A DNA stretch of 64,000 bases from Tritonibacter horizontis (GTDB lineage Bacteria; Pseudomonadota; Alphaproteobacteria; Rhodobacterales; Rhodobacteraceae), in the NCBI RefSeq assembly GCF_001518015.1, contig NZ_LPUY01000025.1:1-64000 (forward strand), read 5' to 3'. This document shows positions 1 to 64,000 of the stretch, piece by piece. The stretch's first letter is position 1; each line of letters starts with the position of its first letter. A model generated the notes under the pieces. It had not been told where the DNA came from and searched no databases. It worked only from the letters and a program-made list of their open reading frames with translations. Both the position numbers and the translations under genes were made by a program.

Positions 1-2
1 CT

Positions 3-194
3 CGCTGGTCCGCGCATGGGCGGGCGGCACCGTTCAAGTGCAACGACGAAATGCTCGACGACAAGTTCGCGGCGACGGGGGTTGTCCTCTTCGGCGGCAA
101 TGGGGTCGCGCTGAACCTCGGGCAGAAGGCGGAAGCGAAAGGTCTGACGGTCATGCGGGTTGCTGGCCCGGCTAAGAGGACTGCGCAGGATTGA
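3..194 (+). CDS. DUF2493 family protein, C-terminal part
   Basis: An open frame runs in from the left edge and stops at 192-194, so only the last 63 residues are visible. They read as the end of a DUF2493 (SLOG/YAcAr-like) protein: a hydrophobic strand and glycine-rich turn (GVVLFGGNGVALNLGQKA) followed by a strand with LTVMRV. Members are common small genes in the accessory backbone of roseobacter plasmids and are thought to bind nucleotides or nucleotide-derived ligands, but no function is established here. It lies upstream of the mobilisation genes on the same strand. The family call rests on a short fragment. Confidence 0.55.
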   Translation, partial: RWSAHGRAAPFKCNDEMLDDKFAATGVVLFGGNGVALNLGQKAEAKGLTVMRVAGPAKRTAQD

Positions 195-732
195 AGAGAG
201 GGGGTCGCGCTTGGCGCGGCCCTTTCGTCATGTCTTATGGCGCGTGCGCTCGGTTACGCAAGATCGACAGGCTGCGACGTCCAGCACCGTCATCCCTCTA
301 CCCGGTCCACCAGAGTGCGGCCCATCCGCATCGGTACGGGCTGGGGATGGTGCGCACCTCACGCACATCGTCAGCAGCGCAAGACCCGAGGGGTCGAGAC
401 GTCGCACATGAGGCTGAAGACCTGCACGTCCCTCGGGGCGTGTTTCGGAACATCGCATCCACGCGGGCGGGCTCCGTCAGCACCCCTGCCAGGCTCGGCG
501 GGACGCGGACGCGGATGGTGGCGGCTACGTGATGGCAAGGGTCATCCGGATCACTCCTTTTTGCTCATAGATGTGGATCGCACGGGGTCGGCCCGTTCGT
601 GCCCTTCGCTGACGCTTCGGCAAGCACAAATACGGCTTCCACGGCGGAGCCGCGGACCCTCCGCATTTGCCCTTGCGACCGGGCCTCTTGCCCCCGTGCC
701 GGGTGATCCCCATCGCAACAAGAGTAACCCAA
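195..732. other. Intergenic region without a credible gene
   Basis: GC-rich stretch of about 540 bases. Several open frames exist on both strands, but they are arginine- and proline-rich and look like by-products of base composition. One detail: bases around 440-460 resemble, in inverted orientation, the part of the next gene that encodes its VGAMFRNT segment, so a decayed relative of that gene may lie here on the minus strand. Nothing else is recognised. Confidence 0.4.
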
Positions 733-939
733 ATGACCAACCACTACGTCGCCACCGTCCCCGTCAAGTTCACCGATACCGATGGCCAGGAGCGCACCCG
801 TTTTCAGCGCGTGGGTGCGATGTTCCGCAACACCCGCAACGGGGGTGGATCGGAGTTCTTCAGCCTCAAGCTCGACTTCTCGGTCGCGGTCTCGGAGCTG
901 GTGATGTTCCCGCCGAGCGCAAAGGACCCCCAGGACTAA
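733..939 (+). CDS. Small hypothetical plasmid protein (68 aa)
   Basis: The ATG at 733 gives MTNHYVATVPVKF and a 68-residue soluble protein with a plausible beta-rich pattern and the segment RTRFQRVGAMFRNTRNGGG. A longer frame starts at 667, but its first 22 residues look non-coding. No family is recognised. It sits between the DUF2493 fragment and the mobilisation genes, and is followed at once by a strong hairpin and a nic-like hexamer. It may belong to the plasmid maintenance or transfer backbone, though that is only positional inference. Confidence 0.5.
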   Translation: MTNHYVATVPVKFTDTDGQERTRFQRVGAMFRNTRNGGGSEFFSLKLDFSVAVSELVMFPPSAKDPQD

Positions 940-955
940 ATCCTGTGACGAGGAT

Positions 956-986
956 GGGCCGCCCCAGGACGATCTTGGGGCGGCCC
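956..986. other. Strong inverted repeat, candidate oriT arm or terminator
   Basis: Two perfect 11-base arms (GGGCCGCCCCA at 956-966 and its complement at 976-986) enclose a 9-base loop. No T-tract follows, so this is not a textbook terminator for the gene ending at 939. Ten bases upstream, at 940-945, is ATCCTG, the hexamer found at the nic site of RP4/Ti-type (MOBP) transfer origins. An inverted repeat a few bases from nic is typical of such origins. Origin function is inference. Confidence 0.4.
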
Positions 987-1213
987 GATCCCTGTTCCAG
1001 GGATGCCGGTCCCTACGCGTTCAACGGACGCACTCCGCCCGGAATGATCAGGCCGCGACAGACCGTCCAGCCAGCCTCAAGGGGCCATCCCCAAAAACCT
1101 ATCGGCCAAGGCCTCCCGGTTTTTGCGGCAGAGATTTGGCAAGCCAAATTTGGCCCTGCTTGACCCTGCCTGTCCGCCCTGTCGGTGGGGTTTGCGCCCG
1201 CCCGTGTTTCCGT

Positions 1214-1233
1214 CCGAACACATGCGTGTTCGG
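1214..1233. other. Inverted repeat upstream of the mobilisation operon
   Basis: CCGAACAC-ATGC-GTGTTCGG: perfect 8-base arms around a 4-base centre. A second palindrome, GCCAAATTTGGC, lies at 1143-1154. Both lie in the roughly 470-base non-coding stretch between the small gene and the MobC-like gene, where relaxosome binding sites or operators would be expected. No further role is visible. Confidence 0.4.
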
Positions 1234-1362
1234 CCAGACCCTCGGGCGGTGCTGGTGGACGGGACCCATTGGACAGGTTGGGGCGCCCGGTGGTGAGGGC
1301 GGCAGAGCCGCGTCCCTGCGGGCAGCGGGGGAAGCGGACACCAAGGCTGCCTGAGCCTGAAT

Positions 1363-1410
1363 GCGACGTAAGTATATAATTGACAGCTTGGTATATTATT
1401 GTAAGGTAGA
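1363..1410 (+). promoter_or_regulatory. AT-rich putative promoter region of the mob genes
   Basis: A sharply AT-rich island in GC-rich surroundings, with TTGACA at 1380-1385 and TATA-like stretches on either side (around 1372-1378 and 1391-1399), about 50 bases upstream of the MobC-like start at 1458. It could be the promoter for mobC-relaxase-coupling protein, or the easily melted part of the transfer origin. No -10 box is convincingly spaced from the TTGACA. Confidence 0.35.
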
Positions 1411-1457
1411 GGCAGCCTTGGTGGAAGGTGGCAGGAAATAGGGGGTCTTTCTTCCGC

Positions 1458-2051
1458 ATGTCCCGAACAAAACGCCTGACAGAGATCGAGAAGATGCAGA
1501 TCGTCCGCGAGGCCGCGGAGGGTGTGTCGACGTCCGAGCTGGCTGAGCGTTTCGAGGTCACATCGCGGGCCGTGCGCTACGTCCTGAAAGCTGATGCCGA
1601 GCGCCAGGCCGATGCCGCGATCCCGGTCTCAGCAGTCAGTGTGAAGGTCACGGCTGCGGAGCTGGCGGCGCTCGACGAGGTGTTGGCGAAGGCGGGGATC
1701 GAGAGCCGGGCCGAGGGGTTGCGGCGGCTCATTCAGGCGGCGGGTGGCGTGTTTGTCCCGGACGCGCAGATGGCGGCTGAGATGGCGCGCTATCGCGCCT
1801 CGCTGCACGAGGTCGGCAATGGGGTCGCGCAGATCGCCAAGCAGATGACGCAGGCCAACCGGCGGGGGCAGGGGGCAGGGGGCAGCACGAGTGCCGAGTT
1901 CACTGAATTGCGCCTTGCACAGATGCGCGGGCTGGCGCGGTTCATTCTGGATTCCGCTGACGAGATCGACCTGCTGCTGCGGCGTCGGCGCGACGTCATG
2001 CAGCTGGAGGCCACGGCCGCGCTGAGGGAGTTTGCCCATGCGGCTGAATGA
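1458..2051 (+). CDS. mobC: MobC-like relaxosome accessory protein
   Basis: The 197-residue protein starts at ATG 1458 (MSRTKRLTEIEKMQIV); the longer frame from 1428 adds only a poor leader. Residues about 15-45 form a helix-turn-helix (TSELAERFEVTSRAVRYVL). The C-terminal half carries the MobC-type signature in which a helix with VGNGVAQIAKQMTQANR follows a short DNA-binding region. Such proteins bind oriT and help the relaxase nick. The gene overlaps the relaxase start by 14 bases, which fits translational coupling. It may also repress the operon through the palindromes upstream. The symbol is by family resemblance. Confidence 0.7.
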   Translation: MSRTKRLTEIEKMQIVREAAEGVSTSELAERFEVTSRAVRYVLKADAERQADAAIPVSAVSVKVTAAELAALDEVLAKAGIESRAEGLRRLIQAAGGVFVPDAQMAAEMARYRASLHEVGNGVAQIAKQMTQANRRGQGAGGSTSAEFTELRLAQMRGLARFILDSADEIDLLLRRRRDVMQLEATAALREFAHAAE

Positions 2052-4371
2052 TGCTGTCCATGCCGTCACGGGCGAGGTCTTTCGGGATGGCTGGAGCCGC
2101 GTCCGGGGCTCGATGCAAGGGCTGCACGTGGCCAAGCAGACCCAGCTTGTGCGCGCGGCAGCAGGGCATCGGCCGGCGGTCTTCAAGGCAATCCGAAGCG
2201 GGGGCACGCACACGAAATCGCAGCTCGCAAACCAGCTCGATTACCTCACGACCAAGTCCACCCATATCGTGGACAGTAGCGGGTTCCTGGATGGCAAAGC
2301 GAAGCTCGAGGCGGGTGACATCAAGGACCTGACCGAGCGCTTTGCCAAGCGGTGGGATGCGGGCTTCAAACCCAAGCTCGGGCAGACCACCCACATGCTC
2401 ATGTCCTTCCCCATCGGCACGCGTGGGGAGGATGTGCGCGACATCGCGACCGATGTGGCCGAGCGGTTCTTCCAGACCGATGCGGGGCATTTCGACTACA
2501 TCATCGCGGTGCATGAGGACCGCGATCACCCGCATGCGCATCTGGTGCTGAACCGCCGCTCGCAGGAAGGCGAGTTCTTCTTTCTGGGGCGCAACCATCG
2601 CTTCAACTATGACGATTTCCGCCTCGCCATGGTCGAGGAGGCGGAAAAGTATGGTGTGCGTCTCGAAGCCACGCGGCGGGTGGATCGCGGGGTTGTGCAT
2701 TACCCAGCCCGGACCAGCGAGGTCTATGCGGCGAAAGACGAGGGTCGCGCGCCCCGCGAGCGGGAGCGTGTGGGGGCTGACCTGACCCGGACGCTGGCGG
2801 AGATCGCCAATACCAGAACTGTCTACCACTCACTTGCCGCGGAAGCTTCGCGCGAGGCCCGCGAGGATATTGCCGCGGCCCTCTTCCGCGCGGGCGAGGT
2901 GCTCGCGCATGGCGGACAGGTGGACCGAACAGGAGATGTGTATATGGCCGAGGATCAAAGCTTCGAGGATCTGAGAAGCCTCTATGCGGAAAAGCTCGCG
3001 CGGGTGCAGGGCATGATCGCCGAGAAGTCTGACGCGGAACGTCCCGTGCTGGAAGAACGCCTCATCGAGATCCAGACGCAGGTCCAGCACATGCAGCCGC
3101 TCGGATTGCGTTCGAGCACGCTGTCAGAGACCCCCTCGGAGGGCGGGATTTATTCCGAAGCCAATATCGACGCCAGCCAGTGCGAGCGACTGGCCGAGCC
3201 CGACCTGAGATCGCGCATTGACGCGGCACTACGGGGCACGGGGATCAGCACATCGGAAGTGGTGGCCCGGATCGAGACGGGTGCCTCAAATGCAGCGCTC
3301 GAGCATCAATGGATCGCCAATGATCTCTCCAAAGTGGCTGAGGCGCGCGAACTGAACCTTGAACGCCGCGCCGATCTGGAACAGGCGCGTGACATTCTCA
3401 ACGATGTGCATGTTGCGCTTGGCACGCTCTTGGAACGGGAAAACGTGCTGCGGCGGGATGGGGTCATGGAAGCGGAAGCGGTCAGCGAGCGGTTCCATTA
3501 TCATGAGGGCGCGGTGCGGGCGATGGAAGGGACACCCCGTCAGGAGATGCGTGCAGAGGGCCTGACCGCGCAGCAGATCGAGGACCGGGACTGGGAGGTG
3601 GTCTCGCGGGCGGAGCGTCGGATCGAGACGGAGCAGCGTGCGTATCTCGAGGCACACCCGGACTTGCTCGCACGTCCCGGCGATGTGATCGACCGGTCTG
3701 AGCCCTACAGGGAGACCATCACCGATGCGGCCCGCGCCAGCCAGATCGCCCGCGATGTCGACCGGATCATGGAGGGACGCGACCTCCGCACGCCTGTTGC
3801 AGATGCTGTCGCCGATGACTTGCGCGCGCGCTATCCGGACATGCCGTCCCACCTCGCCCGTGGGCTCGGGGCGACCTATGCCGCCGTCGCCCGGATACGC
3901 GACACGGAGGCCATCAAGCAGGTCCGCCGGGAAACCGAGATGCGCGACGGGCTCGGGTCTGGCACGCGTGACGAACGTCTAGCGACCCGCGATGAAACTG
4001 CGCCGCAGTCTGACCGTGCCGACCGCCTTGCAGACGAGATTGCGCGTGTCCTAGACCATGAGCGGGCGGGGGAGTTGTCCGCGCCCTTCGAGACCGAGGC
4101 GGAGCGGGACGCCTTCCGCGACGAGATCGCGCGGGTGCTGGATGACCGTCAACTTGAGAGGCTCACATCCGGCGATGCCGATGCGCTGGAGAAGGTTCTC
4201 GAGGACCGTCTCGACCGGCTCTATGTCGCCAAGGTCTACCTGCAATCGAATGCAGCGACGGCCAATTCCGAGGCTCTGCGCCAGGTGGTCGATGATCTTG
4301 CAGACACTGAGTATGAAAAACACCGCGCGACAGACGTGGATGGAGAGACTGAGCGGGGTCAGGTCCATTGA
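2038..4371 (+). CDS. virD2: VirD2-type conjugative relaxase
   Basis: The 777-residue relaxase starts at ATG 2038 (a TTG two codons earlier is possible). The N-terminal nicking domain has a candidate catalytic tyrosine, Y69 (NQLDYLT), and the histidine cluster HEDRDHPHAH at 159-168, the metal-binding motif of MOBP/VirD2 relaxases. The enzyme would nick at oriT and stay bound to the 5' end during transfer. Residues from about 250 onward are charged, helical and repetitive, typical of the long C-terminal tails in roseobacter plasmid relaxases. It overlaps both the MobC-like gene and the start of the coupling-protein gene, so the three form one operon. The gene appears intact. Confidence 0.9.
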   Translation: MRLNDAVHAVTGEVFRDGWSRVRGSMQGLHVAKQTQLVRAAAGHRPAVFKAIRSGGTHTKSQLANQLDYLTTKSTHIVDSSGFLDGKAKLEAGDIKDLTERFAKRWDAGFKPKLGQTTHMLMSFPIGTRGEDVRDIATDVAERFFQTDAGHFDYIIAVHEDRDHPHAHLVLNRRSQEGEFFFLGRNHRFNYDDFRLAMVEEAEKYGVRLEATRRVDRGVVHYPARTSEVYAAKDEGRAPRERERVGADLTRTLAEIANTRTVYHSLAAEASREAREDIAAALFRAGEVLAHGGQVDRTGDVYMAEDQSFEDLRSLYAEKLARVQGMIAEKSDAERPVLEERLIEIQTQVQHMQPLGLRSSTLSETPSEGGIYSEANIDASQCERLAEPDLRSRIDAALRGTGISTSEVVARIETGASNAALEHQWIANDLSKVAEARELNLERRADLEQARDILNDVHVALGTLLERENVLRRDGVMEAEAVSERFHYHEGAVRAMEGTPRQEMRAEGLTAQQIEDRDWEVVSRAERRIETEQRAYLEAHPDLLARPGDVIDRSEPYRETITDAARASQIARDVDRIMEGRDLRTPVADAVADDLRARYPDMPSHLARGLGATYAAVARIRDTEAIKQVRRETEMRDGLGSGTRDERLATRDETAPQSDRADRLADEIARVLDHERAGELSAPFETEAERDAFRDEIARVLDDRQLERLTSGDADALEKVLEDRLDRLYVAKVYLQSNAATANSEALRQVVDDLADTEYEKHRATDVDGETERGQVH

Positions 4372-4379
4372 GCGCGCCC

Positions 4380-6380
4380 ATGGGAAAGGCACGAATCACG
4401 ACCGGTGTCTTGTTGGTAACGCTGGTGACCGCCGCCATGGGCTATACCATCGCCTCGGCGGTGCTGATCTACCAGGATCTCGGCTTTGGGGCCGAGATCG
4501 ACTTTGCCTATATCGCGCAGAACTATCTTGCGATCCTGGACCGCCGCCCGGAGGACGCGCAACTTATTCACCTGATCATCGGCAGCTTCGCCGCCGCCGG
4601 CCTGATGCTGAGCCTCGCCCTCTCGGGGTCCGCGCTTACACGGTTTGGCCAGACCCATTGGCAGACCGCGCGCGAGATGAAGGCCAATGGCTTCTTCGGG
4701 GCGCCGGGCACCGGGTTCATCCTCGGCAAGCTGGGGCCGCCGGGCTCCCGCGCCAACTACATCTGCTCCAAGGTCTTCCCGCATGCGCTGATCGTGGCCC
4801 CCACGGGCCGCGGCAAGACCACGGGCTTCGTCATTCCGAACCTGCTGACCTGGCAAGGCTCCGCCGTGACGCTCGATGTGAAGGGCGAGTGCTTCGAGGC
4901 CACGGCCCGGCACCGCGCGGCCCAGGGCGACAAGGTCTATCGCTTCGCCCCCACCGATTGGGAGGGCAAGCGCACGCATCGCTACAACCCGCTCCTGCGC
5001 ATCTTTGAGCTGAAAGATCCCGCGCGCCAGCAGATGGAACTGCAGCTCCTGGCGACGCTGTTCCTGCAGAGCGACAATGACCGGGTCCAGGGCCTCCTCA
5101 AGGGCGGGATCGATCTCTTCGTGGCGGCAGGCCTGTTGGCCTCCCAGCGCAAGCGCCCGACCTTGGGCGAGATCTACCGCATCGCGGCCTCGGGCGGGAA
5201 CAAGCAGAAGGAGTATTTCGCGCGCGGCCACGAGGTAGACAACAGGGCCGCCAAGCTTATCTTCACCCGGCTGGCGTCCACCAACAATGACACGCTGACC
5301 TCTTATGTTTCGCTCCTGATGACCTCGGGGCTCGACCAATGGCAGAACCCGGCCATCGATGAGGCGACGTCCGTGTCGGATTTTGATTTCCGCACGATCC
5401 GCAAGAAGCCCTTCTCGGTCTATCTCGTCGTCCAGCCGCTGATGGTAAAGCCACTCGCACCGCTAATCCGGCTGTTCTTCTCCGATCTCCTCTCCGCCAT
5501 GCAGGAAAAGGATCCCGGGCCAGACGAGCCGTGGCCAGTGATGATCATGCTCGACGAGTTCAATCGCCTAGGAAAAATGCCCATCGTGGTCGAGAGCATC
5601 GAGACCCTGCGCACCTATCGCGGTCACCTTGCCGTTGTCACCCAAACCATCCCCGCCCTCGATGAAATCTACGGCGAGAACACCCGCCGCGCCCTGCAGG
5701 GCAACGCGGGCGTGAAACTCTATCTCACGCCTTCGGATGAGAAGACCGTTGAGGAGCTGAGTAAGGCGGTTGGCAAGACCACGAAGACCGTCGTCACGCG
5801 CTCTCAGTCCATCGGCAAAAACCCCTTTGAAGGCCGCAGCCAATCCACACGGACTGAAGAAAGCTCCTTGCTCCCTGAAGACGAGGCGCGCCGCCTACCG
5901 CTCGACGAGATCGTCATGGTCATCGATGCCCAGATGCCGGTCCGCGCGAAGCGGATCCAATATTTTGACGATCGGCTGTTCAAGGCGATCCACGCGGCAC
6001 AGACGGGCGAGTTGCCGTTTCCGGAGCCGGGGGGAGGTGGATCGCAGGGCAATCTGCCGCTGAGTGTGCGCGCCATGCCGATGACGCCGCCTTCGGACGG
6101 AGCAGGCGGACCCGACGCCGACGTTGAGGCCGCACGCCAGGCTGCTGATGGCCAATCGTCAGGGCAAACCGATGTCACCCCAAAGAAGACTGCGCCTGTC
6201 GTTCAAGCCGTAATCGCCGAGGAACAGCGACAGATGGAAATGGATTTTGGGGGCCAGGTTGCGGATGCCGAGACAGTGGGCGTGGATGATGAGGCGCAGA
6301 TGCGCTCTGCAGTCGATGGCTTGAACGACATGGAAGCGATGCTGCAGGAGGAGGGTGGCAAAAAGCCAATTCACCGGTAG
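4380..6380 (+). CDS. virD4: TraG/VirD4-type coupling protein
   Basis: Inner-membrane ATPase that couples the relaxosome to the type IV secretion channel. Two N-terminal membrane helices are visible (about residues 10-35 and 65-90 counted from 4368), then Walker A APTGRGKTT near 144-152 and Walker B IMLDEFNRLGK near 393-400. The C-terminal 130 residues are acidic and low in complexity. ATG 4380 is chosen; an in-frame TTG at 4368 overlaps the relaxase stop and would give 670 residues, so the start is open. It is intact and co-transcribed with mobC and the relaxase. The channel genes are only partly present in this window (18.5-20.9 kb). Confidence 0.9.
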   Translation: MGKARITTGVLLVTLVTAAMGYTIASAVLIYQDLGFGAEIDFAYIAQNYLAILDRRPEDAQLIHLIIGSFAAAGLMLSLALSGSALTRFGQTHWQTAREMKANGFFGAPGTGFILGKLGPPGSRANYICSKVFPHALIVAPTGRGKTTGFVIPNLLTWQGSAVTLDVKGECFEATARHRAAQGDKVYRFAPTDWEGKRTHRYNPLLRIFELKDPARQQMELQLLATLFLQSDNDRVQGLLKGGIDLFVAAGLLASQRKRPTLGEIYRIAASGGNKQKEYFARGHEVDNRAAKLIFTRLASTNNDTLTSYVSLLMTSGLDQWQNPAIDEATSVSDFDFRTIRKKPFSVYLVVQPLMVKPLAPLIRLFFSDLLSAMQEKDPGPDEPWPVMIMLDEFNRLGKMPIVVESIETLRTYRGHLAVVTQTIPALDEIYGENTRRALQGNAGVKLYLTPSDEKTVEELSKAVGKTTKTVVTRSQSIGKNPFEGRSQSTRTEESSLLPEDEARRLPLDEIVMVIDAQMPVRAKRIQYFDDRLFKAIHAAQTGELPFPEPGGGGSQGNLPLSVRAMPMTPPSDGAGGPDADVEAARQAADGQSSGQTDVTPKKTAPVVQAVIAEEQRQMEMDFGGQVADAETVGVDDEAQMRSAVDGLNDMEAMLQEEGGKKPIHR

Positions 6381-6657
6381 GGCGGTGGGCATGGTCTGAC
6401 GGTCATAGAGGGCGGAAAGCGGTCTTCCGCTGTGCCGCATCGGAGGCCTAATACGTCAACTGAAACTGGACTTAGATGATCTTGCTCGGTTTTCTCTACA
6501 AATGTGTCCGTCGTCATATAAAGTTGGACATCAGAAAATTCGTTTATAATGTCAAAGTCGATGCCGACATAGTACAAACTGCTGAGAACACGGTTGAGGT
6601 GTTCTTTCAGGGAGCCAAGCACTCCTATGAGAAAATAGTAACCAGCGAGAACTAGAG

Positions 6658-7398
6658 CTATTCTGCGGTCAGAAAATTTGTAAGTTCCTGTACAATCAAC
6701 TCCCGATCATTATCCAGAGTAGCCACGTGATAAGAATTTTCGAGCCAGCAAAAGGTGATGGAACGAGAGGCAACTGCACCTTCGATCCGTTTGCCGTTCT
6801 CAGGACTGACGACATGATCCGTACGCGATTGTAGGATCAACAAAGGTTTGTCGAGCAGTGGCAACATTTGCCCTGTTGCAGTCACCAAAACATACCGCTC
6901 TTGGGTAACGGCATTTGGAATGCGGTCATAGCAGGTCTCTTTGTAGCCGGGGTTTTTAATGTCCGAACCAATACCGGGTTGAAAATCGCCGGTGCAGCCA
7001 TCAAAAAACGCCTTCATCTGCTGCGGTGAATAAAGGCCCGTTGACCCATTGATTGTGGCAACTCTATCAACAAGATCACCGCGCCGGATCGACAGGTTCA
7101 ACGCGATCGTCCCGCCCAACGACAACCCTGCGACGCAAACGGTCGTGCACCGTGCGCTCAGCGCCTCCAACGCGTCCTCTGCAGATTTCAACCAATCGCG
7201 AAAACCGGTTTGGGCAAAATCCTCTGGCGTCGTCCCATGCCCGGCAAGCAAGGGGGCCATCACCGTGGCACCGGACCGCGCGTGCAAACGGTGGCCCACA
7301 TAGCGCACACTTTGCGGCGTGCTGGTAAAGCCATGCAGCAACAAGACACCGCAACTGGATCCTTCAAGAAGAAAAGGTGCTGTGCTGTCGTTTTCCAT
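6658..7398 (-). CDS. Alpha/beta hydrolase, carboxylesterase-like
   Basis: A 246-residue cytoplasmic esterase of the EstD/monoacylglycerol-lipase type. The nucleophile elbow is GLSLGG with S93, the acid is D194 (SRTDHVV) and the histidine is H224 (NSYHVATLD), so the triad is complete. The oxyanion-hole segment LLHGFTSTP is at 20-28. Length fits the family. It lies downstream of, and on the same strand as, the LysR gene at 7485-8396, with an 86-base gap. Together with the TRAP transporter on the other side of LysR it suggests uptake and hydrolysis of an ester, but the substrate cannot be read from sequence. Confidence 0.85.
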   Translation of the reverse strand: MENDSTAPFLLEGSSCGVLLLHGFTSTPQSVRYVGHRLHARSGATVMAPLLAGHGTTPEDFAQTGFRDWLKSAEDALEALSARCTTVCVAGLSLGGTIALNLSIRRGDLVDRVATINGSTGLYSPQQMKAFFDGCTGDFQPGIGSDIKNPGYKETCYDRIPNAVTQERYVLVTATGQMLPLLDKPLLILQSRTDHVVSPENGKRIEGAVASRSITFCWLENSYHVATLDNDRELIVQELTNFLTAE

Positions 7399-7484
7399 AT
7401 GGCTTTCAATCCTGTCATTCGTCCGTTTGGTTCGAAATCAAGTTTTGCAGGCCGAAAAACAAATAGAGATATACGATCAGCCGA

Positions 7485-8396
7485 TCACGGTTGGCGATCA
7501 GTCACGCGTGCCGGCGATGCATATTGCGCGCGAAACATACGCAATAGGGACGTATCTGCCGCAGCGCTCCAGGCGATCGCAATCGAAAGTTCGGCATCGA
7601 GCTCCTCAAGCGGCATAATCCGCAGTGCACGAGGCATCGACGACTCTGCTGTGATCGGATGGAAAGTATATCCACGCCCATCCGCGACGCGTTGCAGGAT
7701 CACGTGAATATCCCATGCCTCGTCCTCGATGACTGGCGTGAACCCCGTTTTTTCAAATGCATCATCCAATAGCGCGCGATACGCCCGCCAATTTTCGCGA
7801 ACCCCCATGATAAACGGCGCGGTGCGCAGTGCGTCCAGTGTCTTGTCAGCGGTGTCATGCGGCGCGACCAACCCGATGGGCGAGGTCCAGGCAACACGCT
7901 GCGAAATGACCGGATCACGCACAGTGTCATGCGCCATCAAAAAACCCAGATCAATGGCACCGGTCTTGATGTTGCGCATCATGGTGTCGGTCGACATGAC
8001 GTGCATTTCCACTTGAACGCCGGGATAAAGCGCCTGAAATGTTTCAAGCCCATCTGACAACTGAGTGGACGTGGCCAAGGCCGAGTAGCCAACAATGATA
8101 TGCCCCCTATCGCCCACCCCATTGCGCCGCGACCCGCGAATTGTGCGTTCAAACTGGGCCACAATCTGACGCGCATCATCTAAGAACCGCTTGCCGTTTT
8201 CACTGATCTCAACGGTTTTGGTGCCTCGAACAAAGATCTCAAACCCCAGGTCTTCTTCGGTATCGCGCACGGTTTTCGAAATAGCGGGCTGGGCGATGTT
8301 GAGCATTTCCGCCGCGGCCCGAAAGCCCCCCGCATCCGCAACGGCCAGCGCATAGCGCAGATGCCGGATTCCAAGGCTTGATGGTTTGTTCTGCAT
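7485..8396 (-). CDS. LysR-family transcriptional regulator of the TRAP locus
   Basis: The 303-residue protein has the standard N-terminal winged helix-turn-helix (RHLRYALAVADAGGFRAAAEMLNIAQPAISKTV, residues about 10-45) and an effector-binding domain with periplasmic-binding-protein fold. It is divergent from the TRAP genes starting at 8538, with a 141-base shared intergenic region containing repeated GATC-centred half-sites (CGATCAACCGATCAAG near 8432-8447), candidate binding sites. The usual arrangement predicts that it controls itself and the transporter in response to the imported compound or a breakdown product. Confidence 0.85.
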   Translation of the reverse strand: MQNKPSSLGIRHLRYALAVADAGGFRAAAEMLNIAQPAISKTVRDTEEDLGFEIFVRGTKTVEISENGKRFLDDARQIVAQFERTIRGSRRNGVGDRGHIIVGYSALATSTQLSDGLETFQALYPGVQVEMHVMSTDTMMRNIKTGAIDLGFLMAHDTVRDPVISQRVAWTSPIGLVAPHDTADKTLDALRTAPFIMGVRENWRAYRALLDDAFEKTGFTPVIEDEAWDIHVILQRVADGRGYTFHPITAESSMPRALRIMPLEELDAELSIAIAWSAAADTSLLRMFRAQYASPARVTDRQP

Positions 8397-8537
8397 GAAT
8401 TGCCCCTCTCTGGCAGGAACCGATAACGAAATGCGATCAACCGATCAAGCAATGGTATTTGCCTGTAGCTGCTGGGCAAGAAAAGAAAGAAGCCGGAGAC
8501 ATGTGCATGCAATTCGCGTGGCATGAAGGGGGGAAAG

Positions 8538-9050
8538 ATGGAAACGGCATTTCGACGCTTTACGCAAACACTGATGTACATAGGCGGCGCGGGTCTGCTT
8601 TTTATGATGCTGCATGTGACGCTGGATGTCGTATTAAAGGTCGCGTTCAATGCCCCCATCCAGGGCACGGTCGAGATTTCATCCTATTACTACATGGTTG
8701 GTATCGTCATGCTTCCCATGGCGCTTGTCGAATTAGAGGATGACCAAATCAGCGTTGATTTGTTGTTCAACCTCTTCCCGGCACCGCTTCAGAAAGTTTG
8801 TCTGCTGCTTACGCTGATGGCGACAGCCGCCGTTCTGGCTGTGATTGCATGGCGCACAGGGCAGGACGCCATCCGCGCCTTTCGTGTGGGCGAGGTGGTA
8901 ATGGGCAGCCGAGAGATCATCGTCTGGCCCGCCCGTTGTATGCTGCCCCTTGGTTTCACGCTGGCTGCGATAGCCGCTTTACTGCGCGTGATCATGGTAA
9001 TTCAAGGAAAAACCGTGACGCGAAACACCACTGACGAGGCCGCGGGATGA
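8538..9050 (+). CDS. dctQ: TRAP transporter small membrane subunit (DctQ)
   Basis: A 170-residue protein with four predicted membrane helices, the size and topology of TRAP DctQ subunits. ATG 8538 is preceded by a strong GGGGGGAAAG ribosome site; an upstream ATG at 8523 is less likely. DctQ pairs with the large DctM permease, whose ATG overlaps the dctQ stop by four bases (ATGA at 9047-9050). The conserved acidic segment ALVELEDDQISVDLLF lies between helices 2 and 3. It forms one operon with dctM, dctP and perhaps the hydrolase at 11569. Confidence 0.88.
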   Translation: METAFRRFTQTLMYIGGAGLLFMMLHVTLDVVLKVAFNAPIQGTVEISSYYYMVGIVMLPMALVELEDDQISVDLLFNLFPAPLQKVCLLLTLMATAAVLAVIAWRTGQDAIRAFRVGEVVMGSREIIVWPARCMLPLGFTLAAIAALLRVIMVIQGKTVTRNTTDEAAG

Positions 9051-10357
9051 GTGCACTTATGATTGGTTGGGCCGGTGTTGCCGCCCTGTTCGCGCTGCTT
9101 TCGATCCGCACGCCGATTGGTGTGGCACTGATGATTGTCTCAATTATTGGCATCACCGTAATGACAAATCTGACGGCGGCTTTTGGTATTATCAGCGCGT
9201 TGCCCTTCAGCTTTATCGGGGATTGGTCGCTGACGGCCATTCCGATGTTTCTCTTGATGGGTTTTATCGCCGCCAGTACCGGCCTGACGGCGGGCGCTTT
9301 TGATCTGTTGCGGATGCTGTTAGCGCGGGTGCCAGGTGGGTTGGCCTCGGCCAGTGTCGGGGCATGCGGTCTTTTCGCTGCTGCCTCGGGCTCGAGCATC
9401 GCCACGACCGCTGCCATGTCGCGCATCGCTGTGCCCGAAATGCTGCGGGCAAACTATCACCCTTCATTGGCTACAGGAGTGGTGGCCGCATCCGGCACAT
9501 TGGGCTCACTCATCCCGCCGTCCATCCTTATGGTGCTCTACGGGATTTTTACTGAGCAATCTATAGGCCAGCTTTTTATTGCGGGACTGATCCCAGGTGT
9601 TCTTTCCGCGCTGGTCTATATGGGTATGATCACGATGCGCTGCACGCTGAAACCATCGCTTGCACCGCCGGTAAAAAACCCTTTCGCATGGCCGAAATTC
9701 TGGACGCTTCTGCTATCCGTCTGGCCATTCCCGGTGCTGATCTTTGGTGTATTGGGGGGCATATTCGGCGGCTTTTTCACACCGACCGAAGCAGGCAGTG
9801 TCGGGGCGTTTTTGGCCCTGTCCATCGCCGCCTTCCGCCGCAGCCTGACACGCCAAGCCCTGGGCACAGCCATCCGCCAAACAGTGATCGCCACGTCGTC
9901 GATCTTCTTTCTTTCGATCGGTGCCATCATGTTCACCCGTTTCATGGGCCTGTCGGGTGTGCCGCGTGCGTTGGCTGACGGCATGCTGGCGGTGTCGGAC
10001 AACCAGATCATCATCATCGTGATGATCGCGGTGCTGTTCGTCATCCTTGGCATGGTGATCGATTCAATCGGTTTGATGCTGCTGACCCTGCCCGTGCTGC
10101 TGCCGGTACTGGAAGCAGCGGATGTAAACCTGATCTGGTTCGGCATCATCACCATCAAACTGCTGGAGATCGGTCTGGTTACACCACCCGTGGGTCTGAA
10201 CCTTTATGTCCTGCATGGCGCGCTGGCCGGGCGGGTAAAGCTTAGGGACATCATGTCCGGCACAACATGGTTCATCGCCATGGATCTATTGACCCTAATT
10301 CTGCTGATCGCTTTTCCCGCGATCAGCCTGTTCCTGCCGTCATTCATGACCAACTGA
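9047..10357 (+). CDS. dctM: TRAP transporter large permease (DctM)
   Basis: A 436-residue polytopic protein with about twelve hydrophobic helices and the hallmarks of DctM: the glycine- and serine-rich stretch AAASGSSIATTAAMSRIAVPEM, PPSILMVLYG, GGFFTPTEAGSVGAF and the C-terminal GLVTPPVGLNLYV. It moves organic acids with a sodium gradient, taking them from the DctP binding protein. It overlaps dctQ by four bases and precedes dctP by 26 bases. Length and motifs are complete, so it is expected to be functional. Confidence 0.92.
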   Translation: MSALMIGWAGVAALFALLSIRTPIGVALMIVSIIGITVMTNLTAAFGIISALPFSFIGDWSLTAIPMFLLMGFIAASTGLTAGAFDLLRMLLARVPGGLASASVGACGLFAAASGSSIATTAAMSRIAVPEMLRANYHPSLATGVVAASGTLGSLIPPSILMVLYGIFTEQSIGQLFIAGLIPGVLSALVYMGMITMRCTLKPSLAPPVKNPFAWPKFWTLLLSVWPFPVLIFGVLGGIFGGFFTPTEAGSVGAFLALSIAAFRRSLTRQALGTAIRQTVIATSSIFFLSIGAIMFTRFMGLSGVPRALADGMLAVSDNQIIIIVMIAVLFVILGMVIDSIGLMLLTLPVLLPVLEAADVNLIWFGIITIKLLEIGLVTPPVGLNLYVLHGALAGRVKLRDIMSGTTWFIAMDLLTLILLIAFPAISLFLPSFMTN

Positions 10358-10383
10358 CAAAATTTCAACTGGAGGAGACGACC

Positions 10384-11505
10384 ATGAAAATATTTAAAAC
10401 TCTCAGCGCGACGTTGCTTGGGCTGGCCATTGCCGCGCCTGCGGCAGCCGAAGAGTATAACGCAAACCATTTCTTCGCCGAGCGGCATTCGATGGTGCGC
10501 GGCCCCTATGTGGACTTTGCCAAACGTGTGGCCGAACGCACCAATGGCGAGGTGACGTTCCGTGTGTTTTCCGCAGGCTCCTTGCTGCCGCCGGCTTCGT
10601 CCTTGCAGGGGGTGCGTGACGGTGTGGCACAGGTCAGCTATCATGCTGGCACCTACACCCCGGCCGAGTTGCCGATTGCCAACCTGATCGGCAACATGGC
10701 GTTCTACAATACCGATCCGATGGTCATGGCCTTTGCATCGACCGAATTCGGCCTGACAAATCCTGCCGCCCTCGCAGAATGGGCTGACAATGGCGTAGTG
10801 TTCGGCGGTGGCTATTCAACGTCGCAGTATTTCATGATGTGCAACACAGACGTTGAAACCCTAGCAGATGTAAAAGGCAAGCGGATGCGCATGGCCGGTG
10901 GCGCTTGGTCCCGCTTTGCCGAATTTGTCGGTGCCGTTCCGGTTTCGATCCCGTCAAGCGAGATGTACACTGGGCTTGACACAGGGTCGCTGGATTGCGC
11001 GGTTGCGGCTGCGGATGCCCTCGACAGCTTTAGTCTCAAGGACGTCGTCACCTCGATGAATACTCTCGCCATCGGCAACTACTACGCAGGGTTTGAATGG
11101 GGCTATAACGCAGGGTTTTGGCAGGGGCTGACCGCCGAACAGCGCCGCGTTCTGTTCGATGAAATGGCTTATGAGCTGGCGCAGCACCGCGTCGCGTTTG
11201 ACGCCGATGTTGCCACAGCCGTCGCTTCGGCAAAAGACGCCGGCATGACTGTTCTGGACCCTGACGCGGCCTTGCAGCAAGCGCTGGCCGATTTTGTCAT
11301 CGCCGACGAAGCTGCGCTGATTGAAAACGCAACATCGCGCGGTGTGGAAAATCCCGATCAAGTTCTGACAGCCTTCAAAGCGGTCATCGACCGCTGGGAA
11401 GCGTTGCTGAAAGATGTTGATCGCACCGACACTGAAACACTCGCCGCTTTGGCGCGCAGCGAAATCTATGATCGGCTCGATGCTGATACCTACGGCGTCA
11501 ACTAA
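10384..11505 (+). CDS. dctP: TRAP transporter substrate-binding protein (DctP)
   Basis: The ATG at 10384, behind a GGAGGAG ribosome site, gives a 373-residue precursor with a Sec signal peptide (cleavage after APAAAA/E near residue 23). The mature protein is a DctP-type periplasmic binding protein; the segment GKRMRMAGG and the central pattern leading to GSLDCAVAAADALDSF match the ligand-carboxylate-binding region. The ligand cannot be assigned, although aromatic or aliphatic carboxylates are usual. A terminator follows directly, so the hydrolase at 11569 may be expressed by read-through or on its own. Confidence 0.88.
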   Translation: MKIFKTLSATLLGLAIAAPAAAEEYNANHFFAERHSMVRGPYVDFAKRVAERTNGEVTFRVFSAGSLLPPASSLQGVRDGVAQVSYHAGTYTPAELPIANLIGNMAFYNTDPMVMAFASTEFGLTNPAALAEWADNGVVFGGGYSTSQYFMMCNTDVETLADVKGKRMRMAGGAWSRFAEFVGAVPVSIPSSEMYTGLDTGSLDCAVAAADALDSFSLKDVVTSMNTLAIGNYYAGFEWGYNAGFWQGLTAEQRRVLFDEMAYELAQHRVAFDADVATAVASAKDAGMTVLDPDAALQQALADFVIADEAALIENATSRGVENPDQVLTAFKAVIDRWEALLKDVDRTDTETLAALARSEIYDRLDADTYGVN

Positions 11506-11520
11506 TCGCCAAATTACTAA

Positions 11521-11541
11521 GGGGGCCATCGGCCCCCTTTT
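11521..11541 (+). terminator. Rho-independent terminator after dctP
   Basis: GGGGGCC-ATC-GGCCCCC stem-loop (7-base arms, 3-base loop) followed by TTTT, 15 bases after the dctP stop. This is a classic intrinsic terminator, although partial read-through into the hydrolase gene 28 bases downstream is possible. Confidence 0.85.
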
Positions 11542-11568
11542 CAATATTACGGAAGGGAGGGACAGAAC

Positions 11569-13272
11569 ATGAAAACGAACTGGCGATTATTCGCTTTGGG
11601 TCTGGTGTTGTTATTTGTCGGATCAATCGCGGCTCACTTGGTGCAAACGACAAACGGGGTCACCATTAAGGACGTCCGTTTTGTCGGTGCCAATGGCAAT
11701 CTGCAAAGCGGACTACTCTACGTGCCCGAAGGCGTCACAGCCGAAGCAAAAGCGCCGGCCATCTTGGCGGTACATGGCTATATCAACACGCGCGAGGTCC
11801 AATCCGGCTTTGCCATTGAATATTCGCGTCGCGGTTATGTAGTTCTGTCTATCGACCAAACTGGTCATGGCTACTCCGAGGGGGCCGCATTTTCGGCCGG
11901 TTTTGGAGGACCCGCAGCGCTGCAATATCTGCGCAGTCTCGATATTGTTGATGTCGATAACATCGGCATGGAAGGCCACTCAATGGGCGGCTGGACGGTG
12001 TTGGCGGCGGCAGCCACCTATCCCGATGATTACAAATCCATCGTCCTCGAAGGATCCAGCGTCGGCGCGCCCTTTGCAGCCGAAGGCACCGCAGACTGGC
12101 CACGCAACGTGTCGGTCGTGTTTTCTGCATACGACGAATTTTCAAGCCTCATGTGGGGCGTGGATAAGGCCGATGATGTAGAAAAAAGCCCAAAATTGAT
12201 GGCGTTTTTCAGTTCTGAAACGCCCGTCGAGGAAGGCAAGATCTATGGCGACCTAGCCACGGGCAACGCGCGCATCCTGTGGCAGCCACCTGTGACACAC
12301 CCCGGTGATCACCTGTCACGAGCGGCTATTGGGCATTCGGTGGATTGGTTTGCGCAAACACTGAACGGCGCACGCCCGTTGCCTGCCGACAACCAAATCT
12401 GGTTCTACAAAGAGTTTGCCACGCTAATCGGATTGTTAGGCTTCGTGGTGCTGATCTTGGGCACGTTGAACGGATTACTGTCCCTGCCCTGGCTGCGCGA
12501 CCTGAAAGCGACACCAGTAGATGCTGCGCATACGACGCGCGGTGCAAAGTGGTGGGGAATATTTCTGTTCAGCGCGCTGTTCCCGGTGGCGAATTATTAT
12601 CCGCTCTTCAACTTCGCTGAAACTTTGTTTCCGGCCTCAGCATTGCTACCGCAGACCATCACGTCACAGGCTGCGTTTTGGGCCGTCATCAACGGTGCCG
12701 TCGCAGGGCTTGTCGGGCTCGTGATCCGCACGCAGCCGGTCGTCTTCCCGATCAACATCGCCCGGTCACTGGTGCTGGCGGGGGCTGCGGTATTTGTGGG
12801 CTACCTTTCGGCTGTAATTGTCGATTTCTTCCTCAAGGTTGATTTTCGCTTCTGGTTCGTTGGTGTCAAATTGCTGACCGCTGAACGATTTGTGACTGCG
12901 CTGGTCTATCTCGTGCCCTTTACAATCTACTTCGTTCTGGCGATGCGCGCTTTGCATGGGGGTCTGTCTGTTGCGGGGCAAAGCCTGCGCGCAACCTACA
13001 CCTTGAATGCGCTGGCGCTGATGGGTGGGTTTCTAGTGTTCTTAATCTTGCAATACGCCGCGCTGTTTTCCAACGGCATACTGCTGACACCATCCGAGCC
13101 ATTGAACACCATCGTCATGTTTCAGTTTGTGCCACTGCTGCTGACCGCGGCGATTATCAGCACGTTCCTCTATCAAAGAACCGCAAGCTATCTGCCCGGT
13201 GCCTTCGTGAACGCGCTGCTGGTCACATGGTTCGTGGTTGCAGGGCAAGCCACACAATACGCTGCTGGATAA
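11569..13272 (+). CDS. Alpha/beta hydrolase fused to a C-terminal membrane domain
   Basis: A 567-residue protein with two parts. After an N-terminal membrane anchor (residues 8-24) comes an alpha/beta hydrolase domain (about 35-265) with oxyanion segment LAVHGYIN, nucleophile S138 in GHSMGG, and a late acid and histidine (PGDHLSR). From about 280 to the end are six or seven hydrophobic helices with no recognised transporter motif. The hydrolase domain would face the periplasm if the anchor is uncleaved. The gene starts 63 bases after the TRAP operon, with a GGAAGGGAGG ribosome site. It probably processes the compound that the TRAP system takes up. This domain order is unusual. Confidence 0.75.
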   Translation: MKTNWRLFALGLVLLFVGSIAAHLVQTTNGVTIKDVRFVGANGNLQSGLLYVPEGVTAEAKAPAILAVHGYINTREVQSGFAIEYSRRGYVVLSIDQTGHGYSEGAAFSAGFGGPAALQYLRSLDIVDVDNIGMEGHSMGGWTVLAAAATYPDDYKSIVLEGSSVGAPFAAEGTADWPRNVSVVFSAYDEFSSLMWGVDKADDVEKSPKLMAFFSSETPVEEGKIYGDLATGNARILWQPPVTHPGDHLSRAAIGHSVDWFAQTLNGARPLPADNQIWFYKEFATLIGLLGFVVLILGTLNGLLSLPWLRDLKATPVDAAHTTRGAKWWGIFLFSALFPVANYYPLFNFAETLFPASALLPQTITSQAAFWAVINGAVAGLVGLVIRTQPVVFPINIARSLVLAGAAVFVGYLSAVIVDFFLKVDFRFWFVGVKLLTAERFVTALVYLVPFTIYFVLAMRALHGGLSVAGQSLRATYTLNALALMGGFLVFLILQYAALFSNGILLTPSEPLNTIVMFQFVPLLLTAAIISTFLYQRTASYLPGAFVNALLVTWFVVAGQATQYAAG

Positions 13273-13280
13273 CGACCAGT

Positions 13281-13316
13281 GAGCCCGTCGCACAAGCTTT
13301 GCCGCGCGACGGGCTC
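13281..13316. terminator. Hairpin after the hydrolase-membrane gene
   Basis: Inverted repeat with 11-base arms (GAGCCCGTCGC at 13281-13291 and its complement at 13306-13316) separated by 14 bases, starting eight bases after the stop at 13272. The T-tract is poor (AATTAAAG follows), so it may act as a weak terminator or as a 3' stabilising stem. Confidence 0.6.
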
Positions 13317-13554
13317 AATTAAAGCGCCTCAAGGCCTACGCCAGTATTGTTTCTCGGGCCAGTTCCGATGGCATCCCCCACTAGGTTCCTCGCACCATTC
13401 AGTTACGCCTAAAAGAGATTGAGATTCTTCGGAAAGACGCAGATCAATTTGACAAGATTACGATTGGTAGCCACTAGAAAGTTCGTAGTCATGGTCGTAT
13501 TATTGCCAACGCAATGGTACGCAACTCTCTGCAACACCTGCAAGGAACTCGTTA

Positions 13555-13737
13555 ATGGAATACTGGAATATTACTATCAAAGCGCCAACGGCAGACACAA
13601 CCGCCCCCAGGCTATCCGAGCAATCGATCGCGGAAGTTCAAAAGGCGTTGGCAGGGCAACAACTTCTCAATAATGAGGTGTGCGTCATTCTGTACGGTCA
13701 ATCTCAGAGAAGCATTAGTGGCCTCCAACCGAGATAA
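13555..13737 (+). CDS. Small hypothetical ORF next to the Gabija pair
   Basis: The 60-residue frame starts at ATG 13555 behind AAGGA with 8-base spacing. The protein (starting MEYWNITIKAPTAD, ending SISGLQPR) is of ordinary composition, with a helical segment SEQSIAEVQKALAGQQLL and a strand CVILYG. It converges on gajB, whose stop is only five bases away. No family is recognised. The good ribosome site and protein-like composition favour a real gene, but the short length leaves chance possible. A larger frame from 13419 overlaps it and looks worse. Confidence 0.4.
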   Translation: MEYWNITIKAPTADTTAPRLSEQSIAEVQKALAGQQLLNNEVCVILYGQSQRSISGLQPR

Positions 13738-13742
13738 GCGGG

Positions 13743-15167
13743 TTACGGCAGGGTTGGACTACGCGAGAAGACCGATACGGATCTCGCCCCCCTAGTCAGC
13801 GCGACATACAGGTGCTCTTTCGACATCGCGTTACCTGGTCGATCCGCATCCAAGATTACAACGTGATCAGCCTCCAGTCCTTTCAGGAGAAGAGTTGAGC
13901 CTACAGCTTTTGGCGGAATTACCCTACCTGCGTGACGGCGTTGTTCGCGAAGACCGGCGATAGCTGCTGAAAGACTACCGCCCGGGGCCGTCATTGCGAT
14001 TTGGAGTGCCTGGACCATTATGTTGAAGGCACTTTGTCGATAGACTCGTCTGTCACGGTCGCCTGCCATCGCTTTCAGAAATTGCACGGCCTCGAGGTAT
14101 CCGCCCCCTTGAACCAGTGAGATGGCAGCAACCTCAGGGGCGTTTGGAGGTGTGCGATTACGATTTCCTAGGATCGACTGAACGCGCCCATTGAGTTTAT
14201 CGCCATACACGTTCGTCATGACCTTGATAAGGAATCCAATGCAGGCATCCAGGAGTTCTTGACCTGATTTTCCGTCCATTTGGTTTGCATCGCCTACGAC
14301 ATCACGGAGATCTACTGGCTCGACAACTCCAACTCCCTTTGCGCGGCTCGCGAAATTGTGTCGCGAGGCCGCTTGCATGGAGTCGCCAATTATCAGGATC
14401 GTCTCATGAGGGTTGGTTTTGGCTACATCGTATTGCAAAGCTATCTGGGCTGCTGCGTTGGCGTTTTGATCCGCGCCGAGAGGATGCCACGCGACGCGCG
14501 AGGGAAGAGTGCGAAGATCAATCGTGTGTCCAGCTTCCAATGCCCCGCGACTGGCAAGAAGCCATGCTCCAAGATCGTTGGCGCCAGCGTTGTTCCAGCG
14601 CCAGGGGATGTCCAACCGCCCGAGTTCAGGAAAGGTTGGGACCACTTGTGTCGTCCAGTCCGGAAGCGGGTCGCCACCAAACCCAAAGATTGCTTGCATC
14701 GGATCACCGAACACAACCGTTGGAATTGCGTTCGCGAGGCCAGAAGTGATCAGGTGTTGGCTCACCGAACAGTCTTGGTACTCATCGACCAAGACCCGCG
14801 AATACGTTGCGGCAATCTCTGAATTGATGGCCCCAGATGCACATAACCCACCAACCGCGTTTTGCACTGCGGTGTAGTTGGGCGCATTTTCCGGATCATG
14901 CAGGTATCCTGCTCGCTCCGGAAACATGGAGATAATTGTCAGTGCCCAGCCCGCAATCGTATTGAGCCTGTAGTTGGACGCTGGCACGCCATCTCGATGC
15001 AACCTCTGCCTTAGCGCGGCAACGCCAGCGGTGGTGTGGGTAAGGACCAGGACCGGCTTACCTTCTGCCTGAACAATGGTCTTTGCGATCAACTCGGTCT
15101 TGCCGCATCCTGCGGGAGCTATGACATGCCCGCGTTGCGCCTGAAGTATGTCGGGTACGCCAACCAC
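13743..15167 (-). CDS. gajB: Gabija-type UvrD-like helicase (GajB)
   Basis: A 474-residue superfamily 1 helicase, short compared with UvrD/Rep (about 700) but the usual size for GajB. Visible motifs in order: Walker A APAGCGKT (17-24), motif Ia LTHTTAG (42-48), motif II VDEYQDC (127-133), motif III FGDPMQAIFGF (153-163), a motif-V-like STLLLKGLEADHVVILDA (424-441) and motif VI YVALTRG (454-460). It starts six bases after gajA ends, so the two are co-transcribed. In known Gabija systems GajA and GajB assemble into a complex that cuts phage DNA. No frameshift or missing motif is seen. Confidence 0.82.
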   Translation of the reverse strand: MVGVPDILQAQRGHVIAPAGCGKTELIAKTIVQAEGKPVLVLTHTTAGVAALRQRLHRDGVPASNYRLNTIAGWALTIISMFPERAGYLHDPENAPNYTAVQNAVGGLCASGAINSEIAATYSRVLVDEYQDCSVSQHLITSGLANAIPTVVFGDPMQAIFGFGGDPLPDWTTQVVPTFPELGRLDIPWRWNNAGANDLGAWLLASRGALEAGHTIDLRTLPSRVAWHPLGADQNANAAAQIALQYDVAKTNPHETILIIGDSMQAASRHNFASRAKGVGVVEPVDLRDVVGDANQMDGKSGQELLDACIGFLIKVMTNVYGDKLNGRVQSILGNRNRTPPNAPEVAAISLVQGGGYLEAVQFLKAMAGDRDRRVYRQSAFNIMVQALQIAMTAPGGSLSAAIAGLREQRRHAGRVIPPKAVGSTLLLKGLEADHVVILDADRPGNAMSKEHLYVALTRGARSVSVFSRSPTLP

Positions 15168-15173
15168 CTGAGT

Positions 15174-16958
15174 TTACACACCGACAGGGGAATTCGCTGG
15201 CTGCGCTGTCGGCGATGTGCTGATCCATTGCCAAAGCGAATTCAGGGGTGCCGCGAAAATTGCATCTGTATTTTGCCAAGCCGGGGCAATGACTTCCCTC
15301 AACGCCCGTTCAGCAGGCTCAATGTCTTTGAACCATTTGCCATCGCCAGCGCATTGCCCCAACACAGGTCGCATTACATCGACAAAGTGATCTCGGCATT
15401 GCTGTAGATTGTATTGACCGTTGCTCGCGTGACGGATTTTTCCATCAATGGAGTCTTCAGATCGCCATGCGCAGGCAATTGAAAGAAGCCCTGGTATCTG
15501 CGCCGCGGGCACTGATGCGAAGATTGCAGCTTCGGTGGAATACCCATCTTGCCACCGGAACACAGAAATGCCGTAGGCTGCCAATTCCGCATATCTCGCG
15601 GCATCGTAGGCGACATCGGAGTCCATGAACAAAGCGGTTCGATAACCCATACGCGCAAAGATTTTAGCACGTTCCGTCATAGTTGAGCCGCCACCATCGG
15701 CCCAGTGGCAACCGTTTGCTAGCAAACTCCTCTGATCAAGGCTTTGCCGCCACAAATCCAACCCTCGGATTACGCCAATCTCTGTCTTCCCCTCACAAAC
15801 AATGACACTCGGTGCGAGAAAGGCGTCTGCGCACGCCCTCAGCGTCTTCTGAGCGTCTTCAGATTCCCCAAGTGGGAACACAGCATTGGAAGTCGTCTTT
15901 GTTGCAGGCTGAATGAGTTCACCGTTATTAACCACGGCGGGTGTAGTGGTGCGCGTCGCCCGCACTGCATGTAACTGAATTGACGATAGCTCACGCAATA
16001 CAACTGGCGAGTGTGTTGTCAAAAAGACTTGCTGCGAAGCATCGTTTGATTTTGCACCGAGCGAATCAAGCAAGCGTATAATCCGGTAGGGTTCCAAGCC
16101 AAACTCTGCTTCGTCAATGATCGAGATACTTGATTGACCTGCGACCTTTTGAAGTCCTGCGACGAGCAAGCGCATGGAACCGGAACCAAGATTCTTGAGC
16201 GGAACCTGATCTTCGTCGTGAAGGGCAATTGCACCCCCTGAAAACGTTACCCCTTTTACGTCCAATAGGGCATTCACCTGCTCAACGGGGATTCCCATGT
16301 TGTTGGCGATGGTTCTGGAGGTCGCAAGCACTTCATCGACGCCATCACATCCCTGCTCTGCAAAAGCCTGCCGGGCTTGTCTGGATGCAGCCGCCAAAGC
16401 GGCTGACGCCTGTGTCTTGTCGGAAGAGAGCTTCCCGAGCACGGATCGCGGGCCCAGAGCCATATGGTGTGATGCCACGGTGCCGAGCCGTGTTGGCGCA
16501 ACTAGCTGCCGATGCTTCCATTGAAGGTTCCGCTCACGGCCCTCGGCTGATGGGACTTCAGAAAACAGCAACCATTGCGGCTCCAAATCGTTCCTTACAA
16601 TCAACCGAACAGTCAACACCGTTTCCAGCGCTGCGGATGTCTCGTTGTGAATAGCCCCGGTCTGCGGGTCCCAACCTCGCAGAAAGTGGCCGTATGCCTC
16701 TAGGTTTAGCAACTCATCGGGAAGAGCTCCCAGTGTCACATCGATCACAATTGGCTCACCAACCAGGCATCTGTGGAAGTCAGCATCGGTAAAGACAATG
16801 CTCTGTCTAGTCCCCAAGGTGAGTTCTATTGCATCGAGAATGGTCGATTTTCCGCCGTCTCCCGGCCCAATCAAGCAATTGATGCCTGGGTTCGGCCACC
16901 ACTTTAGTGCCTTGATGCCTCGAAAATTGGAGATCGAAATTTCTCGGATGACAGTCAT
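15174..16958 (-). CDS. gajA: Gabija-type OLD-family ATPase/TOPRIM nuclease (GajA)
   Basis: A 594-residue protein of OLD architecture, close in length to characterised GajA. The ATPase domain has Walker A GPGDGGKST (31-39), a signature-like LGSGSMRL (257-264), Walker B SISIIDEAE (277-285) and TTHSP (314-318). The TOPRIM nuclease domain has the invariant glutamate in CEGKTE (388-393) and DSD at 446-448. GajA is a nucleotide-inhibited DNA nicking enzyme that protects against phage when partnered with GajB. Gene order gajA-gajB and tight spacing match the known system. Base composition is visibly less GC-rich than the adjacent mob and virB genes, consistent with separate acquisition. Confidence 0.85.
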   Translation of the reverse strand: MTVIREISISNFRGIKALKWWPNPGINCLIGPGDGGKSTILDAIELTLGTRQSIVFTDADFHRCLVGEPIVIDVTLGALPDELLNLEAYGHFLRGWDPQTGAIHNETSAALETVLTVRLIVRNDLEPQWLLFSEVPSAEGRERNLQWKHRQLVAPTRLGTVASHHMALGPRSVLGKLSSDKTQASAALAAASRQARQAFAEQGCDGVDEVLATSRTIANNMGIPVEQVNALLDVKGVTFSGGAIALHDEDQVPLKNLGSGSMRLLVAGLQKVAGQSSISIIDEAEFGLEPYRIIRLLDSLGAKSNDASQQVFLTTHSPVVLRELSSIQLHAVRATRTTTPAVVNNGELIQPATKTTSNAVFPLGESEDAQKTLRACADAFLAPSVIVCEGKTEIGVIRGLDLWRQSLDQRSLLANGCHWADGGGSTMTERAKIFARMGYRTALFMDSDVAYDAARYAELAAYGISVFRWQDGYSTEAAIFASVPAAQIPGLLSIACAWRSEDSIDGKIRHASNGQYNLQQCRDHFVDVMRPVLGQCAGDGKWFKDIEPAERALREVIAPAWQNTDAIFAAPLNSLWQWISTSPTAQPANSPVGV

Positions 16959-17268
16959 AATTCACCTCTAACATACTGGGACAGTAGCATGTTTACCTCT
17001 TGCCCTAAAGTTGTGTTTGGATGCCCTTTTGCAAGCGATTCAGTCCATAGGAATGAAGCGGTTGTTGGATAGTCGGGGTCGAAGGGCCGCTTCGTACCGC
17101 CGAGCAGAAGTTTGGCAGTTTTTTGGGAATGCAGCCGCAGCGAAAGTCCGGAATGACGAGCCGCAGTGCAGCGGCGAGAGATTTCTCCCGAGGTCCGGTA
17201 ATGGGATGTACCGGCTGCTTCACCCAGCAGGTTAGGCTTTGCCTACTTCTGCACACAGGAGAAGTAGC
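16959..17268. other. Non-coding region between gajA and the IS110 transposase
   Basis: About 310 bases without a credible gene. The part next to gajA (16959-17000) is where its promoter should lie. The remainder, upstream of the transposase, contains short inverted segments (for example around 17190-17220) and may hold the element's left end and, if the element belongs to the IS110 group, its guide (bridge) RNA. The boundaries cannot be set by eye. Confidence 0.4.
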
Positions 17269-18327
17269 ATGGCGAAGGACTCAATTGATGAGCTGATGTC
17301 GATTGGCATCGATATTGGCAAAGACACATTCCACATCGTGGCATTCGACCCCGACGGGCAATTGGTGATGCGCAAGCAGATCAAACGATTGGCGCTTGTT
17401 GCGACGTTTGAGAAGCTGCCCCGTTGCGTGGTCGGCATGGAGGCGTGCCTCAGCGCTCATTTTGTCAGCCGAACGCTCCGCAAGATGGGCTTCGAACCGC
17501 GGATCATTCCCGCGATCTACGTGAAGCCGTTCACCAAAGGACAGAAGAATGACTACAACGACGCGGAGGCGATAGCTGAAGCAGCATTGCGACCCAATCT
17601 GCCGGTTGTCCCCGAGAAGAGCCAAGAACAGCTCGACTTGCAGGCGCTACATCGCGTTCGGTCACGGCTCGTGTCGCGACGCACGGCGACGATCAACCAG
17701 ATCCGCGCATTCCTGATCGAACAGGGCATTACGGTTCGCAAAGGTTTGCGGGCTCTGAAGAACTCATTCGAGACGATCCTGGAAGAGCGAAAGGATGAGA
17801 TATCGCCGCGCATGCGGACCATCCTGATTGGGCTTTACGGTGATTGGCTCTGGCTTGATGATCGGATCGAAACCGTCTCCAAAGAGATTGAGTTGATCAG
17901 TCGAACCGAAGAGAACTGCGTAAATGTCATGACTATTCCCGGCATTGGCCCGATGATTTCGACGGCGATGGTTGCTGCCATTGGCACGGGGGAGGCGTTT
18001 GGCCGAGGCCGCGACTTCGCCGCTTGGGTTGGGCTTGTGCCTCGACAGTTCAGCACAGGCGGGCGAACGGTCCTTGGGCGCATCACCAAACGGGGCAGTC
18101 GATACTTGCGGATGCTCTTCGTTCAGGCCGCAAAAGTCATTCTGATGCGCACAAATAGATGGCCAGACTTCAGCTTTGGGGATTGGCTCGCCAAAGCGGC
18201 GGAACGGATGAATCGCAACAAACTGGCCGTCGCTCTGGCCAACAAGCTGGCGCGCATGGCTTGGAGTATCTTGCGGAATAAGACGGCGTTCGACGCCAAC
18301 AGAGACGAGATTGCCATCGGCGTCTAA
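17269..18327 (+). mobile_element. IS110-family transposase
   Basis: A 352-residue transposase from ATG 17269 behind AGGAG. The N-terminal RuvC-like DEDD domain begins SIGIDIGKDTFHIVAFD (first catalytic Asp), with further acidic positions in VVGMEA and in the DYNDAEAIAEA segment. The C-terminal Transposase_20 domain contains IPGIGPMISTAMVAAIG and the serine recombinase-like segment TKRGSRYLRMLFVQAA. IS110 elements recombine through a structured non-coding RNA encoded beside the transposase. The gene is full length and appears intact. It sits between the Gabija locus and the 3' end of virB6. Confidence 0.9.
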
Positions 18328-18572
18328 TACACCGAGGCAATCCAAAGGAGTTCGCGACTGAAAGAAAGCATGGAACGGAACGATTACGCCCCCAGAGTCT
18401 GACGGCCCAAACGGTCATCATGGACCTTGCCGGTAATGAGATCACGGCGCGTGCGTAACCCCAACAAGGCCACGACCCGCGTGTCGATCAGTAGGCCGGA
18501 TACATATGAGCGACTTCCGAGAACATGCGAGAAATCATTTGCGAACAGCAGCCGGTACATACATTTGGGCCG
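18328..18572. other. Non-coding flank of the IS110 element
   Basis: About 245 bases between the transposase stop and the virB6 stop. No open frame is convincing. In IS1111-type members of the IS110 family the guide RNA is downstream of the transposase, so this segment is the alternative site for it. The right end of the element is not defined here. Confidence 0.35.
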
Positions 18573-19649
18573 TCACCGTCGGCCAAGTCGACCCAGTCTC
18601 GCCAGCTGCGCCAGCATTTTTGACCCCGAGTCTGCGGATCCTGTGCCTCCTGCGGAACCCGTCTGCCCCATGCCTTGCCTCACGGGCATCTGCTGCACGC
18701 CGAAGAACTGCCGCGCCCTGAGGGCTGCGTATTCTGCGCCACTTGCGCCTCCGATCAGGTAGCGATTGTAGGCCTGCTGGCTGCCCACGGCGGCGCGGGC
18801 AAAGCTGTAGCCGCCGCCGAGACCACCGGAGAGGGCGGGCATCATAATATTTCCGGAGATCGCGCGGACGATGAAGGGCGTGGCAATGATGAAGCCCTTG
18901 GCCATGAGCACCATCATGAAGAAGGGAATGAGCGCGCCGATGTTTGAGGCTCCCTCCGGGTCGCCGAGTTCGCCGATGAGGGCAGAGGAGACGCCCGTGA
19001 TTGTCGCGAACACACCGGCCACGACTATGGGGTAGAGCGCGAAGGAGACCAGCGCCGACAGCCAGCGCGCGAAGTAGTCCTTGGTGACCTCGAAGAGGGT
19101 CAGGAAAATCATCACCGGTGCGATCCCGATCAGAAGTGCGATCATCAGGCGGGATGCCACGAGGATAAAGGCGGCCAAACCGCCCAGGATCGAGAGCAAG
19201 AGGACCCCGACAATGTCGAGCATGGCGCCGGCCATCCAGTTCAGCTCAGACCCGGCGGCGTTGAGATAGTCCCCTAGTTCCGCGATCAGCCGGTCAAACT
19301 CTTCGGCGAAAGTTCCAGAAGGGCCAGGAGTTCCACCACCGACCGAAGCCACGAGCGCCCCCGCAATGCTGTCGATCCCGGCCAGGATAGCGGAAGAGAG
19401 GGCGTTGAACTGCACCCAGTTGGTCGCGAATATTCCGATCAACCCGATCTTGACCGCGAGCCAGAAGGCCGTGCGCCCGTCCATCGCTTTGTACTGGTAG
19501 ATCATGTTCAGGAAGACGAGGATCACCACGAGCGTTGTTCCCAGGACGAGAAGCGTGCCGACCGTTGCCGCGACCGACCCGAACTGGGTTTCTGCGGCGG
19601 TGTCGAGATAGCCCTGGGAGGTTTCAACGAAGTAGGTGACGACACTCAT
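18573..19649 (-). CDS. virB6: VirB6/TrbL-type conjugal transfer membrane protein
   Basis: A 358-residue polytopic protein: helices at about 25-55, 60-80, 140-160, 165-190, 195-225 and 235-260, then a glycine-rich soluble tail with GGLGGGYSFARAAVG. Size, the helix pattern and the segment FEVTKDYFARWLSALVSFALYPIVVAG match VirB6/TrbL, the inner-membrane channel component of type IV secretion. It is the last gene of a minus-strand cluster that begins with the truncated virB11, and ends next to the IS110 flank. It looks intact on its own, though the cluster is incomplete here. Confidence 0.85.
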   Translation of the reverse strand: MSVVTYFVETSQGYLDTAAETQFGSVAATVGTLLVLGTTLVVILVFLNMIYQYKAMDGRTAFWLAVKIGLIGIFATNWVQFNALSSAILAGIDSIAGALVASVGGGTPGPSGTFAEEFDRLIAELGDYLNAAGSELNWMAGAMLDIVGVLLLSILGGLAAFILVASRLMIALLIGIAPVMIFLTLFEVTKDYFARWLSALVSFALYPIVVAGVFATITGVSSALIGELGDPEGASNIGALIPFFMMVLMAKGFIIATPFIVRAISGNIMMPALSGGLGGGYSFARAAVGSQQAYNRYLIGGASGAEYAALRARQFFGVQQMPVRQGMGQTGSAGGTGSADSGSKMLAQLARLGRLGRR

Positions 19650-19661
19650 CGCGGGGCTGCC

Positions 19662-20072
19662 TTACCAATTACCTGCTGCGTCGCAGATTGCCTGGGCGGC
19701 AGGGCGCGCGGCGTTGGCGCGGCGGTTGTAGGCGTCCGAGGATTGCAGCATATCCCACCGTTCGTTGTTCGCGTAGCTCTCCCAAAACACGGCCTCGGCC
19801 GCGTCCCAGGACGGGAACCGGGTCGCGCAGTCGCAGTTGCCGATCTCGACGACCCGCTCGAGATTCTGGGCGCGATAGATGTCCTGAACCAGAACCCGCT
19901 GATAGGCTTGGCGCAGGGGGATCTCCTGCATCCAGACGGGCTCGGCGGGCCGGTCCGGACAGACGTCAAAGCTGCGATCGAGGGTTGGCACTAGGTTGCG
20001 CTCGGCAACGGCGAAGGTTGGCGTCAGGCTTAGGGCCAGCGCGGCCAAGGCGAGGTGCTGCGCCTGCCTCAT
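19662..20072 (-). CDS. Exported protein of the virB cluster
   Basis: Starting at 20072 (MRQAQHLALAALALSL) gives 136 residues with a clear Sec signal peptide cut near TFAVA/ERN. A longer frame from 20165 reads through the preceding gene and lacks a signal. The mature part has three cysteines (DVCPDR, GNCDCATR) and ends with AAQAICDAAGNW. No named family is recognised; its place between virB11 and virB6 and its export suggest a small periplasmic accessory subunit of the secretion channel. The start overlaps the stop of the upstream gene by four bases, so they are coupled. Confidence 0.65.
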   Translation of the reverse strand: MRQAQHLALAALALSLTPTFAVAERNLVPTLDRSFDVCPDRPAEPVWMQEIPLRQAYQRVLVQDIYRAQNLERVVEIGNCDCATRFPSWDAAEAVFWESYANNERWDMLQSSDAYNRRANAARPAAQAICDAAGNW

Positions 20073-20263
20073 GCCGTGGCTCCAGCGGGTGTAATTTCGC
20101 GCTTCAGGAAAACGGTATGCCCGATATTGGCGAATTCCAAAGTGCTGATCGACACCACCTCCCACCCGTCTGCGCCCTTCTCGTTCAGGCTGGCCTGCAT
20201 GTCGGAGAGGCTGGTCTTGCGGGTCATGGGAAAGGACAGGATATTGTATTCAAACGTCTTCAT
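20069..20263 (-). CDS. DUF4177-like small protein
   Basis: A 64-residue protein starting MKTFEYNILSFPM, with the pattern of DUF4177 proteins: a short strand, then LNEKGADGWEVVSIS and a final strand HTVFLKRE. Function unknown. It overlaps virB11 upstream and the exported-protein gene downstream by four bases each, showing it belongs to the virB operon. Similar small genes occur inside virB clusters of roseobacter plasmids. It is short, but the overlaps and conserved GxxGWE pattern make it a real gene. Confidence 0.65.
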   Translation of the reverse strand: MKTFEYNILSFPMTRKTSLSDMQASLNEKGADGWEVVSISTLEFANIGHTVFLKREITPAGATA

Positions 20264-20902
20264 GGGGAAATTCCAATCTCAGTTGCGCCGGGGAGGTAGA
20301 ATTCGGTGATGCCGCGTTTGCCGTCATGGCGGCCGGCCTGGATGATCACGTCGATGGAGTTCTCGATGTACTGGATCATGTCGGCATAGGTCATCGGGAT
20401 TTCGGTCTTGAGTGCCGCGATCGCGAGGCGCTGCACGGCGAGTTGCGGGGTTTCGGCGTGCAGCGTGGTCATCGAGCCGCCATGGCCGGTGTTGATGGCT
20501 TCCAGAAAGGTCATGGCCTCCTTGCCGCGCACCTCGCCCAGGATGATCCGGTCGGGGCGCATGCGCAGCGTGGCGGTGAGAAGCACATCGGCAGTCTGGA
20601 ATTCTGCGTCGCGATTGGCGATGAGGGTCACGGCATTGGGCTGGGTCGGCAGAAGCTCGGCGGCTTCTTCGATGGTGACGATGCGTTCCTCGGCCGGTAC
20701 GTGAGAGAGGATCTTGCGCGCGGCCACGGTCTTGCCGGTGGAGGTGCCGCCCGAGACGATCATGTTGAGTTTGTTCTCGACGCAGAAGGCGAGCGCATCA
20801 TCGATCAAACCCGCGGCCACCACGGCGCGCAAGGCGCGCTTCTTTTCAACGCGCAGGTCTGCGAGCTTGAGTTCTTTGCCATAGAGAAAGTCGAGCGCGA
20901 TA
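20260..20902 (-). pseudogene. virB11: VirB11 ATPase, 5'-truncated
   Basis: The C-terminal two-thirds of a VirB11 hexameric ATPase: Walker A GGTSTGKT, EEAAELLP, the Asp box and Walker B RMRPDRIILGEVRGKEA, and the His box GHGGSMTTLHAETP are all present. Upstream of about 20902 the VirB11 sequence stops and coding sequence of an unrelated alpha/beta hydrolase begins on the opposite strand, so the N-terminal domain and start codon are missing. The open frame running to 21003 is an accident of that join. The downstream virB genes remain intact but have lost their upstream neighbours (virB8-virB10 would be expected) and probably their promoter. Confidence 0.85.
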
Positions 20903-21469
20903 GGGCCGGTGACATTGATCGGGCACGACTGGGGCGGGTTTGTCGCGTGGCATGTCGCCATGCAGCGCCCTGATCTGGTGACGCGCCTTGGCATCGTCAA
21001 CATCCCGCATCCTTGGGCTGTCGCGCGCGAACTGGTTGTGAACCCAGCCCAGACCGAGGCAAGCGCCTATGCGCGGCTTTTCCAGACACCGGGGGCACAC
21101 ACCATGATCCCGCGTGAGCAAGTCAGTGCATGGGTGAGCGACCCTGCGTTCAAGCCCCGGCATGAGGCTGCCATGGACCGTTCCAACCTTGATGCGATGC
21201 TGAACTATTACCGCGTTCTGTTTCCAAGCGAACCTTACGCCGAATACCCTGACGCGCCGCCGATGATCACGATGCCGACGCTGGTTATCTATGGCAAGAA
21301 CGACCCCTACCTGCTGGCAGACGGGCTGAACGGGTTGTGGAACTATGTCAGCGGCGATCTGACGATCAACACATGGACAGATACCGGACACTTTGCGCAG
21401 CACGAGCAGCCAGAGCGCCTGACGCAGCGCTTGGTTGAGTGGTTGGCGCGCCCTGAGACGCAAGCGTAG
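20903..21469 (+). pseudogene. Epoxide-hydrolase-like alpha/beta hydrolase, 5'-truncated
   Basis: Residues from GPVTLIGHDWGGFVAWHVAMQ to the stop closely match the C-terminal 60% of the full gene at 33119-34135, including NIPHPWA, AMDRSNLDAMLNYY and DTGHFAQHEQPERL. The nucleophile Asp of GHDWGG is retained, but the N-terminal HGFPDHW segment and start are gone, cut exactly at the virB11 join. A GTG at 20909 could start a short peptide, but without the oxyanion-hole strand it should be inactive. The next gene follows nine bases after its stop, so the two were once an operon whose promoter is lost. Confidence 0.85.
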
Positions 21470-21478
21470 GAGCTTCAC

Positions 21479-22276
21479 ATGCGCAGTTTTCCAGATTTAT
21501 CTTCAGTTGATATCAATGCCGCAACGGACGGGCTTCTTACCCAAATGTTTGTGGTCCGAAATTCTGAACCAAAACCATGGGAGCAGACACTCTCTGATCC
21601 GGCGCAAAGCACCGAGCTTTCTGACGGGTCTTGGGCGCATGTCTGGGGCGAGGAGGGCAGGCCCGTCTTGTTGGCTCATGGCTATGAGGGCCGCTACAGC
21701 CAGTTTGCGCCAGTGATCACGCGGCTTGGCGCGGCTGGCTTCAAGGCAATCGCGCTGGAAATGCCGGGCCACGGACGCGCGGGTGCGCTTCGTGCTGATC
21801 CGCTGTTGTCATCGCAGGCCGTTCAGGCTGCCAGCGCAAAATTCGGACCGTTTCATGCCATGATCGGGCACAGCCAGGGTGGGAACGCTGTTATGCATGC
21901 GGCGGCGAATGGGGTCGCGTCAGACAGGCTTGTTCTGATTGCCCCGCTTGTCTCGGTTGAGGCACGCTTGCGGCTGGTTTGTGCGCTGGTCAAGCTTTCC
22001 GCCGAAGGCACCGAGCTGTTTTTGCAAAAAATGTCCGAGCTGGTTGGGGTGCACCCATCCGATTTTGAAGGCGCCACTTTGCAGGCCTCCTTGCCGCAGC
22101 CAGCCCTTATTGTCCATGACACAGGCGATAGGGAAATCCCGTTTGCCGAGGCGAAAGAACTGGCCGCTGCGTGGCCCTCGGCGCGTCTTTTGACCACGAA
22201 TGACTTGGGGCATAAGCGGCTGTTGGCCGACGCAAAAACCGTTGAGGCGGTATGCGAGTTTGTAACCCACACCTGA
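21479..22276 (+). CDS. Alpha/beta hydrolase
   Basis: The 265-residue protein starts at ATG 21479 behind AGGAGC. Oxyanion segment LLAHGYEGRYSQ, nucleophile S132 in GHSQGG, acid near HDTGDREIPF and histidine in NDLGHKRLL complete the triad. It is a lipase- or esterase-like enzyme of unknown substrate, probably cytoplasmic. It follows the truncated hydrolase with a 9-base gap and is convergent with the VOC gene. Since its upstream partner has lost its promoter, expression here may depend on read-through from an unknown start. Confidence 0.8.
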   Translation: MRSFPDLSSVDINAATDGLLTQMFVVRNSEPKPWEQTLSDPAQSTELSDGSWAHVWGEEGRPVLLAHGYEGRYSQFAPVITRLGAAGFKAIALEMPGHGRAGALRADPLLSSQAVQAASAKFGPFHAMIGHSQGGNAVMHAAANGVASDRLVLIAPLVSVEARLRLVCALVKLSAEGTELFLQKMSELVGVHPSDFEGATLQASLPQPALIVHDTGDREIPFAEAKELAAAWPSARLLTTNDLGHKRLLADAKTVEAVCEFVTHT

Positions 22277-22301
22277 ACAACGGCACCTTAGAATTGATAA
22301 A

Positions 22302-22706
<405 letters not shown>

Positions 22707-22737
22707 TCACGTTCCTTTTAGTGCCCGGTGCGCAGAC

Positions 22738-22789
22738 TTTTTGCACCTCTGCAATCACACGCTCGCTATGGGCTGCAGAGGTGCAAAAA
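22738..22789. repeat. 16-base inverted repeat between VOC and MBL genes
   Basis: Perfect arms TTTTTGCACCTCTGCA (22738-22753) and TGCAGAGGTGCAAAAA (22774-22789) around a 20-base spacer, beginning three bases after the MBL stop. On both strands the A-run, not a T-run, follows the stem, so it does not have the polarity of an intrinsic terminator. It could be an mRNA-stabilising stem, an operator, or the ends of a small element. Confidence 0.6.
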
Positions 22790-22791
22790 AC

Positions 22792-23715
22792 CTAACCGAT
22801 TGCGGTAAACACGTACCCGGCTCCTCGCTTAGAGACATATCCAGCACCTGGAAACGCGAGATGCGTTGCCGAGAACGCGATCTCATCAGCGGCCAGCTTA
22901 TCAAACAGGTCCTTGCGTGTCTTGACAGAAAGATCGGGGATTGCATCAAATGCCGAATATGCTTCAGGATGTTGGAACTGCAGATCTTGCGAGATAACAG
23001 CATCCCCCAGCAAGAAGAACTGCAGACCACCCGAGGAAACTCGCACCACCATATGGCCAGGTGTGTGGCCCGGGGCAGGTTCAACAGAAACACCGGCCCC
23101 CAGATCATACGCCCCTTGGTGAAACGTAACGCGTTCTTTGATTGCTGTTGCAATGGACTGGATGCCCATGATCATCGACCGATTTGGCTCAGGTGCCGCA
23201 GACAACAGTTCTTCACTGGTCCAGAATCCCCACTCGCCATTTGAAACGTGGAATTGGGCGTTCGGATAGGCAATCTGCCCACCGACCAGCAATCCGCCGA
23301 TATGATCTGGATGCATGTGGGTCACGATGACATCGGTGATTTCTCGTGCCGTGGTGCCTGCCTCATGCAGCCGTTCATTCAAATTCCCAACACCCGGAGC
23401 CGCGTCACCCATGAAACTGCCAGAACCCGCATCAACCAGAATGTTGCGCGCGCCGCTGCGAATGATCCAGACGTTCGCACCAAGCCGGAGGTTGTCGCCA
23501 AGTCCTGCCAGAACCTCTGTGTCGACATTCGTGTACGCGCCTGTTGGAAAGTCAATGTATCCGTCTGAAACAGTGGTGACCTTGATTTCGCCAACTTGGG
23601 CGGACTGAACTGTCCTCGTTGCCGCAAACACAGGCGAAGCGCCTGCGGCAAACATTAAGCCTCCAGCGCCAAATCCAAGGGAAAATGAGCGGCGGGAAAA
23701 ACTAATCTGTGTCAT
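22792..23715 (-). CDS. MBL-fold metallohydrolase with Tat signal
   Basis: A metallo-beta-lactamase-fold enzyme of 307 residues from ATG 23715 (MTQISFSRRSFSLGFGAGG); a start at 23730 adds five residues. The N-terminus has a twin-arginine signal (SRRSFSLGF) and cleavage near PVFAA, so a folded, metal-loaded enzyme is exported. Zinc ligands are in THMHPDHIGG, with later H and D in PAPGHTPGHMV and FLLGDAVISQ. This MBL subfamily includes lactonases and aryl-ester hydrolases. It follows the SDR gene by 75 bases on the same strand and probably belongs to the same operon. Confidence 0.82.
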   Translation of the reverse strand: MTQISFSRRSFSLGFGAGGLMFAAGASPVFAATRTVQSAQVGEIKVTTVSDGYIDFPTGAYTNVDTEVLAGLGDNLRLGANVWIIRSGARNILVDAGSGSFMGDAAPGVGNLNERLHEAGTTAREITDVIVTHMHPDHIGGLLVGGQIAYPNAQFHVSNGEWGFWTSEELLSAAPEPNRSMIMGIQSIATAIKERVTFHQGAYDLGAGVSVEPAPGHTPGHMVVRVSSGGLQFFLLGDAVISQDLQFQHPEAYSAFDAIPDLSVKTRKDLFDKLAADEIAFSATHLAFPGAGYVSKRGAGYVFTAIG

Positions 23716-23789
23716 GTGGTGTTCTTTCATTTTGCGGGACGTTGGATGCCGAAGCACAGGTGCTCCGAATGGCGGCTTGCGGCCTGATT

Positions 23790-24479
23790 TCAGAAGGACT
23801 CAACATAGGGGCGCAGTTCGATCTCGTATGTCCATGCGCTATTATGTTGACGGGACAACTCTAGGTAAGTTCTGGCGATCTCATCGGGGTGCAGCGCCGT
23901 ATCGGCGTTCGCATAGGGTTCGCCGCGTTCAGGCCGAAAGACCACACCGTCCAGTACAATATGGGCGACGTGGATGTTTTTGGGCGCCAGCTCGCGTGCA
24001 AGGCTTTGGCACAGTCCGCGCAGCGCAAATTTTCCCATCGCAAAAGGTGCCGATTGCGCGAACCCCTTCAACCCCGCCGATGCGCCGGTGAACAGCATTG
24101 TGCCGCTGCCCCTTGGGATCATCCGCCGCGCCGCAGCTTGGGCAACAACCAGTGCCCCCCAACCGTTCACCGACAAGGTTGCGCGCACAACATCCAGATC
24201 AAGTTCGGCAATGGGGCCGCGCGTATAGGCGCCCGCGTTGTAGATAACCAAGTCTGGTGGTCCCAAGTCGTCGTCAACTTGCGTGAATAGATTTTCTACG
24301 CTTTCGGCGTCAGAGGCATCACAGATGTACTGCTTTGCGCCAATCTCGGAACAGAGTTCTGACAAAGACCCTGAGCGCCGCGAAGCGAGCGCCACATCAT
24401 AACCGTCCTGCGCGAATGCTTTGGCTAGCGAGGCCCCGAGACCGGGGCCTGCTCCAACGATCAGTGCCACCTTACCCAT
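23790..24479 (-). CDS. SDR-family oxidoreductase with Phe for catalytic Tyr
   Basis: A 229-residue short-chain dehydrogenase. The cofactor motif is GAGPGLG (about 8-14) and the NAG motif is YNAG. In the active-site region the Ser is in TGASAG, but twelve residues later, where the classic YxxxK stands, the sequence is FAMGK: Lys is kept and Tyr is replaced by Phe. Such members may use another proton donor or be inactive. It overlaps the monooxygenase gene by eight bases, so they are coupled in the TetR-SDR-ABM-SDR operon. Confidence 0.85.
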   Translation of the reverse strand: MGKVALIVGAGPGLGASLAKAFAQDGYDVALASRRSGSLSELCSEIGAKQYICDASDAESVENLFTQVDDDLGPPDLVIYNAGAYTRGPIAELDLDVVRATLSVNGWGALVVAQAAARRMIPRGSGTMLFTGASAGLKGFAQSAPFAMGKFALRGLCQSLARELAPKNIHVAHIVLDGVVFRPERGEPYANADTALHPDEIARTYLELSRQHNSAWTYEIELRPYVESF

Positions 24480-24804
24480 GGAACTGCTCCCAGGACACTG
24501 GCGAGATGGCCGACATTTTGGTAATTTCGACCGGGGCGCTTAACCAGTTTTCGTATTTCTTGAAGACACTTGCCGTGTAGTCCTGCGCATAGTGGAAATT
24601 CAGGGCGTCTTCATCTTCAAAGCACTCAAACAGATGCAAGGTGTTGCTCTTGTCCTTGCTGGTGAATGCCGCAAACACGTGGCAACCGGGTTCTTCCAGA
24701 GTAGGTGGAATGATCTGGTCCAAAGCGGCTTTGGCCTCTTCTAAATACTCGGGCTTGATCTGGATCACTGCGAACAGGAACAGTTTGGATTGCTCTCCAG
24801 TCAT
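24472..24804 (-). CDS. Antibiotic biosynthesis monooxygenase (ABM/YgiN-like)
   Basis: The 110-residue ferredoxin-like ABM domain shows the family pattern: strand FLFAVIQIKPEYLEEAKAAL, then EEPGCHVFAAF, then LHLFECFEDEDALNFHYA. Members are cofactor-free monooxygenases or quinol oxidases acting on aromatic or quinone-like compounds, often dimeric. It lies between two SDR genes, abutting the upstream one and overlapping the downstream one, so all three are made together, presumably for a short redox pathway under the TetR regulator. Confidence 0.85.
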   Translation of the reverse strand: MTGEQSKLFLFAVIQIKPEYLEEAKAALDQIIPPTLEEPGCHVFAAFTSKDKSNTLHLFECFEDEDALNFHYAQDYTASVFKKYENWLSAPVEITKMSAISPVSWEQFHG

Positions 24805-25683
24805 TTACACTTCCCCCATGTAAACAGGCTTCAACCCTTTGATCAGTTCGTCTTGGATCGGCAAGACCGCTTCGTTAACGGCAGTAACGCCCATATCGTG
24901 GCCAACTTGGGTACGGATCGGGCGCGGTGCGCTCATGTCCACAAGGTCCGCGATCCGGTTTGCGACGTTGCTGGCGTCTGTGCTGGCGTCCCCTTGGTCA
25001 AACATACCTTGGAACATTCCAAGAAGTCGGTCGCGACCTTGGGCCAAGTCTCCATAGTCCTGAACGCGCGCAGTATCGGCTGGTGCTGGGGCCGTTGTAA
25101 CCAGGTCGGTTCCGTGACCGCTGGGCTCAACCAGAATTGACTCGATGCCGAGGGTTTCCAGCTCATAATGCAGTGATTCACAATAGCCTTCCATGGCCCA
25201 CTTGCTGGCGCAGTACAGCCCAAAAAACGGCATTCCAAAGCGGCCCGCAGCAGAGCTTAGGCTGATGATCAAGCCCGCCTTTCTAGAGCGCATCGGCCCA
25301 AGAACAGCGCGGCTCATCCGCATGATGCCATATACGTTCACGTCAAACAGGTCTTGGGCCTGCTCAAGCGTATAGGCCTCGGTCAGGCCAACTGGCATTA
25401 TGCCCGCGTTGTTGATCAGCACATCTATTGGGGTTTCCGCTTCGATTTTAGCGGCTGCTGCGTTGCACGCGTCTTCATCCGTTACATCCAGCTCGATAGG
25501 AAGAATGCGGCCGCTTGCTTCGCTCGCAAAGGCTAGCAACTCAGCTGCAGCTTCTTTGTTGCGCCCGTCCACATTGCGCATCCCCGCGTAAACAGTGTGA
25601 CCCCGTAAGGCGAGTGACTTAGCCGTGCGCAGGCCAATCCCCCGGCTGGCACCAGTGATGAGAATTGTTTTTGAGATTGTCAT
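24805..25683 (-). CDS. SDR-family oxidoreductase
   Basis: A 292-residue classical short-chain dehydrogenase with GASRGIG (11-17), NNAG, Ser in LSSAAG and the active-site YCASK. A C-terminal extension (about 40 residues beyond the core) resembles ketoreductase-like members. All catalytic residues are present. The start overlaps the TetR stop by four bases and the monooxygenase gene begins directly after its stop, so it is the first enzyme gene of the TetR-led operon. Confidence 0.88.
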   Translation of the reverse strand: MTISKTILITGASRGIGLRTAKSLALRGHTVYAGMRNVDGRNKEAAAELLAFASEASGRILPIELDVTDEDACNAAAAKIEAETPIDVLINNAGIMPVGLTEAYTLEQAQDLFDVNVYGIMRMSRAVLGPMRSRKAGLIISLSSAAGRFGMPFFGLYCASKWAMEGYCESLHYELETLGIESILVEPSGHGTDLVTTAPAPADTARVQDYGDLAQGRDRLLGMFQGMFDQGDASTDASNVANRIADLVDMSAPRPIRTQVGHDMGVTAVNEAVLPIQDELIKGLKPVYMGEV

Positions 25684-26288
25684 TGTCGCTGTTCCTTGGT
25701 TTTGAAAACTGTCCGCATGAAAAGTGCTAACGGTTCGTCACTTCCGGTGGCTTTCATGCGCGTTAAGGCTCCGCTCCAGGCGTTCATCAGCCAGTCAGCG
25801 GCTTGCGCCGGAGTAAGATGCTCCAGCCGGATTTCGGATAGTTCAACATTGTCCAAGCACTTGGCCAACACGGCAGTCATGCCCTGCCAATGCGTGTCCA
25901 ACGCGGCCTGAAATGCAGGTCGTTCGTCGGCAAGCTCGGTCGAGAGGTTGCACATCAGGCATCCCTGCGCGAACTGACGTTTCCCCATGTCCGCGCGTGC
26001 TTGCTCAAAGAATAGGCGCACGCGGTCAATATGGGGGAGCGATGGATCCTCTAGGCAGGCACGCGCCGCCGCGATCTGCGCCTCGTTGTAGCGATCAGCC
26101 ACCGCTATCCCGAACGCTTCTTTGGATGTGAAGTGGTGATAAAAAGATCCCTTTGGGACTCCTGAATTTGATAAGATATCATTGATCCCGCATTCGGAAA
26201 AACTCGCTTTTCGAAAGGCATGCTCACCCGCATCCAAGAGCCTCTCACGATTTATCATGTGTGTGTTCTTATCTCTTGGGCGTGCCAA
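25680..26288 (-). CDS. TetR-family regulator of the SDR/ABM operon
   Basis: The 202-residue repressor has an N-terminal TetR helix-turn-helix (residues about 10-57: RERLLDAGEHAFRKASFSECGINDILSNSGVPKGSFYHHF) and a C-terminal ligand domain with CLMCNLSTELAD, typical of a subfamily that pairs with oxidoreductases and responds to electrophiles. It is first in the operon and overlaps the SDR gene by four bases, which predicts autorepression. A candidate operator lies at 26322-26333, 34 bases upstream of its start. Confidence 0.88.
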   Translation of the reverse strand: MARPRDKNTHMINRERLLDAGEHAFRKASFSECGINDILSNSGVPKGSFYHHFTSKEAFGIAVADRYNEAQIAAARACLEDPSLPHIDRVRLFFEQARADMGKRQFAQGCLMCNLSTELADERPAFQAALDTHWQGMTAVLAKCLDNVELSEIRLEHLTPAQAADWLMNAWSGALTRMKATGSDEPLALFMRTVFKTKEQRQ

Positions 26289-26321
26289 CTTAGATATCTC
26301 CGGCTGATTTCATGTTTTTAA

Positions 26322-26333
26322 TAGACCAGTCTC
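26322..26333. promoter_or_regulatory. Candidate TetR operator
   Basis: TAGACCAGTCTC: AGAC and GTCT half-sites two bases apart, resembling the TAGACC...GGTCTA boxes bound by NemR-like TetR regulators. It lies 34 bases upstream of the TetR start, next to a TTATTAA stretch that could be a -10 region. Assigned by position and resemblance only. Confidence 0.4.
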
Positions 26334-26493
26334 TTATTAACTAAAAGAGCCCCCTCCTTCACACTATTGTTATCACCTTTCTGGAAGCGGGTTTCGTTAA
26401 ATCTCCTGCTGGCAACGCAATGCAAAGCGTTCAATATTGGGATAGATATCGCAAATTGATTGATTCCAGGGAAGCAAGCGTAAACCTGACTCT

Positions 26494-27535
26494 AACAGGT
26501 TGCTGAAGAAGTCGGTCATGAGGGATGCTGTTCCTGCCGCCTCGGCTTGGAGACGTTTCTTTGCCGCGGATCCTGTCGAGGTCACCATGAACGGTCTGGG
26601 CGATGCCGCCCACGGTTTTGGCCCAGCCGAAGGGTTCCTTGATTTTCTTTCTGCGCTGCTGCGACAGGGCGTAGCCCGGATGCTGCGTGGTGCGCCCGTC
26701 GATGGCGGAGTAGCGGGCCCTCTGTGCGACGTGCGGTGTCACCACCATCCGCCTGAGCGCGGCGACGAAGTCGGCGCTGTTGTATCCCTTGTCTGCTCCT
26801 AGTGTAAGGTGCCGGGTTGAGCCAGGGGAGTGTCGATTGATCATCTCGAGCGCGGCCTTGCGTTCCCCATGACCATCGGCGTAGGTCAGATCTGCCTGCA
26901 CGACCAACCCATTGCGGTTCTCCATCAGCTTATGCCCCATGAAGCACAGTGTCGCCGCGGCGCCAGGCGCTTTCTTGTACAGGCGGGCATCAGGATCCGT
27001 CGCGGTGGTGTGGGGCGCCTTGGAGCGCTTCTGGCCCCGGAAGTTCACTTCGGCGTTGCGGGTCTGACGGGGCGGGTCGGGCATCGGCTGGTGGCGGTAG
27101 CCTGCCGGGATCGCCGCCATCACCTTGCGCGAAATGTCTGTGGTGAGTAGTCGGTCGCGGTTCTTGGTGAACACGGTTGCCACCTACACGGGATCGTCGA
27201 CCCTGAGGCCGACAAACCAGCGGAACATCAGGTTGTAGTCCATCTGCTCCATCAACTGCCGCTCCGACCGAATCGAGTATAACATTTGCAGAAGGCTGGC
27301 GCGGATCAGCCGCCCTGGCGCGATGGAGGGGCGACCGAAGTCGGTGTAGAGCGCGTGGAACTCGGCATCGAGGCTCACCAGTGCATCATTGACGATCCGA
27401 CGGAACAACATAGCTGTACAGCGACCCGTTCGCCTGGTCCGTCCCGCGCATCCCCACCTCCTGCCGCCGCTATCGTGCTGAAGGTGAATCATGTTCTCGA
27501 AACCGCGTCGAGCCCGGTCTTTTTCAGCGGCCTGG
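26494..27535 (-). mobile_element. Degenerate IS5-type insertion sequence
   Basis: Imperfect inverted repeats at 26494-26515 (AACAGGTTGCTGAAGAAGTC) and 27513-27535 (CCGGTCTTTTTCAGCGGCCT) bound a 1042-base element holding a broken transposase. It lies 15 bases from the stop of the MFS gene and about 200 bases upstream of the TetR gene, separating two catabolic operons. No target duplication was identified. The ends are proposed by matching the two repeats by eye. Confidence 0.6.
26560..27460 (-). pseudogene. IS5-family transposase, multiply disrupted
   Basis: The conserved blocks of an IS5 transposase are present in order: MRGTDQANGSLYSY, IVNDALVSLDAEFHALYTDFGRPSIAPGRLI, LLQMLYSIRSERQLMEQMDYNLMFRWFVGL, TLGADKGYN (DDE Asp), KKIKEPFGWAKTVGG (DDE Glu region). 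Three lesions inactivate it. A deletion plus frameshift lies near 27420. An in-frame amber codon lies at 27184-27186, where a tryptophan codon (VWVATVFTKN) is expected. The reading frame is lost near the C-terminus around 26580. Confidence 0.8.
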
Positions 27536-27550
27536 TAAGCGAGCATTTGT

Positions 27551-28714
27551 TCAACTCTGCTGGTTTTGAACGCGAGACCGCTCAAGGACGACCGCAACGG
27601 CGATTCCCAATGCGGCTAGCAGAGTTCCTGACAACGGCGGGGCTCCGCGTCCTGCGATGTCCAGCGCGTAGGCGCCCACAGCTATGCCCAATCCTTGACC
27701 CAAATAGATCATGGAGCTGTTGATCGACAGAACTAATGTCGCTGCAGATCCCGCTGAAACAGCCAGTCGGGTCTGCACGATCGCGGCAATCGCAAACTGG
27801 GCCAAAGGGCCTAAGAGGATGCTCAGAGCCATAAGTCCCAAACCAGCTGAACCCGCCAATCCAGAATAAAGCGGACCGACCAATATCCCAAGAGAGGCAA
27901 CCATGACGCCAAACAAGAGCGTAAGACTGTAGGGTGATCGACCGCTTTCCAATCGCGCGCCGAATCTTAAGCCGATCAGGCCGCTCACACCGGCGAGCAA
28001 CTGCATTGCTGCGATGCCGCGGCCATCAAAGCCGGTCAATGTAGTGATTGTTGGGCCGATAAGCCCAACCAGACAGAACATTGATGTAAACGTCAGGAAC
28101 GTGATCAACAAATAGACTTTTGCCTCTCCGCTTATCGAGGCAGGTGATGTGCTAGCGGAAACCTGCGCCACCTCACCCAATCCTGGTACCTTGACCCAGA
28201 CAAACCCGAGTGCGAAAGCACAAACTGCTGCGGTCAACGCGAAGCTTGCCGCCCAGCCGAACTCCGCTCCCACCAACGACCCGGCCGGAACCCCAAACAT
28301 CAGTGAGAAAGGGACACCAGCATATACAGCTGCCACCGCCCGAGCACGCAGTTCTGGAGTGTTAGCTTGGGTCGCTAGAGTAACTGCCAATGGAAAGGCC
28401 AAGGCGCCAAGCCCGCCTGAAAGCGCGCGCAGCCAAAACAGCGTCCGATAGTCCAAGGCAAATGCAGAAGCCAAATTCGACACCGTAAGGACTAGCAATG
28501 TGCTCAACAACAAGTGTTTGCGGTTAAGGCTGCTGGTAAACTTGGCAAGCAGCGGTCCGCAGAGCGCGCAAACAATAGCAAAAGCCGATTGCAACGTGGC
28601 AACGGTGGACACTGAAACACCGAGGTCACGGGCCATCGGGTCCAAAAGCCCAGAGAAGACGAAGGCACCCATGGTAAAACAGAACGGACATAACATCAGG
28701 GCAAATAGCATCAT
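27551..28714 (-). CDS. MFS transporter
   Basis: A 387-residue protein with twelve predicted membrane helices, and the helix 2-3 loop LLAKFTSSLNRKHLLL in the position of the MFS signature. It resembles DHA1/AraJ-type drug or metabolite exporters. The start overlaps the thioesterase stop by four bases, so it is the last gene of the thiolase-thioesterase-MFS operon. It may export a product or the inducing compound. The IS5 remnant begins just beyond its stop without disturbing the frame. Confidence 0.85.
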   Translation of the reverse strand: MMLFALMLCPFCFTMGAFVFSGLLDPMARDLGVSVSTVATLQSAFAIVCALCGPLLAKFTSSLNRKHLLLSTLLVLTVSNLASAFALDYRTLFWLRALSGGLGALAFPLAVTLATQANTPELRARAVAAVYAGVPFSLMFGVPAGSLVGAEFGWAASFALTAAVCAFALGFVWVKVPGLGEVAQVSASTSPASISGEAKVYLLITFLTFTSMFCLVGLIGPTITTLTGFDGRGIAAMQLLAGVSGLIGLRFGARLESGRSPYSLTLLFGVMVASLGILVGPLYSGLAGSAGLGLMALSILLGPLAQFAIAAIVQTRLAVSAGSAATLVLSINSSMIYLGQGLGIAVGAYALDIAGRGAPPLSGTLLAALGIAVAVVLERSRVQNQQS

Positions 28715-29220
28715 GATCTTGCTTCAACCGGTTTGATGAAACATGTGGTCGTGCCAGTCGCGAGCAGATTACCCTCGGCATCGGTTACACGGCCATATGC
28801 AGTTGCCGTCCGGTTGGCACGGTTTTCAAGCTGGGCCTTGCAAACCACCTGTCCGGTGTCGGCGCGGATCGGGCGAATGAACTTCACTTCCGTCCCCAAG
28901 GAGCTGAACAACTCCCCCGGCAACAGGCTGCTTTGAACAGCACAGCCTAACGCCGAATCCAAAAGCGCCATCGTCCAACCACCGTGAATGATCCCCATCG
29001 GGTTCAAAAACGCTTCGGACGGAATACCGAGAAAAGTGCAGTGCCCCTCACTGACTTCATGTATCCATTGTTTGGTGGTTTGTACGATGGGTGGCGCTGG
29101 TAACTCTTTGGCGACAATGTTGCGCATTACTTCTAGCCCGCTCAGATGCGTGATATCCTGTGGACGGGCCAAACCATAGGCGAGCTCCGGCAAGGGCACT
29201 TCGACTGAGACCGTATTCAT
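28711..29220 (-). CDS. PaaI-type hotdog thioesterase
   Basis: From ATG 29220 (MNTVSVEVPLPELAYG) the protein has 169 residues; a longer frame from 29289 lies inside the thiolase gene region and is rejected. The hotdog core has NPMGIIHGGWTMALLDSALG, the PaaI/4HBT motif (N, HGG, D), and SLGTEVKFIRPIRAD. It would hydrolyse an acyl- or aryl-CoA. It is 16 bases downstream of the thiolase and overlaps the MFS gene, so the three are co-transcribed. Confidence 0.88.
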   Translation of the reverse strand: MNTVSVEVPLPELAYGLARPQDITHLSGLEVMRNIVAKELPAPPIVQTTKQWIHEVSEGHCTFLGIPSEAFLNPMGIIHGGWTMALLDSALGCAVQSSLLPGELFSSLGTEVKFIRPIRADTGQVVCKAQLENRANRTATAYGRVTDAEGNLLATGTTTCFIKPVEARS

Positions 29221-29236
29221 GTTTTTTTCCGTCCAT

Positions 29237-30439
29237 TCAACTTTTGTGACTGATTTCGATTGCAATGGCGGTCGCTTCCCCACCTCCAATACAAAGTGCA
29301 GCGATGCCCTTCGACAAACCTCTGTTTCTCAAGGCGTGAACCAATGTCACAATGATCCGAGCACCAGTGGCACCAATTGGATGGCCAAGCGCACAGGCCC
29401 CGCCGTTAACGTTCAAATTCTCGCGTGGGATTCCAATGTCTTTGGCCGCCGCCATCGCGACAACGGCGAAGGCCTCGTTGACCTCGAACAGATCGACATC
29501 CCCTGCCGCCCATCCGACGCGGGCCAAGAGGGTCTCGATCGCGGGGATTGGGGCCGTTGTGTACCAACTGGGATCTTGGCTGTGAGTGGAATGGCCGGCT
29601 ATCGTGGCCAAAATTGGCATGCTTTCGGCTTCCGCGGTGCTTCGCCGACAGAGAACCAACGCCGCTGCGCCATCCGCATTTGCCGAAGAACTGGCCGCTG
29701 TGATAGTTCCGTTCCCTGCAAACGCGGGCTTTAACTTTGGGATTTTTTCTGGTGAAACCATCGCTGGGCGTTCGTCTTTGTCCACGGTGATCGGTCCGGC
29801 ACGGCCGGGAACCTCTATGGGACTGATTTCTGCGTCAAAGGCCTCGCCCTGACTTGCCGCACGCGCACGTTGCAATGTTTCGATTGCAAAAGTATCCTGA
29901 GCATCGCGCGTTAGGTGGTATTTAGATGCGGCAGCCTCGCCGAACAGTCCCATGGGTTTTCCAGGCTCATAGGCATCTTCCAACCCGTCCCACATCATAT
30001 GGTCGAGCACCTGTTCATGACCCGCTTTATGCCCATACCGCATTTTAGACAGCATAAACGGGGCATTGGACATGGATTCCATACCACCGGCAACGACAAT
30101 ACGCGCACTTCCCGCAACGAGAAGGTCATGGGCCAGCATCACCGATTTCATTCCTGATCCGCAGACCTTGTTTACCGTTGTCGCCCCGACAGAGTCCGGC
30201 AATCCCGCCCCTCGGCAGGCCTGCCGCGCCGGAGCCTGCCCGACGCCACCTGGCAACACGCATCCGATTAAGGCTTCGGACACATGTTCAGGCGAGAGTT
30301 TGGCATCCCCAAGGGCGGCAGAAATCGCCGTAGAGCCAAGCTCAGGAGCGCTCAAGGAGCTGAGTGCTCCCAAGAACGCCCCGAGCGGCGTGCGCCGGGC
30401 CGCACAGATGACGATGGGATCGGGAAGGTTTTTTTGCAT
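29237..30439 (-). CDS. Acetyl-CoA acetyltransferase family thiolase
   Basis: A 400-residue thiolase with the acylation cysteine in NKVCGSGMKS (about Cys92), the histidine in GHPIGATG and the second cysteine in ALCIGGGEA. Length and motifs are complete. It either condenses acyl-CoAs or cleaves a 3-ketoacyl-CoA. With a hotdog thioesterase and an MFS protein behind it, it probably ends a degradation route, though the substrate is unknown. Two TAGATT-N8-AATCTA palindromes precede it, between this gene and the divergent TetR gene. Confidence 0.9.
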   Translation of the reverse strand: MQKNLPDPIVICAARRTPLGAFLGALSSLSAPELGSTAISAALGDAKLSPEHVSEALIGCVLPGGVGQAPARQACRGAGLPDSVGATTVNKVCGSGMKSVMLAHDLLVAGSARIVVAGGMESMSNAPFMLSKMRYGHKAGHEQVLDHMMWDGLEDAYEPGKPMGLFGEAAASKYHLTRDAQDTFAIETLQRARAASQGEAFDAEISPIEVPGRAGPITVDKDERPAMVSPEKIPKLKPAFAGNGTITAASSSANADGAAALVLCRRSTAEAESMPILATIAGHSTHSQDPSWYTTAPIPAIETLLARVGWAAGDVDLFEVNEAFAVVAMAAAKDIGIPRENLNVNGGACALGHPIGATGARIIVTLVHALRNRGLSKGIAALCIGGGEATAIAIEISHKS

Positions 30440-30465
30440 GTTTCAATCCTGAGCAAATTTCTATA

Positions 30466-30485
30466 TAGATTATGGTGGTAATCTA
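30466..30485. promoter_or_regulatory. TetR operator site 1 (TAGATT-N8-AATCTA)
   Basis: A 20-base palindrome, TAGATT-ATGGTGGT-AATCTA, 27 bases upstream of the thiolase start. Its outer six bases on each side and the N8 spacing are the same as in the sites at 30499-30518 and 33066-33085. It overlaps the likely thiolase promoter. Confidence 0.7.
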
Positions 30486-30497
30486 AAATGTCAACGC

Positions 30498-30519
30498 TTA
30501 GATTTAGCTCTAAATCTAA
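30498..30519. promoter_or_regulatory. TetR operator site 2
   Basis: TTAGATTTAG-CT-CTAAATCTAA: perfect 10-base arms around CT, containing TAGATT-N8-AATCTA at 30499-30518. It ends 22 bases before the TetR start at 30542, so binding would shut off the regulator's own promoter. This also argues against an ATG at 30488 as the TetR start, since that would place the palindrome inside the gene. Confidence 0.75.
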
Positions 30520-30541
30520 ATGTGAAACGGGAGCCTATCTA

Positions 30542-31093
30542 ATGCGAGTCAACAAAGAGACGGCCCAGAAAAACCGGGCCTCCGTTGTCAAAGCGGCCGC
30601 ACAGCTGTTCCGTGAACATGGATTTGACGGGATTGGCATATCATCTTTGATGAAGGAGGCTGGTTTGACCAACGGCGCATTTTACAAGCAATTCGACAGC
30701 AAAGATTCCCTCGCCTTGGAGGCGACGGAATTTGCGCTCGAACAAAACAGAGAAGCTTGGCGCGACGTTTTGGAGAAAGCTGACGGCACTGCTTTGGAGG
30801 CCTTCAGGGAATGGTATTTGTCAAACGAGCACATCAGGCATCGCGGCCATGGCTGCGCGTTTTCAACACTTGCAACTGAGGCCCCGAGACGCGGTGTGGA
30901 CACGCAGGATGAGTTTGCCAATGCAATCGAAAAATCTCTCGATTTGTTAAGCAACTTCGACCCTATGACGCGTGCAGAATCTTTAAAGATGATTTGCACC
31001 CTTGTCGGTGCCTTGACCTTGGCCCGAGCCGTTGGCGACAATCCACTGAAATCGGAAATCGTTGCGGCAGTGACCGACAAGAAGCCAAATTAA
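30542..31093 (+). CDS. TetR-family regulator, proposed TAGATT regulon
   Basis: A 183-residue TetR protein from ATG 30542 (MRVNKETAQKNRASVV), behind GGGAG. The helix-turn-helix lies at about 10-55 (AAAQLFREHGFDGIGISSLMKEAGLTNGAFYKQF), and the C-terminal domain has GHGCAFSTLATEAPRRG, like TetR proteins that respond to aromatic or electrophilic compounds. It is divergent from the thiolase operon across two palindromes of one design, and a third copy precedes the epoxide hydrolase gene. This suggests that it controls itself and both operons. Confidence 0.88.
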   Translation: MRVNKETAQKNRASVVKAAAQLFREHGFDGIGISSLMKEAGLTNGAFYKQFDSKDSLALEATEFALEQNREAWRDVLEKADGTALEAFREWYLSNEHIRHRGHGCAFSTLATEAPRRGVDTQDEFANAIEKSLDLLSNFDPMTRAESLKMICTLVGALTLARAVGDNPLKSEIVAAVTDKKPN

Positions 31094-31228
31094 CCGAGCG
31101 GGATTTTCGCGGACCCGCTTCTGTTATAAATCTACCTTGCCTAGCACATATGATTGCGCCGCTTATCGCATAAGGAAAGCAGTGGTTGTCGCTTTTGTGA
31201 TTTCGACCACTCACCGCTTCGATGCCAG

Positions 31229-32044
31229 TCAGAGATTACTAACTTTGGCAAGCCGGTCCGCCAATGTCGCCGCAAAGACGGATTTGCGGTGGGAAATACC
31301 AACCCTGCGTGTTCCGGTATCGGTGCCCGTCAAAGGGCGTAGGGTAATGTCATCACGGGCGCGGCCATGCGAGAGCGGCACAAAAGCGACGCCAAGGCCC
31401 GCCGCCACCAGATCAAGCAATTGCGCGTCATTCATTGCTTCAGCCGCGAAGGACCGGGTTGCATCCAACTCCATGTGATCGGCATTTGGGCAATAGGGTC
31501 GGTGGATCAGCGGTTGATCGCGAAGGTCATTCAACCGGATCTCGGGCAGTTGGGCGAGCGGATGGAAGCGCCCGAATGCCACGCGGAAAGGCTCCTCAGC
31601 CATAGGGATGAAATCATGCCCGGCGGGCACGCAACTGTCCGACAAAAACCCAAGATCGCAATCTTTAGGGTCCTCAGTAAATCCAAACATCAAATTGGGT
31701 GAGCGCTGGCGCAATGCATTCAAGCCAGCCGCAACCCCCTCTAGCAGCATATCAGGGGCGCTATGAATGCGAACCAATTGGTGCGGCTCTTTCTGCATAC
31801 GCAGATCAAGACTGGCCAAATGCGCGACACTGTCCACCGTGTCATGATAAAGCCGGGTCGCAAGGGGAGTTGGCGTTAATCCGGATTTTGACCGCTGAAA
31901 CAAAACCGCCCCCAAGCGGTTCTCCAGCTTTTGTATCGCCGCCGACACTGTGGGTTGGCTGACATCATTCACCCGCGCCGCTTGGCTGAAGGTCTTTGTT
32001 TCAAAGGCACTGGTGAAGTAGCGCAATGTGGTTAGCTCAATCAT
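31229..32044 (-). CDS. LysR-family transcriptional regulator
   Basis: A 271-residue LysR protein: N-terminal helix-turn-helix (TLRYFTSAFETKTFSQAARVNDVSQPTVSAAIQKLE) followed by a somewhat short effector domain. It is divergent from the SnoaL-like gene at 32142, with 97 bases between, and probably controls it. A short inverted segment (TATACCAACTATA) lies at 32053-32065, close to the LysR start, as expected of a LysR recognition site. The effector is unknown. Confidence 0.82.
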   Translation of the reverse strand: MIELTTLRYFTSAFETKTFSQAARVNDVSQPTVSAAIQKLENRLGAVLFQRSKSGLTPTPLATRLYHDTVDSVAHLASLDLRMQKEPHQLVRIHSAPDMLLEGVAAGLNALRQRSPNLMFGFTEDPKDCDLGFLSDSCVPAGHDFIPMAEEPFRVAFGRFHPLAQLPEIRLNDLRDQPLIHRPYCPNADHMELDATRSFAAEAMNDAQLLDLVAAGLGVAFVPLSHGRARDDITLRPLTGTDTGTRRVGISHRKSVFAATLADRLAKVSNL

Positions 32045-32141
32045 ATGCTTTACCTATACCAACTATAGAAAGCATAGCAATTACCTTTGATCCGTAGGGG
32101 TGTCATATCTGGGGTGCCAAAACATAAAATGGAGCATCCCA

Positions 32142-32549
32142 ATGACCCCCACAGCAGTAAAATCCGAAGACACAGTGATCGGACAAGTGATCGCAAAATT
32201 CACCGTCGGCGACCCCTCGCTTTTTGAGCACATGGCAGAAGACATTGATTTTCGCATCGACCATTTCCGCGACGATACAAATGTCAGCTGGCAACAAGCC
32301 ACCTCCCGCCCTGCTTTGATGGCCCTTTTTGGGCGCCTTGCTGAAGAGGTTTTCCCGAAGGGCACAAAAGCACTTGACGTGAGTACATCTGCATTGGGTC
32401 AGGGGTGGTATTTAACCCGCTTCCATCAGCAGTTTTTCTATGGAGTGCGCCAATGTGATGTCACCTCACTGACGTATATTATTTCCCATGAGGCCGACGG
32501 CCTTCTAGACTATTTCCGGGAAACAGTCACAACCGTTGATAACATATAG
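32142..32549 (+). CDS. SnoaL/NTF2-like protein
   Basis: A 135-residue cone-shaped NTF2-like protein from ATG 32142 behind GGAG. The pattern VIAKFTVGDPSLFEHMAEDIDFRIDHF, then aromatic strands (GWYLTRFHQQFFYG), and a final TYIISHEADGLLDYFRE is typical of SnoaL-like domains, which act as small-molecule isomerases, hydratases or binding proteins. No catalytic residues can be assigned. It is divergent from the LysR gene at 31229 and has no downstream partner. Confidence 0.65.
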   Translation: MTPTAVKSEDTVIGQVIAKFTVGDPSLFEHMAEDIDFRIDHFRDDTNVSWQQATSRPALMALFGRLAEEVFPKGTKALDVSTSALGQGWYLTRFHQQFFYGVRQCDVTSLTYIISHEADGLLDYFRETVTTVDNI

Positions 32550-33065
32550 CCGGCGTTGAAACACGGGCAAAGCGCTGAAACGCGCTTTGCCTCGACTAGT
32601 CGACGTAATGAGTTAGCTGTGTGATCGGATTTGGCATAATTTTCTTCCCCTGGTCTGTAGGATCAGTGCAAAGGTCCCAACACAGGTTCAGAGTCAGTTC
32701 TGGATGAAATGGTCTTGAGGCTGCGTCGGTCCGCACCTCCAGGAGATGCGCATACCATTTCGCTTTTTGGTTCGGGTGGAGTGCGTTGGCTAGTTAAGAA
32801 ACAGTGATGATGCGGCCCCTTTTCCCCGGAGCATATGACTACTCCTTCCAAAACCGGTCGCTCGGTGCGTCATGGCGAGGCAACAGCGAAGACAAACCCA
32901 CAATAGACTCTTAATTTCGGACGGGTTTAGTGCTGACTAGGTGGTGCATCTGCATCTTCGTATGCGATGCCATCGATCTTCGACCCGCTTCATGGGCATG
33001 TCCCAGACCCGTTAAGCCGTACACGCCATTGTGCGGGGAACGGTTGGTTTATCAAAATACTTGAA
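32550..33065. other. Intergenic region with no recognised gene
   Basis: About 515 bases between the SnoaL-like gene and the operator before the epoxide hydrolase. Open frames of up to 62 codons occur but lack good ribosome sites and protein-like composition. No repeat or RNA structure was recognised. It could be decayed coding sequence. Confidence 0.4.
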
Positions 33066-33085
33066 TAGATTATAACTATAATCTA
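33066..33085. promoter_or_regulatory. TetR operator site 3 before the epoxide hydrolase
   Basis: TAGATTATA-AC-TATAATCTA: perfect 9-base arms with a 2-base centre, fitting TAGATT-N8-AATCTA exactly. It lies 33 bases upstream of the start at 33119 and is more than 2.5 kb from the TetR gene that has two similar sites. Sharing of the palindrome is directly visible; common control is inference. Confidence 0.7.
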
Positions 33086-33118
33086 AATGTAGAATATTCA
33101 CCAACAGGAGTTGTCCAG

Positions 33119-34135
33119 ATGCCAACGAAAATGTCCGACGCGATGACCGCTGAAACCACGCCCATCTATAAGAAATGGCGACTAGACCCGAGTGCGATAG
33201 CGCTCGCCCCTTTGGCGCGGCTGCAATCAACCGTGTGGGGATTGGTGGCTGCCACCACGGTTCTGGTGATGGGCCAACAAAGTCACGCAGACGCATTGAG
33301 CACTTTTGAAGACAGTGTCACACACCATTCCGTGTCGACCTCGGGTGTTCGGATTCACTATGCCGAAAAGGGTGAAGGAGACACAGTTCTCTTTCTGCAT
33401 GGTTTTCCCGACCATTGGTTAACGTGGTGGCGTCAGATGGAGGCTCTTTCCAAAGATCACCACGTCGTCGCAATGGATATGCGTGGCTTTAATCTAAGCG
33501 ACCAACCGATAGATCCAGAGGACTACTTGATTGAAAAACTGATCACCGATGTTGAGGCCGTCGTGAAGGACATCGGAAATGGCCCTGTTACTTTGGTTGG
33601 TCATGACTGGGGTGGTTTCGTTGCGTGGAATGTTGCAATGCAGCGGCCCGATTTGATATCGCGCGCGGGGATCGTAAACATTCCACACCCATGGGCGATG
33701 GCGGATGCTCTTGCAACCAACCCCGCGCAAGAGGCAGCCAGTCAATATGTTGATTTCTTCCGTGGCCCAAACGCACTCTCGGGGATCGCACGTGATCAAA
33801 TTAGCGCATGGGTTTCCGATCCCTTGTATCTGGAACGGCACAACGCGGCGATGGATAGATCCAATTTGGATGCGATGCTAAACTATTATCGTACCCTATA
33901 CCCGCAACGGCCCTACAAAGCCTTTAACACGGAACCGCCCCAAATCACCGTACCCACACTGATTGCTTTTGGGCAGCAGGACCCGTTCTTGTTGGTTTCC
34001 GGCCTAAGTAACACATGGAATTATGTTTCTGCTCCACTGACAATCTCAGTCTGGCCGGACGCGGGTCACTTTGCCCAGCATGACCAACCCGAACGGCTTA
34101 ACCAGCTCTTAAAGGATTGGATCTCCTCCAACTGA
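33119..34135 (+). CDS. Exported epoxide hydrolase-like alpha/beta hydrolase
   Basis: The 338-residue protein starts at ATG 33119 behind CAGGAG. An unusually long N-terminal leader (about 58 residues with a hydrophobic stretch TVWGLVAATTVLVMG and a possible cut after SHA) suggests export or membrane anchoring. The catalytic domain has the oxyanion segment LHGFPDHWLTWW, nucleophile Asp in GHDWGG, cap-domain tyrosine region AMLNYY and terminal His in DAGHFAQH: the pattern of epoxide hydrolases and haloalkane dehalogenase relatives. The truncated relative at 20903-21469 matches its C-terminal part. It forms an operon with the NmrA-like gene and is preceded by the TetR palindrome. Confidence 0.85.
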   Translation: MPTKMSDAMTAETTPIYKKWRLDPSAIALAPLARLQSTVWGLVAATTVLVMGQQSHADALSTFEDSVTHHSVSTSGVRIHYAEKGEGDTVLFLHGFPDHWLTWWRQMEALSKDHHVVAMDMRGFNLSDQPIDPEDYLIEKLITDVEAVVKDIGNGPVTLVGHDWGGFVAWNVAMQRPDLISRAGIVNIPHPWAMADALATNPAQEAASQYVDFFRGPNALSGIARDQISAWVSDPLYLERHNAAMDRSNLDAMLNYYRTLYPQRPYKAFNTEPPQITVPTLIAFGQQDPFLLVSGLSNTWNYVSAPLTISVWPDAGHFAQHDQPERLNQLLKDWISSN

Positions 34136-34179
34136 CTGGCGCCTGGAGCTTAATTCAAAAAGACAAGGATACGGAAGCA

Positions 34180-35109
34180 ATGACCAAGAAGAATGTTCTA
34201 ATTACTGGCGCAACCGGCGTAACGGGCGGGCATGCACTGAAACACTTGATCAGGGGAGACCTCCATGTTCGAGCTCTTGTCCGCCGCAAGGACGATCGCG
34301 CCAAAGCTCTAGAACAGATGGGTGTTGAGATTTGCACCGGTGACATATCAAATTCTGCAGATGTTGGCGCAGCATTGTCCGACGTTGACAGAGCCTACTT
34401 CGTTTATCCCATTAGACCTGGCCTGGTTTCCGCCGCAGAGAAATTTGCGGAAGCGGCGCAAGCCGCAGGCGTTCAATACATCGTAAACATGTCGCAGATT
34501 TCAGCGCGCCAAGATGCAACCAGCCAAGCTGCACTTGCGCATTGGTTGGCAGAGCGAGTTCTGGATCGTTCTGGTATTGCCGTCACACATTTGCGTCCCA
34601 CGTTTTTTGCTGAATGGATGACACGAACGGCCCCAATGCTTGCTCGCGGAGATACGATCTACTTGCCGTTTGGCGGAGGATTTCACGCACCGATCACGGG
34701 CGCGGACCAAGGTCGTGTTATTGCCGCACTACTTGCGTCACCGGATCTGCACAGTGGCAAAACCTATACGCTTGTAGGGCGCAAAGAAATGGCACCTGAA
34801 GAGATGGTTACTGAATTGGGGAAGGTCCTCGGAAGGGATCTTAGTTTTCAGCAGATATCCGCCACTGATTTCTGCGTTCCGATCAAACAACAGATCCAAA
34901 CGATGCACCCCGACGCCTCCGATGCAGATTTGATCGGACAACTGACTGAAATCGACTTTCTCGCGCAACATCTGACAGAAGTGGCCAAGGATTACGCCAA
35001 AGGCATGTTTGGCGGGGTCAATACAACCGTTGAGGACGTAACGGGTGTGCCAGCGCAATCTTTGGAAGCTTTCTATCGGGAGAATTTGGACATGTTCCGA
35101 CGCCCCTAG
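34180..35109 (+). CDS. NmrA-like NAD(P)-binding protein
   Basis: From ATG 34180 (MTKKNVLITGATGVTGG) the protein has 309 residues, with the Rossmann motif GATGVTGG at 10-17 and the pattern of atypical SDRs of the NmrA/quinone-reductase-2 type (YIVNMSQIS, THLRPTFFAEWM). Such enzymes reduce quinones or sense NADP redox state. The classic YxxxK is absent, as usual in this group. It follows the epoxide hydrolase by 44 bases on the same strand, so it likely acts in the same pathway under the same control. Confidence 0.8.
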   Translation: MTKKNVLITGATGVTGGHALKHLIRGDLHVRALVRRKDDRAKALEQMGVEICTGDISNSADVGAALSDVDRAYFVYPIRPGLVSAAEKFAEAAQAAGVQYIVNMSQISARQDATSQAALAHWLAERVLDRSGIAVTHLRPTFFAEWMTRTAPMLARGDTIYLPFGGGFHAPITGADQGRVIAALLASPDLHSGKTYTLVGRKEMAPEEMVTELGKVLGRDLSFQQISATDFCVPIKQQIQTMHPDASDADLIGQLTEIDFLAQHLTEVAKDYAKGMFGGVNTTVEDVTGVPAQSLEAFYRENLDMFRRP

Positions 35110-35262
35110 GCCCGAAACCCATCTAGTGGTGTGCTGAGACATGCACTAAGCTGGCGGAGCTTTCTGTTAACAGGCGCAGCAATTCCAACAACACTGCCGC
35201 CGCGGCTGTTCCGAAGTCAGTGGGGGCTGCTCCGGCTGGGGCGGTATCGTATCATAGAGCAT

Positions 35263-35312
35263 TCCCTACCTTCGCTGCGCGCTGCATGAACTGGTAGGGA
35301 GCGAACTTTTTT
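35263..35312 (+). terminator. Possible terminator hairpin
   Basis: TCCCTACC at 35263-35270 pairs with GGTAGGGA at 35293-35300, followed by a T6 run at 35307-35312. The 22-base loop is long, and it starts 153 bases after the NmrA stop, so the assignment is tentative. It may end the epoxide hydrolase operon. Confidence 0.4.
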
Positions 35313-35639
35313 GCCGTTGCCATTTATGGATTTTTTGTCCGCTTTATGCTCAGCTCGAATTTAGGTCACGAAAGCCAAAATGATGTTTGAAGTCGAACCA
35401 ACAGAAGAGAGCGAAGACTTTTGCGACTGCTGCGGTAGTCAATCTCGATCTGTTTGGGGCTACGTCCATGAAACCGATGGAGCTACGGTCGCAAGTTACT
35501 TCCTTCATTGGACAGTAGGTAAGTCCCTTGAAGACCATCCCGCAAATTTTGATTTGATCTACGGCGCTTGGGGCGATGGAGCTACCAAGAATGATCGATG
35601 TGAGCTACTCCCCATCTCTTGGACAGGATCTGGCGTAAT

Positions 35640-36515
35640 TTAAGCTACTCGTTGCACCTGCTGATCGGGTTGGTTGATATCATTTCTCTGCCAGTATACC
35701 AGCGCCGGTGGCTTGCCGCCGAGGGCTGAGTGCGGGCGCTGGTGGTTGTAGAAGGTCATCCATTTCCGGATGGCCGCCTTTGTTTCAGAACCGGTCTCCC
35801 AGGCATGTAGGTAAACGCACTCGTATTTCAGGGTGCGCCATAGCCTCTCGATGAAGATGTTGTCGAGGAACCGACCTTTTCCATCCATCGAGATGCGCAC
35901 GCCGGATCGCCGCAACCGATCGGTCCAGACGAAGGATGTGAACTGAGATCCTTGGTCGGTATTCATGATCTCGGGCGGGCCGAACTTGTGGATGGCCTCG
36001 TTCAACGCTTCGACGCAGAAGTCGGCCTCCAGGGTGTTCGAGATCCGCCAGGACAGAACCTTTCGGGTGTGCCAGTCCATGATCGCCACGAGGTAGAGGA
36101 ACCCGCGGCGCATCGGCAGATAAGTGATGTCCGAGCACCAGACCCGGTTCGGGCGATCCACCCGCAGACCTCGTAACAGGTAGGGATAGGTCTTGTGTCC
36201 CTTCGTCGGCCTGCTTGTGTTGGGCTTTTGGTAAATCGGCATGAGCCCCATCAGGCGCATCAGCCGCCGTATCCGCTTCTCGTTCACCAGGTGGCCGTCG
36301 TTGCGCAGGTGCCAGGTCATCTGTCGAACGCCGAAGAACGGCGTCTCCAGGAACTGCTCATCAATCCGCCGCATCAGGCCGAGGTTCTGCTCGGTTTCGC
36401 CCTTCGGTTCATAGTAATAGGATGAACGCGCGATCGACAGCAGCTTGCACTGCTGGCCAATGGACAGATCCGGGTGGTCAGGCTCGATCATGCCGCGCCT
36501 CACTTCCCGCCCCAA
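35640..36515 (-). CDS. IS3-family transposase OrfB (rve integrase domain)
   Basis: A 291-residue OrfB with an HTH_21 region (FLETPFFGVRQMTWHLRNDGHLVNEKRIRRLMRLMGL) and the DDE integrase core: WCSDITYLP (first Asp), NTDQGSQFTS (second Asp) and FIERLWRTLKYE (Glu). It overlaps orfA by 16 bases in another frame; in IS3 elements the two are joined by a programmed -1 frameshift to make the active transposase, and a T6G run in the orfA end is a candidate slip site. It appears intact. Confidence 0.92.
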   Translation of the reverse strand: MGREVRRGMIEPDHPDLSIGQQCKLLSIARSSYYYEPKGETEQNLGLMRRIDEQFLETPFFGVRQMTWHLRNDGHLVNEKRIRRLMRLMGLMPIYQKPNTSRPTKGHKTYPYLLRGLRVDRPNRVWCSDITYLPMRRGFLYLVAIMDWHTRKVLSWRISNTLEADFCVEALNEAIHKFGPPEIMNTDQGSQFTSFVWTDRLRRSGVRISMDGKGRFLDNIFIERLWRTLKYECVYLHAWETGSETKAAIRKWMTFYNHQRPHSALGGKPPALVYWQRNDINQPDQQVQRVA

Positions 36516-36793
36516 GGCTTCAGCTTTCGTTCCAAAAAAGAGTTGGCCACTGCCAGCTCCCCGATCTTGGCGTGGAGCTCCTTCACCTGCTCTTCATCAA
36601 TTGTAGCCTTCTTGCTGCTCCCGCGCTCGAACACGCCGGACGCGCCTTCGAGCAGGGCTCGCTTCCATTGGTGGATCATCGTCGGATGCACACCGAACCG
36701 GCTTGCCAGCTCGGCGGCCGTCTCCTCGCCCTTCAGGGCTTCCAGCGCGACTTTCGCCTTGAACTCGGGCGCGTGCTGTTTGCGTTTCGACAT
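36500..36793 (-). CDS. IS3-family OrfA (HTH_Tnp_1)
   Basis: A 97-residue helix-turn-helix protein: MSKRKQHAPEFKAKVALEAL, ASRFGVHPTMIHQWKRALLEG, then a leucine-rich coiled-coil segment IDEEQVKELHAKIGELAVANSFLERKL. It binds the element ends and is the N-terminal part of the OrfAB fusion. Intact, unlike its relative at 56338-56583, which has lost an internal segment. Confidence 0.9.
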   Translation of the reverse strand: MSKRKQHAPEFKAKVALEALKGEETAAELASRFGVHPTMIHQWKRALLEGASGVFERGSSKKATIDEEQVKELHAKIGELAVANSFLERKLKPWGGK

Positions 36794-37367
36794 CTCTGAT
36801 CTCCTTCTCGTCGAAGATCAGCAGACTGCAAATCGTAGCTTATGTCAGTGTCCGAATTTCGGGGGGGAGCTCAATGTGCAATTTCCCTAGTTCACTTTGA
36901 GACTGAAGGCGTCCCCGGAATTTCAGTGATTAATGCAAACGACCGCCCAATCGCATCTAGCGAACTTGTTGGTTCTGCTATGAGCCGCGAAGACATTATA
37001 GGCACGCCTCTGGCTAAGCAGGTATTCGAAATATTCGATTCAGTCATTCAGCAGGACAATCGTCTATGCTGACATTGGCTGCGTCGCAGATCAGAGAAAC
37101 GTTGGGCTGAGCGCAGCCATTTGACGGATCAGCGAGTACGACTGCTATGAAACGAAAAACGGCACTGCCATTGGTCAAAGCACTTAGATGTCGATCCGTT
37201 CAGCGATACTCAAAGGCACAAAACCTGAAAATTGTGCAGCAAAGTGATTGTGCGCTTCGGCGACTAGTTCTGAGAGTTCCATATGTCCTACTCGCTCGGT
37301 CAATTTCAGTTCGAAACACCTATGGTGTTGGCCAGTTCAGGCTTGAAACGCTGCAACGCTATACTGG

Positions 37368-37895
37368 TTAATGATGCGGTACTCTTGCGACAAGTTCGAT
37401 GGCCCTATCCCAGCTGATACCAAACTTGTGGTCGCGATAGAGAATGTGTTTTGAAGGGTGCAGGTTAATGATCGGGCGGAGGCCACAAGGCTGGCCGATC
37501 AGCTCGCAACTCAGCCGATGGTTCTTCCCGCTCTGGTCCAAACAGTGATATCCGGGCATTGTCACCGTTATCTGGCCTCGGGTCACAACACCGGTTCGAT
37601 CGGACCCACGGGTATCCTCATATGCATTCAGTTCTTCCTCCGTTTGGGTGACCCACAGGCCCCAGCTCAACGGCTCTTTGACGCCTTGAACCGGAATGTC
37701 GAGTAACCCTTTCACGAAGAATTGGCGATCATCGATCGCGCAGATATCGGCGTCTAGCCAAACCCGTTCGAGACGTTCGTCTTCTGGGATGTCCATGACT
37801 TCGATCGGCATATCATATCCGAAAGCTGGGGTCCCTTTGCACGGAATATCGCAGCAGACACAGGTATATTCAAATACACGCTCAGAAGAAGTCAT
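37368..37895 (-). CDS. DUF2199 family protein
   Basis: A 175-residue protein of DUF2199: YTCVCCDIPCKGTPAFGYDMP near the N-terminus, DADICAIDDRQFFVKGLLDIPV, LSWGLWVTQTEEEL, and CELIGQPCGLRPIINLHPSKH in the C-terminal half. The N-terminal CxCC and later cysteines suggest a metal site. Function is unknown; related proteins occur next to toxin-immunity and stress genes. It is downstream of the gene at 37938 on the same strand, 42 bases away, so the two are probably co-transcribed. Confidence 0.75.
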   Translation of the reverse strand: MTSSERVFEYTCVCCDIPCKGTPAFGYDMPIEVMDIPEDERLERVWLDADICAIDDRQFFVKGLLDIPVQGVKEPLSWGLWVTQTEEELNAYEDTRGSDRTGVVTRGQITVTMPGYHCLDQSGKNHRLSCELIGQPCGLRPIINLHPSKHILYRDHKFGISWDRAIELVARVPHH

Positions 37896-37937
37896 CTTGT
37901 ACCCTTCAGGCCGATAGGTTGTAAGGGTTGGAAACCA

Positions 37938-38369
37938 TCATTCACCTCTTAAGATTGCCAACCGGTTGACTGGCGCATCTACCGCAAGAAAGTCGGGTAT
38001 AGTGTTCGGGGTGCGCTTTGGTCTGCGCAGAAAAGCGACGGGCCACTCTGTAACGCGTTTCTCTTTGATGTGCCTGTACTCCCCTTCGCGGAGCTCTTCG
38101 ATGTATTCTTGTTGCAGTATAAGTGCCAAAGGGTCGTTTGCACCGTTTGTTGCCTCAGCAAAGGCCTTTGCCTCAAGAAATGTCACAAAGGCATAGTAGT
38201 AGTCGCAGCCGTCCTCGATATCTGCCGCGCCGTTCCGAGGATAGCACCAAACCCGGTATTCCAGGACCTCATCCCAAACGTAGCCGCCGCCGGCCTGTGA
38301 CGAAGCCGGGTGTTTCCCCACGTTTTCCGGAATCACGGCATCGGGATATATGAAGTCTAGGGATGCCAT
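37938..38369 (-). CDS. Uncharacterised conserved protein (143 aa)
   Basis: The 143-residue protein contains GGYVWDEVLEYRVWCYPRNG, YYYAFVTFLEAKAFAEAT, PLALILQQEYIEE and VTEWPVAFLRRPKRTPNTIPDFLA. This conserved pattern recurs in alphaproteobacterial proteins that are sometimes labelled GCN5-like, but no acetyl-CoA site is evident, so the label should not be trusted. It heads a two-gene unit with the DUF2199 gene. Confidence 0.6.
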   Translation of the reverse strand: MASLDFIYPDAVIPENVGKHPASSQAGGGYVWDEVLEYRVWCYPRNGAADIEDGCDYYYAFVTFLEAKAFAEATNGANDPLALILQQEYIEELREGEYRHIKEKRVTEWPVAFLRRPKRTPNTIPDFLAVDAPVNRLAILRGE

Positions 38370-38550
38370 TGCTTTCCTATCTCTCCTGCTAACGAAGGCT
38401 GAAACATTGGTAGTAGTCAGATATTTGTTAGCAGCTAAGTTCCATGATCACTCTCAAGAAATCGAAATTTGTTTTCACGCGTTCGTTATCAAAGGCGTTT
38501 AAAGTGTGGCGAACATTGCGTTTTGTACCGCCACACGATGCTCAAGCCAG

Positions 38551-39048
38551 TCAGTTCGAGAGATGCTGGCCGCCATATGGGTTGTCGATCACCATAAGCC
38601 ACTTGCCATCAGGCTGCTTGCGTAGAACGGCAACTGACAGCCCTCCGATTTCCATAGCGGCCCCATCAGGTGTTGTCCCTTTCATTTGCCAAGGGCTGAT
38701 GTGAACACCAATATCTCCTGCAACAATGACCTGATGTTCCCCATAGGTGAAGCTAGGGTTCATTGATGCAAACTCGGTAAATCCCTGCCGGATAGCGGCT
38801 TCATCACTTAGGCCAACGCCGGGCTCGAACATGATCATTGCATCGGGTTCATAGGTGTCCATGACGCCGTCGATATCGGCCTTGGCAAACGAGGATGTCA
38901 TCGTCTCAATGACGTTCAGGACGGCGGCTTGTTCTTTATTCATAGGGGCTCTTTCTTCTGCAAGTGCGGGGGATGAAAATGCTGTGCCTGCGGTGCAGGC
39001 ACACAGCGCGAACGCTAAAAACTGACTTCGGGGTAGCCGAAATTGCAT
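38551..39048 (-). CDS. Exported SnoaL/DUF4440-like protein
   Basis: A 165-residue precursor with a Sec signal peptide (residues 1-30, cut near PALA/EE) and an NTF2-like domain: VLNVIETMTSSFAKADIDGVMDTYEPDAMIMFEPG, YGEHQVIVAGDIGVHISPW and DGKWLMVIDNPYG. DUF4440/SnoaL-like domains bind small ligands or act as lyases or isomerases. It is 63 bases downstream of the ECF sigma gene on the same strand and is likely its co-transcribed target or partner. Confidence 0.75.
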   Translation of the reverse strand: MQFRLPRSQFLAFALCACTAGTAFSSPALAEERAPMNKEQAAVLNVIETMTSSFAKADIDGVMDTYEPDAMIMFEPGVGLSDEAAIRQGFTEFASMNPSFTYGEHQVIVAGDIGVHISPWQMKGTTPDGAAMEIGGLSVAVLRKQPDGKWLMVIDNPYGGQHLSN

Positions 39049-39111
39049 GTTTAGTCCTTTCAGTGGTGGGATTTGGTCAATCGACCGGTGGATACCGCAT
39101 GTTCCGTGAGT

Positions 39112-39969
39112 TTAGGGCGGCGTGGGGATATCATCAGGGGCAGCTGGATTGCCCGCCTGGATGGTTAAAATCTGCTCAAGCTTCTCTGTGAAATTTCTTG
39201 GGTTCTTGAAGTCTGGAACAAGTCTTTGGGCGCAAAGCCCTTGTAGCCCGTCTTCGACCCGCGCCACTTCTTGAATGACGTCGTCGTAGCTTGGGCCGGA
39301 TGTTCCGTTACGGATCAGTTTGGCCTCAGGCCCCACCCGTCCCATCTCCAGAGCACTTGGTAGCCTGCGAGGGCAGCTACAAGCGGCTGTTTTCGGCGCC
39401 ACGACGCCACATTTTTGTGCCGTAAATGCCTCTACTTTCGCAGATGCACGCGAAAGCCGCTTGCGATAGGTCGCGGCTGGTAGATCCAGAATTTTGATCG
39501 CTTCGGATTGGTCCAGCTCAAACACCCTGCCAAGCACATATGCAATGCGGTGGTTGATATCGAGACAGAGCAACATTGCCATCGTGCAAGCGACTCGCAA
39601 CTCGTTGTACATGATTGGGTCAGTCGGATCAGTTGCCTTGTGATCCTGCAAACTATTTTCCAGATCTTCGCCAAACTCATCGAAAGTCAGTCCGAATTCC
39701 CGTGCCCGAATTTTCTTCGCGGTCAACAGATAGTTGACCGCAATTCGGTACACCCAGGTTGAAAAGCGACTGTCCTCCCGAAACTGACTGAGTTTGGTGA
39801 TTACCAGAACCAGAATTTCCTGCGTGGCATCTTCGGCAGCCGCGAAATCGGCCAGCATCCGAATGGACAGCCTGAAAATAGTGTCCTGAATATGTGACAC
39901 AACTTCGCTCAAAGCCGCTTTATCACCGCCTTGCGCAAGCTTCACAGTCTCATGAATGTTCCGTTCCAT
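39112..39969 (-). CDS. ECF-family sigma factor with Cys-containing C-terminal extension
   Basis: From ATG 39969 the protein has 285 residues. Region 2 (DTIFRLSIRMLADFAAAEDATQEILVLVITKL... STWVYRIAVNYLL) and region 4 (RIAYVLGRVFELDQSEAIKILDLPAATYRKRLSRA) are clear. A C-terminal extension of about 100 residues begins with CGVV and CSCPRR, a CxC motif that could bind metal or sense redox state. No anti-sigma factor gene is adjacent, so control may lie in this extension. The exported SnoaL-like gene follows. An upstream TTG at 39981 is less likely as start. Confidence 0.82.
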   Translation of the reverse strand: MERNIHETVKLAQGGDKAALSEVVSHIQDTIFRLSIRMLADFAAAEDATQEILVLVITKLSQFREDSRFSTWVYRIAVNYLLTAKKIRAREFGLTFDEFGEDLENSLQDHKATDPTDPIMYNELRVACTMAMLLCLDINHRIAYVLGRVFELDQSEAIKILDLPAATYRKRLSRASAKVEAFTAQKCGVVAPKTAACSCPRRLPSALEMGRVGPEAKLIRNGTSGPSYDDVIQEVARVEDGLQGLCAQRLVPDFKNPRNFTEKLEQILTIQAGNPAAPDDIPTPP

Positions 39970-40137
39970 GCTCACTCTCAATTCGTTCGTCTACAGAGTT
40001 AGACAATTCTGAAGGTGAATGTGTGACCGGTTTTTTCTCAATTGCATCAAAAATTCAGTGCAGAAAGCCGCCGAGACGGCACCAATAAGCTCGGGGTCGA
40101 TCTCGAAATTCATAGAGTTAGGGTACCACGCGATTGC

Positions 40138-41590
40138 TTGGGGGAGTGGGCGAAACTTGGGGGGCTGTGTATGATGGTGGTTCATTGAGAGGGGGACTGC
40201 CATGGAAGTGCGGATTATTGTTGAGACGATCTTTGAGAACGGAACCACAAAGAGGCATCGTCTCGGTCGTTTGTCCCGCCCGTTTCGACGCACGCAGCCT
40301 GAGGGGTTCGGATTGTTGCTCGAAGATGCGAAGTCGATCTTGGGGCAATTGCAGAATGTGATCCTGCTCGACCAAATCGAGGAAATTTTCGAAGCCAGCA
40401 GAATTTGTCCCGACTGCGACGGGGTCCGGGCCATACATGATTATCGGTCGCGGGTACTCGAAACGTTCTTCGGCAGGTTCCAGGTCAAGGCGCCGCGCAT
40501 TCGCCGCTGCGTCTGCAATACAAAATCCGATGTTGTGTTGGGCGGACCGCTTTCGCCTCTCGCTCACTTTTTTTCGGATAGATCGACCCCGGAACTGCGA
40601 CACCTTCAGGCCGAATTTGGGGCGCGTCATTCCTTCCGAGAAGCAGCGCGTATGCCGAAAACCTTCCTGCCTTGTGCGAAACAGGTGAATACATCGGTCC
40701 GGAAACGTCTCGGCAAAGTGGCCAAGGACATCGACGACATCCAGCAGACTGAGCCTTTGGGTGCGGCAGCCCTCGAAGATGCCTCTGCGTTGACGGTTTT
40801 CCTGGACGGCGCGCAAATCCGGTGCAAGCCGGAATACCTGAAGCGACACCTTGATGTTGTAGTGGGCAAGATCGTAGGCCACAACAAGTGCCGCCGCTTC
40901 GGCCTTGTTCAACAGGCGGTGTTGTCACCTGCCAGCCAGCTTCGCCAGGACTTGTGCGCTCTCGGTTGGGATCACAGACAAACCGTCACGGTGATATCGG
41001 ACGGGGAACCCGCCCTGCCAAAACTCGTGCGTGATGCCGTCGGTGGAAGGGTTCGCCACATCCTCGACTGGTGGCATATCTCGATGCGCATTCAGCACGT
41101 CGAGAACGCCGTAAAGGGCCTGCTGCAGATCAGGGGCTTCTCTGGCATTCCAGTGCTGTTCAAACGTCCGGCCGAGACGCTGCGATGGTACCTGTGGCAT
41201 GGAAAAGCACTTACGGCGACAACCAGTCTGCAATGGTTGATGGTCGACTGCGCGCGGCTGGCCACAGATGACCGCGTGGCGACTGAAGCAGCCCGCCGGG
41301 TTCAGGCCCGGTGCCGCGACCTTTATTCATACATTGCGAGTAACATGGACAATCTGATCGATTATGGTCAGCGGTACCGCAGCAGGGGTCTTCCGATCTA
41401 TTCGTCCCGGGCAGAGGGATGCGTGGACGACATCGGCAATACCCGCATGGGAAAGCGCCGCCGCATGAGATGGTCACCAAGGGGAGCCCACCGGTGGCCG
41501 TTGTCCGTGCCGCCGTACTCTACGGTCGTCTAACAGGCGCTTACCAAAGGGCAGCAGCATAACCCCCTAGTTTTGCCCACTCTCCTGGCA
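40138..41590 (+). mobile_element. ISKra4-family element
   Basis: Inverted segments GGGGGAGTGGGCGAAACTTG (about 40139-40159) and CTAGTTTTGCCCACTCTCCT (about 41567-41586) bound a transposase gene. The outermost bases are not certain, and the right end lies against the IS6 fragment starting near 41592, so the last bases may be lost. Confidence 0.65.
40202..41533 (+). CDS. ISKra4-family transposase with a late frameshift
   Basis: A 443-residue transposase of the ISKra4 family: a zinc-ribbon-like CPDCDG...CVCN in the N-terminal part, FLDGAQIRC and VISDGEPALPKLV with catalytic aspartates, DWWHISMRIQHVENAV, and the C-terminal SSRAEGCVDDIGNTRMGKRRRMRWSPRGAHR. After that block the frame slips: reading one base on near 41492 gives the expected VAVVRAAVLYGRLTGAYQRAAA end. 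The change only replaces the last few residues, so activity may be reduced or kept. Confidence 0.82.
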   Translation: MEVRIIVETIFENGTTKRHRLGRLSRPFRRTQPEGFGLLLEDAKSILGQLQNVILLDQIEEIFEASRICPDCDGVRAIHDYRSRVLETFFGRFQVKAPRIRRCVCNTKSDVVLGGPLSPLAHFFSDRSTPELRHLQAEFGARHSFREAARMPKTFLPCAKQVNTSVRKRLGKVAKDIDDIQQTEPLGAAALEDASALTVFLDGAQIRCKPEYLKRHLDVVVGKIVGHNKCRRFGLVQQAVLSPASQLRQDLCALGWDHRQTVTVISDGEPALPKLVRDAVGGRVRHILDWWHISMRIQHVENAVKGLLQIRGFSGIPVLFKRPAETLRWYLWHGKALTATTSLQWLMVDCARLATDDRVATEAARRVQARCRDLYSYIASNMDNLIDYGQRYRSRGLPIYSSRAEGCVDDIGNTRMGKRRRMRWSPRGAHRWPLSVPPYSTVV

Positions 41591-41591
41591 C

Positions 41592-41895
41592 CGACCACTG
41601 ACCATCGCGCGCGCAAGGGCCTGAACAATGCGATCGAAGGGTCGCACCGGCCGGCACGTAAGCGAGAGAAGATCTTCGGCAAATTCAAATCCCACCAGCA
41701 GGCACAGAGGTTTTTGGCCGCACATGACCAGATCAACTTGCTCTTCCGTCCCCGCCGCTATCAACTGAACGCAACTTCATACCGCCACGCCCGCTCCAAT
41801 GCTTTCAGCCTCTGGGCAGTCTACACCGCGGAATTGGTAGCATGATCCTGCCTATGCCAAGCTTCGCAAGCTGATGTCAACAACTTGACAATACC
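41592..41895 (+). mobile_element. IS6-family fragment, left copy
   Basis: Contains the C-terminal part of an IS6-family transposase (HRARKGLNNAIEGSHRPARK, KFKSHQQAQRFLAAHDQINLLFRPRR, SYRHARSNAF; stop near 41845), then the element end GGTATTGTCAAGTTG (inverted, ending 41895). The 5' part of the gene is missing, replaced by the ISKra4 element. The last 155 bases are repeated in inverted orientation at 43943-44098. Confidence 0.8.
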
Positions 41896-42012
41896 CTGGA
41901 GACCCCCTCGACTACATCTTACAGAATTCGGCTACATCTCTGCTAAAGACGACAGTAGCGGCAGGGAAATAGGTTCTTCACCAGTAACAGCTCAAACGAA
42001 AGGGCCAGGCTT

Positions 42013-42855
42013 ATGAACAACCTATCAACCATTATCGCTGCCGGAGGAATTCTCATGACCACCACACTCGCGTTTGCCGATGAAACCGGCGCGGTGCGCT
42101 ACGATGCCAGCAATATCATTGCATCACTTGAAGACAACGATCCGTCGAAACACGAAGACCTGACCATTGAAGATGGACGGCTCAAGGTCGTCGGTGATGG
42201 CGAAGGTATCGGGTGGTTTTCTGATAGCCAAGGACCACTTCTTTACAAGGATGTGACCGGCGACTTCATGATCGAAACCGAAGTCTCTATGCATCGCAAA
42301 GATGGTGAAGCGGGGCTGCCGGAAGGCAATTTCTCTTCCGCCGGTCTGCTTGTCCGTGCGCCGGGCGGTACCCAAGGCAATGAAAACTGGCTCATGTTCA
42401 ACATCGGTTTTCAGGACCGCTTCTACGGGCGCGAACTGAAGGTCACGCGGCCAATGGACATCCCCAAGGAAGAAAACCCCACCTACGATATAGGTTTCCA
42501 CTCGCTTTCAACACTGTACCTCTTGCCCGAAGAGAAAACGGAGCCGATGAAACTGCGCATCGCCCGTATCGGAGATGAGCTTCGCAGCTACTATTTCACC
42601 GATGGCGAGTGGCATGAACAAAAACCGCAACAAGGGATGGAAGTTTTCGGCAACGGGATCAACGAGGTCGTGAGCGAGTTTGGCAATGGTCACTTCCGCC
42701 CCAACGGGATGAATCTTCCTGACACCGTTCAGGCTGGCATCTTGGTCAACGCAGGCATCGACGGAGCCAGCTTTGCTCCGAAACGTGACGGCTATGCCTT
42801 GTTCTCATATGTGGAGATCACCCCGATCTCCATCTTCGACGAAGCATTGAACTAA
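42013..42855 (+). CDS. Exported DUF1349-like beta-sandwich protein
   Basis: The 280-residue precursor has a signal peptide cut near LAFA/DETG (residue 24). The mature part resembles DUF1349 (concanavalin-like): GWFSDSQGPLLYKDVTGDFMIETEVSMHRK, SSAGLLVRAPGG, ENWLMFNIGFQD, MKLRIARIGDELRSYYFTDGEWHEQ, VQAGILVNAG. Such domains are found in secreted carbohydrate-binding proteins and hydrolases. It is 30 bases upstream of the AraC gene, and both lie between inverted IS6 ends. Confidence 0.75.
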   Translation: MNNLSTIIAAGGILMTTTLAFADETGAVRYDASNIIASLEDNDPSKHEDLTIEDGRLKVVGDGEGIGWFSDSQGPLLYKDVTGDFMIETEVSMHRKDGEAGLPEGNFSSAGLLVRAPGGTQGNENWLMFNIGFQDRFYGRELKVTRPMDIPKEENPTYDIGFHSLSTLYLLPEEKTEPMKLRIARIGDELRSYYFTDGEWHEQKPQQGMEVFGNGINEVVSEFGNGHFRPNGMNLPDTVQAGILVNAGIDGASFAPKRDGYALFSYVEITPISIFDEALN

Positions 42856-42885
42856 GAAATGCAAAAAATGATAGTGTAGAGCGGT

Positions 42886-43803
42886 ATGACAAATCACACC
42901 GAAATCCAGCATGTAGCTACAATCTCGGAGTTGCACCGCAATCTGGAATTGGCAAAGCCGCTGCATCCGCTTGTCAGCCTGATCAGGTTGGATGATCTGG
43001 ACTTTAGCGAATATGAGGAACTGGTTCGATTTTCATATGGTTTCTACACAGTTTCACTGAAACGCGGACTTCGGAACAAGGTGCACTACGGGCACCGCAG
43101 CTACGATTTTGACGAGGGCGTTCTTGCCCTCGTCAAACCGCATCAGGTGATGGCGATGCAGGCTCATCCTGCCGACGACATAACCGGCTGGATGCTTGTT
43201 TTTCATCCCGACTTTTTGTCCGGGTACCCGCTATCGGAAAAAATCGGTAAGTATGGTTTCTTTTCATATGAGGTGGATGAAGCACTGCACTTATCTGATA
43301 GTGAGGAACAATTGCTGCTGACCCTTATGCAGCAACTCCATGAGGAGTATTCTGATCGGATCGACGCCTTTAGTCAGGATGTCATGATTTCCCAGCTCGA
43401 CCTGCTGCTTAGTCACGTCAACCGCTTCTACAACCGACAATTTTTGACCCGTAGGAAAAGCAATGCCGATGTATTGTCGAAGTTGGATGCCTTTCTGGAA
43501 GACTATTTCGACAGCGGCAAAGCATATTCAGAAGGTTTTCCAGCTGTGGGTCAATTGGCGAAATACCTGTCGGTCTCGCCAAGCTACCAAAATGGTTTGC
43601 TCACTTCGCTCACCGGTTTATCTGCGCGCGATTACATCCAGCGAATGGTTGTAAGGAAGGCCAAACTTAGCCTGTCTCTGACAACCAAGTCCGTCAGTGA
43701 AATCGGATATGAGCTGGGTTTCCAGCACTCACAATCGTTCAACAAGTTTTTCAAGAAACACACCAACTTGTCGCCGGGCGAGTATCGGAAATCAATCAAT
43801 TAG
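42886..43803 (+). CDS. AraC-family transcriptional regulator
   Basis: A 305-residue regulator. The N-terminal part is a cupin-like sensing domain (LIRLDDLDFSEYEELVRFSYGFYTVSLKRG, GVLALVKPHQVMAMQ). The C-terminal 100 residues form the AraC double helix-turn-helix: VGQLAKYLSVSPSYQNGLLTSLTGLSARDYIQRMVVRKAKLSLSLTTKSVSEIGYELGFQHSQSFNKFFKKHTNLSPGEYRK. It follows the DUF1349 gene closely and may control it. Probably acquired together with that gene as an IS6-flanked unit. Confidence 0.88.
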   Translation: MTNHTEIQHVATISELHRNLELAKPLHPLVSLIRLDDLDFSEYEELVRFSYGFYTVSLKRGLRNKVHYGHRSYDFDEGVLALVKPHQVMAMQAHPADDITGWMLVFHPDFLSGYPLSEKIGKYGFFSYEVDEALHLSDSEEQLLLTLMQQLHEEYSDRIDAFSQDVMISQLDLLLSHVNRFYNRQFLTRRKSNADVLSKLDAFLEDYFDSGKAYSEGFPAVGQLAKYLSVSPSYQNGLLTSLTGLSARDYIQRMVVRKAKLSLSLTTKSVSEIGYELGFQHSQSFNKFFKKHTNLSPGEYRKSIN

Positions 43804-43821
43804 ACCGGGAAACTTGATCGG

Positions 43822-43934
43822 TTACAGGTCATAGACTTTGATCCATACCCGATCAAAGTCGCCATTCATGTACAGTGCAGCAGTATACAAATTTGGCTCG
43901 CTACCACCGTTCTCTGCGGCATGGCCAGACTGGT
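43822..43934 (-). pseudogene. C-terminal remnant of an unknown gene
   Basis: A minus-strand open frame reads SGHAAENGGSEPNLYTAALYMNGDFDRVWIKVYDL and stops at 43822-43824. It is protein-like but has no start and is cut at the IS6 end. It is interpreted as the tail of a gene truncated by the IS6 rearrangement. The family is not recognised. Confidence 0.35.
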
Positions 43935-43942
43935 GTTAGGAG

Positions 43943-44098
43943 GGTATTGTCAAGTTGTTGACATCAGCTTGCGAAGCTTGGCATAGGCAGGATCATACTA
44001 CCAATTTCGCGGTGTAATCTGCACAAAGGCTGAAAGCGTTGGAGCGGGCGTGGCGGTATGAAGTTGCGTACAATTGATAGCGGCGGGGACGGATGAAG
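43943..44098 (-). mobile_element. IS6-family fragment, right copy (inverted)
   Basis: The reverse complement of the last 155 bases of the left copy at 41740-41895, with a few differences: element end GGTATTGTCAAGTTG at 43943 and transposase C-terminus FIRPRRYQLYATSYRHARSNAF in the minus direction. The rest of the transposase is missing. With the left copy it brackets the DUF1349/AraC pair. Confidence 0.8.
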
Positions 44099-44268
44099 AG
44101 GTCCGTCCAATCAGTGTTTCCGTTTCAGGTTTATCGAAGATCATTGTGGGTCTTTCCAGACGGAACGCCCTTGTGGGATTATGGACGTCATCCAAGGGCC
44201 TTTGCGTGTGAACATTGCGCCCCAGCTAACCAGCGTGGGAGAATAGTGCGATGCATTCGGCCATTTTC

Positions 44269-44688
44269 TTAGCTAGCCAGGCCTAAGTTGCGTAGCGACT
44301 CAATTGCAACAGCTTCATCCTGATCAGATGACGCCCCTGAAATCCCAATCGACCCAAGTGTGACACCGGCCTTTCGGGTCAGCTCGCCACCGGGCTGGGG
44401 TGCAAAACCTTGGGTGCTAACCGTGGAAATCGACGTTGCGAACCGATCAGGCAGGACACCTTGTTCAAACAGAGCGTACAGCTGCCGTGTGCTCATACCC
44501 ATGCCAATTGCTGCATTGGCCTTGGCAAGAGCAATCGGATGGCGTAGCGACCCTGCCCCGTCCTGAGTTGCGGCGAATTTGATCAGCCCGCCTGCGTCAA
44601 GAATGACGATAGCCAGAGGAGGCAATTGGTGCTGATCTGCCTGTGACAATGCTGCTTCACCCAGAGCCTTCGCAATCTCAAACTGCAT
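44269..44688 (-). CDS. DUF336/HbpS-GlcG-like heme-binding family protein
   Basis: From the ATG at 44688 behind GGGAGG, the protein has 139 residues with the DUF336 pattern: ALGEAALSQADQHQLPPLAIVILDAGGLIKFAATQDGAG, HPIALAKANAAIGMGMSTRQL and a glycine-rich end GGVTLG/SIGISGASSDQDEAVAIESL. Family members bind heme or accompany aromatic and glycolate catabolism. It overlaps the dioxygenase gene by 11 bases and ends the LysR-GSHQR-dioxygenase-DUF336 operon. An upstream frame to 44772 lies inside the dioxygenase gene. Confidence 0.82.
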   Translation of the reverse strand: MQFEIAKALGEAALSQADQHQLPPLAIVILDAGGLIKFAATQDGAGSLRHPIALAKANAAIGMGMSTRQLYALFEQGVLPDRFATSISTVSTQGFAPQPGGELTRKAGVTLGSIGISGASSDQDEAVAIESLRNLGLAS

Positions 44689-45460
44689 ATTGGACCTCCC
44701 ACGCGGCCATCCCGATGGATCCATAGCTGTAGGATCTATGCAGATTGGACATCCTGCTTTCTGGCTGCACATCGCATATCCCAGCGATCACGATCAGAGG
44801 CAGAAAATGCTCGGTTGTGGGGTGGGACGCCCGCCCGATGTCTAGAGTTTGAAACTGGAATAGCTCCGGCCAGTTTCGTTCAACAAGAACGGTTTCAAGC
44901 CAGTCATCAAAGGCCGTGGCCCAATCTGGCGCAGAGGTTCCCTCACGTGCGATATGGCGCAGATTATGCACGGTTGCACCCGAACCGATGACCATGATGT
45001 CCAGCGCCGCCAGCTTTGCTAGGGCGCGCCCAATCTCAAACAGGCTCTGCGGACTGCTCTGTCTGGGCAGGGACAGCTGCACAATGGGAACCTCTGCCTT
45101 GGGGAGCATCAGCATCAAAGGGATCCAGGCCCCGTGATCAAGTCCGCGGTTTTCGTTGTCTGTTACCATGATACCGTCTACGTTGAGCGCGTTCTTTGTT
45201 GTTTTTGCAAGCCAGGGGTCACTCTTTGCGGGGTAGCGCAATGCGTGAAGCGCTGACCCAAACCCACCAAAGTCATGGATGGTCTCCAAGTGATTGGCTG
45301 TGGTTATCTGCAAACCAGAGGATTCCCAATGTGCCGAGATGATCACAATGCCCTTGGGAGCGGGCCGGTTGGCGAGAATGCCGCCCAAGAACTGAGCTGC
45401 AGGAATGTCAGACAGGGCAAGATCCGGTGCGCCGTGGGGCAGAAAAAAGGCGGGCTGCAT
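44678..45460 (-). CDS. LigB-type extradiol ring-cleavage dioxygenase
   Basis: A 260-residue class III extradiol dioxygenase of the 4,5-DOPA dioxygenase (YgiD) type. Metal- and proton-relay histidines are visible: H9 (FLPHGAP), H44 (SAHWES), H109 (LDHGAW), H163 (TVHNLRH) and the HPTTEHFLPL segment. It would open a catechol ring with Fe(II) or Zn(II). It begins two bases after the GSHQR gene and overlaps the DUF336 gene, so all act together, probably on a hydroquinone- or catechol-type compound. Confidence 0.88.
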   Translation of the reverse strand: MQPAFFLPHGAPDLALSDIPAAQFLGGILANRPAPKGIVIISAHWESSGLQITTANHLETIHDFGGFGSALHALRYPAKSDPWLAKTTKNALNVDGIMVTDNENRGLDHGAWIPLMLMLPKAEVPIVQLSLPRQSSPQSLFEIGRALAKLAALDIMVIGSGATVHNLRHIAREGTSAPDWATAFDDWLETVLVERNWPELFQFQTLDIGRASHPTTEHFLPLIVIAGICDVQPESRMSNLHRSYSYGSIGMAAWEVQYAV

Positions 45461-45462
45461 AG

Positions 45463-46425
45463 TTAAAACCCCAGCTCTGACAGGTCCGGCCCTGCTGGGA
45501 CAATGCCGCTTGGGTTCAGCGATTTGATCGAATAGTATCCCGCCTTGATGTGATCTATCCGGACGGTGTCACGAATGCCGGGAATGTCCAGCGTGGTCTT
45601 GAGAAACCGCTGTAAGTTCGGGTAGTCGGCAATGCGACGACGATTGGTTTTGAACAAGCCCACATAAGCCGCATCAAAACGGATCAGGGTAACATAGGCC
45701 CGAAGATCAGATTCGGTGATAGCGTCACCCAACAAAAACCGCCGCCCGTCTGACAAAAGGTCTTCCAGCTTGTCCAGCATTGCAAAAATCTGATCGTTTG
45801 CTTCTTCATAGGCAAATTGAGTGCTGGCAAATCCCGCTTTGTAAACACCATTGTTCAAGTTATCATAAAGCTGGATATTCAGTGCATCGATATCAGCCCG
45901 CATGGCCTCGGGGTATAGATCAACACCGGTACTTGAAAACTTGGAGAATCCCGAGTTCAAGATCCTCAGGATGTCCGCACTTTCATTGTTGACGATACGG
46001 TTTGAATGTTTGTCCCAGAGCACGGGAACTGTCGCCCGGCCAGACACATGGGGGTCACTATGGGTATAAAACCCATGCATATGTGTTGTACCGATCAACT
46101 CGTCATTTGGGTTTGAACCAGGAAAATCCCCGAACTTCCAGCCCTGATCCGAAAGGCGAGGATCAACGACCGAAATTGAAATCACCTCTTCCAGACCTTT
46201 CAGAGCGCGAGCCATCAAAGTGCGCGAGGCCCAAGGGCAAATGTAGGCTACAATCAGATGATACCGGCCAGCAGCTGCAGGAAGCGCGTTTTGCCCTTCG
46301 GGCCCTGGCGTGCCATCGGGAGTGATCCAGCCCCGGAAAACCGAATCCTGCCGGACAAACCGTCCCTTGGCATCAGCGGCCTGTACCGGTTGCCATTCTG
46401 CATCCCATTTTCCATCGACTAGCAT
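45463..46425 (-). CDS. Glutathionyl-hydroquinone reductase (YqjG/PcpF-like)
   Basis: A 320-residue Xi-class glutathione transferase. The N-terminal thioredoxin fold has the catalytic cysteine in AYICPWASRT and the pattern SVVDPRLSDQGWKFG; the C-terminal helical domain has NNGVYKAGFASTQFAYEEA and LGDAITESDLRAYVTLIRFDAAYVGLFKTN. Such enzymes reduce glutathionyl-(chloro)hydroquinones and release GSH, a repair step in chlorinated aromatic degradation. It starts the operon with the dioxygenase; a LysR gene lies just upstream on the same strand. Confidence 0.9.
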   Translation of the reverse strand: MLVDGKWDAEWQPVQAADAKGRFVRQDSVFRGWITPDGTPGPEGQNALPAAAGRYHLIVAYICPWASRTLMARALKGLEEVISISVVDPRLSDQGWKFGDFPGSNPNDELIGTTHMHGFYTHSDPHVSGRATVPVLWDKHSNRIVNNESADILRILNSGFSKFSSTGVDLYPEAMRADIDALNIQLYDNLNNGVYKAGFASTQFAYEEANDQIFAMLDKLEDLLSDGRRFLLGDAITESDLRAYVTLIRFDAAYVGLFKTNRRRIADYPNLQRFLKTTLDIPGIRDTVRIDHIKAGYYSIKSLNPSGIVPAGPDLSELGF

Positions 46426-46529
46426 CGCATATCTCCATCTTCATGTGTTTGCATAAGATAGGGGAAGGCATGCCGTGTGATAATCTGGCAAAAAAGGGCA
46501 ATACAATCAACGACACGTTGATAGTAGAG

Positions 46530-47411
46530 TTAGCGCAGAGCAGATCGCATGAAATCAACAAAGACTCGAACCTTTGTCGAAAGATGGCGGTTTTCCAGAT
46601 AGACCGCAAACAGGCCAAGGCTCTCAGGCCAGAACGGCTTGAGTACAGGCATCAGCCTGCCAGCCTCTAGATCGTCGGCCACGACATATTCCGGGCTAAG
46701 CAAAATGCCAGCATCTTTCAGCGCAAATCGACGGGCAGCGCTTGCGCTGTTGGCACGCAGTCTTCCTTTAACGTCTATCCGTTCCGGTCCATCAGGCCCG
46801 GCAAATCGCCAACCAGTTCCAAATCGATAATTGCTGTCGATGATACAGTCATGAGAAAGCAGGTCACTGGGCTTTTCGGGGTTGCCCTGTGTCATGATGT
46901 ACTGCGGGCTGGCGGAATAGGTCAGCCGTGTTTCGGAAATCCTGGTCGCGACAAAGCTGGAATCCTCAAGATCCCCAATGCGGATGGCAACATCGATCCC
47001 TTCGTCCATCAGATTGGCGTATCGGTCGGACAGGCGCAGGTCGATCTGAACCTGGGGAAAGGTCAGAGCAAAATCAGCAATAGCGTCCGCCAGATAGAGT
47101 TCGCCATAAGTTGCGGGCGCGGCGACCGTCAACTTGCCCTGCGGCGCGCGATGATCGTTGCGCACCGCGGCTGTCAATTCGTTGAAATCCTCCAAAAGCT
47201 GAGTGCACTTGTCGAGGAAGGCCGCCCCCGTTTCCGTCAGCCGTACATTGCGCGTCGAGCGAATAAACATCTGCGCGCCCAGCTGGTCTTCCAGGGTTCG
47301 CACATATTTGCTGACCAGTTGTGGCGAGGTACCAAGCCGATTTGCGGCGCTCGTAAACGATTTGGTTTCAGCAACGGCAACATAGGCATTCATCATGTCA
47401 ATACGATCCAT
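46530..47411 (-). CDS. LysR-family transcriptional regulator
   Basis: The ATG at 47411 (MDRIDMMNAYVAVAETKSFTSAANRLGTSPQLVSKYVRTLE) gives 293 residues of a CrgA/DsdC-like LysR protein; the upstream frame to 47495 is an unlikely leader. It has an intact DNA-binding domain and effector domain. It is on the same strand as the GSHQR operon, 104 bases upstream, and divergent from the membrane protein and YceI genes at 47524, so it may control either. Confidence 0.85.
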   Translation of the reverse strand: MDRIDMMNAYVAVAETKSFTSAANRLGTSPQLVSKYVRTLEDQLGAQMFIRSTRNVRLTETGAAFLDKCTQLLEDFNELTAAVRNDHRAPQGKLTVAAPATYGELYLADAIADFALTFPQVQIDLRLSDRYANLMDEGIDVAIRIGDLEDSSFVATRISETRLTYSASPQYIMTQGNPEKPSDLLSHDCIIDSNYRFGTGWRFAGPDGPERIDVKGRLRANSASAARRFALKDAGILLSPEYVVADDLEAGRLMPVLKPFWPESLGLFAVYLENRHLSTKVRVFVDFMRSALR

Positions 47412-47523
47412 GACTATCAACGTACCAGTGATAATCATTAAACAGAACCCTGTCTTTTTTACAAAAGGGTGAAGAAGTATCTGATTAGCAACCACGGTCT
47501 AGTCGCGTTCAGAGGTCTGCCTG

Positions 47524-48342
47524 ATGATTGCAAAACTGATACTCCTGCCTTTAGTCCTCGGCCTCGCGGTTTCCGCCGTGTCGCATTTTTCGTCACGTGC
47601 GATGTTCCAAAGCGTGCTGATTGCGAGTGGCCTGGTGCTGGTGGCAATCCTTCAGCTAGGAATGCCTCCGTTCCCGCCGATCTCTTCAAAGCACAAGATT
47701 ATCCATTTGCTGCTGCTGAACTGCGTCACCGCTCCGATGATCCCCAAAACTCAGACCCCCACCCGCCTGTTCGGGACAGCGGCCATCATCGCAACCGCGT
47801 TTCTTTGGCTCAATTGGCGCCGGTTTTCCGTCGGAATGCCACTGGAGCCAATTGTCCTGTCTGCCTTAACTCTTGCCGCTGTGCTGGCCGGGGTCGCACG
47901 CGCAGATCGCGTGGAAGACCATCCCTACCTCTGGCCAGTTGCCCTGTTCGTAACCATGCTCGCAACGGGTCTGGTCGGATTGCTGAGTGGCTATCTCGGC
48001 CTTGGGCAACTGGCACTTGGCTTTACTGCATTCCTGGGGGGGATCTTACTGGTTCTCTATACAGGTATGCTGGTTGCCCGGCCCAAGCATGCCTTCAGCG
48101 TTCCTGCCGTATTCTCTTGGATTTCGCTCACAACGCTAGGCTTGCTGGGCACTAGCCTCGCAAGCTTCGCAACCAACTTGCATCCTTTTGCCTATGTCCT
48201 GCTGCTTTTGACGCTCATGTCGCCAGTCGTCGCAAGACGGGTTCCGAAGATGCAGTCCTTGATGTTGCCACCAATCATCTTTGGCACCATCGCAGCAGTT
48301 CCCGCTGGTAGCGCCGTTCTTGTTGCTTTCCTTCACTTTTAA
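47524..48342 (+). CDS. Polytopic membrane protein of unknown function
   Basis: A 272-residue, very hydrophobic protein with about eight membrane helices. No conserved transporter or enzyme motif is recognised; short charged loops include SSKHKIIHLLLLN and WRRFSVG. It starts 112 bases from the divergent LysR gene and is followed after 32 bases by a YceI gene in the same direction, so the two may form one operon. A cytochrome-like or quinone-related role would fit the neighbour but is not shown. Confidence 0.65.
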   Translation: MIAKLILLPLVLGLAVSAVSHFSSRAMFQSVLIASGLVLVAILQLGMPPFPPISSKHKIIHLLLLNCVTAPMIPKTQTPTRLFGTAAIIATAFLWLNWRRFSVGMPLEPIVLSALTLAAVLAGVARADRVEDHPYLWPVALFVTMLATGLVGLLSGYLGLGQLALGFTAFLGGILLVLYTGMLVARPKHAFSVPAVFSWISLTTLGLLGTSLASFATNLHPFAYVLLLLTLMSPVVARRVPKMQSLMLPPIIFGTIAAVPAGSAVLVAFLHF

Positions 48343-48374
48343 ACCTTCCCATCAACTTCGTTCAGGAGACTAAA

Positions 48375-48959
48375 ATGACCATTCTCTCAAAAACTGCGCT
48401 TGCCGCCACGATGGTTTTTGCAAGCACAATGGCCAATGCCGCCGATCTTTATTCCGTGCATGAAGACCACACCTGGGTGACCTTCAGCGTAAGTCATGCG
48501 GGTTGGGCCAATGCGCGCGGTATGTTTCGCAATGTCACCGGTGAGATAAATTTCGACAAAGAGGATGTTGCGAACAGCTCTGTCGCGGTGACGCTTGATG
48601 CAGCAAGCCTTGATACCAATTCAGAACAGCGCGACCGGGATATGGCTGGTCCAGATTTTCTGAATTCTGTCGAATTTCCACAGATCACTTTTGAAAGCAC
48701 CCGCATCGAGAAAACAGGTGACAAGATGGGGGTCGTCTATGGCGATATGACGATGGTCGGCGTCACCCGCGAAATCGCACTTGATGTCATTTGGAACGCA
48801 GAGTTCCCGCTGCCCTGGGATCAATCGACGGTAAAAACCGGTTTCTCTGCAACCGGTCAGATTGATGGGACCGACTTCGGCCTGAACAGCCTCGTTGATT
48901 TTGGCTTGGGTCCGGTGATTGACATCGCGATTGACCTCGAAGCCATTCGCCAAGACTAA
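48375..48959 (+). CDS. yceI: YceI-family exported lipid/quinone-binding protein
   Basis: A 194-residue YceI protein with signal peptide (cut near MANAA/D). The mature lipocalin-like barrel has the family pattern DLYSVHEDHTWVTFSVSHAGWANARGMFRNVTGEI, KEDVANSSVAVTLDAASLDTN, RDMAGPDFLNSVEFPQITFES and DVIWNAEFPLPWD...TDFGLNSLVDFGLGPVIDIAIDLEA. YceI proteins bind polyisoprenoids or quinones in the periplasm. Two more YceI genes are at 59127 and 60286. A strong terminator follows. Confidence 0.92.
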   Translation: MTILSKTALAATMVFASTMANAADLYSVHEDHTWVTFSVSHAGWANARGMFRNVTGEINFDKEDVANSSVAVTLDAASLDTNSEQRDRDMAGPDFLNSVEFPQITFESTRIEKTGDKMGVVYGDMTMVGVTREIALDVIWNAEFPLPWDQSTVKTGFSATGQIDGTDFGLNSLVDFGLGPVIDIAIDLEAIRQD

Positions 48960-48974
48960 ATTCGACCATTTGAT

Positions 48975-49006
48975 GTGCGGCACGGCCAGCCCGTGCCGCA
49001 CCATTT
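48975..49006 (+). terminator. Intrinsic terminator after yceI
   Basis: GTGCGGCACGG and its complement (48975-48985 and 48991-49001) form a perfect 11-base stem with a 5-base loop, followed by CATTTTC. It lies 16 bases after the YceI stop. Confidence 0.85.
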
Positions 49007-49101
49007 TCTATCTCGTAGCGGCACCAGCAGATTAATCGTCGGCTGAATACTCCACAATCGATGGAGGTTGCGTCGTTCTGGGCCCGCGATATGATTCAGT
49101 T

Positions 49102-49977
49102 ATGGAATTTCGACAGCTTAGATATTTTGTGGCAGTTGCCGAGGAGGGGAATATTGGACGCGCGGCCCAGCGGCTCAATGTCTCCCAACCCCCCGTAAGT
49201 CGGCAAATCCTTGCCCTGGAACAGGAACTCGGCACGCAATTGTTGCGCAGGACACCGTTTGGCGTGACTTTGACCGATGCGGGCAGTGTGTTTTTCCGAG
49301 ATGCGCAGGTTGTTCTCGCAAACTCTCGAAATGCCGTTGACCGCGCGCAGGCGGTGGATCGCGGTGAAATTGGGCGACTGGATATTGGTTTCATGGGGGC
49401 AACAGTCTATGCAGCAGTCCCTTCCGCAATCAAAACCCTGAAGAAGCAGAACCCCAGTATCTCGCTATCCCTGACGCAAATGAATAAAACCGAGCAGATC
49501 AACGCAATCCGTGAAGGCCGGATACATGTTGGGTTTGGCCGGTATTTTGCAGAAACTGCAGGGATCACTGTCCGACATCTATCTGCCGAAAAGATGGTTG
49601 CTGCTGTACCGCTAAGCCACCCCTTAGCAACGCAAGATACGGTTCGTTTGTTGGAATTGGCAGGCTCCCCTATTGTAGGATATCCGTCAGTAGACCGACC
49701 CAACCTGACAGACGAAATCATCTCGATTTTTCGGTCAGCGAACCATGAAATTGAAATGGTGGATGTTGTCGGAGATTCCAACGCAGCACTGTGCATGGTG
49801 GCCAGCGGCGATGTTTGCACTCTTGTTCCGATGTCTGTGACAATCGTGGATTTTCCGGATGTTAACTACATTCCAATCGAAGACGACCACACCAAGATCA
49901 AAACCAGCTTCATTCACTCGTCAGAATATGTTGCGCCTGTGTTGCGTGTTTTTCTTGATAGCCTCGGTTTTCAGTAA
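49102..49977 (+). CDS. CatR/ClcR-type LysR regulator
   Basis: The 291-residue protein starts MEFRQLRYFVAVAEEGNIGRAAQRLNVSQPPVSRQILALEQELG, the N-terminus characteristic of CatM/BenM/ClcR regulators, which sense muconates or chloromuconates. It is encoded in the same direction as, and 109 bases ahead of, the intradiol dioxygenase. That gap contains TCCAAT...ATTGGA inverted segments (about 49989-50028) that could be the binding site. Co-directional placement is less common than the divergent layout of clc/cat operons. Confidence 0.88.
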   Translation: MEFRQLRYFVAVAEEGNIGRAAQRLNVSQPPVSRQILALEQELGTQLLRRTPFGVTLTDAGSVFFRDAQVVLANSRNAVDRAQAVDRGEIGRLDIGFMGATVYAAVPSAIKTLKKQNPSISLSLTQMNKTEQINAIREGRIHVGFGRYFAETAGITVRHLSAEKMVAAVPLSHPLATQDTVRLLELAGSPIVGYPSVDRPNLTDEIISIFRSANHEIEMVDVVGDSNAALCMVASGDVCTLVPMSVTIVDFPDVNYIPIEDDHTKIKTSFIHSSEYVAPVLRVFLDSLGFQ

Positions 49978-50086
49978 GATAAGGTCATTCCAATTTGGTA
50001 TCGAGAGCAGCCTCAATTGGTATTGGACCGCATGAGCGCCTTAACGTTAGTTTTCTGCCTAAGGTTCGCTGACAGGAGGAGGTAAC

Positions 50087-50860
50087 ATGTCTGACAGAGT
50101 GAAAGAAGTTGTCCCGGATTTAATCTACGCTATCCGCTCAACCCTGAAAAAGCACGGGGTCACGTTCGAGGAATACGGGGCCGCGATGCAGTACCTGATC
50201 CGAGTGCAGGAAACCGGCGAAGTTCCTCTGTTTGTTGACGCTTTTTTCAACGCCACCATTGTCGAGATCGACAATGTGACCCGCGAGGGAACGCAAGCGG
50301 ATATTCAAGGGCCGTACTATCTCAACTCAGAAGCATACCAGATTATTTCGGAACGCCTTCCACATCGTCCAATAGATGAAAACGCGCAGGACATGGTCAT
50401 TCGCGGTCAGATCACAGATACTGACGGCAACCCCCTCGCTGGTGCAGAGCTGGATATCTGGCATTCAACTCCGGATGGTCTGTATTCAGGCGTTCATGAC
50501 GGCATTGATGCCAAATACTGCCGCGGGCGGGTTATCACAGATGCTCAAGGGCGCTACAGTGTCAAATCGAAACTGCCGGTGCCATATCAAATTCCGAACC
50601 AGGGCCCCACTGGCGAACTTCTAGAGCAGCACCTTGGTCGCCATTCCTGGAGACCGGCCCATATTCACTTCTGGGCGCGTGCTGACGGGCGGCGTGATCT
50701 CATAAACCAAGCCTACTTTGAAAATGGTGAGTGGGTTGGTGATGACTGTTGCGAAACTGATCACCTTGATCTGGTGGTTCCTGAACTCATCGAAAACGGT
50801 GCGCGGGTCATGGAAGTGAACTTTGCGCTCGATCCAGCACTGGCCATCGCCGCGGAATAA
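50087..50860 (+). CDS. Intradiol (chloro)catechol/hydroxyquinol 1,2-dioxygenase
   Basis: A 257-residue non-heme Fe(III) intradiol dioxygenase behind a strong AGGAGG site. An N-terminal dimerisation domain is followed by the catalytic domain: QGPYYLNSEAYQI, GNPLAGAELDIWHSTPDGLYSG, and the iron ligands in KYCRGRVITD and PVPYQIPNQGPTGELL (Tyr) and WRPAHIHFWA (two His). It cleaves a catechol, chlorocatechol or hydroxyquinol ring to a muconate or maleylacetate. The neighbouring cycloisomerase favours a catechol type; maleylacetate reductase fits chlorocatechol or hydroxyquinol. Confidence 0.9.
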   Translation: MSDRVKEVVPDLIYAIRSTLKKHGVTFEEYGAAMQYLIRVQETGEVPLFVDAFFNATIVEIDNVTREGTQADIQGPYYLNSEAYQIISERLPHRPIDENAQDMVIRGQITDTDGNPLAGAELDIWHSTPDGLYSGVHDGIDAKYCRGRVITDAQGRYSVKSKLPVPYQIPNQGPTGELLEQHLGRHSWRPAHIHFWARADGRRDLINQAYFENGEWVGDDCCETDHLDLVVPELIENGARVMEVNFALDPALAIAAE

Positions 50861-51024
50861 GCCGCGCCAAGGATGGGATTTTCGAAATCACGCAAAGAGT
50901 TGTCACTGTTGATTTGACGGTGGCAACAAACACCCCCGCAAGCTCTCCGTACAGAGGCCCTGCGCCTGAAAGCTGCGCTTGATTGGCAGGCCGCCTCGGG
51001 AAAATGTGAACAAAAGGCATTGAA

Positions 51025-52101
51025 ATGTCCAAATCTATTCAAAGCATCAACGGTCAGAAAATACGGTTTGGCGCGGGAATCCGGGATCAGGTAAGCCAAG
51101 AGATGGAGGCATCAGGTCTTGGAAAAGCGCTGGTTCTGTCCACAGAATTTCAAGCGGAAATGGCTGAGGGCGTCGCAAAATCAATGGGCGCAAAAACCGG
51201 TGGGATCTTTTCTGGCGCGACAATGCACACGCCGGTCGAGGTAACCGAACAGGCCATGGAGGCTGTCGCTGCCAGCGGCGCGGATTGCGTAGTTGCCGTT
51301 GGGGGAGGGTCGACAACGGGCTTGGGCAAGGCAATTGCCCTGCGCACCGACCTGCCACAAATCGTCATTCCAACGACCTACGCTGGCAGCGAAGCAACGT
51401 CGATTTTGGGACAGACCGAGAACGGCGTGAAGACCACTCGGAAGGCACCAGGAATTCTGCCCGAGATTGTCCTCTACGACCCAGAGCTGGTCGCAAGCCT
51501 GCCCGTACCGCTGACGATGACCAGCGGCCTAAATGCAATCGCGCATTCAGCCGAAGGCTTGTATGCGAAAGAACGCCGTGATGAGATCAGTAGACTTGCC
51601 CGTGAGGGTATTCGAGCCATGGCAAAGGGCCTGCCAATTCTGAAAGGTGACCCCGGAAATCTTAAAGCACGCGAAGAGACATTGTATGGGGCCTGGGCCT
51701 GTGGCACCGTTCTGGGAGAGGTCGGCATGGCGCTGCACCACAAGATTTGCCACACGCTTGGCGGCACACTTAATCTGCCTCACTCTGAAACCCACGCTAT
51801 AATTTTGCCGCACGCGATTGCCTACAACGAAGTGGAAGTGCCTGATCTACTTGCTCCGATAGTGGCCATTCTGGGCGGTGATACCCCAAGCCAGGCACTT
51901 TGGCATTTTTCCCAAAAACTGGGTGCGCCGCGGTCATTGCTAGAGCTAGGCGTTTCTGAAAAGGATATTGACCGGATCATCGAGGTTTCGCTCGTTAATG
52001 CCTATTGGAACCCCAGAGAGATCAGCCGAAATGGGCTGCGTGTTTTGCTGATGAACGCGCTGGCAGGTAATCCGCCATCCTCTTCCAAAGAGGCGGCATA
52101 G
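51025..52101 (+). CDS. Maleylacetate reductase
   Basis: A 358-residue iron-containing alcohol dehydrogenase family enzyme of the maleylacetate reductase type. NAD-binding GGGSTTGLGKAIAL, IVIPTTYAGSEATSILGQTE and HHKICHTLGGTLNLPHSETHAIILPH are characteristic. It reduces maleylacetate to 3-oxoadipate, the step that joins chlorocatechol or hydroxyquinol degradation to the ketoadipate pathway. It lies 164 bases after the dioxygenase and two bases before the cycloisomerase. Confidence 0.92.
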   Translation: MSKSIQSINGQKIRFGAGIRDQVSQEMEASGLGKALVLSTEFQAEMAEGVAKSMGAKTGGIFSGATMHTPVEVTEQAMEAVAASGADCVVAVGGGSTTGLGKAIALRTDLPQIVIPTTYAGSEATSILGQTENGVKTTRKAPGILPEIVLYDPELVASLPVPLTMTSGLNAIAHSAEGLYAKERRDEISRLAREGIRAMAKGLPILKGDPGNLKAREETLYGAWACGTVLGEVGMALHHKICHTLGGTLNLPHSETHAIILPHAIAYNEVEVPDLLAPIVAILGGDTPSQALWHFSQKLGAPRSLLELGVSEKDIDRIIEVSLVNAYWNPREISRNGLRVLLMNALAGNPPSSSKEAA

Positions 52102-52103
52102 AT

Positions 52104-53279
52104 ATGTCAGAGTTTTGTATCGAAAGCCTGACGGTTACTCGGATAAATGTGCCGCTCATCAAACCCATCTCGATGGCCTTTGGAGCGGTGTCCACCGCAC
52201 ATATCCTATTGGTTCGGATACGCGACAGCGATGGCGTTAAAGGGGTTGGCGAAGCGACGCTGCTGGGCGGTCCGCACTGGAACGAAGAAAGTGCTGAAAG
52301 CGCTTTGGCGATCATCGAAACGTATCTTGCCCCCGCCATCAAAGGCGTGAAGTTTTCTGGTATTGAGGCCCTATCAAACAGGTTGGTTTCCCTTGTCCGG
52401 CGCAATTCACTTGCGCGAAGTGCTGTTGAAAAAGCAGCGTTTGACTTAATTGGGCGTCGATTGGGTGTTCCCATATCGGATCTCTTGGGGGGAAGATGTC
52501 GGCAGGAGATACCTGTTGCCTGGACCCTGTCCAATGGTGGTGCCGAGCGAGAGATCAGTGATGGCGAAGAAGCCATCGAAAAACGTGCACATGCTTGTTT
52601 TAAGCTGAAATTTGGTCATGCTGACCCCTCTGATGACATTGCGCGCGCCAGTAAAATCATTGATCACTTCAGCGGGCGGGCAAGGGTTATCGCCGACGTT
52701 AACCAGGGGTGGGACGAAGTGACAGCGGCCCGCGCATTTCCAGCCTTGCAAGAGGCTGGGTTGCTGGCCATTGAGCAACCTCTCCCCGCCGAAAACCTTG
52801 AGGGAATTGCAAGGTTGCGGCACGGCTTGGGCTTTGATGTTATTGCGGACGAGGCGGCGACGGGGCCTGAAGCTACATTTAAATTGGCCGCGGCACTGGC
52901 CGCGTCCGCAGTGTCGCTCAAGCCCAGCCGGGACGGTGGCTTATTGGCGACAAAACGAACGGCGGCAATTGCAGATGCCGCTGGCATGAAGCTCTATGGC
53001 GGCGGCATGATCGAGACCTCTGTGGGAACTGCCGCAAGCGCGCATGTCTACGCGACGGTTCCTAAACTCACTTTCGGGTGCGAGCTTTTTGGACCGCTGA
53101 AGCTGGTAGAAGACATCGTTCAAGACTCCGTCAAGATCAAGGGTGGTGCTCTCAAGGTGCCGGAGAGCCCGGGGCTGGGTGTGGAAATCGACGAAGAAAA
53201 GATCGCGCGCCTTGTCACGGGAGAGCCAATAACACGGGTCTACTTAGCGCCTTTTGACCAAAGCGAAAATCGGGTTTGA
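52104..53279 (+). CDS. Muconate/chloromuconate cycloisomerase
   Basis: A 391-residue enolase-superfamily enzyme. The N-terminal capping domain begins TVTRINVPLIKPISMAFGAV. The barrel shows the KxK acid-base motif (CFKLKFGH), metal ligands in IADVNQGW, IEQPLPAE and VIADEAATG, and the opposite lysine in LKPSRDGG. It lactonises muconate or chloromuconate. It is two bases after the reductase stop and so co-translated, while the usual dienelactone hydrolase gene is absent from the operon. Confidence 0.9.
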   Translation: MSEFCIESLTVTRINVPLIKPISMAFGAVSTAHILLVRIRDSDGVKGVGEATLLGGPHWNEESAESALAIIETYLAPAIKGVKFSGIEALSNRLVSLVRRNSLARSAVEKAAFDLIGRRLGVPISDLLGGRCRQEIPVAWTLSNGGAEREISDGEEAIEKRAHACFKLKFGHADPSDDIARASKIIDHFSGRARVIADVNQGWDEVTAARAFPALQEAGLLAIEQPLPAENLEGIARLRHGLGFDVIADEAATGPEATFKLAAALAASAVSLKPSRDGGLLATKRTAAIADAAGMKLYGGGMIETSVGTAASAHVYATVPKLTFGCELFGPLKLVEDIVQDSVKIKGGALKVPESPGLGVEIDEEKIARLVTGEPITRVYLAPFDQSENRV

Positions 53280-53357
53280 CAGGCCATCTCGCTAATGCGG
53301 AAACGGTAATCTCGTAAGCGCAGCAACGTCTCTCTAGCAAGCAAATTGGTTAACGCG

Positions 53358-54257
53358 ATGACAATTGGCCCTCTTCCCAAAATGAAACAGGCACAAATCG
53401 GCCTGATGACCGTGAATGCTCTCGTTGACTCCGTCGGGCTTACTCGAACCCCTGAGGAATTGTTCAAAAACCCTCCAAGAGATCTGTTTGAACGCGAGCA
53501 GTCTTGGCTTGTGCCCGATTATGGCGACGCCGCCACCCAGCGACTTGTTCTGGCCTATCAGTCCTTTCTGGTAACTTTGGGGGATACGCAGATTTTGGTG
53601 GATTGTGCAGTTGGTGAGGACGGGAATTTTCCGGTCCGGCCGGACTGGCATCGTGCCAAGTCCAATTGGCTCAATCACCTTGGCCAATGCGGGCTTGCGC
53701 CAGAAGATATCGACGCGGTGGTCCTGACACATCTCCATATGGATCACACGGGGTGGCTGACGCGGTTGGACTGTGATGAATGGCGCCCCACGTTCCCCAA
53801 CGCCGTGCATATGACAACCCAAAGAGAGTTGGATTACTGGACCTCATCCGAGGCCGCATTCGACTATATGTCGACTTCCATCGAGGACAGTATCAGACCT
53901 GTTCTTGATGCAGGGCTTTTGAAATGTATCGTGCCCGAAACCGAGGTCGCCGAGGGGTTGTTCACAGTTGATTTGGCTGGGCACTCTCCTGGTATGATTG
54001 GTTTAGAGTATCGCAAAAACGGGCGTGTAATTGCGTCCTTTAGCGCAGATTTGATGCACCACCCTCTTCAAGTTGCCGAACCGGATGTATGTACGGCTTT
54101 CTGCTTCGATCCGCTTCAGGCTGCAAGTATAAGACATAAAAAACTGGCCGAATATGCCGATCAACAAACTATTGTTTTTTGCGGTCACTTTCCGGGTCAA
54201 TCTGCCGGAAGAATCGAAGATTATGAACTCGGGTTTCGGTTTGTACCTCTCGATTAG
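53358..54257 (+). CDS. MBL-fold metallohydrolase of the ortho-cleavage operon
   Basis: From ATG 53358 (an in-frame TTG at 53346 is possible) the protein has 299 residues. The metallo-beta-lactamase motif is LTHLHMDHTGW, with a second-site His in LAGHSPGM, an Asp in ASFSADLMHH and a terminal His in FCGHFPGQ. It has no signal peptide, so it acts in the cytoplasm. It occupies the place where a dienelactone hydrolase is expected, and MBL enzymes often hydrolyse lactones, so a lactonase role is a reasonable hypothesis. Confidence 0.8.
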   Translation: MTIGPLPKMKQAQIGLMTVNALVDSVGLTRTPEELFKNPPRDLFEREQSWLVPDYGDAATQRLVLAYQSFLVTLGDTQILVDCAVGEDGNFPVRPDWHRAKSNWLNHLGQCGLAPEDIDAVVLTHLHMDHTGWLTRLDCDEWRPTFPNAVHMTTQRELDYWTSSEAAFDYMSTSIEDSIRPVLDAGLLKCIVPETEVAEGLFTVDLAGHSPGMIGLEYRKNGRVIASFSADLMHHPLQVAEPDVCTAFCFDPLQAASIRHKKLAEYADQQTIVFCGHFPGQSAGRIEDYELGFRFVPLD

Positions 54258-54328
54258 CACAAGCGATCAACAGCACGGAAAGCAGCTGGCATTGGTTGCA
54301 TTCCCACGCAGAACTTCAGGAGATAGCA

Positions 54329-55165
54329 ATGACAAAACCCTGCATCATTTGCGTCGCCATCACTGGCTCCCTGCCAACGAAGAAAAACAATCCAGCGGTC
54401 CCGATTACGATCGCGGAGCAAATTGAAAGTACACAAGAGGCTTTTGAGGCTGGTGCGACAATTGCGCATTGTCATGTGCGCAATGACGACCAAACTCCCA
54501 GCTCAGATCCCGAAGCATTTGCGCGTTTGCTTGAAGGATTGCGCACGCATTGCCCTGGTATGATCGTTCAGTTTTCGACGGGTGGGCGCTCTGGTTCAGG
54601 AAAGGAGCGAGGCGAAATGTTGCGTCTGGCGCCGGACATGGCTTCCCTCGCGGTTGGTTCTAATAACTTCCCTTCCCGGGTGTATGAAAATGCGCCGGAA
54701 TTGGTGGATTGGCTGGCTGAGGAAATGCGCAGATACCATGTGAAACCCGAGATTGAGGCTTTTGACCTGAGCCACATCTATCAAGCTGCAGCCATGAACC
54801 AAGATGGGCGCATCCTTGGTAAACTATACGTGCAATTCGTGATGGGCGTAGCAAATGCCATGCCCGCTGATCGAGACGTCTTTGATTATTACGTGAAAAC
54901 GGTACGGCGCATTGCGCCCAACGCAGAATGGTGCGCCGCAGGTATCGGCCAACACCAGCTACGCCTTAACGAATGGAGCGTGATCAACGGCGGGCATGCC
55001 CGAACCGGTCTGGAAGACAACGTTCGTTTGGATCGGGATACGCTGGCGGCCTCCAACGCGCAGCTTGTTGGTTTGGTCGTCGATATTTGCAATAGAAATG
55101 AACGTCCCGTGGCAAATTGGCAGCAAGCCCGACAGATTCTGGATCTTCGAGCACCAACTTTGTAG
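54329..55165 (+). CDS. DUF849/BKACE beta-keto acid cleavage enzyme
   Basis: From ATG 54329 behind AGGAGA the protein has 278 residues of the BKACE (3-keto-5-aminohexanoate cleavage enzyme) family. Visible features are the zinc site GATIAHCHVRN, IVQFSTGGRSG, EIEAFDLSHIYQAAAM and the C-terminal GGHARTGLEDNVRL. Family members react a beta-keto acid with acetyl-CoA to give acetoacetate and a new acyl-CoA. In this operon the natural candidate is 3-oxoadipate, which would give succinyl-CoA and replace PcaIJ plus PcaF. The substrate is inference. Confidence 0.85.
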   Translation: MTKPCIICVAITGSLPTKKNNPAVPITIAEQIESTQEAFEAGATIAHCHVRNDDQTPSSDPEAFARLLEGLRTHCPGMIVQFSTGGRSGSGKERGEMLRLAPDMASLAVGSNNFPSRVYENAPELVDWLAEEMRRYHVKPEIEAFDLSHIYQAAAMNQDGRILGKLYVQFVMGVANAMPADRDVFDYYVKTVRRIAPNAEWCAAGIGQHQLRLNEWSVINGGHARTGLEDNVRLDRDTLAASNAQLVGLVVDICNRNERPVANWQQARQILDLRAPTL

Positions 55166-55476
55166 TGGTCAGTCCAACAATAGATATGAGAATTCGCATC
55201 TCCGCTTTCGTCCAAATCGGACTTTCGATGGGATCTGACGAAGGGTAAGGAAGACCCGTATGTTGTCAGTTTAAGCCAGTTGAAGTGAACAACCGGTGTA
55301 CTAATGTAGCCCCCGCTTGCGGATCTAAACGTACTATTTCGCCCCCAGACGTAAGCGACCCCTACGGTGGCAATTGTTTCCGGGCGTCGCATCTGGCTTC
55401 GGTAGATGGGCCAGTACTTTTGAGTAACCTATCAAGGTAAGCTACTCTCCAATGTTTGGACAGGTTTCAGCGTAAG

Positions 55477-56353
55477 TTAAGTCACTTTTTGCCCCTGCTG
55501 ATCGGGTTTGGTTTTTTCGTTTCTCAGCCAATAGACCACGGCTGGCGGTTTGCCACCAAGGGCGGAGTGGGGGCGCTTTCGGTTGTAGAACTCCACCCAC
55601 TTGCCGACCCCAGTCTTGGCCTCTGATCCGGTGTCCCAGGCGTGCAAATAGACGCATTCGTATTTCAGGCTCCGCCAGAGTCGTTCGATGAAGATGTTGT
55701 CGAGGGACCGCCCCTTGCCGTCCATCGAGATGCGCATGCCGGAGCGGCGCAATCTGTCCGTCCAAGCGAGTGACGTGAACTGCGATCCCTGGTCGTTGTT
55801 CATGATCTCGGGCGGACCGAACCTGGCGATGGCCTCGCTCAATGCCTCGACGCAGAAGTCGGCCTCCAGCGTGTTCGAGATGCGCCAGGCCAGAACCTTG
55901 CGGGTGTGCCAGTCCATGATGGCGACCAGATACAGGAACCCTCGCCGCATTGGCAGATAGGTGATGTCCGCCGCCCAGACCTGATTGGGTCGATCCACTG
56001 GCAGACCGCGCAGAAGATAGGGATAGGTCTTGTGACCCCAAGCTGCCTTGCTGGCTCATGGGCTTCTGGTAGATCGGCATCAAGCCCATGAGCCGCATCA
56101 GCCGCCGGATGCGTTCCTCATTAGCCAGATGACCCTCGTTGCGCAGATGCCACGTCATCTGACGGACACCGAAGAACGGCGTTTCCAGGAACTGCTTGTC
56201 GATCTGACGCATCAGCATCAGGTTCATCGCCGTCTCGCCCTTGGGCGTGTAGTAGAACGACGACCGCGAAATCGACAAAAGCTGACATTGCTTGCCGATG
56301 GACAGCTCGGGATTGCTCGGTTCGATCATGCCGCGCCTTACGTTACGCCCCAA
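55477..56353 (-). pseudogene. IS3-family OrfB with frameshift
   Basis: The N-terminal part (MGRNVRRGMIEPSNPEL to LMRLMGLMPIYQKP) and the C-terminal integrase core (VDRPNQVWAADITYLP, NNDQGSQFTSLAWTD, FIERLWRSLKYE) are both present but in different frames. The frame changes near 56035-56060, shortly after MPIYQKP, where copy 1 continues unbroken. The core frame from 55998 on the minus strand could still give a truncated protein, but no complete transposase. Confidence 0.85.
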
Positions 56354-56583
56354 GGCTTAAGCTTTCTGGCCAAAAAATCATTGGCGACAGCCAACTCCCC
56401 GATCTGGGCGTGCAGTTCTTTCACCTGTTCCTCGTCGATCTCCGGGGCCTTCTTCCAGCTGTGGCTCATCGTCGGGTGAACCCCGAACCGGCTCGCCAGC
56501 TCGGCTACAGTCTGCGCTCCCTTCAGCGCTTCCAGCGCCACCTTCGCCTTGAACTCAGGCGCATGTTGCTTCCGTTTCGACAT
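56338..56583 (-). CDS. IS3-family OrfA with internal deletion
   Basis: The 81-residue protein matches copy 1 OrfA at both ends (MSKRKQHAPEFKAKVALEAL and IDEEQVKELHAQIGELAVAN) but lacks about 16 residues between the helix-turn-helix and the coiled coil, where SWKKAPE replaces the copy 1 segment. Probably non-functional. Confidence 0.75.
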   Translation of the reverse strand: MSKRKQHAPEFKAKVALEALKGAQTVAELASRFGVHPTMSHSWKKAPEIDEEQVKELHAQIGELAVANDFLARKLKPWGVT

Positions 56584-56663
56584 CTCTGATCTCCTCTTCG
56601 TCGAAGACCAGCAGACAACAAATCGTAGCTTGCGTCAGTGTCCGAATTTCGGGGGGTAGCTCA

Positions 56664-56874
56664 GCCAGCATCATATTCAGTTTGGCATTCTCAGATTTCA
56701 GTGTCTTTAAACGCCGCACACCCGACACTTCCATCCCGCCATACTTGGTTCGCCATTTGTAGAAAGTCGCGTCGCTGTTTCCGTGACTGCGGCACAGCTC
56801 CTTTGCCCAAACCCAATCTGGTGCTCTTTCAGAATGCCAATGATCTGTTCTTCACTGAAACGGCTTCTCTTCAT
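56664..56874 (-). pseudogene. Remnant of a different IS3-family orfA
   Basis: On the minus strand the sequence starts MKRSRFSEEQIIGILKEHQ, the standard start of a second IS3 orfA type. After a frameshift it continues KELCRSHGNSDATFYKWRTKYGGMEVSGVRRLKTLKSENAKLNMMLA, ending exactly at the right end of IS3 copy 2. The rest of that element is not found on the other side, so a deletion or rearrangement accompanied the later insertion. Confidence 0.8.
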
Positions 56875-57061
56875 CCCCTGTCTCCTCAGTAGAAGAACAG
56901 GCTAGCCTCAAATCGAAGACTTTTTGGGGAGGCGGGTCACGATGACTTTACCGAAAGAACCCAAATTTGCCCCTCAAACTCAGATGTTTACAGCGTTCCG
57001 AGAACCATCGGGGTTGTTTAGGAGTGAGCGTTCACGTAAAGGAACTACCAGCTTGCCTCAG

Positions 57062-57565
57062 ATGGATACCCCGTTGAAATATGACATAACCTTCACCAGA
57101 CTGACCGAGGTTGATCCAACAGAGATCATAGCTCATATGTCCGATCCCCGTGTTGCTGAGCATATGCCTTTGTTGACATTCGAATGGGATGACACCGCTG
57201 TGGCCAAATTCGTCGCAACCAAAGAGGCGTGCTGGAACCGCGACGGCCTTGGCCATTGGGCTATCTTGCAGAACGGCAAATACGTCGGCTGGGGAGGTTT
57301 TCAAAAAGAAGGAGATGAGTGGGACTATGGGCTGGTTCTCAAGCCAATGTCTTTTGGACTTGGAGTGCGAATCTCAAGAAAAGCAATTGAGTTTGCTGTT
57401 GCCGATGAACGCATCCCATTCGTAACTTTTCTGCTTCCGCCGTCACGTAAAAGTCTCGGTGCGCTTAAACGGCTTGGCGCGACATTTGTCGCCGAGATCG
57501 AATATGACGGTTCAATATTTCTCAAATACAGGCTGAATACTGAAGGATCGCCTCGTCCCGCATAG
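57062..57565 (+). CDS. GNAT-family acetyltransferase (RimJ/RimL-like)
   Basis: From ATG 57062 (MDTPLKYDITFTRLTEVDP) the protein has 167 residues. A longer frame from 56924 adds 46 residues without family resemblance. The N-acetyltransferase fold is suggested by GLGHWAILQNGKYVGWGGF, the acetyl-CoA loop region VLKPMSFGLGVRISRKAIEFA and SRKSLGALKRLGATFV. Its substrate is unknown. It stands alone downstream of the IS remnants. Confidence 0.7.
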   Translation: MDTPLKYDITFTRLTEVDPTEIIAHMSDPRVAEHMPLLTFEWDDTAVAKFVATKEACWNRDGLGHWAILQNGKYVGWGGFQKEGDEWDYGLVLKPMSFGLGVRISRKAIEFAVADERIPFVTFLLPPSRKSLGALKRLGATFVAEIEYDGSIFLKYRLNTEGSPRPA

Positions 57566-57743
57566 CGTAAGCGCGTGTGGAATGCAGAGAAAGGCAGCTA
57601 AAGCATAGCGCCGAGCTGATGCCGTGACGCCGAAAGATATCGTCCGTCTTTGACCCAGCCTCGCTTTCCTTCAGAACGCCAATGGCTACCATTGAACTTA
57701 TCTTTTTAATGTAAAATCAAGATATTAACGGGGGATCGATACC

Positions 57744-58190
57744 GTGATCGTTAGGGCTCTAGCCAGGAAAGATATTCCAAAGGTCGTTAAACTCGCCCGA
57801 AAACTGGCAGAACACGTAAATGGTCCTGACCCCAAACTGACGACAGAGATCGTTGAGGAATTGGCCTGCGGTGAGACCCGACGGTTCGAAGCGCTTGTCG
57901 TAGAACACAACCGAGGGATCGTCGGCTTTGCAGCATTCACTCAAAACTTTGAACTCCATACGAATTCCAGTACGATTTTTTTGGTCAGCGATCTTTTTGT
58001 CTGCGATCAAATTCGGAAGTCTGGTGTTGGCCAAGCGCTACTGGAGGCGCTTCACCGCGTGGCGAATGATCGAAAATGCGGTGTCATCAGATTCGAGGTC
58101 TGGCAAGAAAACGAACAGGCACGCGCGTTCTACGCAAAGCATGATGCTCAGGCCGTCGACGACGTGGACCTATGGCAGATAGCTGTTTGA
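57744..58190 (+). CDS. GNAT-family acetyltransferase
   Basis: A 148-residue GNAT protein with MIVRALARKDIPKVVKLARKLAEHV, GIVGFAAF, IFLVSDLFVCDQIRKSGVGQALLEAL (acetyl-CoA loop, here RKSGVG) and IRFEVWQENEQARAFYAKHDA. The layout is that of small-molecule or aminoglycoside-type N-acetyltransferases. The start at 57744 is an ATG; the next upstream gene is 178 bases away, so it has its own promoter. Confidence 0.85.
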   Translation: MIVRALARKDIPKVVKLARKLAEHVNGPDPKLTTEIVEELACGETRRFEALVVEHNRGIVGFAAFTQNFELHTNSSTIFLVSDLFVCDQIRKSGVGQALLEALHRVANDRKCGVIRFEVWQENEQARAFYAKHDAQAVDDVDLWQIAV

Positions 58191-58338
58191 TCTCAAGCTT
58201 ACGTCGCTCTTCCAGCACCTCACATCCTGCTACGAACGCTCCGGGGCCTTCTTCGCGACGCGGACACCTGCCAAAGTTCAACCGCTTCGGTCAAAGGGAC
58301 CGAGGACATGCGGCGCGGATGGTCTGGTCCGGCCGATG

Positions 58339-59106
58339 TCAACCGGCAGGCAGACCGACGGCCTTGCGTCCCTCGTCGTTTTTCAACGAAAAATCTCCGC
58401 CGTCATGGACTCGGGCGGCGTCGGTGGTAAGCCAAGCGATGGCCTGGGCGACCCATTCGGCGGGGATGTGGGCGTCCCAATCCAAGCGGCTGACCGGGTT
58501 GAGGCCTGACGATTTGATCGCGCGCTGCATGTCGGTTGCAACCGTGCCGGGGCTGAGGCCGATGACGTTCACGCCTTTGGGGCTTAGTTCCTTATGAGCG
58601 GTGCGTGTCAGGCTGAGAAGCGCGGCCTTGGTAGCGCAGTAATGTGACCAACCTTCGAGAGCGGAGGTCGCTGCCCCTGATGAGATGTTTATGACCAACC
58701 CCCGGCCATTGACGATCATGCCAGGCGCGACGGCGCGTAACATGTGAAAGGCTCCTTTGACATTCACATCAACCACCTTGCCCCATGCCAAAGGATCGGC
58801 GTCTTCGATCCGGGCGATAGGGTCGATCAAGCCTGCGTTGTTCAACAAGATGTCAACGCCTCCAAATCCCTCTTGCGTGCGGGCTACCGTTGCGCTGACT
58901 TGTGCCCAGTCCGCCACGTCGCAGGATAATCCGATGGCCTGCGGTCCGATTTCGTTGGCGATTCGCGTCACGGCATCTTCGCTTCGTGCGGCAAGCACAA
59001 CGTTCGCGCCAAGATTGGCGAGGTACCGGGCAGCAGCTTCCCCGATGCCGCGGCTCGCCCCTGTAATCAGGGCAGTCTTACCGGTCAGATCAATGTTTTG
59101 CGTCAC
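58339..59106 (-). CDS. SDR-family oxidoreductase, last gene of the redox operon
   Basis: A 255-residue classical SDR with GASRGIG, NNAG, the active-site Ser in NISSG and YCATK; all catalytic residues are kept. The GTG at 59106 behind AAGGAAA is taken as the start; a TTG at 59130 would add eight residues. It ends the seven-gene minus-strand operon from 62820 and starts 20 bases after the YceI stop. Substrate unknown; reduction of a ketone or quinone-derived product is plausible. Confidence 0.85.
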   Translation of the reverse strand: MTQNIDLTGKTALITGASRGIGEAAARYLANLGANVVLAARSEDAVTRIANEIGPQAIGLSCDVADWAQVSATVARTQEGFGGVDILLNNAGLIDPIARIEDADPLAWGKVVDVNVKGAFHMLRAVAPGMIVNGRGLVINISSGAATSALEGWSHYCATKAALLSLTRTAHKELSPKGVNVIGLSPGTVATDMQRAIKSSGLNPVSRLDWDAHIPAEWVAQAIAWLTTDAARVHDGGDFSLKNDEGRKAVGLPAG

Positions 59107-59126
59107 TTTCTTTTCCTTTCGTGTAT

Positions 59127-59681
59127 TCAATCTTGCAGGGTGGCGACGAAATGGCCGTGGAGCTGAACATTGGTCCCAACGGCCTCTTGTCCGACCCCGA
59201 TATCGTACCGCAGACGGGGGATCGTCGCGGTGATCTGCGCTTCTCCGCGACCGTTGTTCGCCTTCAGTGTTCCTGTGAGAGTTAACGGTTGGGTGATGTC
59301 GCGCAGGGCAAGGCCACCATGTACGGTCAAAGCCCCGGTGTCAGGTGCCCAGTCGAAGCCTTCTGCTTCGAAAACGGCTATTGGATAATCGCCCACCGCT
59401 AGCCAAGTGGAATTGCCGATGGCCTGCGCGCGTGGATCGTCCACATACACGCTGGCCATCGCAATCTCGACCCGAAGGCTGGCTGTTTTGGGCTGTGCCG
59501 GGTCGAAGAGTGTCGTCACGGTCCAATCCGAAAATCCACCAGTCACCGTCGCCCCGCCGATATCGATCACGAACTCCAGCGTGCTTTCGTTAGCCCTCAT
59601 GATCCAACTCGGCTCCGCCGATGCAACCGATATCGTCAAGACCAAAGCGGACAAGGCCGCGCACCCAAACGGAATGTTCAT
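59127..59681 (-). CDS. yceI: YceI-family protein
   Basis: A 184-residue YceI protein with signal peptide (cut near SVASA/EPS). It shows WIMRANESTLEFVIDIGGATVTGGFSDWTVTTLFDP, then LRVEIAMASVYVDDPRAQAIGNSTWLAVGDYPIAVFEAEGF and LRYDIGVGQEAVGTNVQLHGHFVATL. It overlaps the cytochrome b561 gene by four bases. The cytochrome-YceI pairing is common and suggests quinone handling between membrane and periplasm. Confidence 0.85.
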   Translation of the reverse strand: MNIPFGCAALSALVLTISVASAEPSWIMRANESTLEFVIDIGGATVTGGFSDWTVTTLFDPAQPKTASLRVEIAMASVYVDDPRAQAIGNSTWLAVGDYPIAVFEAEGFDWAPDTGALTVHGGLALRDITQPLTLTGTLKANNGRGEAQITATIPRLRYDIGVGQEAVGTNVQLHGHFVATLQD

Positions 59682-60289
59682 TGTCTTTTCTCCAGGTGCC
59701 GCAAGGGCGGCAGCATCGCGGTCAGCGTGCCGTCACGGTCAACAAGGTGGTGTTTCAAGGCGGCCGCCGCGTGCAACCCGGCAATTGCCAAGAGCGCGTA
59801 TCCGCCAAGGGCGTGGAGCGTTGCCAGTATCTCTTCTCGGGCGGCATCCGGGCCAAGCGGATGGGGCACATTCACCAGACCGAACCACATCGTCGGCAGG
59901 CCGAGCGGTGACGAAGACGCCATGAGCCAACCTGTCAATGGCATCGACAGCATCAGCGCATAAAGCACGATTTGTACCGTTCGGGCGACAAACCGTTCCA
60001 GCCGCGAGTGGTCGTGGCTGGGTGCAGTCAAGCCCAAGGTCAGCCGCAGACCCAAGCGCAGCACAATCAGCCAGAACAGTGTCAGCCCAACGGATTTGTG
60101 CAGTTGATAGGCCTGATACAGGGGGAAGCCGAACACCTTGATCGTGAAATCGCCGGTTTCGGCGGCCGTTTCCTCCACCGCAACCATGACAATACCCACC
60201 CCGATCATGACACTCAGCATCAGGGCAATAACCCAGTGCAACGCAATGAACCAGCCAGGCCATGTGTCTGATACAGGGCGCGGTTTCAC
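59678..60289 (-). CDS. Cytochrome b561 family protein
   Basis: A 203-residue di-heme membrane cytochrome from GTG 60289, which overlaps the upstream YceI stop in GTGA. Four helices carry the heme histidines in FIALHWVIAL, YQLHKSVGL and, in the last helix, LHALGGYALLAIAGLHAAAALKHHLVDRDGTL. Such proteins oxidise ubiquinol or reduce superoxide. It is flanked by two YceI genes with 4-base overlaps on both sides, a tight three-gene unit. Confidence 0.9.
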   Translation of the reverse strand: MKPRPVSDTWPGWFIALHWVIALMLSVMIGVGIVMVAVEETAAETGDFTIKVFGFPLYQAYQLHKSVGLTLFWLIVLRLGLRLTLGLTAPSHDHSRLERFVARTVQIVLYALMLSMPLTGWLMASSSPLGLPTMWFGLVNVPHPLGPDAAREEILATLHALGGYALLAIAGLHAAAALKHHLVDRDGTLTAMLPPLRHLEKRQ

Positions 60290-60948
60290 TCGTTCGGCCC
60301 CTTGAAGCCTTCGATGCGGCCCCAGTGGCAAGGCACGTTGGTTTCCGGCGCGCCGTCGCATTGAATCAGGTCGAAGCGGGCGTCGAGAGTGACGGCAAAG
60401 CCGGTGGGCGACCCGATGAAGGCGATAAAATCCATGCCATGATCAAGGCGCATGACCTCACCGGTGACATGAAAGCCAACTACTTCAAGCTCGTCATAGT
60501 TGGGGATGAAATCGGGATAGTTGCGACGGTTCACCATCTCGAAATCCAGCTCGACCGGCGCCGTGACGCCGTGCAGGTCAAGATCACCCATCAGCTTGCC
60601 CGTGGTCGGTGTCAGCATCTGAACCGCGGTAGAGGTGAACTTGATTTCTGGATATGTTTCCACATTCAGATAGTCCGCGTTGCGGATGTGGTTGTCGCGG
60701 CCGACATGGTTGCTGTCGACAGAGGCAGCATTGATCGTGAACGTGATCTGCGAATTGGCGGGCTCCGCCTCGTCGATCAGGAAGGCCCCGTCGAATTCGT
60801 TGAACCGGCCGACCGTGTTGGACATGTTCATGTGGTCGATTTCCCAGCCGATATAGGCGTGGCCGAGATCGAGGGTCCATTCGACGGGCTCGGCATGGAC
60901 GGCGGTGCCCGCAAGGATCGCGGTCGTCAGGAGAGTGCTGCGTAGCAT
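60286..60948 (-). CDS. yceI: YceI-family protein
   Basis: A 220-residue YceI protein with signal peptide (cut near VHA/EPVEW). Family pattern: WTLDLGHAYIGWEIDHMNMSNTVGRFNEFDGAFLID, ITFTINAASVDSNHVGRDNHIRNADYLNVETYPEIKFTSTAV and VELDFEMVNRRNYPDFIPNYDELEVVGFHVTGEV. It overlaps the cytochrome gene by four bases and follows the AhpD-like gene by 27 bases. Confidence 0.9.
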   Translation of the reverse strand: MLRSTLLTTAILAGTAVHAEPVEWTLDLGHAYIGWEIDHMNMSNTVGRFNEFDGAFLIDEAEPANSQITFTINAASVDSNHVGRDNHIRNADYLNVETYPEIKFTSTAVQMLTPTTGKLMGDLDLHGVTAPVELDFEMVNRRNYPDFIPNYDELEVVGFHVTGEVMRLDHGMDFIAFIGSPTGFAVTLDARFDLIQCDGAPETNVPCHWGRIEGFKGPNE

Positions 60949-60975
60949 AATGGTTTCCTTTCTAGGGATGGGCGC

Positions 60976-61545
60976 TTAAGCGGCGCGGTCGTCGGGATGG
61001 GTCCAGGCGAAGGGTTTGACCGACTCGTCAAGCTCGGTATGCGCCAGCGCATTGGTGAAGTTGCTGAGCAGCTTGGTGGCCAGTCCGGTTAGCACTTCGA
61101 GCGCCTGTCGCTTGTCGTATCCGGCGTCGAGGAAATGTTGCAGGGCGGTGTCGCCCACATGCCCACGTTTGTCGATCAGCTGCCGAGCAAAGGTCCGCAA
61201 TGCCTCAAGCTTGGGGTCGGCAATGGGCGCGCCCTCGCGCAGAGCGTCGACGATGACGTCATCCGCCCCGATTATCTTCATCAGCATGGAATGCCCGGCG
61301 GTGCAGTAATGGCAGCGGTTCTCGTAATTTGCCGTCTGCATGATCACGTGCTGCTCCAGCGGCGTCAGCGTGGTCTCTTCGGCGAAGATGCGGAAGGTTT
61401 CCAGATAGGCCCGATAGGTGGGGGGCGCTTCGGCCATGATCTGGTGCAGCTTGGGGTGAAAGCCGTAAGCCTTGATCGAGGCGTCAATCAACGGACGGCT
61501 CTCACCGGGAGCGGTGTCCTTGGAATGATAAGTGAATTCGGTCAT
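60976..61545 (-). CDS. AhpD/carboxymuconolactone-decarboxylase-family peroxidase-like protein
   Basis: From ATG 61545 (MTEFTYHSKDTAPG) the protein has 189 residues with the AhpD core: LTPLEQHVIMQTANYENRCHYCTAGHSMLMK, where the CxxC followed by H matches the redox-active motif of alkylhydroperoxidase-like proteins, and LTGLATKLLSNFTNALAHTELDE. It would reduce peroxides or an electrophile using a thiol partner. It overlaps the GST gene by four bases. A longer frame to 61695 lies inside that gene. Confidence 0.85.
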   Translation of the reverse strand: MTEFTYHSKDTAPGESRPLIDASIKAYGFHPKLHQIMAEAPPTYRAYLETFRIFAEETTLTPLEQHVIMQTANYENRCHYCTAGHSMLMKIIGADDVIVDALREGAPIADPKLEALRTFARQLIDKRGHVGDTALQHFLDAGYDKRQALEVLTGLATKLLSNFTNALAHTELDESVKPFAWTHPDDRAA

Positions 61546-62192
61546 GACGTTCTCCAATGAGGTGGATAGGTGTCGGCCACACCTGGCAGCGCGGCCATGC
61601 GCGCCCGCCAGGCGGCGAGTGCGGGGCAGGACGTGATGAAATCTGTCAGCGATACAGGCGGGTTGGCGTTCAGCGCGACACCGCGGCCGATCCAATAGAG
61701 TGCCGGATAGAGCCAGATATCGCTGGCCATTGGGGCGGTTCCGCCAAGGTAATTGCTGGCCTCAAGCCGGACGCACCAGGCATCGGTTTCGGCCTCCAAC
61801 GCGGTGATTGCTTCTTTTGGGATCACCTCGCGGCGCATCAGGCCAAGACCGACCTCTGACAGGTGCGGGTGCAGGTCCTCGATCAGCAGCGCTACGTCCT
61901 GCCAGACGGAGGCAGCCTCCGCCGCATCCTGTCCCCAAATCGGGCGCGCGGGGAATGCGCGGTCGAGCCAACCCAGAATGGCCAGGCTTTCGCGGATCAC
62001 CACGTCGCCCCAGACCGGCGTCGGTACCTGACCCTTGGGGTTCAGCGCGAGGTATTGGGCCTGACGGTTCTCGTCCTCTCCGGTGTCGAGCCTGCGGCTT
62101 TCGAAGGCCACGCCTTTCAAGGTCAGCGCCAACATCACGCGCCACGCGGGCGTGCTGCCAGAGATCCAGAAAAGCGTGGGACGTTCGGTCAT
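61542..62192 (-). CDS. Glutathione S-transferase family protein
   Basis: The ATG at 62192 gives 216 residues. The thioredoxin-like N-terminal half has LFWISGSTPAWRVMLALTLKGVAFESRRLD and the glutathione-site segment NPKGQVPTPVWGDVVIRESLAILGWLDR (cis-Pro and ES); the C-terminal half is helical. It conjugates or reduces electrophiles with glutathione. It starts one base after the azoreductase stop and overlaps the AhpD-like gene, so all are co-translated. Confidence 0.88.
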   Translation of the reverse strand: MTERPTLFWISGSTPAWRVMLALTLKGVAFESRRLDTGEDENRQAQYLALNPKGQVPTPVWGDVVIRESLAILGWLDRAFPARPIWGQDAAEAASVWQDVALLIEDLHPHLSEVGLGLMRREVIPKEAITALEAETDAWCVRLEASNYLGGTAPMASDIWLYPALYWIGRGVALNANPPVSLTDFITSCPALAAWRARMAALPGVADTYPPHWRTS

Positions 62193-62193
62193 C

Positions 62194-62820
62194 TCAACCC
62201 CCAAAATGCACGTTGATCTGGTTCAGCGCTTCGGCCATGCTGGCCTCGACCGCGGCGGCATCGGCGGTGGTGCCCTCTACCGCAAAGCTTTCGACCGATG
62301 TCATGCCCATGAAATTGAGCAGCAGCGTTAGATAAGGCCGCATGTAGTCGAAGCTTTCCAGCGGCCCGCCGGATGCATAGCCACCCGCCCCGTAGGCATA
62401 GGCGACATAGACGGGCCGGTCGGCGACCAACCCTCGGAACTGACCGTCTTCAAAGGCAAAGGTCTGGTTGATCCGCATGACGTGATCGACCCAGGCCTTG
62501 AGCGCGGACGGGACGGAAAAGTTGTAGATCGGCGTGGAGATAACCACGGCATCCGCAGATTTGAGCTCGGCGATCAGTTGATCGGACAGCGCCAGCGCCG
62601 CGGTGAGGTCGTCGGTGAGCTGCTCGGGCGAGGTGTAGAAACCGGTGATGGTGTCATTGGCGATATGCGGCAGTGGCGTCGCGGCCAGATCGCGGGTGAT
62701 GATCTCGGCGCCGGGCTGCTGGGTTTGCAGCTGTCCGACGATCCGGTCGGCCAGTTCCCGACTACGGGAGCCGGCCGAAGCTGGGCGGGCAGAGCTGTCG
62801 ATGCGAAGGATACGTGTCAT
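62194..62820 (-). CDS. azoR: FMN-dependent NADH azoreductase
   Basis: A 208-residue flavodoxin-like quinone or azo reductase. FMN-binding motifs are DSSARPASAGSRSRELAD, STPIYNFSVPSALKAWVDHVMRINQTF and YGAGGYASG; the family pattern is complete. It reduces quinones or azo compounds by two electrons with NADH. It is the first gene of the seven-gene operon and divergent from the LysR gene; a LysR-type palindrome lies 10 bases before its start. Confidence 0.92.
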   Translation of the reverse strand: MTRILRIDSSARPASAGSRSRELADRIVGQLQTQQPGAEIITRDLAATPLPHIANDTITGFYTSPEQLTDDLTAALALSDQLIAELKSADAVVISTPIYNFSVPSALKAWVDHVMRINQTFAFEDGQFRGLVADRPVYVAYAYGAGGYASGGPLESFDYMRPYLTLLLNFMGMTSVESFAVEGTTADAAAVEASMAEALNQINVHFGG

Positions 62821-62830
62821 GTCGGGCTTT

Positions 62831-62846
62831 CTTAACTTTGGTTAAG
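62831..62846. promoter_or_regulatory. Palindrome in the azoR-lysR intergenic region
   Basis: CTTAAC-TTTG-GTTAAG: 6-base arms around a 4-base centre, between the divergent azoR and LysR starts and 10 bases from azoR. It contains a T-N10-A core near the LysR T-N11-A consensus. Candidate binding site for the LysR protein at 62930. Confidence 0.55.
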
Positions 62847-62929
62847 CCCACTTTCGTTTATGTTGGATTTGCAAAAAAGATAGCCATATAATAATCTGTC
62901 GTGCACATTTCGCATTAATATGGATCACA

Positions 62930-63820
62930 ATGGACTTCCAGCTTCTCAGAGCAGCGCTCCTCGTCGCGCGTGCGGGGTCCTTCGCAGCCGCCGCGCGTCA
63001 ACTCGGCGTGGACCCTTCCTCAATGTCCCGGCAGGTCGCCGCTCTGGAGGAAGCACTGGGCATCCTGATCTTCGAGCGGACGACCCGGCGGCTCGACCCG
63101 ACCGAAGCCGGGCGACTATATCTCGACCGGGCGGCATCTGCGCTTGATGCGATGGACGAAGCCGCAGACGTGGCCCGTGACGTGATGTCCGAACCTTCGG
63201 GGCTGTTGCGCGTGACCACCTCGGTTGCTTTCGGAGAGCGCTGGTTGATCCCGCGAGTGGGCAGCTTTCACGCCGCCTATCCGCGTATCGAGCTGGACTT
63301 GATCCTAACAGATGCGGTCGCCGATTTGGCAGGCGAAGGCATTGATGTCGCTCTTCGCCTTGGACCGCGCCCTGAAACTGGCGCAATGGTGGCGGCAAAG
63401 TTGTTTGACACGCCTTATCGCGTGGTGGCCTCACCCGACTATCTGGCGCGGGCCGGTTGGCCGGAAAGCCCTGCGGAGCTAGCCCGGCATGACGGGCTCA
63501 TGTTTCGCTTACCCGCGTTCCGCAATCCGTGGCATTTCCGCTCTGCGCGAGGCGAAGAGACCGTCGACGCCGTGCCCCGGCGGGCCTTGACCATTTCAAA
63601 CGCCCTGGCACTGCGCCGGGCGGCGCTGACAGGGATGGGGGTAGCATTGATGGCGGATTGGACCATAGCCGATGATCTCAAGTCCGGGGAGCTGCTCAAC
63701 CTTTTCCCCAACTACGAGGTCAGCGCCGGCCAGTTCGACAGCGCTGCCTGGATCGTGTATCTGTCCAAAGCCTATGTCCCTATGCGCCTAAGGGCCTTCA
63801 TCGACCACCTGAAGGCATAA
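62930..63820 (+). CDS. LysR-family regulator of the azoR operon
   Basis: A 296-residue LysR protein of the CrgA/QhpR group: MDFQLLRAALLVARAGSFAAAARQLGVDPSSMSRQVAALEEALG with intact helix-turn-helix, and an effector domain with RIELDLILTDAVADLAGEGIDVALRLGPRP. This group often controls quinone reductases and other electrophile-response genes. It is divergent from azoR with 109 bases between, containing the palindrome at 62831-62846. Confidence 0.9.
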   Translation: MDFQLLRAALLVARAGSFAAAARQLGVDPSSMSRQVAALEEALGILIFERTTRRLDPTEAGRLYLDRAASALDAMDEAADVARDVMSEPSGLLRVTTSVAFGERWLIPRVGSFHAAYPRIELDLILTDAVADLAGEGIDVALRLGPRPETGAMVAAKLFDTPYRVVASPDYLARAGWPESPAELARHDGLMFRLPAFRNPWHFRSARGEETVDAVPRRALTISNALALRRAALTGMGVALMADWTIADDLKSGELLNLFPNYEVSAGQFDSAAWIVYLSKAYVPMRLRAFIDHLKA

Positions 63821-64000
63821 ATGCACATTCCGGGTTTCTCGGACAACTATTCCAACGGCACATGGACGGTCTCCACGGGGAGCGAAGATAAAATCCGTGC
63901 GGGGTGCTGAGCGTTTGATTCAACATCCCAGTGTTGGTTTCTTCACCACGTTCTTAGATACGGGGAGCTTTGTTGCGCAAATCGCGTGAGGGATTCACTA
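63821..64000. other. Right edge, no intact gene, possible IS end
   Basis: A 29-codon frame starts directly after the LysR stop (MHIPGFSDNYSNGTW) and looks like a remnant or chance. The last 40 bases (from about 63960, GGGAGCTTTGTTGCGCAAAT) resemble the terminal inverted repeat of an IS5-type element that would continue beyond the window. No gene can be called. Confidence 0.3.

Follow-up and report, generated by a model that had tools for sequence, protein, structure and literature searches.

An ortho-cleavage operon of Tritonibacter horizontis with a candidate dienelactone hydrolase of the metallo-β-lactamase fold

Introduction

Among the defining enzymes of the chloroaromatic ortho pathway is dienelactone hydrolase (DLH). 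In the clc/tfd operons (the tfd module of pJP4 and its relatives), the step belongs to a DLH of the Cys-triad type. A different solution is found in Pseudomonas reinekei MT1, whose trans-dienelactone hydrolase is Zn-dependent (PMC4108320) and was grouped with the cyclase-like proteins of PF04199 (PMC5341072). Further downstream, a BKACE enzyme (kce in PMC12379598) was proposed to act on 3-oxoadipate in pca clusters of Methylobacterium, replacing PcaIJ and PcaF where these are absent from the cluster. The two sources (PMC8963497, PMC12379598) place it in the protocatechuate branch.

Here we analyse an operon on a 64,000-nucleotide stretch of the Tritonibacter horizontis genome (the window; contig NZ_LPUY01000025.1, positions 1 to 64,000). 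It has in common with the clc/tfd operons a chlorocatechol-type dioxygenase, a cycloisomerase, a maleylacetate reductase (MAR) and a LysR-type regulator. Unlike in those operons, a metallo-β-lactamase (MBL) fold hydrolase is found instead of a DLH, a BKACE gene is added and the LysR gene is co-directional rather than divergent.

Results

The ORF listing of the window contains six open genes at 49102-55165, all in the same direction (Table 1). The family of every gene was confirmed with Pfam and NCBIfam. Together with a DLH search, this upholds the gene set of the initial annotation: LysR, intradiol dioxygenase, MAR, cycloisomerase, MBL and BKACE, with no DLH. With the starts adopted here, the intergenic gaps from LysR to BKACE are 109, 164, 2, 78 and 71 bp. 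The starts of the MBL and BKACE genes were judged from orthologues and lie later than in the mechanical ORF list. The ATG at 53358 agrees with the orthologue N-termini of the MBL (M[TV][IL]...LP) and has no clear ribosome-binding site upstream, while the BKACE ATG at 54329 is preceded by AGGAGA.

Table 1 Genes of the operon, in window coordinates
Gene product	Position	Strand	Assignment
LysR-type regulator	49102..49977	+	first gene; PF03466 + PF00126
Intradiol ring-cleavage dioxygenase, chlorocatechol type	50087..50860	+	TIGR02465 326.8 bits; PDB 3th1
Maleylacetate reductase (MAR)	51025..52101	+	PDB 3w5s, 3hl0
Muconate/chloromuconate-type cycloisomerase	52104..53279	+	TIGR02534 383.9 bits
MBL-fold hydrolase, proposed dienelactone hydrolase	53358..54257	+	PF00753
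BKACE, proposed 3-oxoadipate:acetyl-CoA enzyme yielding succinyl-CoA + acetoacetate	54329..55165	+	NF053568 486.8 bits

A terminator-like hairpin is located upstream of the LysR gene (48975-49001). Neither terminator-like sites (8 in the region against 7.7 in shuffles) nor promoter-like sites (4 against 4.6 expected) are enriched. Two IS3-like copies flank about 20 kb; their mutual likeness is only 75-85%, and recent joint transposition as a composite transposon is therefore unsupported. The operon genes include no upstream hydroxylase, and the best match to a TfdB-like hydroxylase in the window's own genome has 35% identity.

The best NCBIfam matches of the LysR protein are AlsR, BenM, CatM and others, every one below its cut-off. 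TIGR02465 (chlorocatechol 1,2-dioxygenase) is the best model for the dioxygenase, with the catechol models at 219 and 140 bits, and the chlorocatechol 1,2-dioxygenase 3th1 is matched at E 3.5e-71. Because the TIGR02465 score lies under the cut-off of 359.25, we refer to the protein as chlorocatechol-type and not as an equivalog member. The Tyr/Tyr/His/His residues, which we take to be the iron ligands, are invariant in the alignment. The MAR matches the PDB maleylacetate reductases 3w5s (E 6e-125) and 3hl0 (E 1.4e-123).

The MBL protein matches only PF00753 and PF12706 at E 0.001; neither PF01738, the α/β-hydrolase family of classical DLHs, nor PF04199, the family of the cyclase-type trans-DLH, is found at this limit. 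Like the P. reinekei MT1 enzyme, it would use metal in place of a Cys triad, but it differs from that enzyme in family. Its score to the AidB N-acyl homoserine lactonase model lies far below the cut-off (NF047979 81.1 bits, cut-off 360). The predicted structure (pLDDT 87.7) is closest to methyl parathion hydrolase (1p9e) and the lactonase ancestor 5hif, an ancestral dihydrocoumarin hydrolase, with Z of about 34 over 274-277 residues. Both the fold and the metal ligands are those of this group, although identity to 1p9e and 5hif is about 25%. No signal peptide is seen by eye.

The ligands HxHxDH, His, Asp and His are invariant in seven MBL orthologues and in 43 other MBL rows (38 distinct, as five are duplicates), homologues with a reading frame outside 240-360 aa having been omitted. 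The seven orthologues form a single clade with support of 100/100. At their metal motif, THLHMDHTGWL, they carry clade-specific residues, with L134 in the clade in place of the N found in 43/43 other rows (38 distinct), which suggests a distinct specificity. Since enzymes of this class are promiscuous towards lactones, aryl esters and organophosphates, the substrate could also be an ester or another lactone.

The orthologues are encoded in the window, in genomes G511 and G570, at two loci in genome G515, in a Roseitalea MAG (L025) and in Roseobacter sp. H9 (L026). Among 394 genomes from the family of the window, the MBL profile gives 490-602 bits at five loci in four genomes, followed by a next match of 211 bits. 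TIGR02465, also searched in 394 family genomes, gives 326-387 bits at five loci in the same four genomes, followed by 185 bits. All four positive genomes were present in both draws. The MBL orthologues thus occur in exactly the genomes with a high-scoring chlorocatechol-type dioxygenase, and the two genes are linked at 5/5 loci, 0.1-3.8 kb apart. The chance overlap of two independent sets of four in 394 is about 1e-9. In a separate scan of named genomes, both MBL loci above 57% identity (L025 and L026) also hold the dioxygenase, so that the pair is adjoining or near in 7/7 orthologous loci. Joint horizontal transfer may inflate these counts.

Gene order and strand vary among the seven loci and the MBL-dioxygenase gap ranges from 141 to 3785 bp. 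Identity to the window's dioxygenase falls to 52%; compared with their counterparts at other loci, the MAR of the window reaches 46-49% identity and its cycloisomerase 34-39%. With order and strand shuffled and partner identities this low, the pair persists while its partners change. A conserved five-gene order, raised in the initial annotation, was not borne out: none of the six other loci repeats the window's order in the fetched stretches. A MAR is present in 6/7 loci and missing from L025, and the stretches of 13-20 kb fetched for G511 and the two G515 loci show no cycloisomerase. The LysR match adjoining the dioxygenase has 75% identity in G511 and 48-55% in L025, L026, G570 and one G515 locus; at the other G515 locus it is partial, with merely 27%. 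The dioxygenases of G570 and one G515 locus pass the TIGR02465 cut-off.

The MBL orthologue is absent from the 17 same-genus genomes listed. A class-wide search of 385 genomes with the dioxygenase profile at a strict limit (E 1e-50) returned only the window's own locus, and in a class-wide MBL search of 385 genomes no score outside the window exceeded 230.3 bits. Among plasmid records, 835 are matched by the MBL protein, all below 60% identity, and hence no plasmid-borne orthologue is seen. We also considered the MBL as any metallo-hydrolase that happens to be a neighbour. This reading was rejected: by tblastn, the fetched stretches of seven more distant relatives from the scan of named genomes (L027-L033, 24-33% identity) lack the other operon genes, as does the surrounding of a 38% relative in G714.

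From the genes present and their families, the predicted fold, the linkage across genomes and the lack of a local clc/tfd-type DLH, we consider it likely that the operon is a self-contained ortho-cleavage route for substituted, probably halogenated, catechols. The LysR protein would sense a pathway compound. The dioxygenase would convert the catechol to a muconate, which the cycloisomerase would lactonise, with a halogenated substrate losing halide to give dienelactone. The di-metal MBL hydrolase would open dienelactone to maleylacetate, the step of the Cys-triad DLH in clc/tfd operons, and the MAR would reduce maleylacetate to 3-oxoadipate. Finally, succinyl-CoA and acetoacetate would arise from 3-oxoadipate and acetyl-CoA through the BKACE. 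From these observations we infer each catalytic step, dienelactone as the substrate of the MBL and a halogenated natural substrate.

The cycloisomerase exceeds the TIGR02534 cut-off of 334.95, and this model spans muconate and chloromuconate enzymes. PDB enzymes of the two kinds give similar scores, so that score and identity assign the protein to neither, and it could be a plain muconate enzyme. It is possible to read the operon as an ordinary, non-halogenated catechol branch, in which the MBL is a 3-oxoadipate enol-lactonase (a PcaD analogue) or acts on muconolactone and the BKACE then takes 3-oxoadipate. The Sphingobium sp. MI1205 cluster, which has a muconolactone isomerase gene alongside its MBL, is in line with this. 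However, such an isomerase is lacking among the operon genes here, two PcaD homologues of this genome already pass the TIGR02427 cut-off, and the branch leaves no role for the MAR found here and in most MBL loci. We therefore regard it as unlikely.

A search with 11 plasmid DLHs gave no match in 45-58 kb of the window at E 0.05, and six of the 11 have none in the whole window at E 0.001. The operon thus has the MAR and cycloisomerase of a clc/tfd cluster and no DLH gene. A clear relative of the plasmid clc/tfd DLHs is absent from all seven MBL loci. The sole match covers 40 residues (E 0.003) within an α/β hydrolase of L025 (9784-10788), 0.9 kb beyond the MBL, which gives 30.0 bits to PF01738 (cut-off 21) and matches Hydrolase_4 better. 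By eye, this hydrolase has a signal-like N-terminus. The MAR in 6/7 loci implies maleylacetate and hence an enzyme that opens dienelactone. The claim that the MBL stands in place of a DLH is supported by the dioxygenase linkage, the lack of a clear DLH relative and the lactonase-type fold.

The MBL might instead be accessory, hydrolysing an upstream aryl ester or removing a toxic dead-end lactone, for example protoanemonin. Dienelactone would then open non-enzymatically or through a DLH-family protein encoded elsewhere. Consistent with this, the nearest folds include promiscuous phosphotriesterases and esterases, the weakly DLH-like hydrolase of L025 is close to the MBL, and a DLH-family protein above 140 bits occurs in 5/6 genomes searched. 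The sixth, G515, has two MBL loci and DLH-family matches of at most 32.4 bits genome-wide, though this genome is only 94% complete. The homologue elsewhere in the window's genome (143.6 bits, Cys motif GFCYGG) is only about 26% identical to the plasmid DLHs, and its neighbours in a fetched stretch of 3.6 kb look, by eye, like glycine-dehydrogenase and hydroxyacid-dehydrogenase genes. Its N-terminus appears Tat-like by eye. Moreover, the constant partner of the MBL is the dioxygenase rather than any single upstream oxygenase, the FAD hydroxylase gene being present in 4/7 loci. An accessory role is improbable. Judging from sequence and the predicted model, the MBL is probably a third kind of dienelactone hydrolase, not homologous to the other two.

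We opened 15 of 63 plasmid records with a chlorocatechol-dioxygenase locus, a non-random choice made to cover diversity, to which a single strain (DBS4) contributes two plasmids. According to annotation and tblastn of the MBLs, 11 have an annotated DLH without an MBL, three have neither in the opened stretch, one has an MBL without a DLH, and none has both. The exception is the pMI2 cluster of Sphingobium sp. MI1205, which likewise combines dioxygenase, MAR, cycloisomerase and an MBL belonging to this superfamily. The MI1205 MBL shares 32% identity with that of the window, lies outside the clade of seven and is possibly a second recruitment.

The BKACE is an equivalog match to NF053568, "3-oxoadipate:acetyl-CoA acetyltransferase" (cut-off 350), against 250.5 bits to the lysine-fermentation model (cut-off 382). 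In an alignment with Kce (2y7d), its HCH and GLEDN correspond to HLH and GFEDN, presumably the metal and catalytic motifs (HxH and E-D). In the fetched stretches, a BKACE is present in just one of the six other loci, L026 (498.3 bits to the 3-oxoadipate model). For this step, G570 instead carries a CoA-transferase gene together with a PcaF thiolase, and one G515 locus combines a CoA-transferase gene with another thiolase from the PcaF cluster. These CoA-transferase proteins score 24 and 26 bits to the PcaI model, far under its cut-off of 128.5.

Action of the BKACE on 3-oxoadipate is therefore supported, yet it was already proposed for Methylobacterium; this half of the observation is real and not new. 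Here the enzyme belongs to a catechol-type branch. The stronger statement that PcaIJ and PcaF are bypassed is unsupported, because the genome keeps two CoA-transferase genes beside a PcaF elsewhere, making the BKACE an alternative exit. That these genes exist, that the BKACE family has varied substrates and that only 2/7 loci carry it would also fit a BKACE acting on another β-keto acid in an incidental position, which is very improbable given the model scores of both copies, the pairing of BKACE with MAR, the maker of 3-oxoadipate, in two differently ordered clusters, and the PcaF that takes its place in G570.

Discussion

With the Cys-triad DLH and the cyclase-type trans-DLH as the first two dienelactone hydrolase families, the balance tips slightly towards the MBL being a third one of independent origin, which several alphaproteobacteria keep together with a chlorocatechol-type dioxygenase. 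MBLs would have been recruited at least twice, in the seven-member clade and in the MI1205 protein, replacing a DLH each time. With the BKACE, the operon would form a route from halocatechols to the TCA cycle in which both dienelactone opening and 3-oxoadipate cleavage are performed by enzymes unrelated to the textbook ones. In the open-access literature searched, with most subscription journals outside its scope, no paper joins dienelactone hydrolase, metallo-β-lactamase and chlorocatechol, and none joins chloromuconate and metallo-hydrolase; dienelactone with MBL fold leads to one unrelated clinical genome report.

Genomes that use an MBL for a DLH would appear incomplete in annotation. If our reading is true, halocatechol catabolism is under-counted in Roseobacter-like and Roseitalea-like bacteria. 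The dienelactone step would have evolved a third time, on a fold known from pesticide-degrading relatives of lactonases, and the end of the pathway would be interchangeable between a BKACE and the thiolase/CoA-transferase route.

Composition of the operon and its predicted route

The six open genes at 49102-55165 run in one direction with intergenic gaps of 2-164 bp, and encode a LysR regulator, an intradiol dioxygenase, a maleylacetate reductase (MAR), a cycloisomerase, an MBL-fold hydrolase and a DUF849 (BKACE) enzyme. Pfam, NCBIfam and relatives with solved structures bear out this gene list, already proposed in the initial annotation, together with the finding that the operon has no dienelactone hydrolase (DLH). 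The more likely starts of the MBL and BKACE genes are ATG 53358 and ATG 54329. For the dioxygenase the nearest model is TIGR02465, for chlorocatechol enzymes (326.8 bits, under the cut-off of 359.25). The cycloisomerase falls in the muconate/chloromuconate subfamily, membership of which does not tell the substrate. By sequence, the third gene is clearly assigned as a MAR. These assignments, with no muconolactone isomerase seen in the operon, point to a dienelactone-maleylacetate route; such a route requires an enzyme that opens the lactone. As for where the catechol comes from, the best TfdB-like match in this genome is 35% identical.

Features of the window and of related loci
Feature	Position	Strand	Remark
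IS3-like element after BKACE	55431-56663 (also given as 55442-56353)	minus	
Other IS3-like element	35594-36873 (35.6-36.9 kb)		same orientation as the copy past BKACE
Inverted repeat, 156 nt	41742-41897 and 43941-44096		94% complementary
LigB-type extradiol dioxygenase (PF02900) and 320-aa GST (PF13410, PF13409) genes	44678-46425	minus	2 bp apart
Further LysR gene	46530-47495		beside the dioxygenase/GST pair
MBL gene, Sphingobium MI1205 pMI2	L123:6769-7650		flanked by genes for a symporter and a chlorocatechol-type dioxygenase
288-aa protein, genome G511	L072:10949-11815		after the MBL gene
Cluster, Roseobacter sp. H9	L026:6609-16682		
Region around the MBL relative, Nitratireductor indicus	L028:6115-12562		MBL 31% identical

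The MBL protein and its link to the dioxygenase

The folds closest to the AlphaFold model of the MBL protein (pLDDT 87.7, pTM 0.89) are those of methyl parathion hydrolases and of a reconstructed ancestral lactonase (8zu5, 1p9e, 5hif), with Z about 34 across 274-277 residues. All metal ligands are there.

A profile built from three orthologues and run on 394 genomes of the family retrieved five MBL loci in four genomes at 490-602 bits, the next match scoring 211. Run on 394 family genomes, the dioxygenase model picked out five loci, scoring 326-387 bits (next 185), and the four genomes that hold them are the same; 137 of 394 genomes have some match to it at E 1e-40 or better, mostly weaker. 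A separate scan of named-species genomes found two further MBL loci above 57% identity, in a Roseitalea MAG and Roseobacter sp. H9, both with the dioxygenase. Across the seven loci the two genes lie 141-3785 bp apart. The chance figure for their co-occurrence, 1e-9, is too favourable since it presumes that the two are independent, and joint horizontal transfer could have inflated the linkage count. Of the 17 listed genomes from the same genus, not one has the MBL.

The seven loci differ in gene order and strand. The dioxygenase of the window is 75% identical to the G511 copy and 52-54% to those of the remaining loci, while its MAR and cycloisomerase reach 46-49% and 34-39% identity to their counterparts. 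The varied arrangement and the low MAR and cycloisomerase identities suggest that these operons were put together from varying components; even so, the dioxygenase-MBL pair persists. The fetched stretches of the G515 and G511 loci contain no cycloisomerase, and that of the Roseitalea MAG no MAR. The protein encoded after the G511 MBL gene has two carboxymuconolactone decarboxylase stretches (PF02627) and is distantly like PcaC, well below the PcaC cut-off. The Roseobacter sp. H9 cluster is a fuller version of the route, with MAR, MBL, methyltransferase, cycloisomerase, LysR, dioxygenase, FAD aromatic hydroxylase, BKACE and a pcaB-like gene.

In a tree, the seven MBL proteins form one clade with full support and a long stem. 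Compared with 43 other MBL rows (38 distinct), they depart at positions beside the metal motif; for example, they have L134 where 43/43 other rows have N, and H151 where 43/43 have Y or F. These residues and the single supported clade fit an altered specificity common to its members. In Nitratireductor indicus, the MBL relative lies amid CoA-transferase, acyl-CoA dehydrogenase and thiolase-like ORFs (translations read by eye); from these neighbours, relatives of the protein may serve other acyl-CoA pathways.

Distribution of dienelactone hydrolases

Relatives of 11 plasmid clc/tfd DLHs were not detected in the seven MBL loci, save for one 40-residue match (E 0.003) in the Roseitalea MAG. It falls within an alpha/beta hydrolase that lies 0.9 kb beyond the MBL and, by eye, has a signal-like N-terminus. 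This hydrolase scores 30.0 bits against PF01738, the DLH family (cut-off 21), but better against Hydrolase_4. As a control, 15 of 63 records of plasmid-borne chlorocatechol loci were opened. Eleven have an annotated DLH without MBL; in three, the part that was opened shows neither. The remaining one, Sphingobium MI1205, carries an MBL but lacks a DLH. The MI1205 cluster contains MAR and cycloisomerase. Its MBL is 32% identical to that of the window and lies outside the seven-member clade. A second recruitment of an MBL is therefore possible, with MI1205 as a likely independent event.

The G515 genome, which has two MBL loci, contains no DLH match above 32.4 bits genome-wide; the other five genomes searched each encode one or more DLH-family proteins scoring over 140 bits. 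The one in the genome of the window shows about 26% identity to plasmid DLHs; read by eye, it carries a GFCYGG motif and its N-terminus is Tat-like. It may act as a helper.

The 3-oxoadipate step

The BKACE enzyme scores 486.8 bits against the NCBIfam 3-oxoadipate:acetyl-CoA acetyltransferase model (cut-off 350), and that of Roseobacter sp. H9 498.3 bits. Instead of BKACE, the G570 cluster carries a PcaF thiolase (671.3 bits, cut-off 597) and a CoA-transferase gene; one G515 locus has a CoA-transferase gene and a thiolase of the same cluster as that of G570. Both CoA-transferases (24 bits in G570, 26 in G515) are far below the PcaI cut-off of 128.5. The slot thus seems fillable by either BKACE or a thiolase/CoA-transferase pair. 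Elsewhere in the genome of the window, contig C135 encodes PcaF (666.5 bits, cut-off 597), with two CoA-transferase genes right next to it, which makes BKACE, as predicted from sequence, an additional exit. The BKACE reaction and its substitution for PcaIJ/PcaF have been put forward before: in Methylobacterium pca clusters, passages of PMC8963497 and PMC12379598 describe DUF849 standing in for PcaIJ/PcaF and propose one-step cleavage, the former citing Bastard et al. 2014.

Surroundings of the operon

The element after BKACE takes the name IS3-like from its 75-85% similarity to the other copy, whose protein matches integrase-core families. The pair brackets about 20 kb including the operon. 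The LigB-type dioxygenase, the GST, which we take to be of the glutathionyl-hydroquinone reductase kind, and the adjacent LysR gene possibly form a second ring-cleavage unit adjoining the operon. Between the arms of the inverted repeat lie about 2 kb that carry an AraC regulator and a gene weakly like DUF1349; the whole is perhaps a mobile element.

A candidate third type of dienelactone hydrolase

At least two unrelated types of dienelactone hydrolase are published, the alpha/beta-hydrolase type and that of Pseudomonas reinekei MT1, described in part of PMC4108320 as Zn-dependent and grouped in a section of PMC5341072 with cyclase-like proteins (PF04199). By Pfam, the MBL matches neither. The literature searched contained nothing relevant on an MBL-type enzyme, and a word search of the main text of PMC10531765, a classification of tfd clusters, found no mention of lactamase or metallo-hydrolase. 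For a marine sponge-symbiont dichlorocatechol pathway, the relevant passage of PMC7313196 names carboxymethylenebutenolidase, that is, DLH. The last step of the operon is a solution already proposed; the operon as a whole would be a known pathway in which the MBL is the probable third solution for the dienelactone step.
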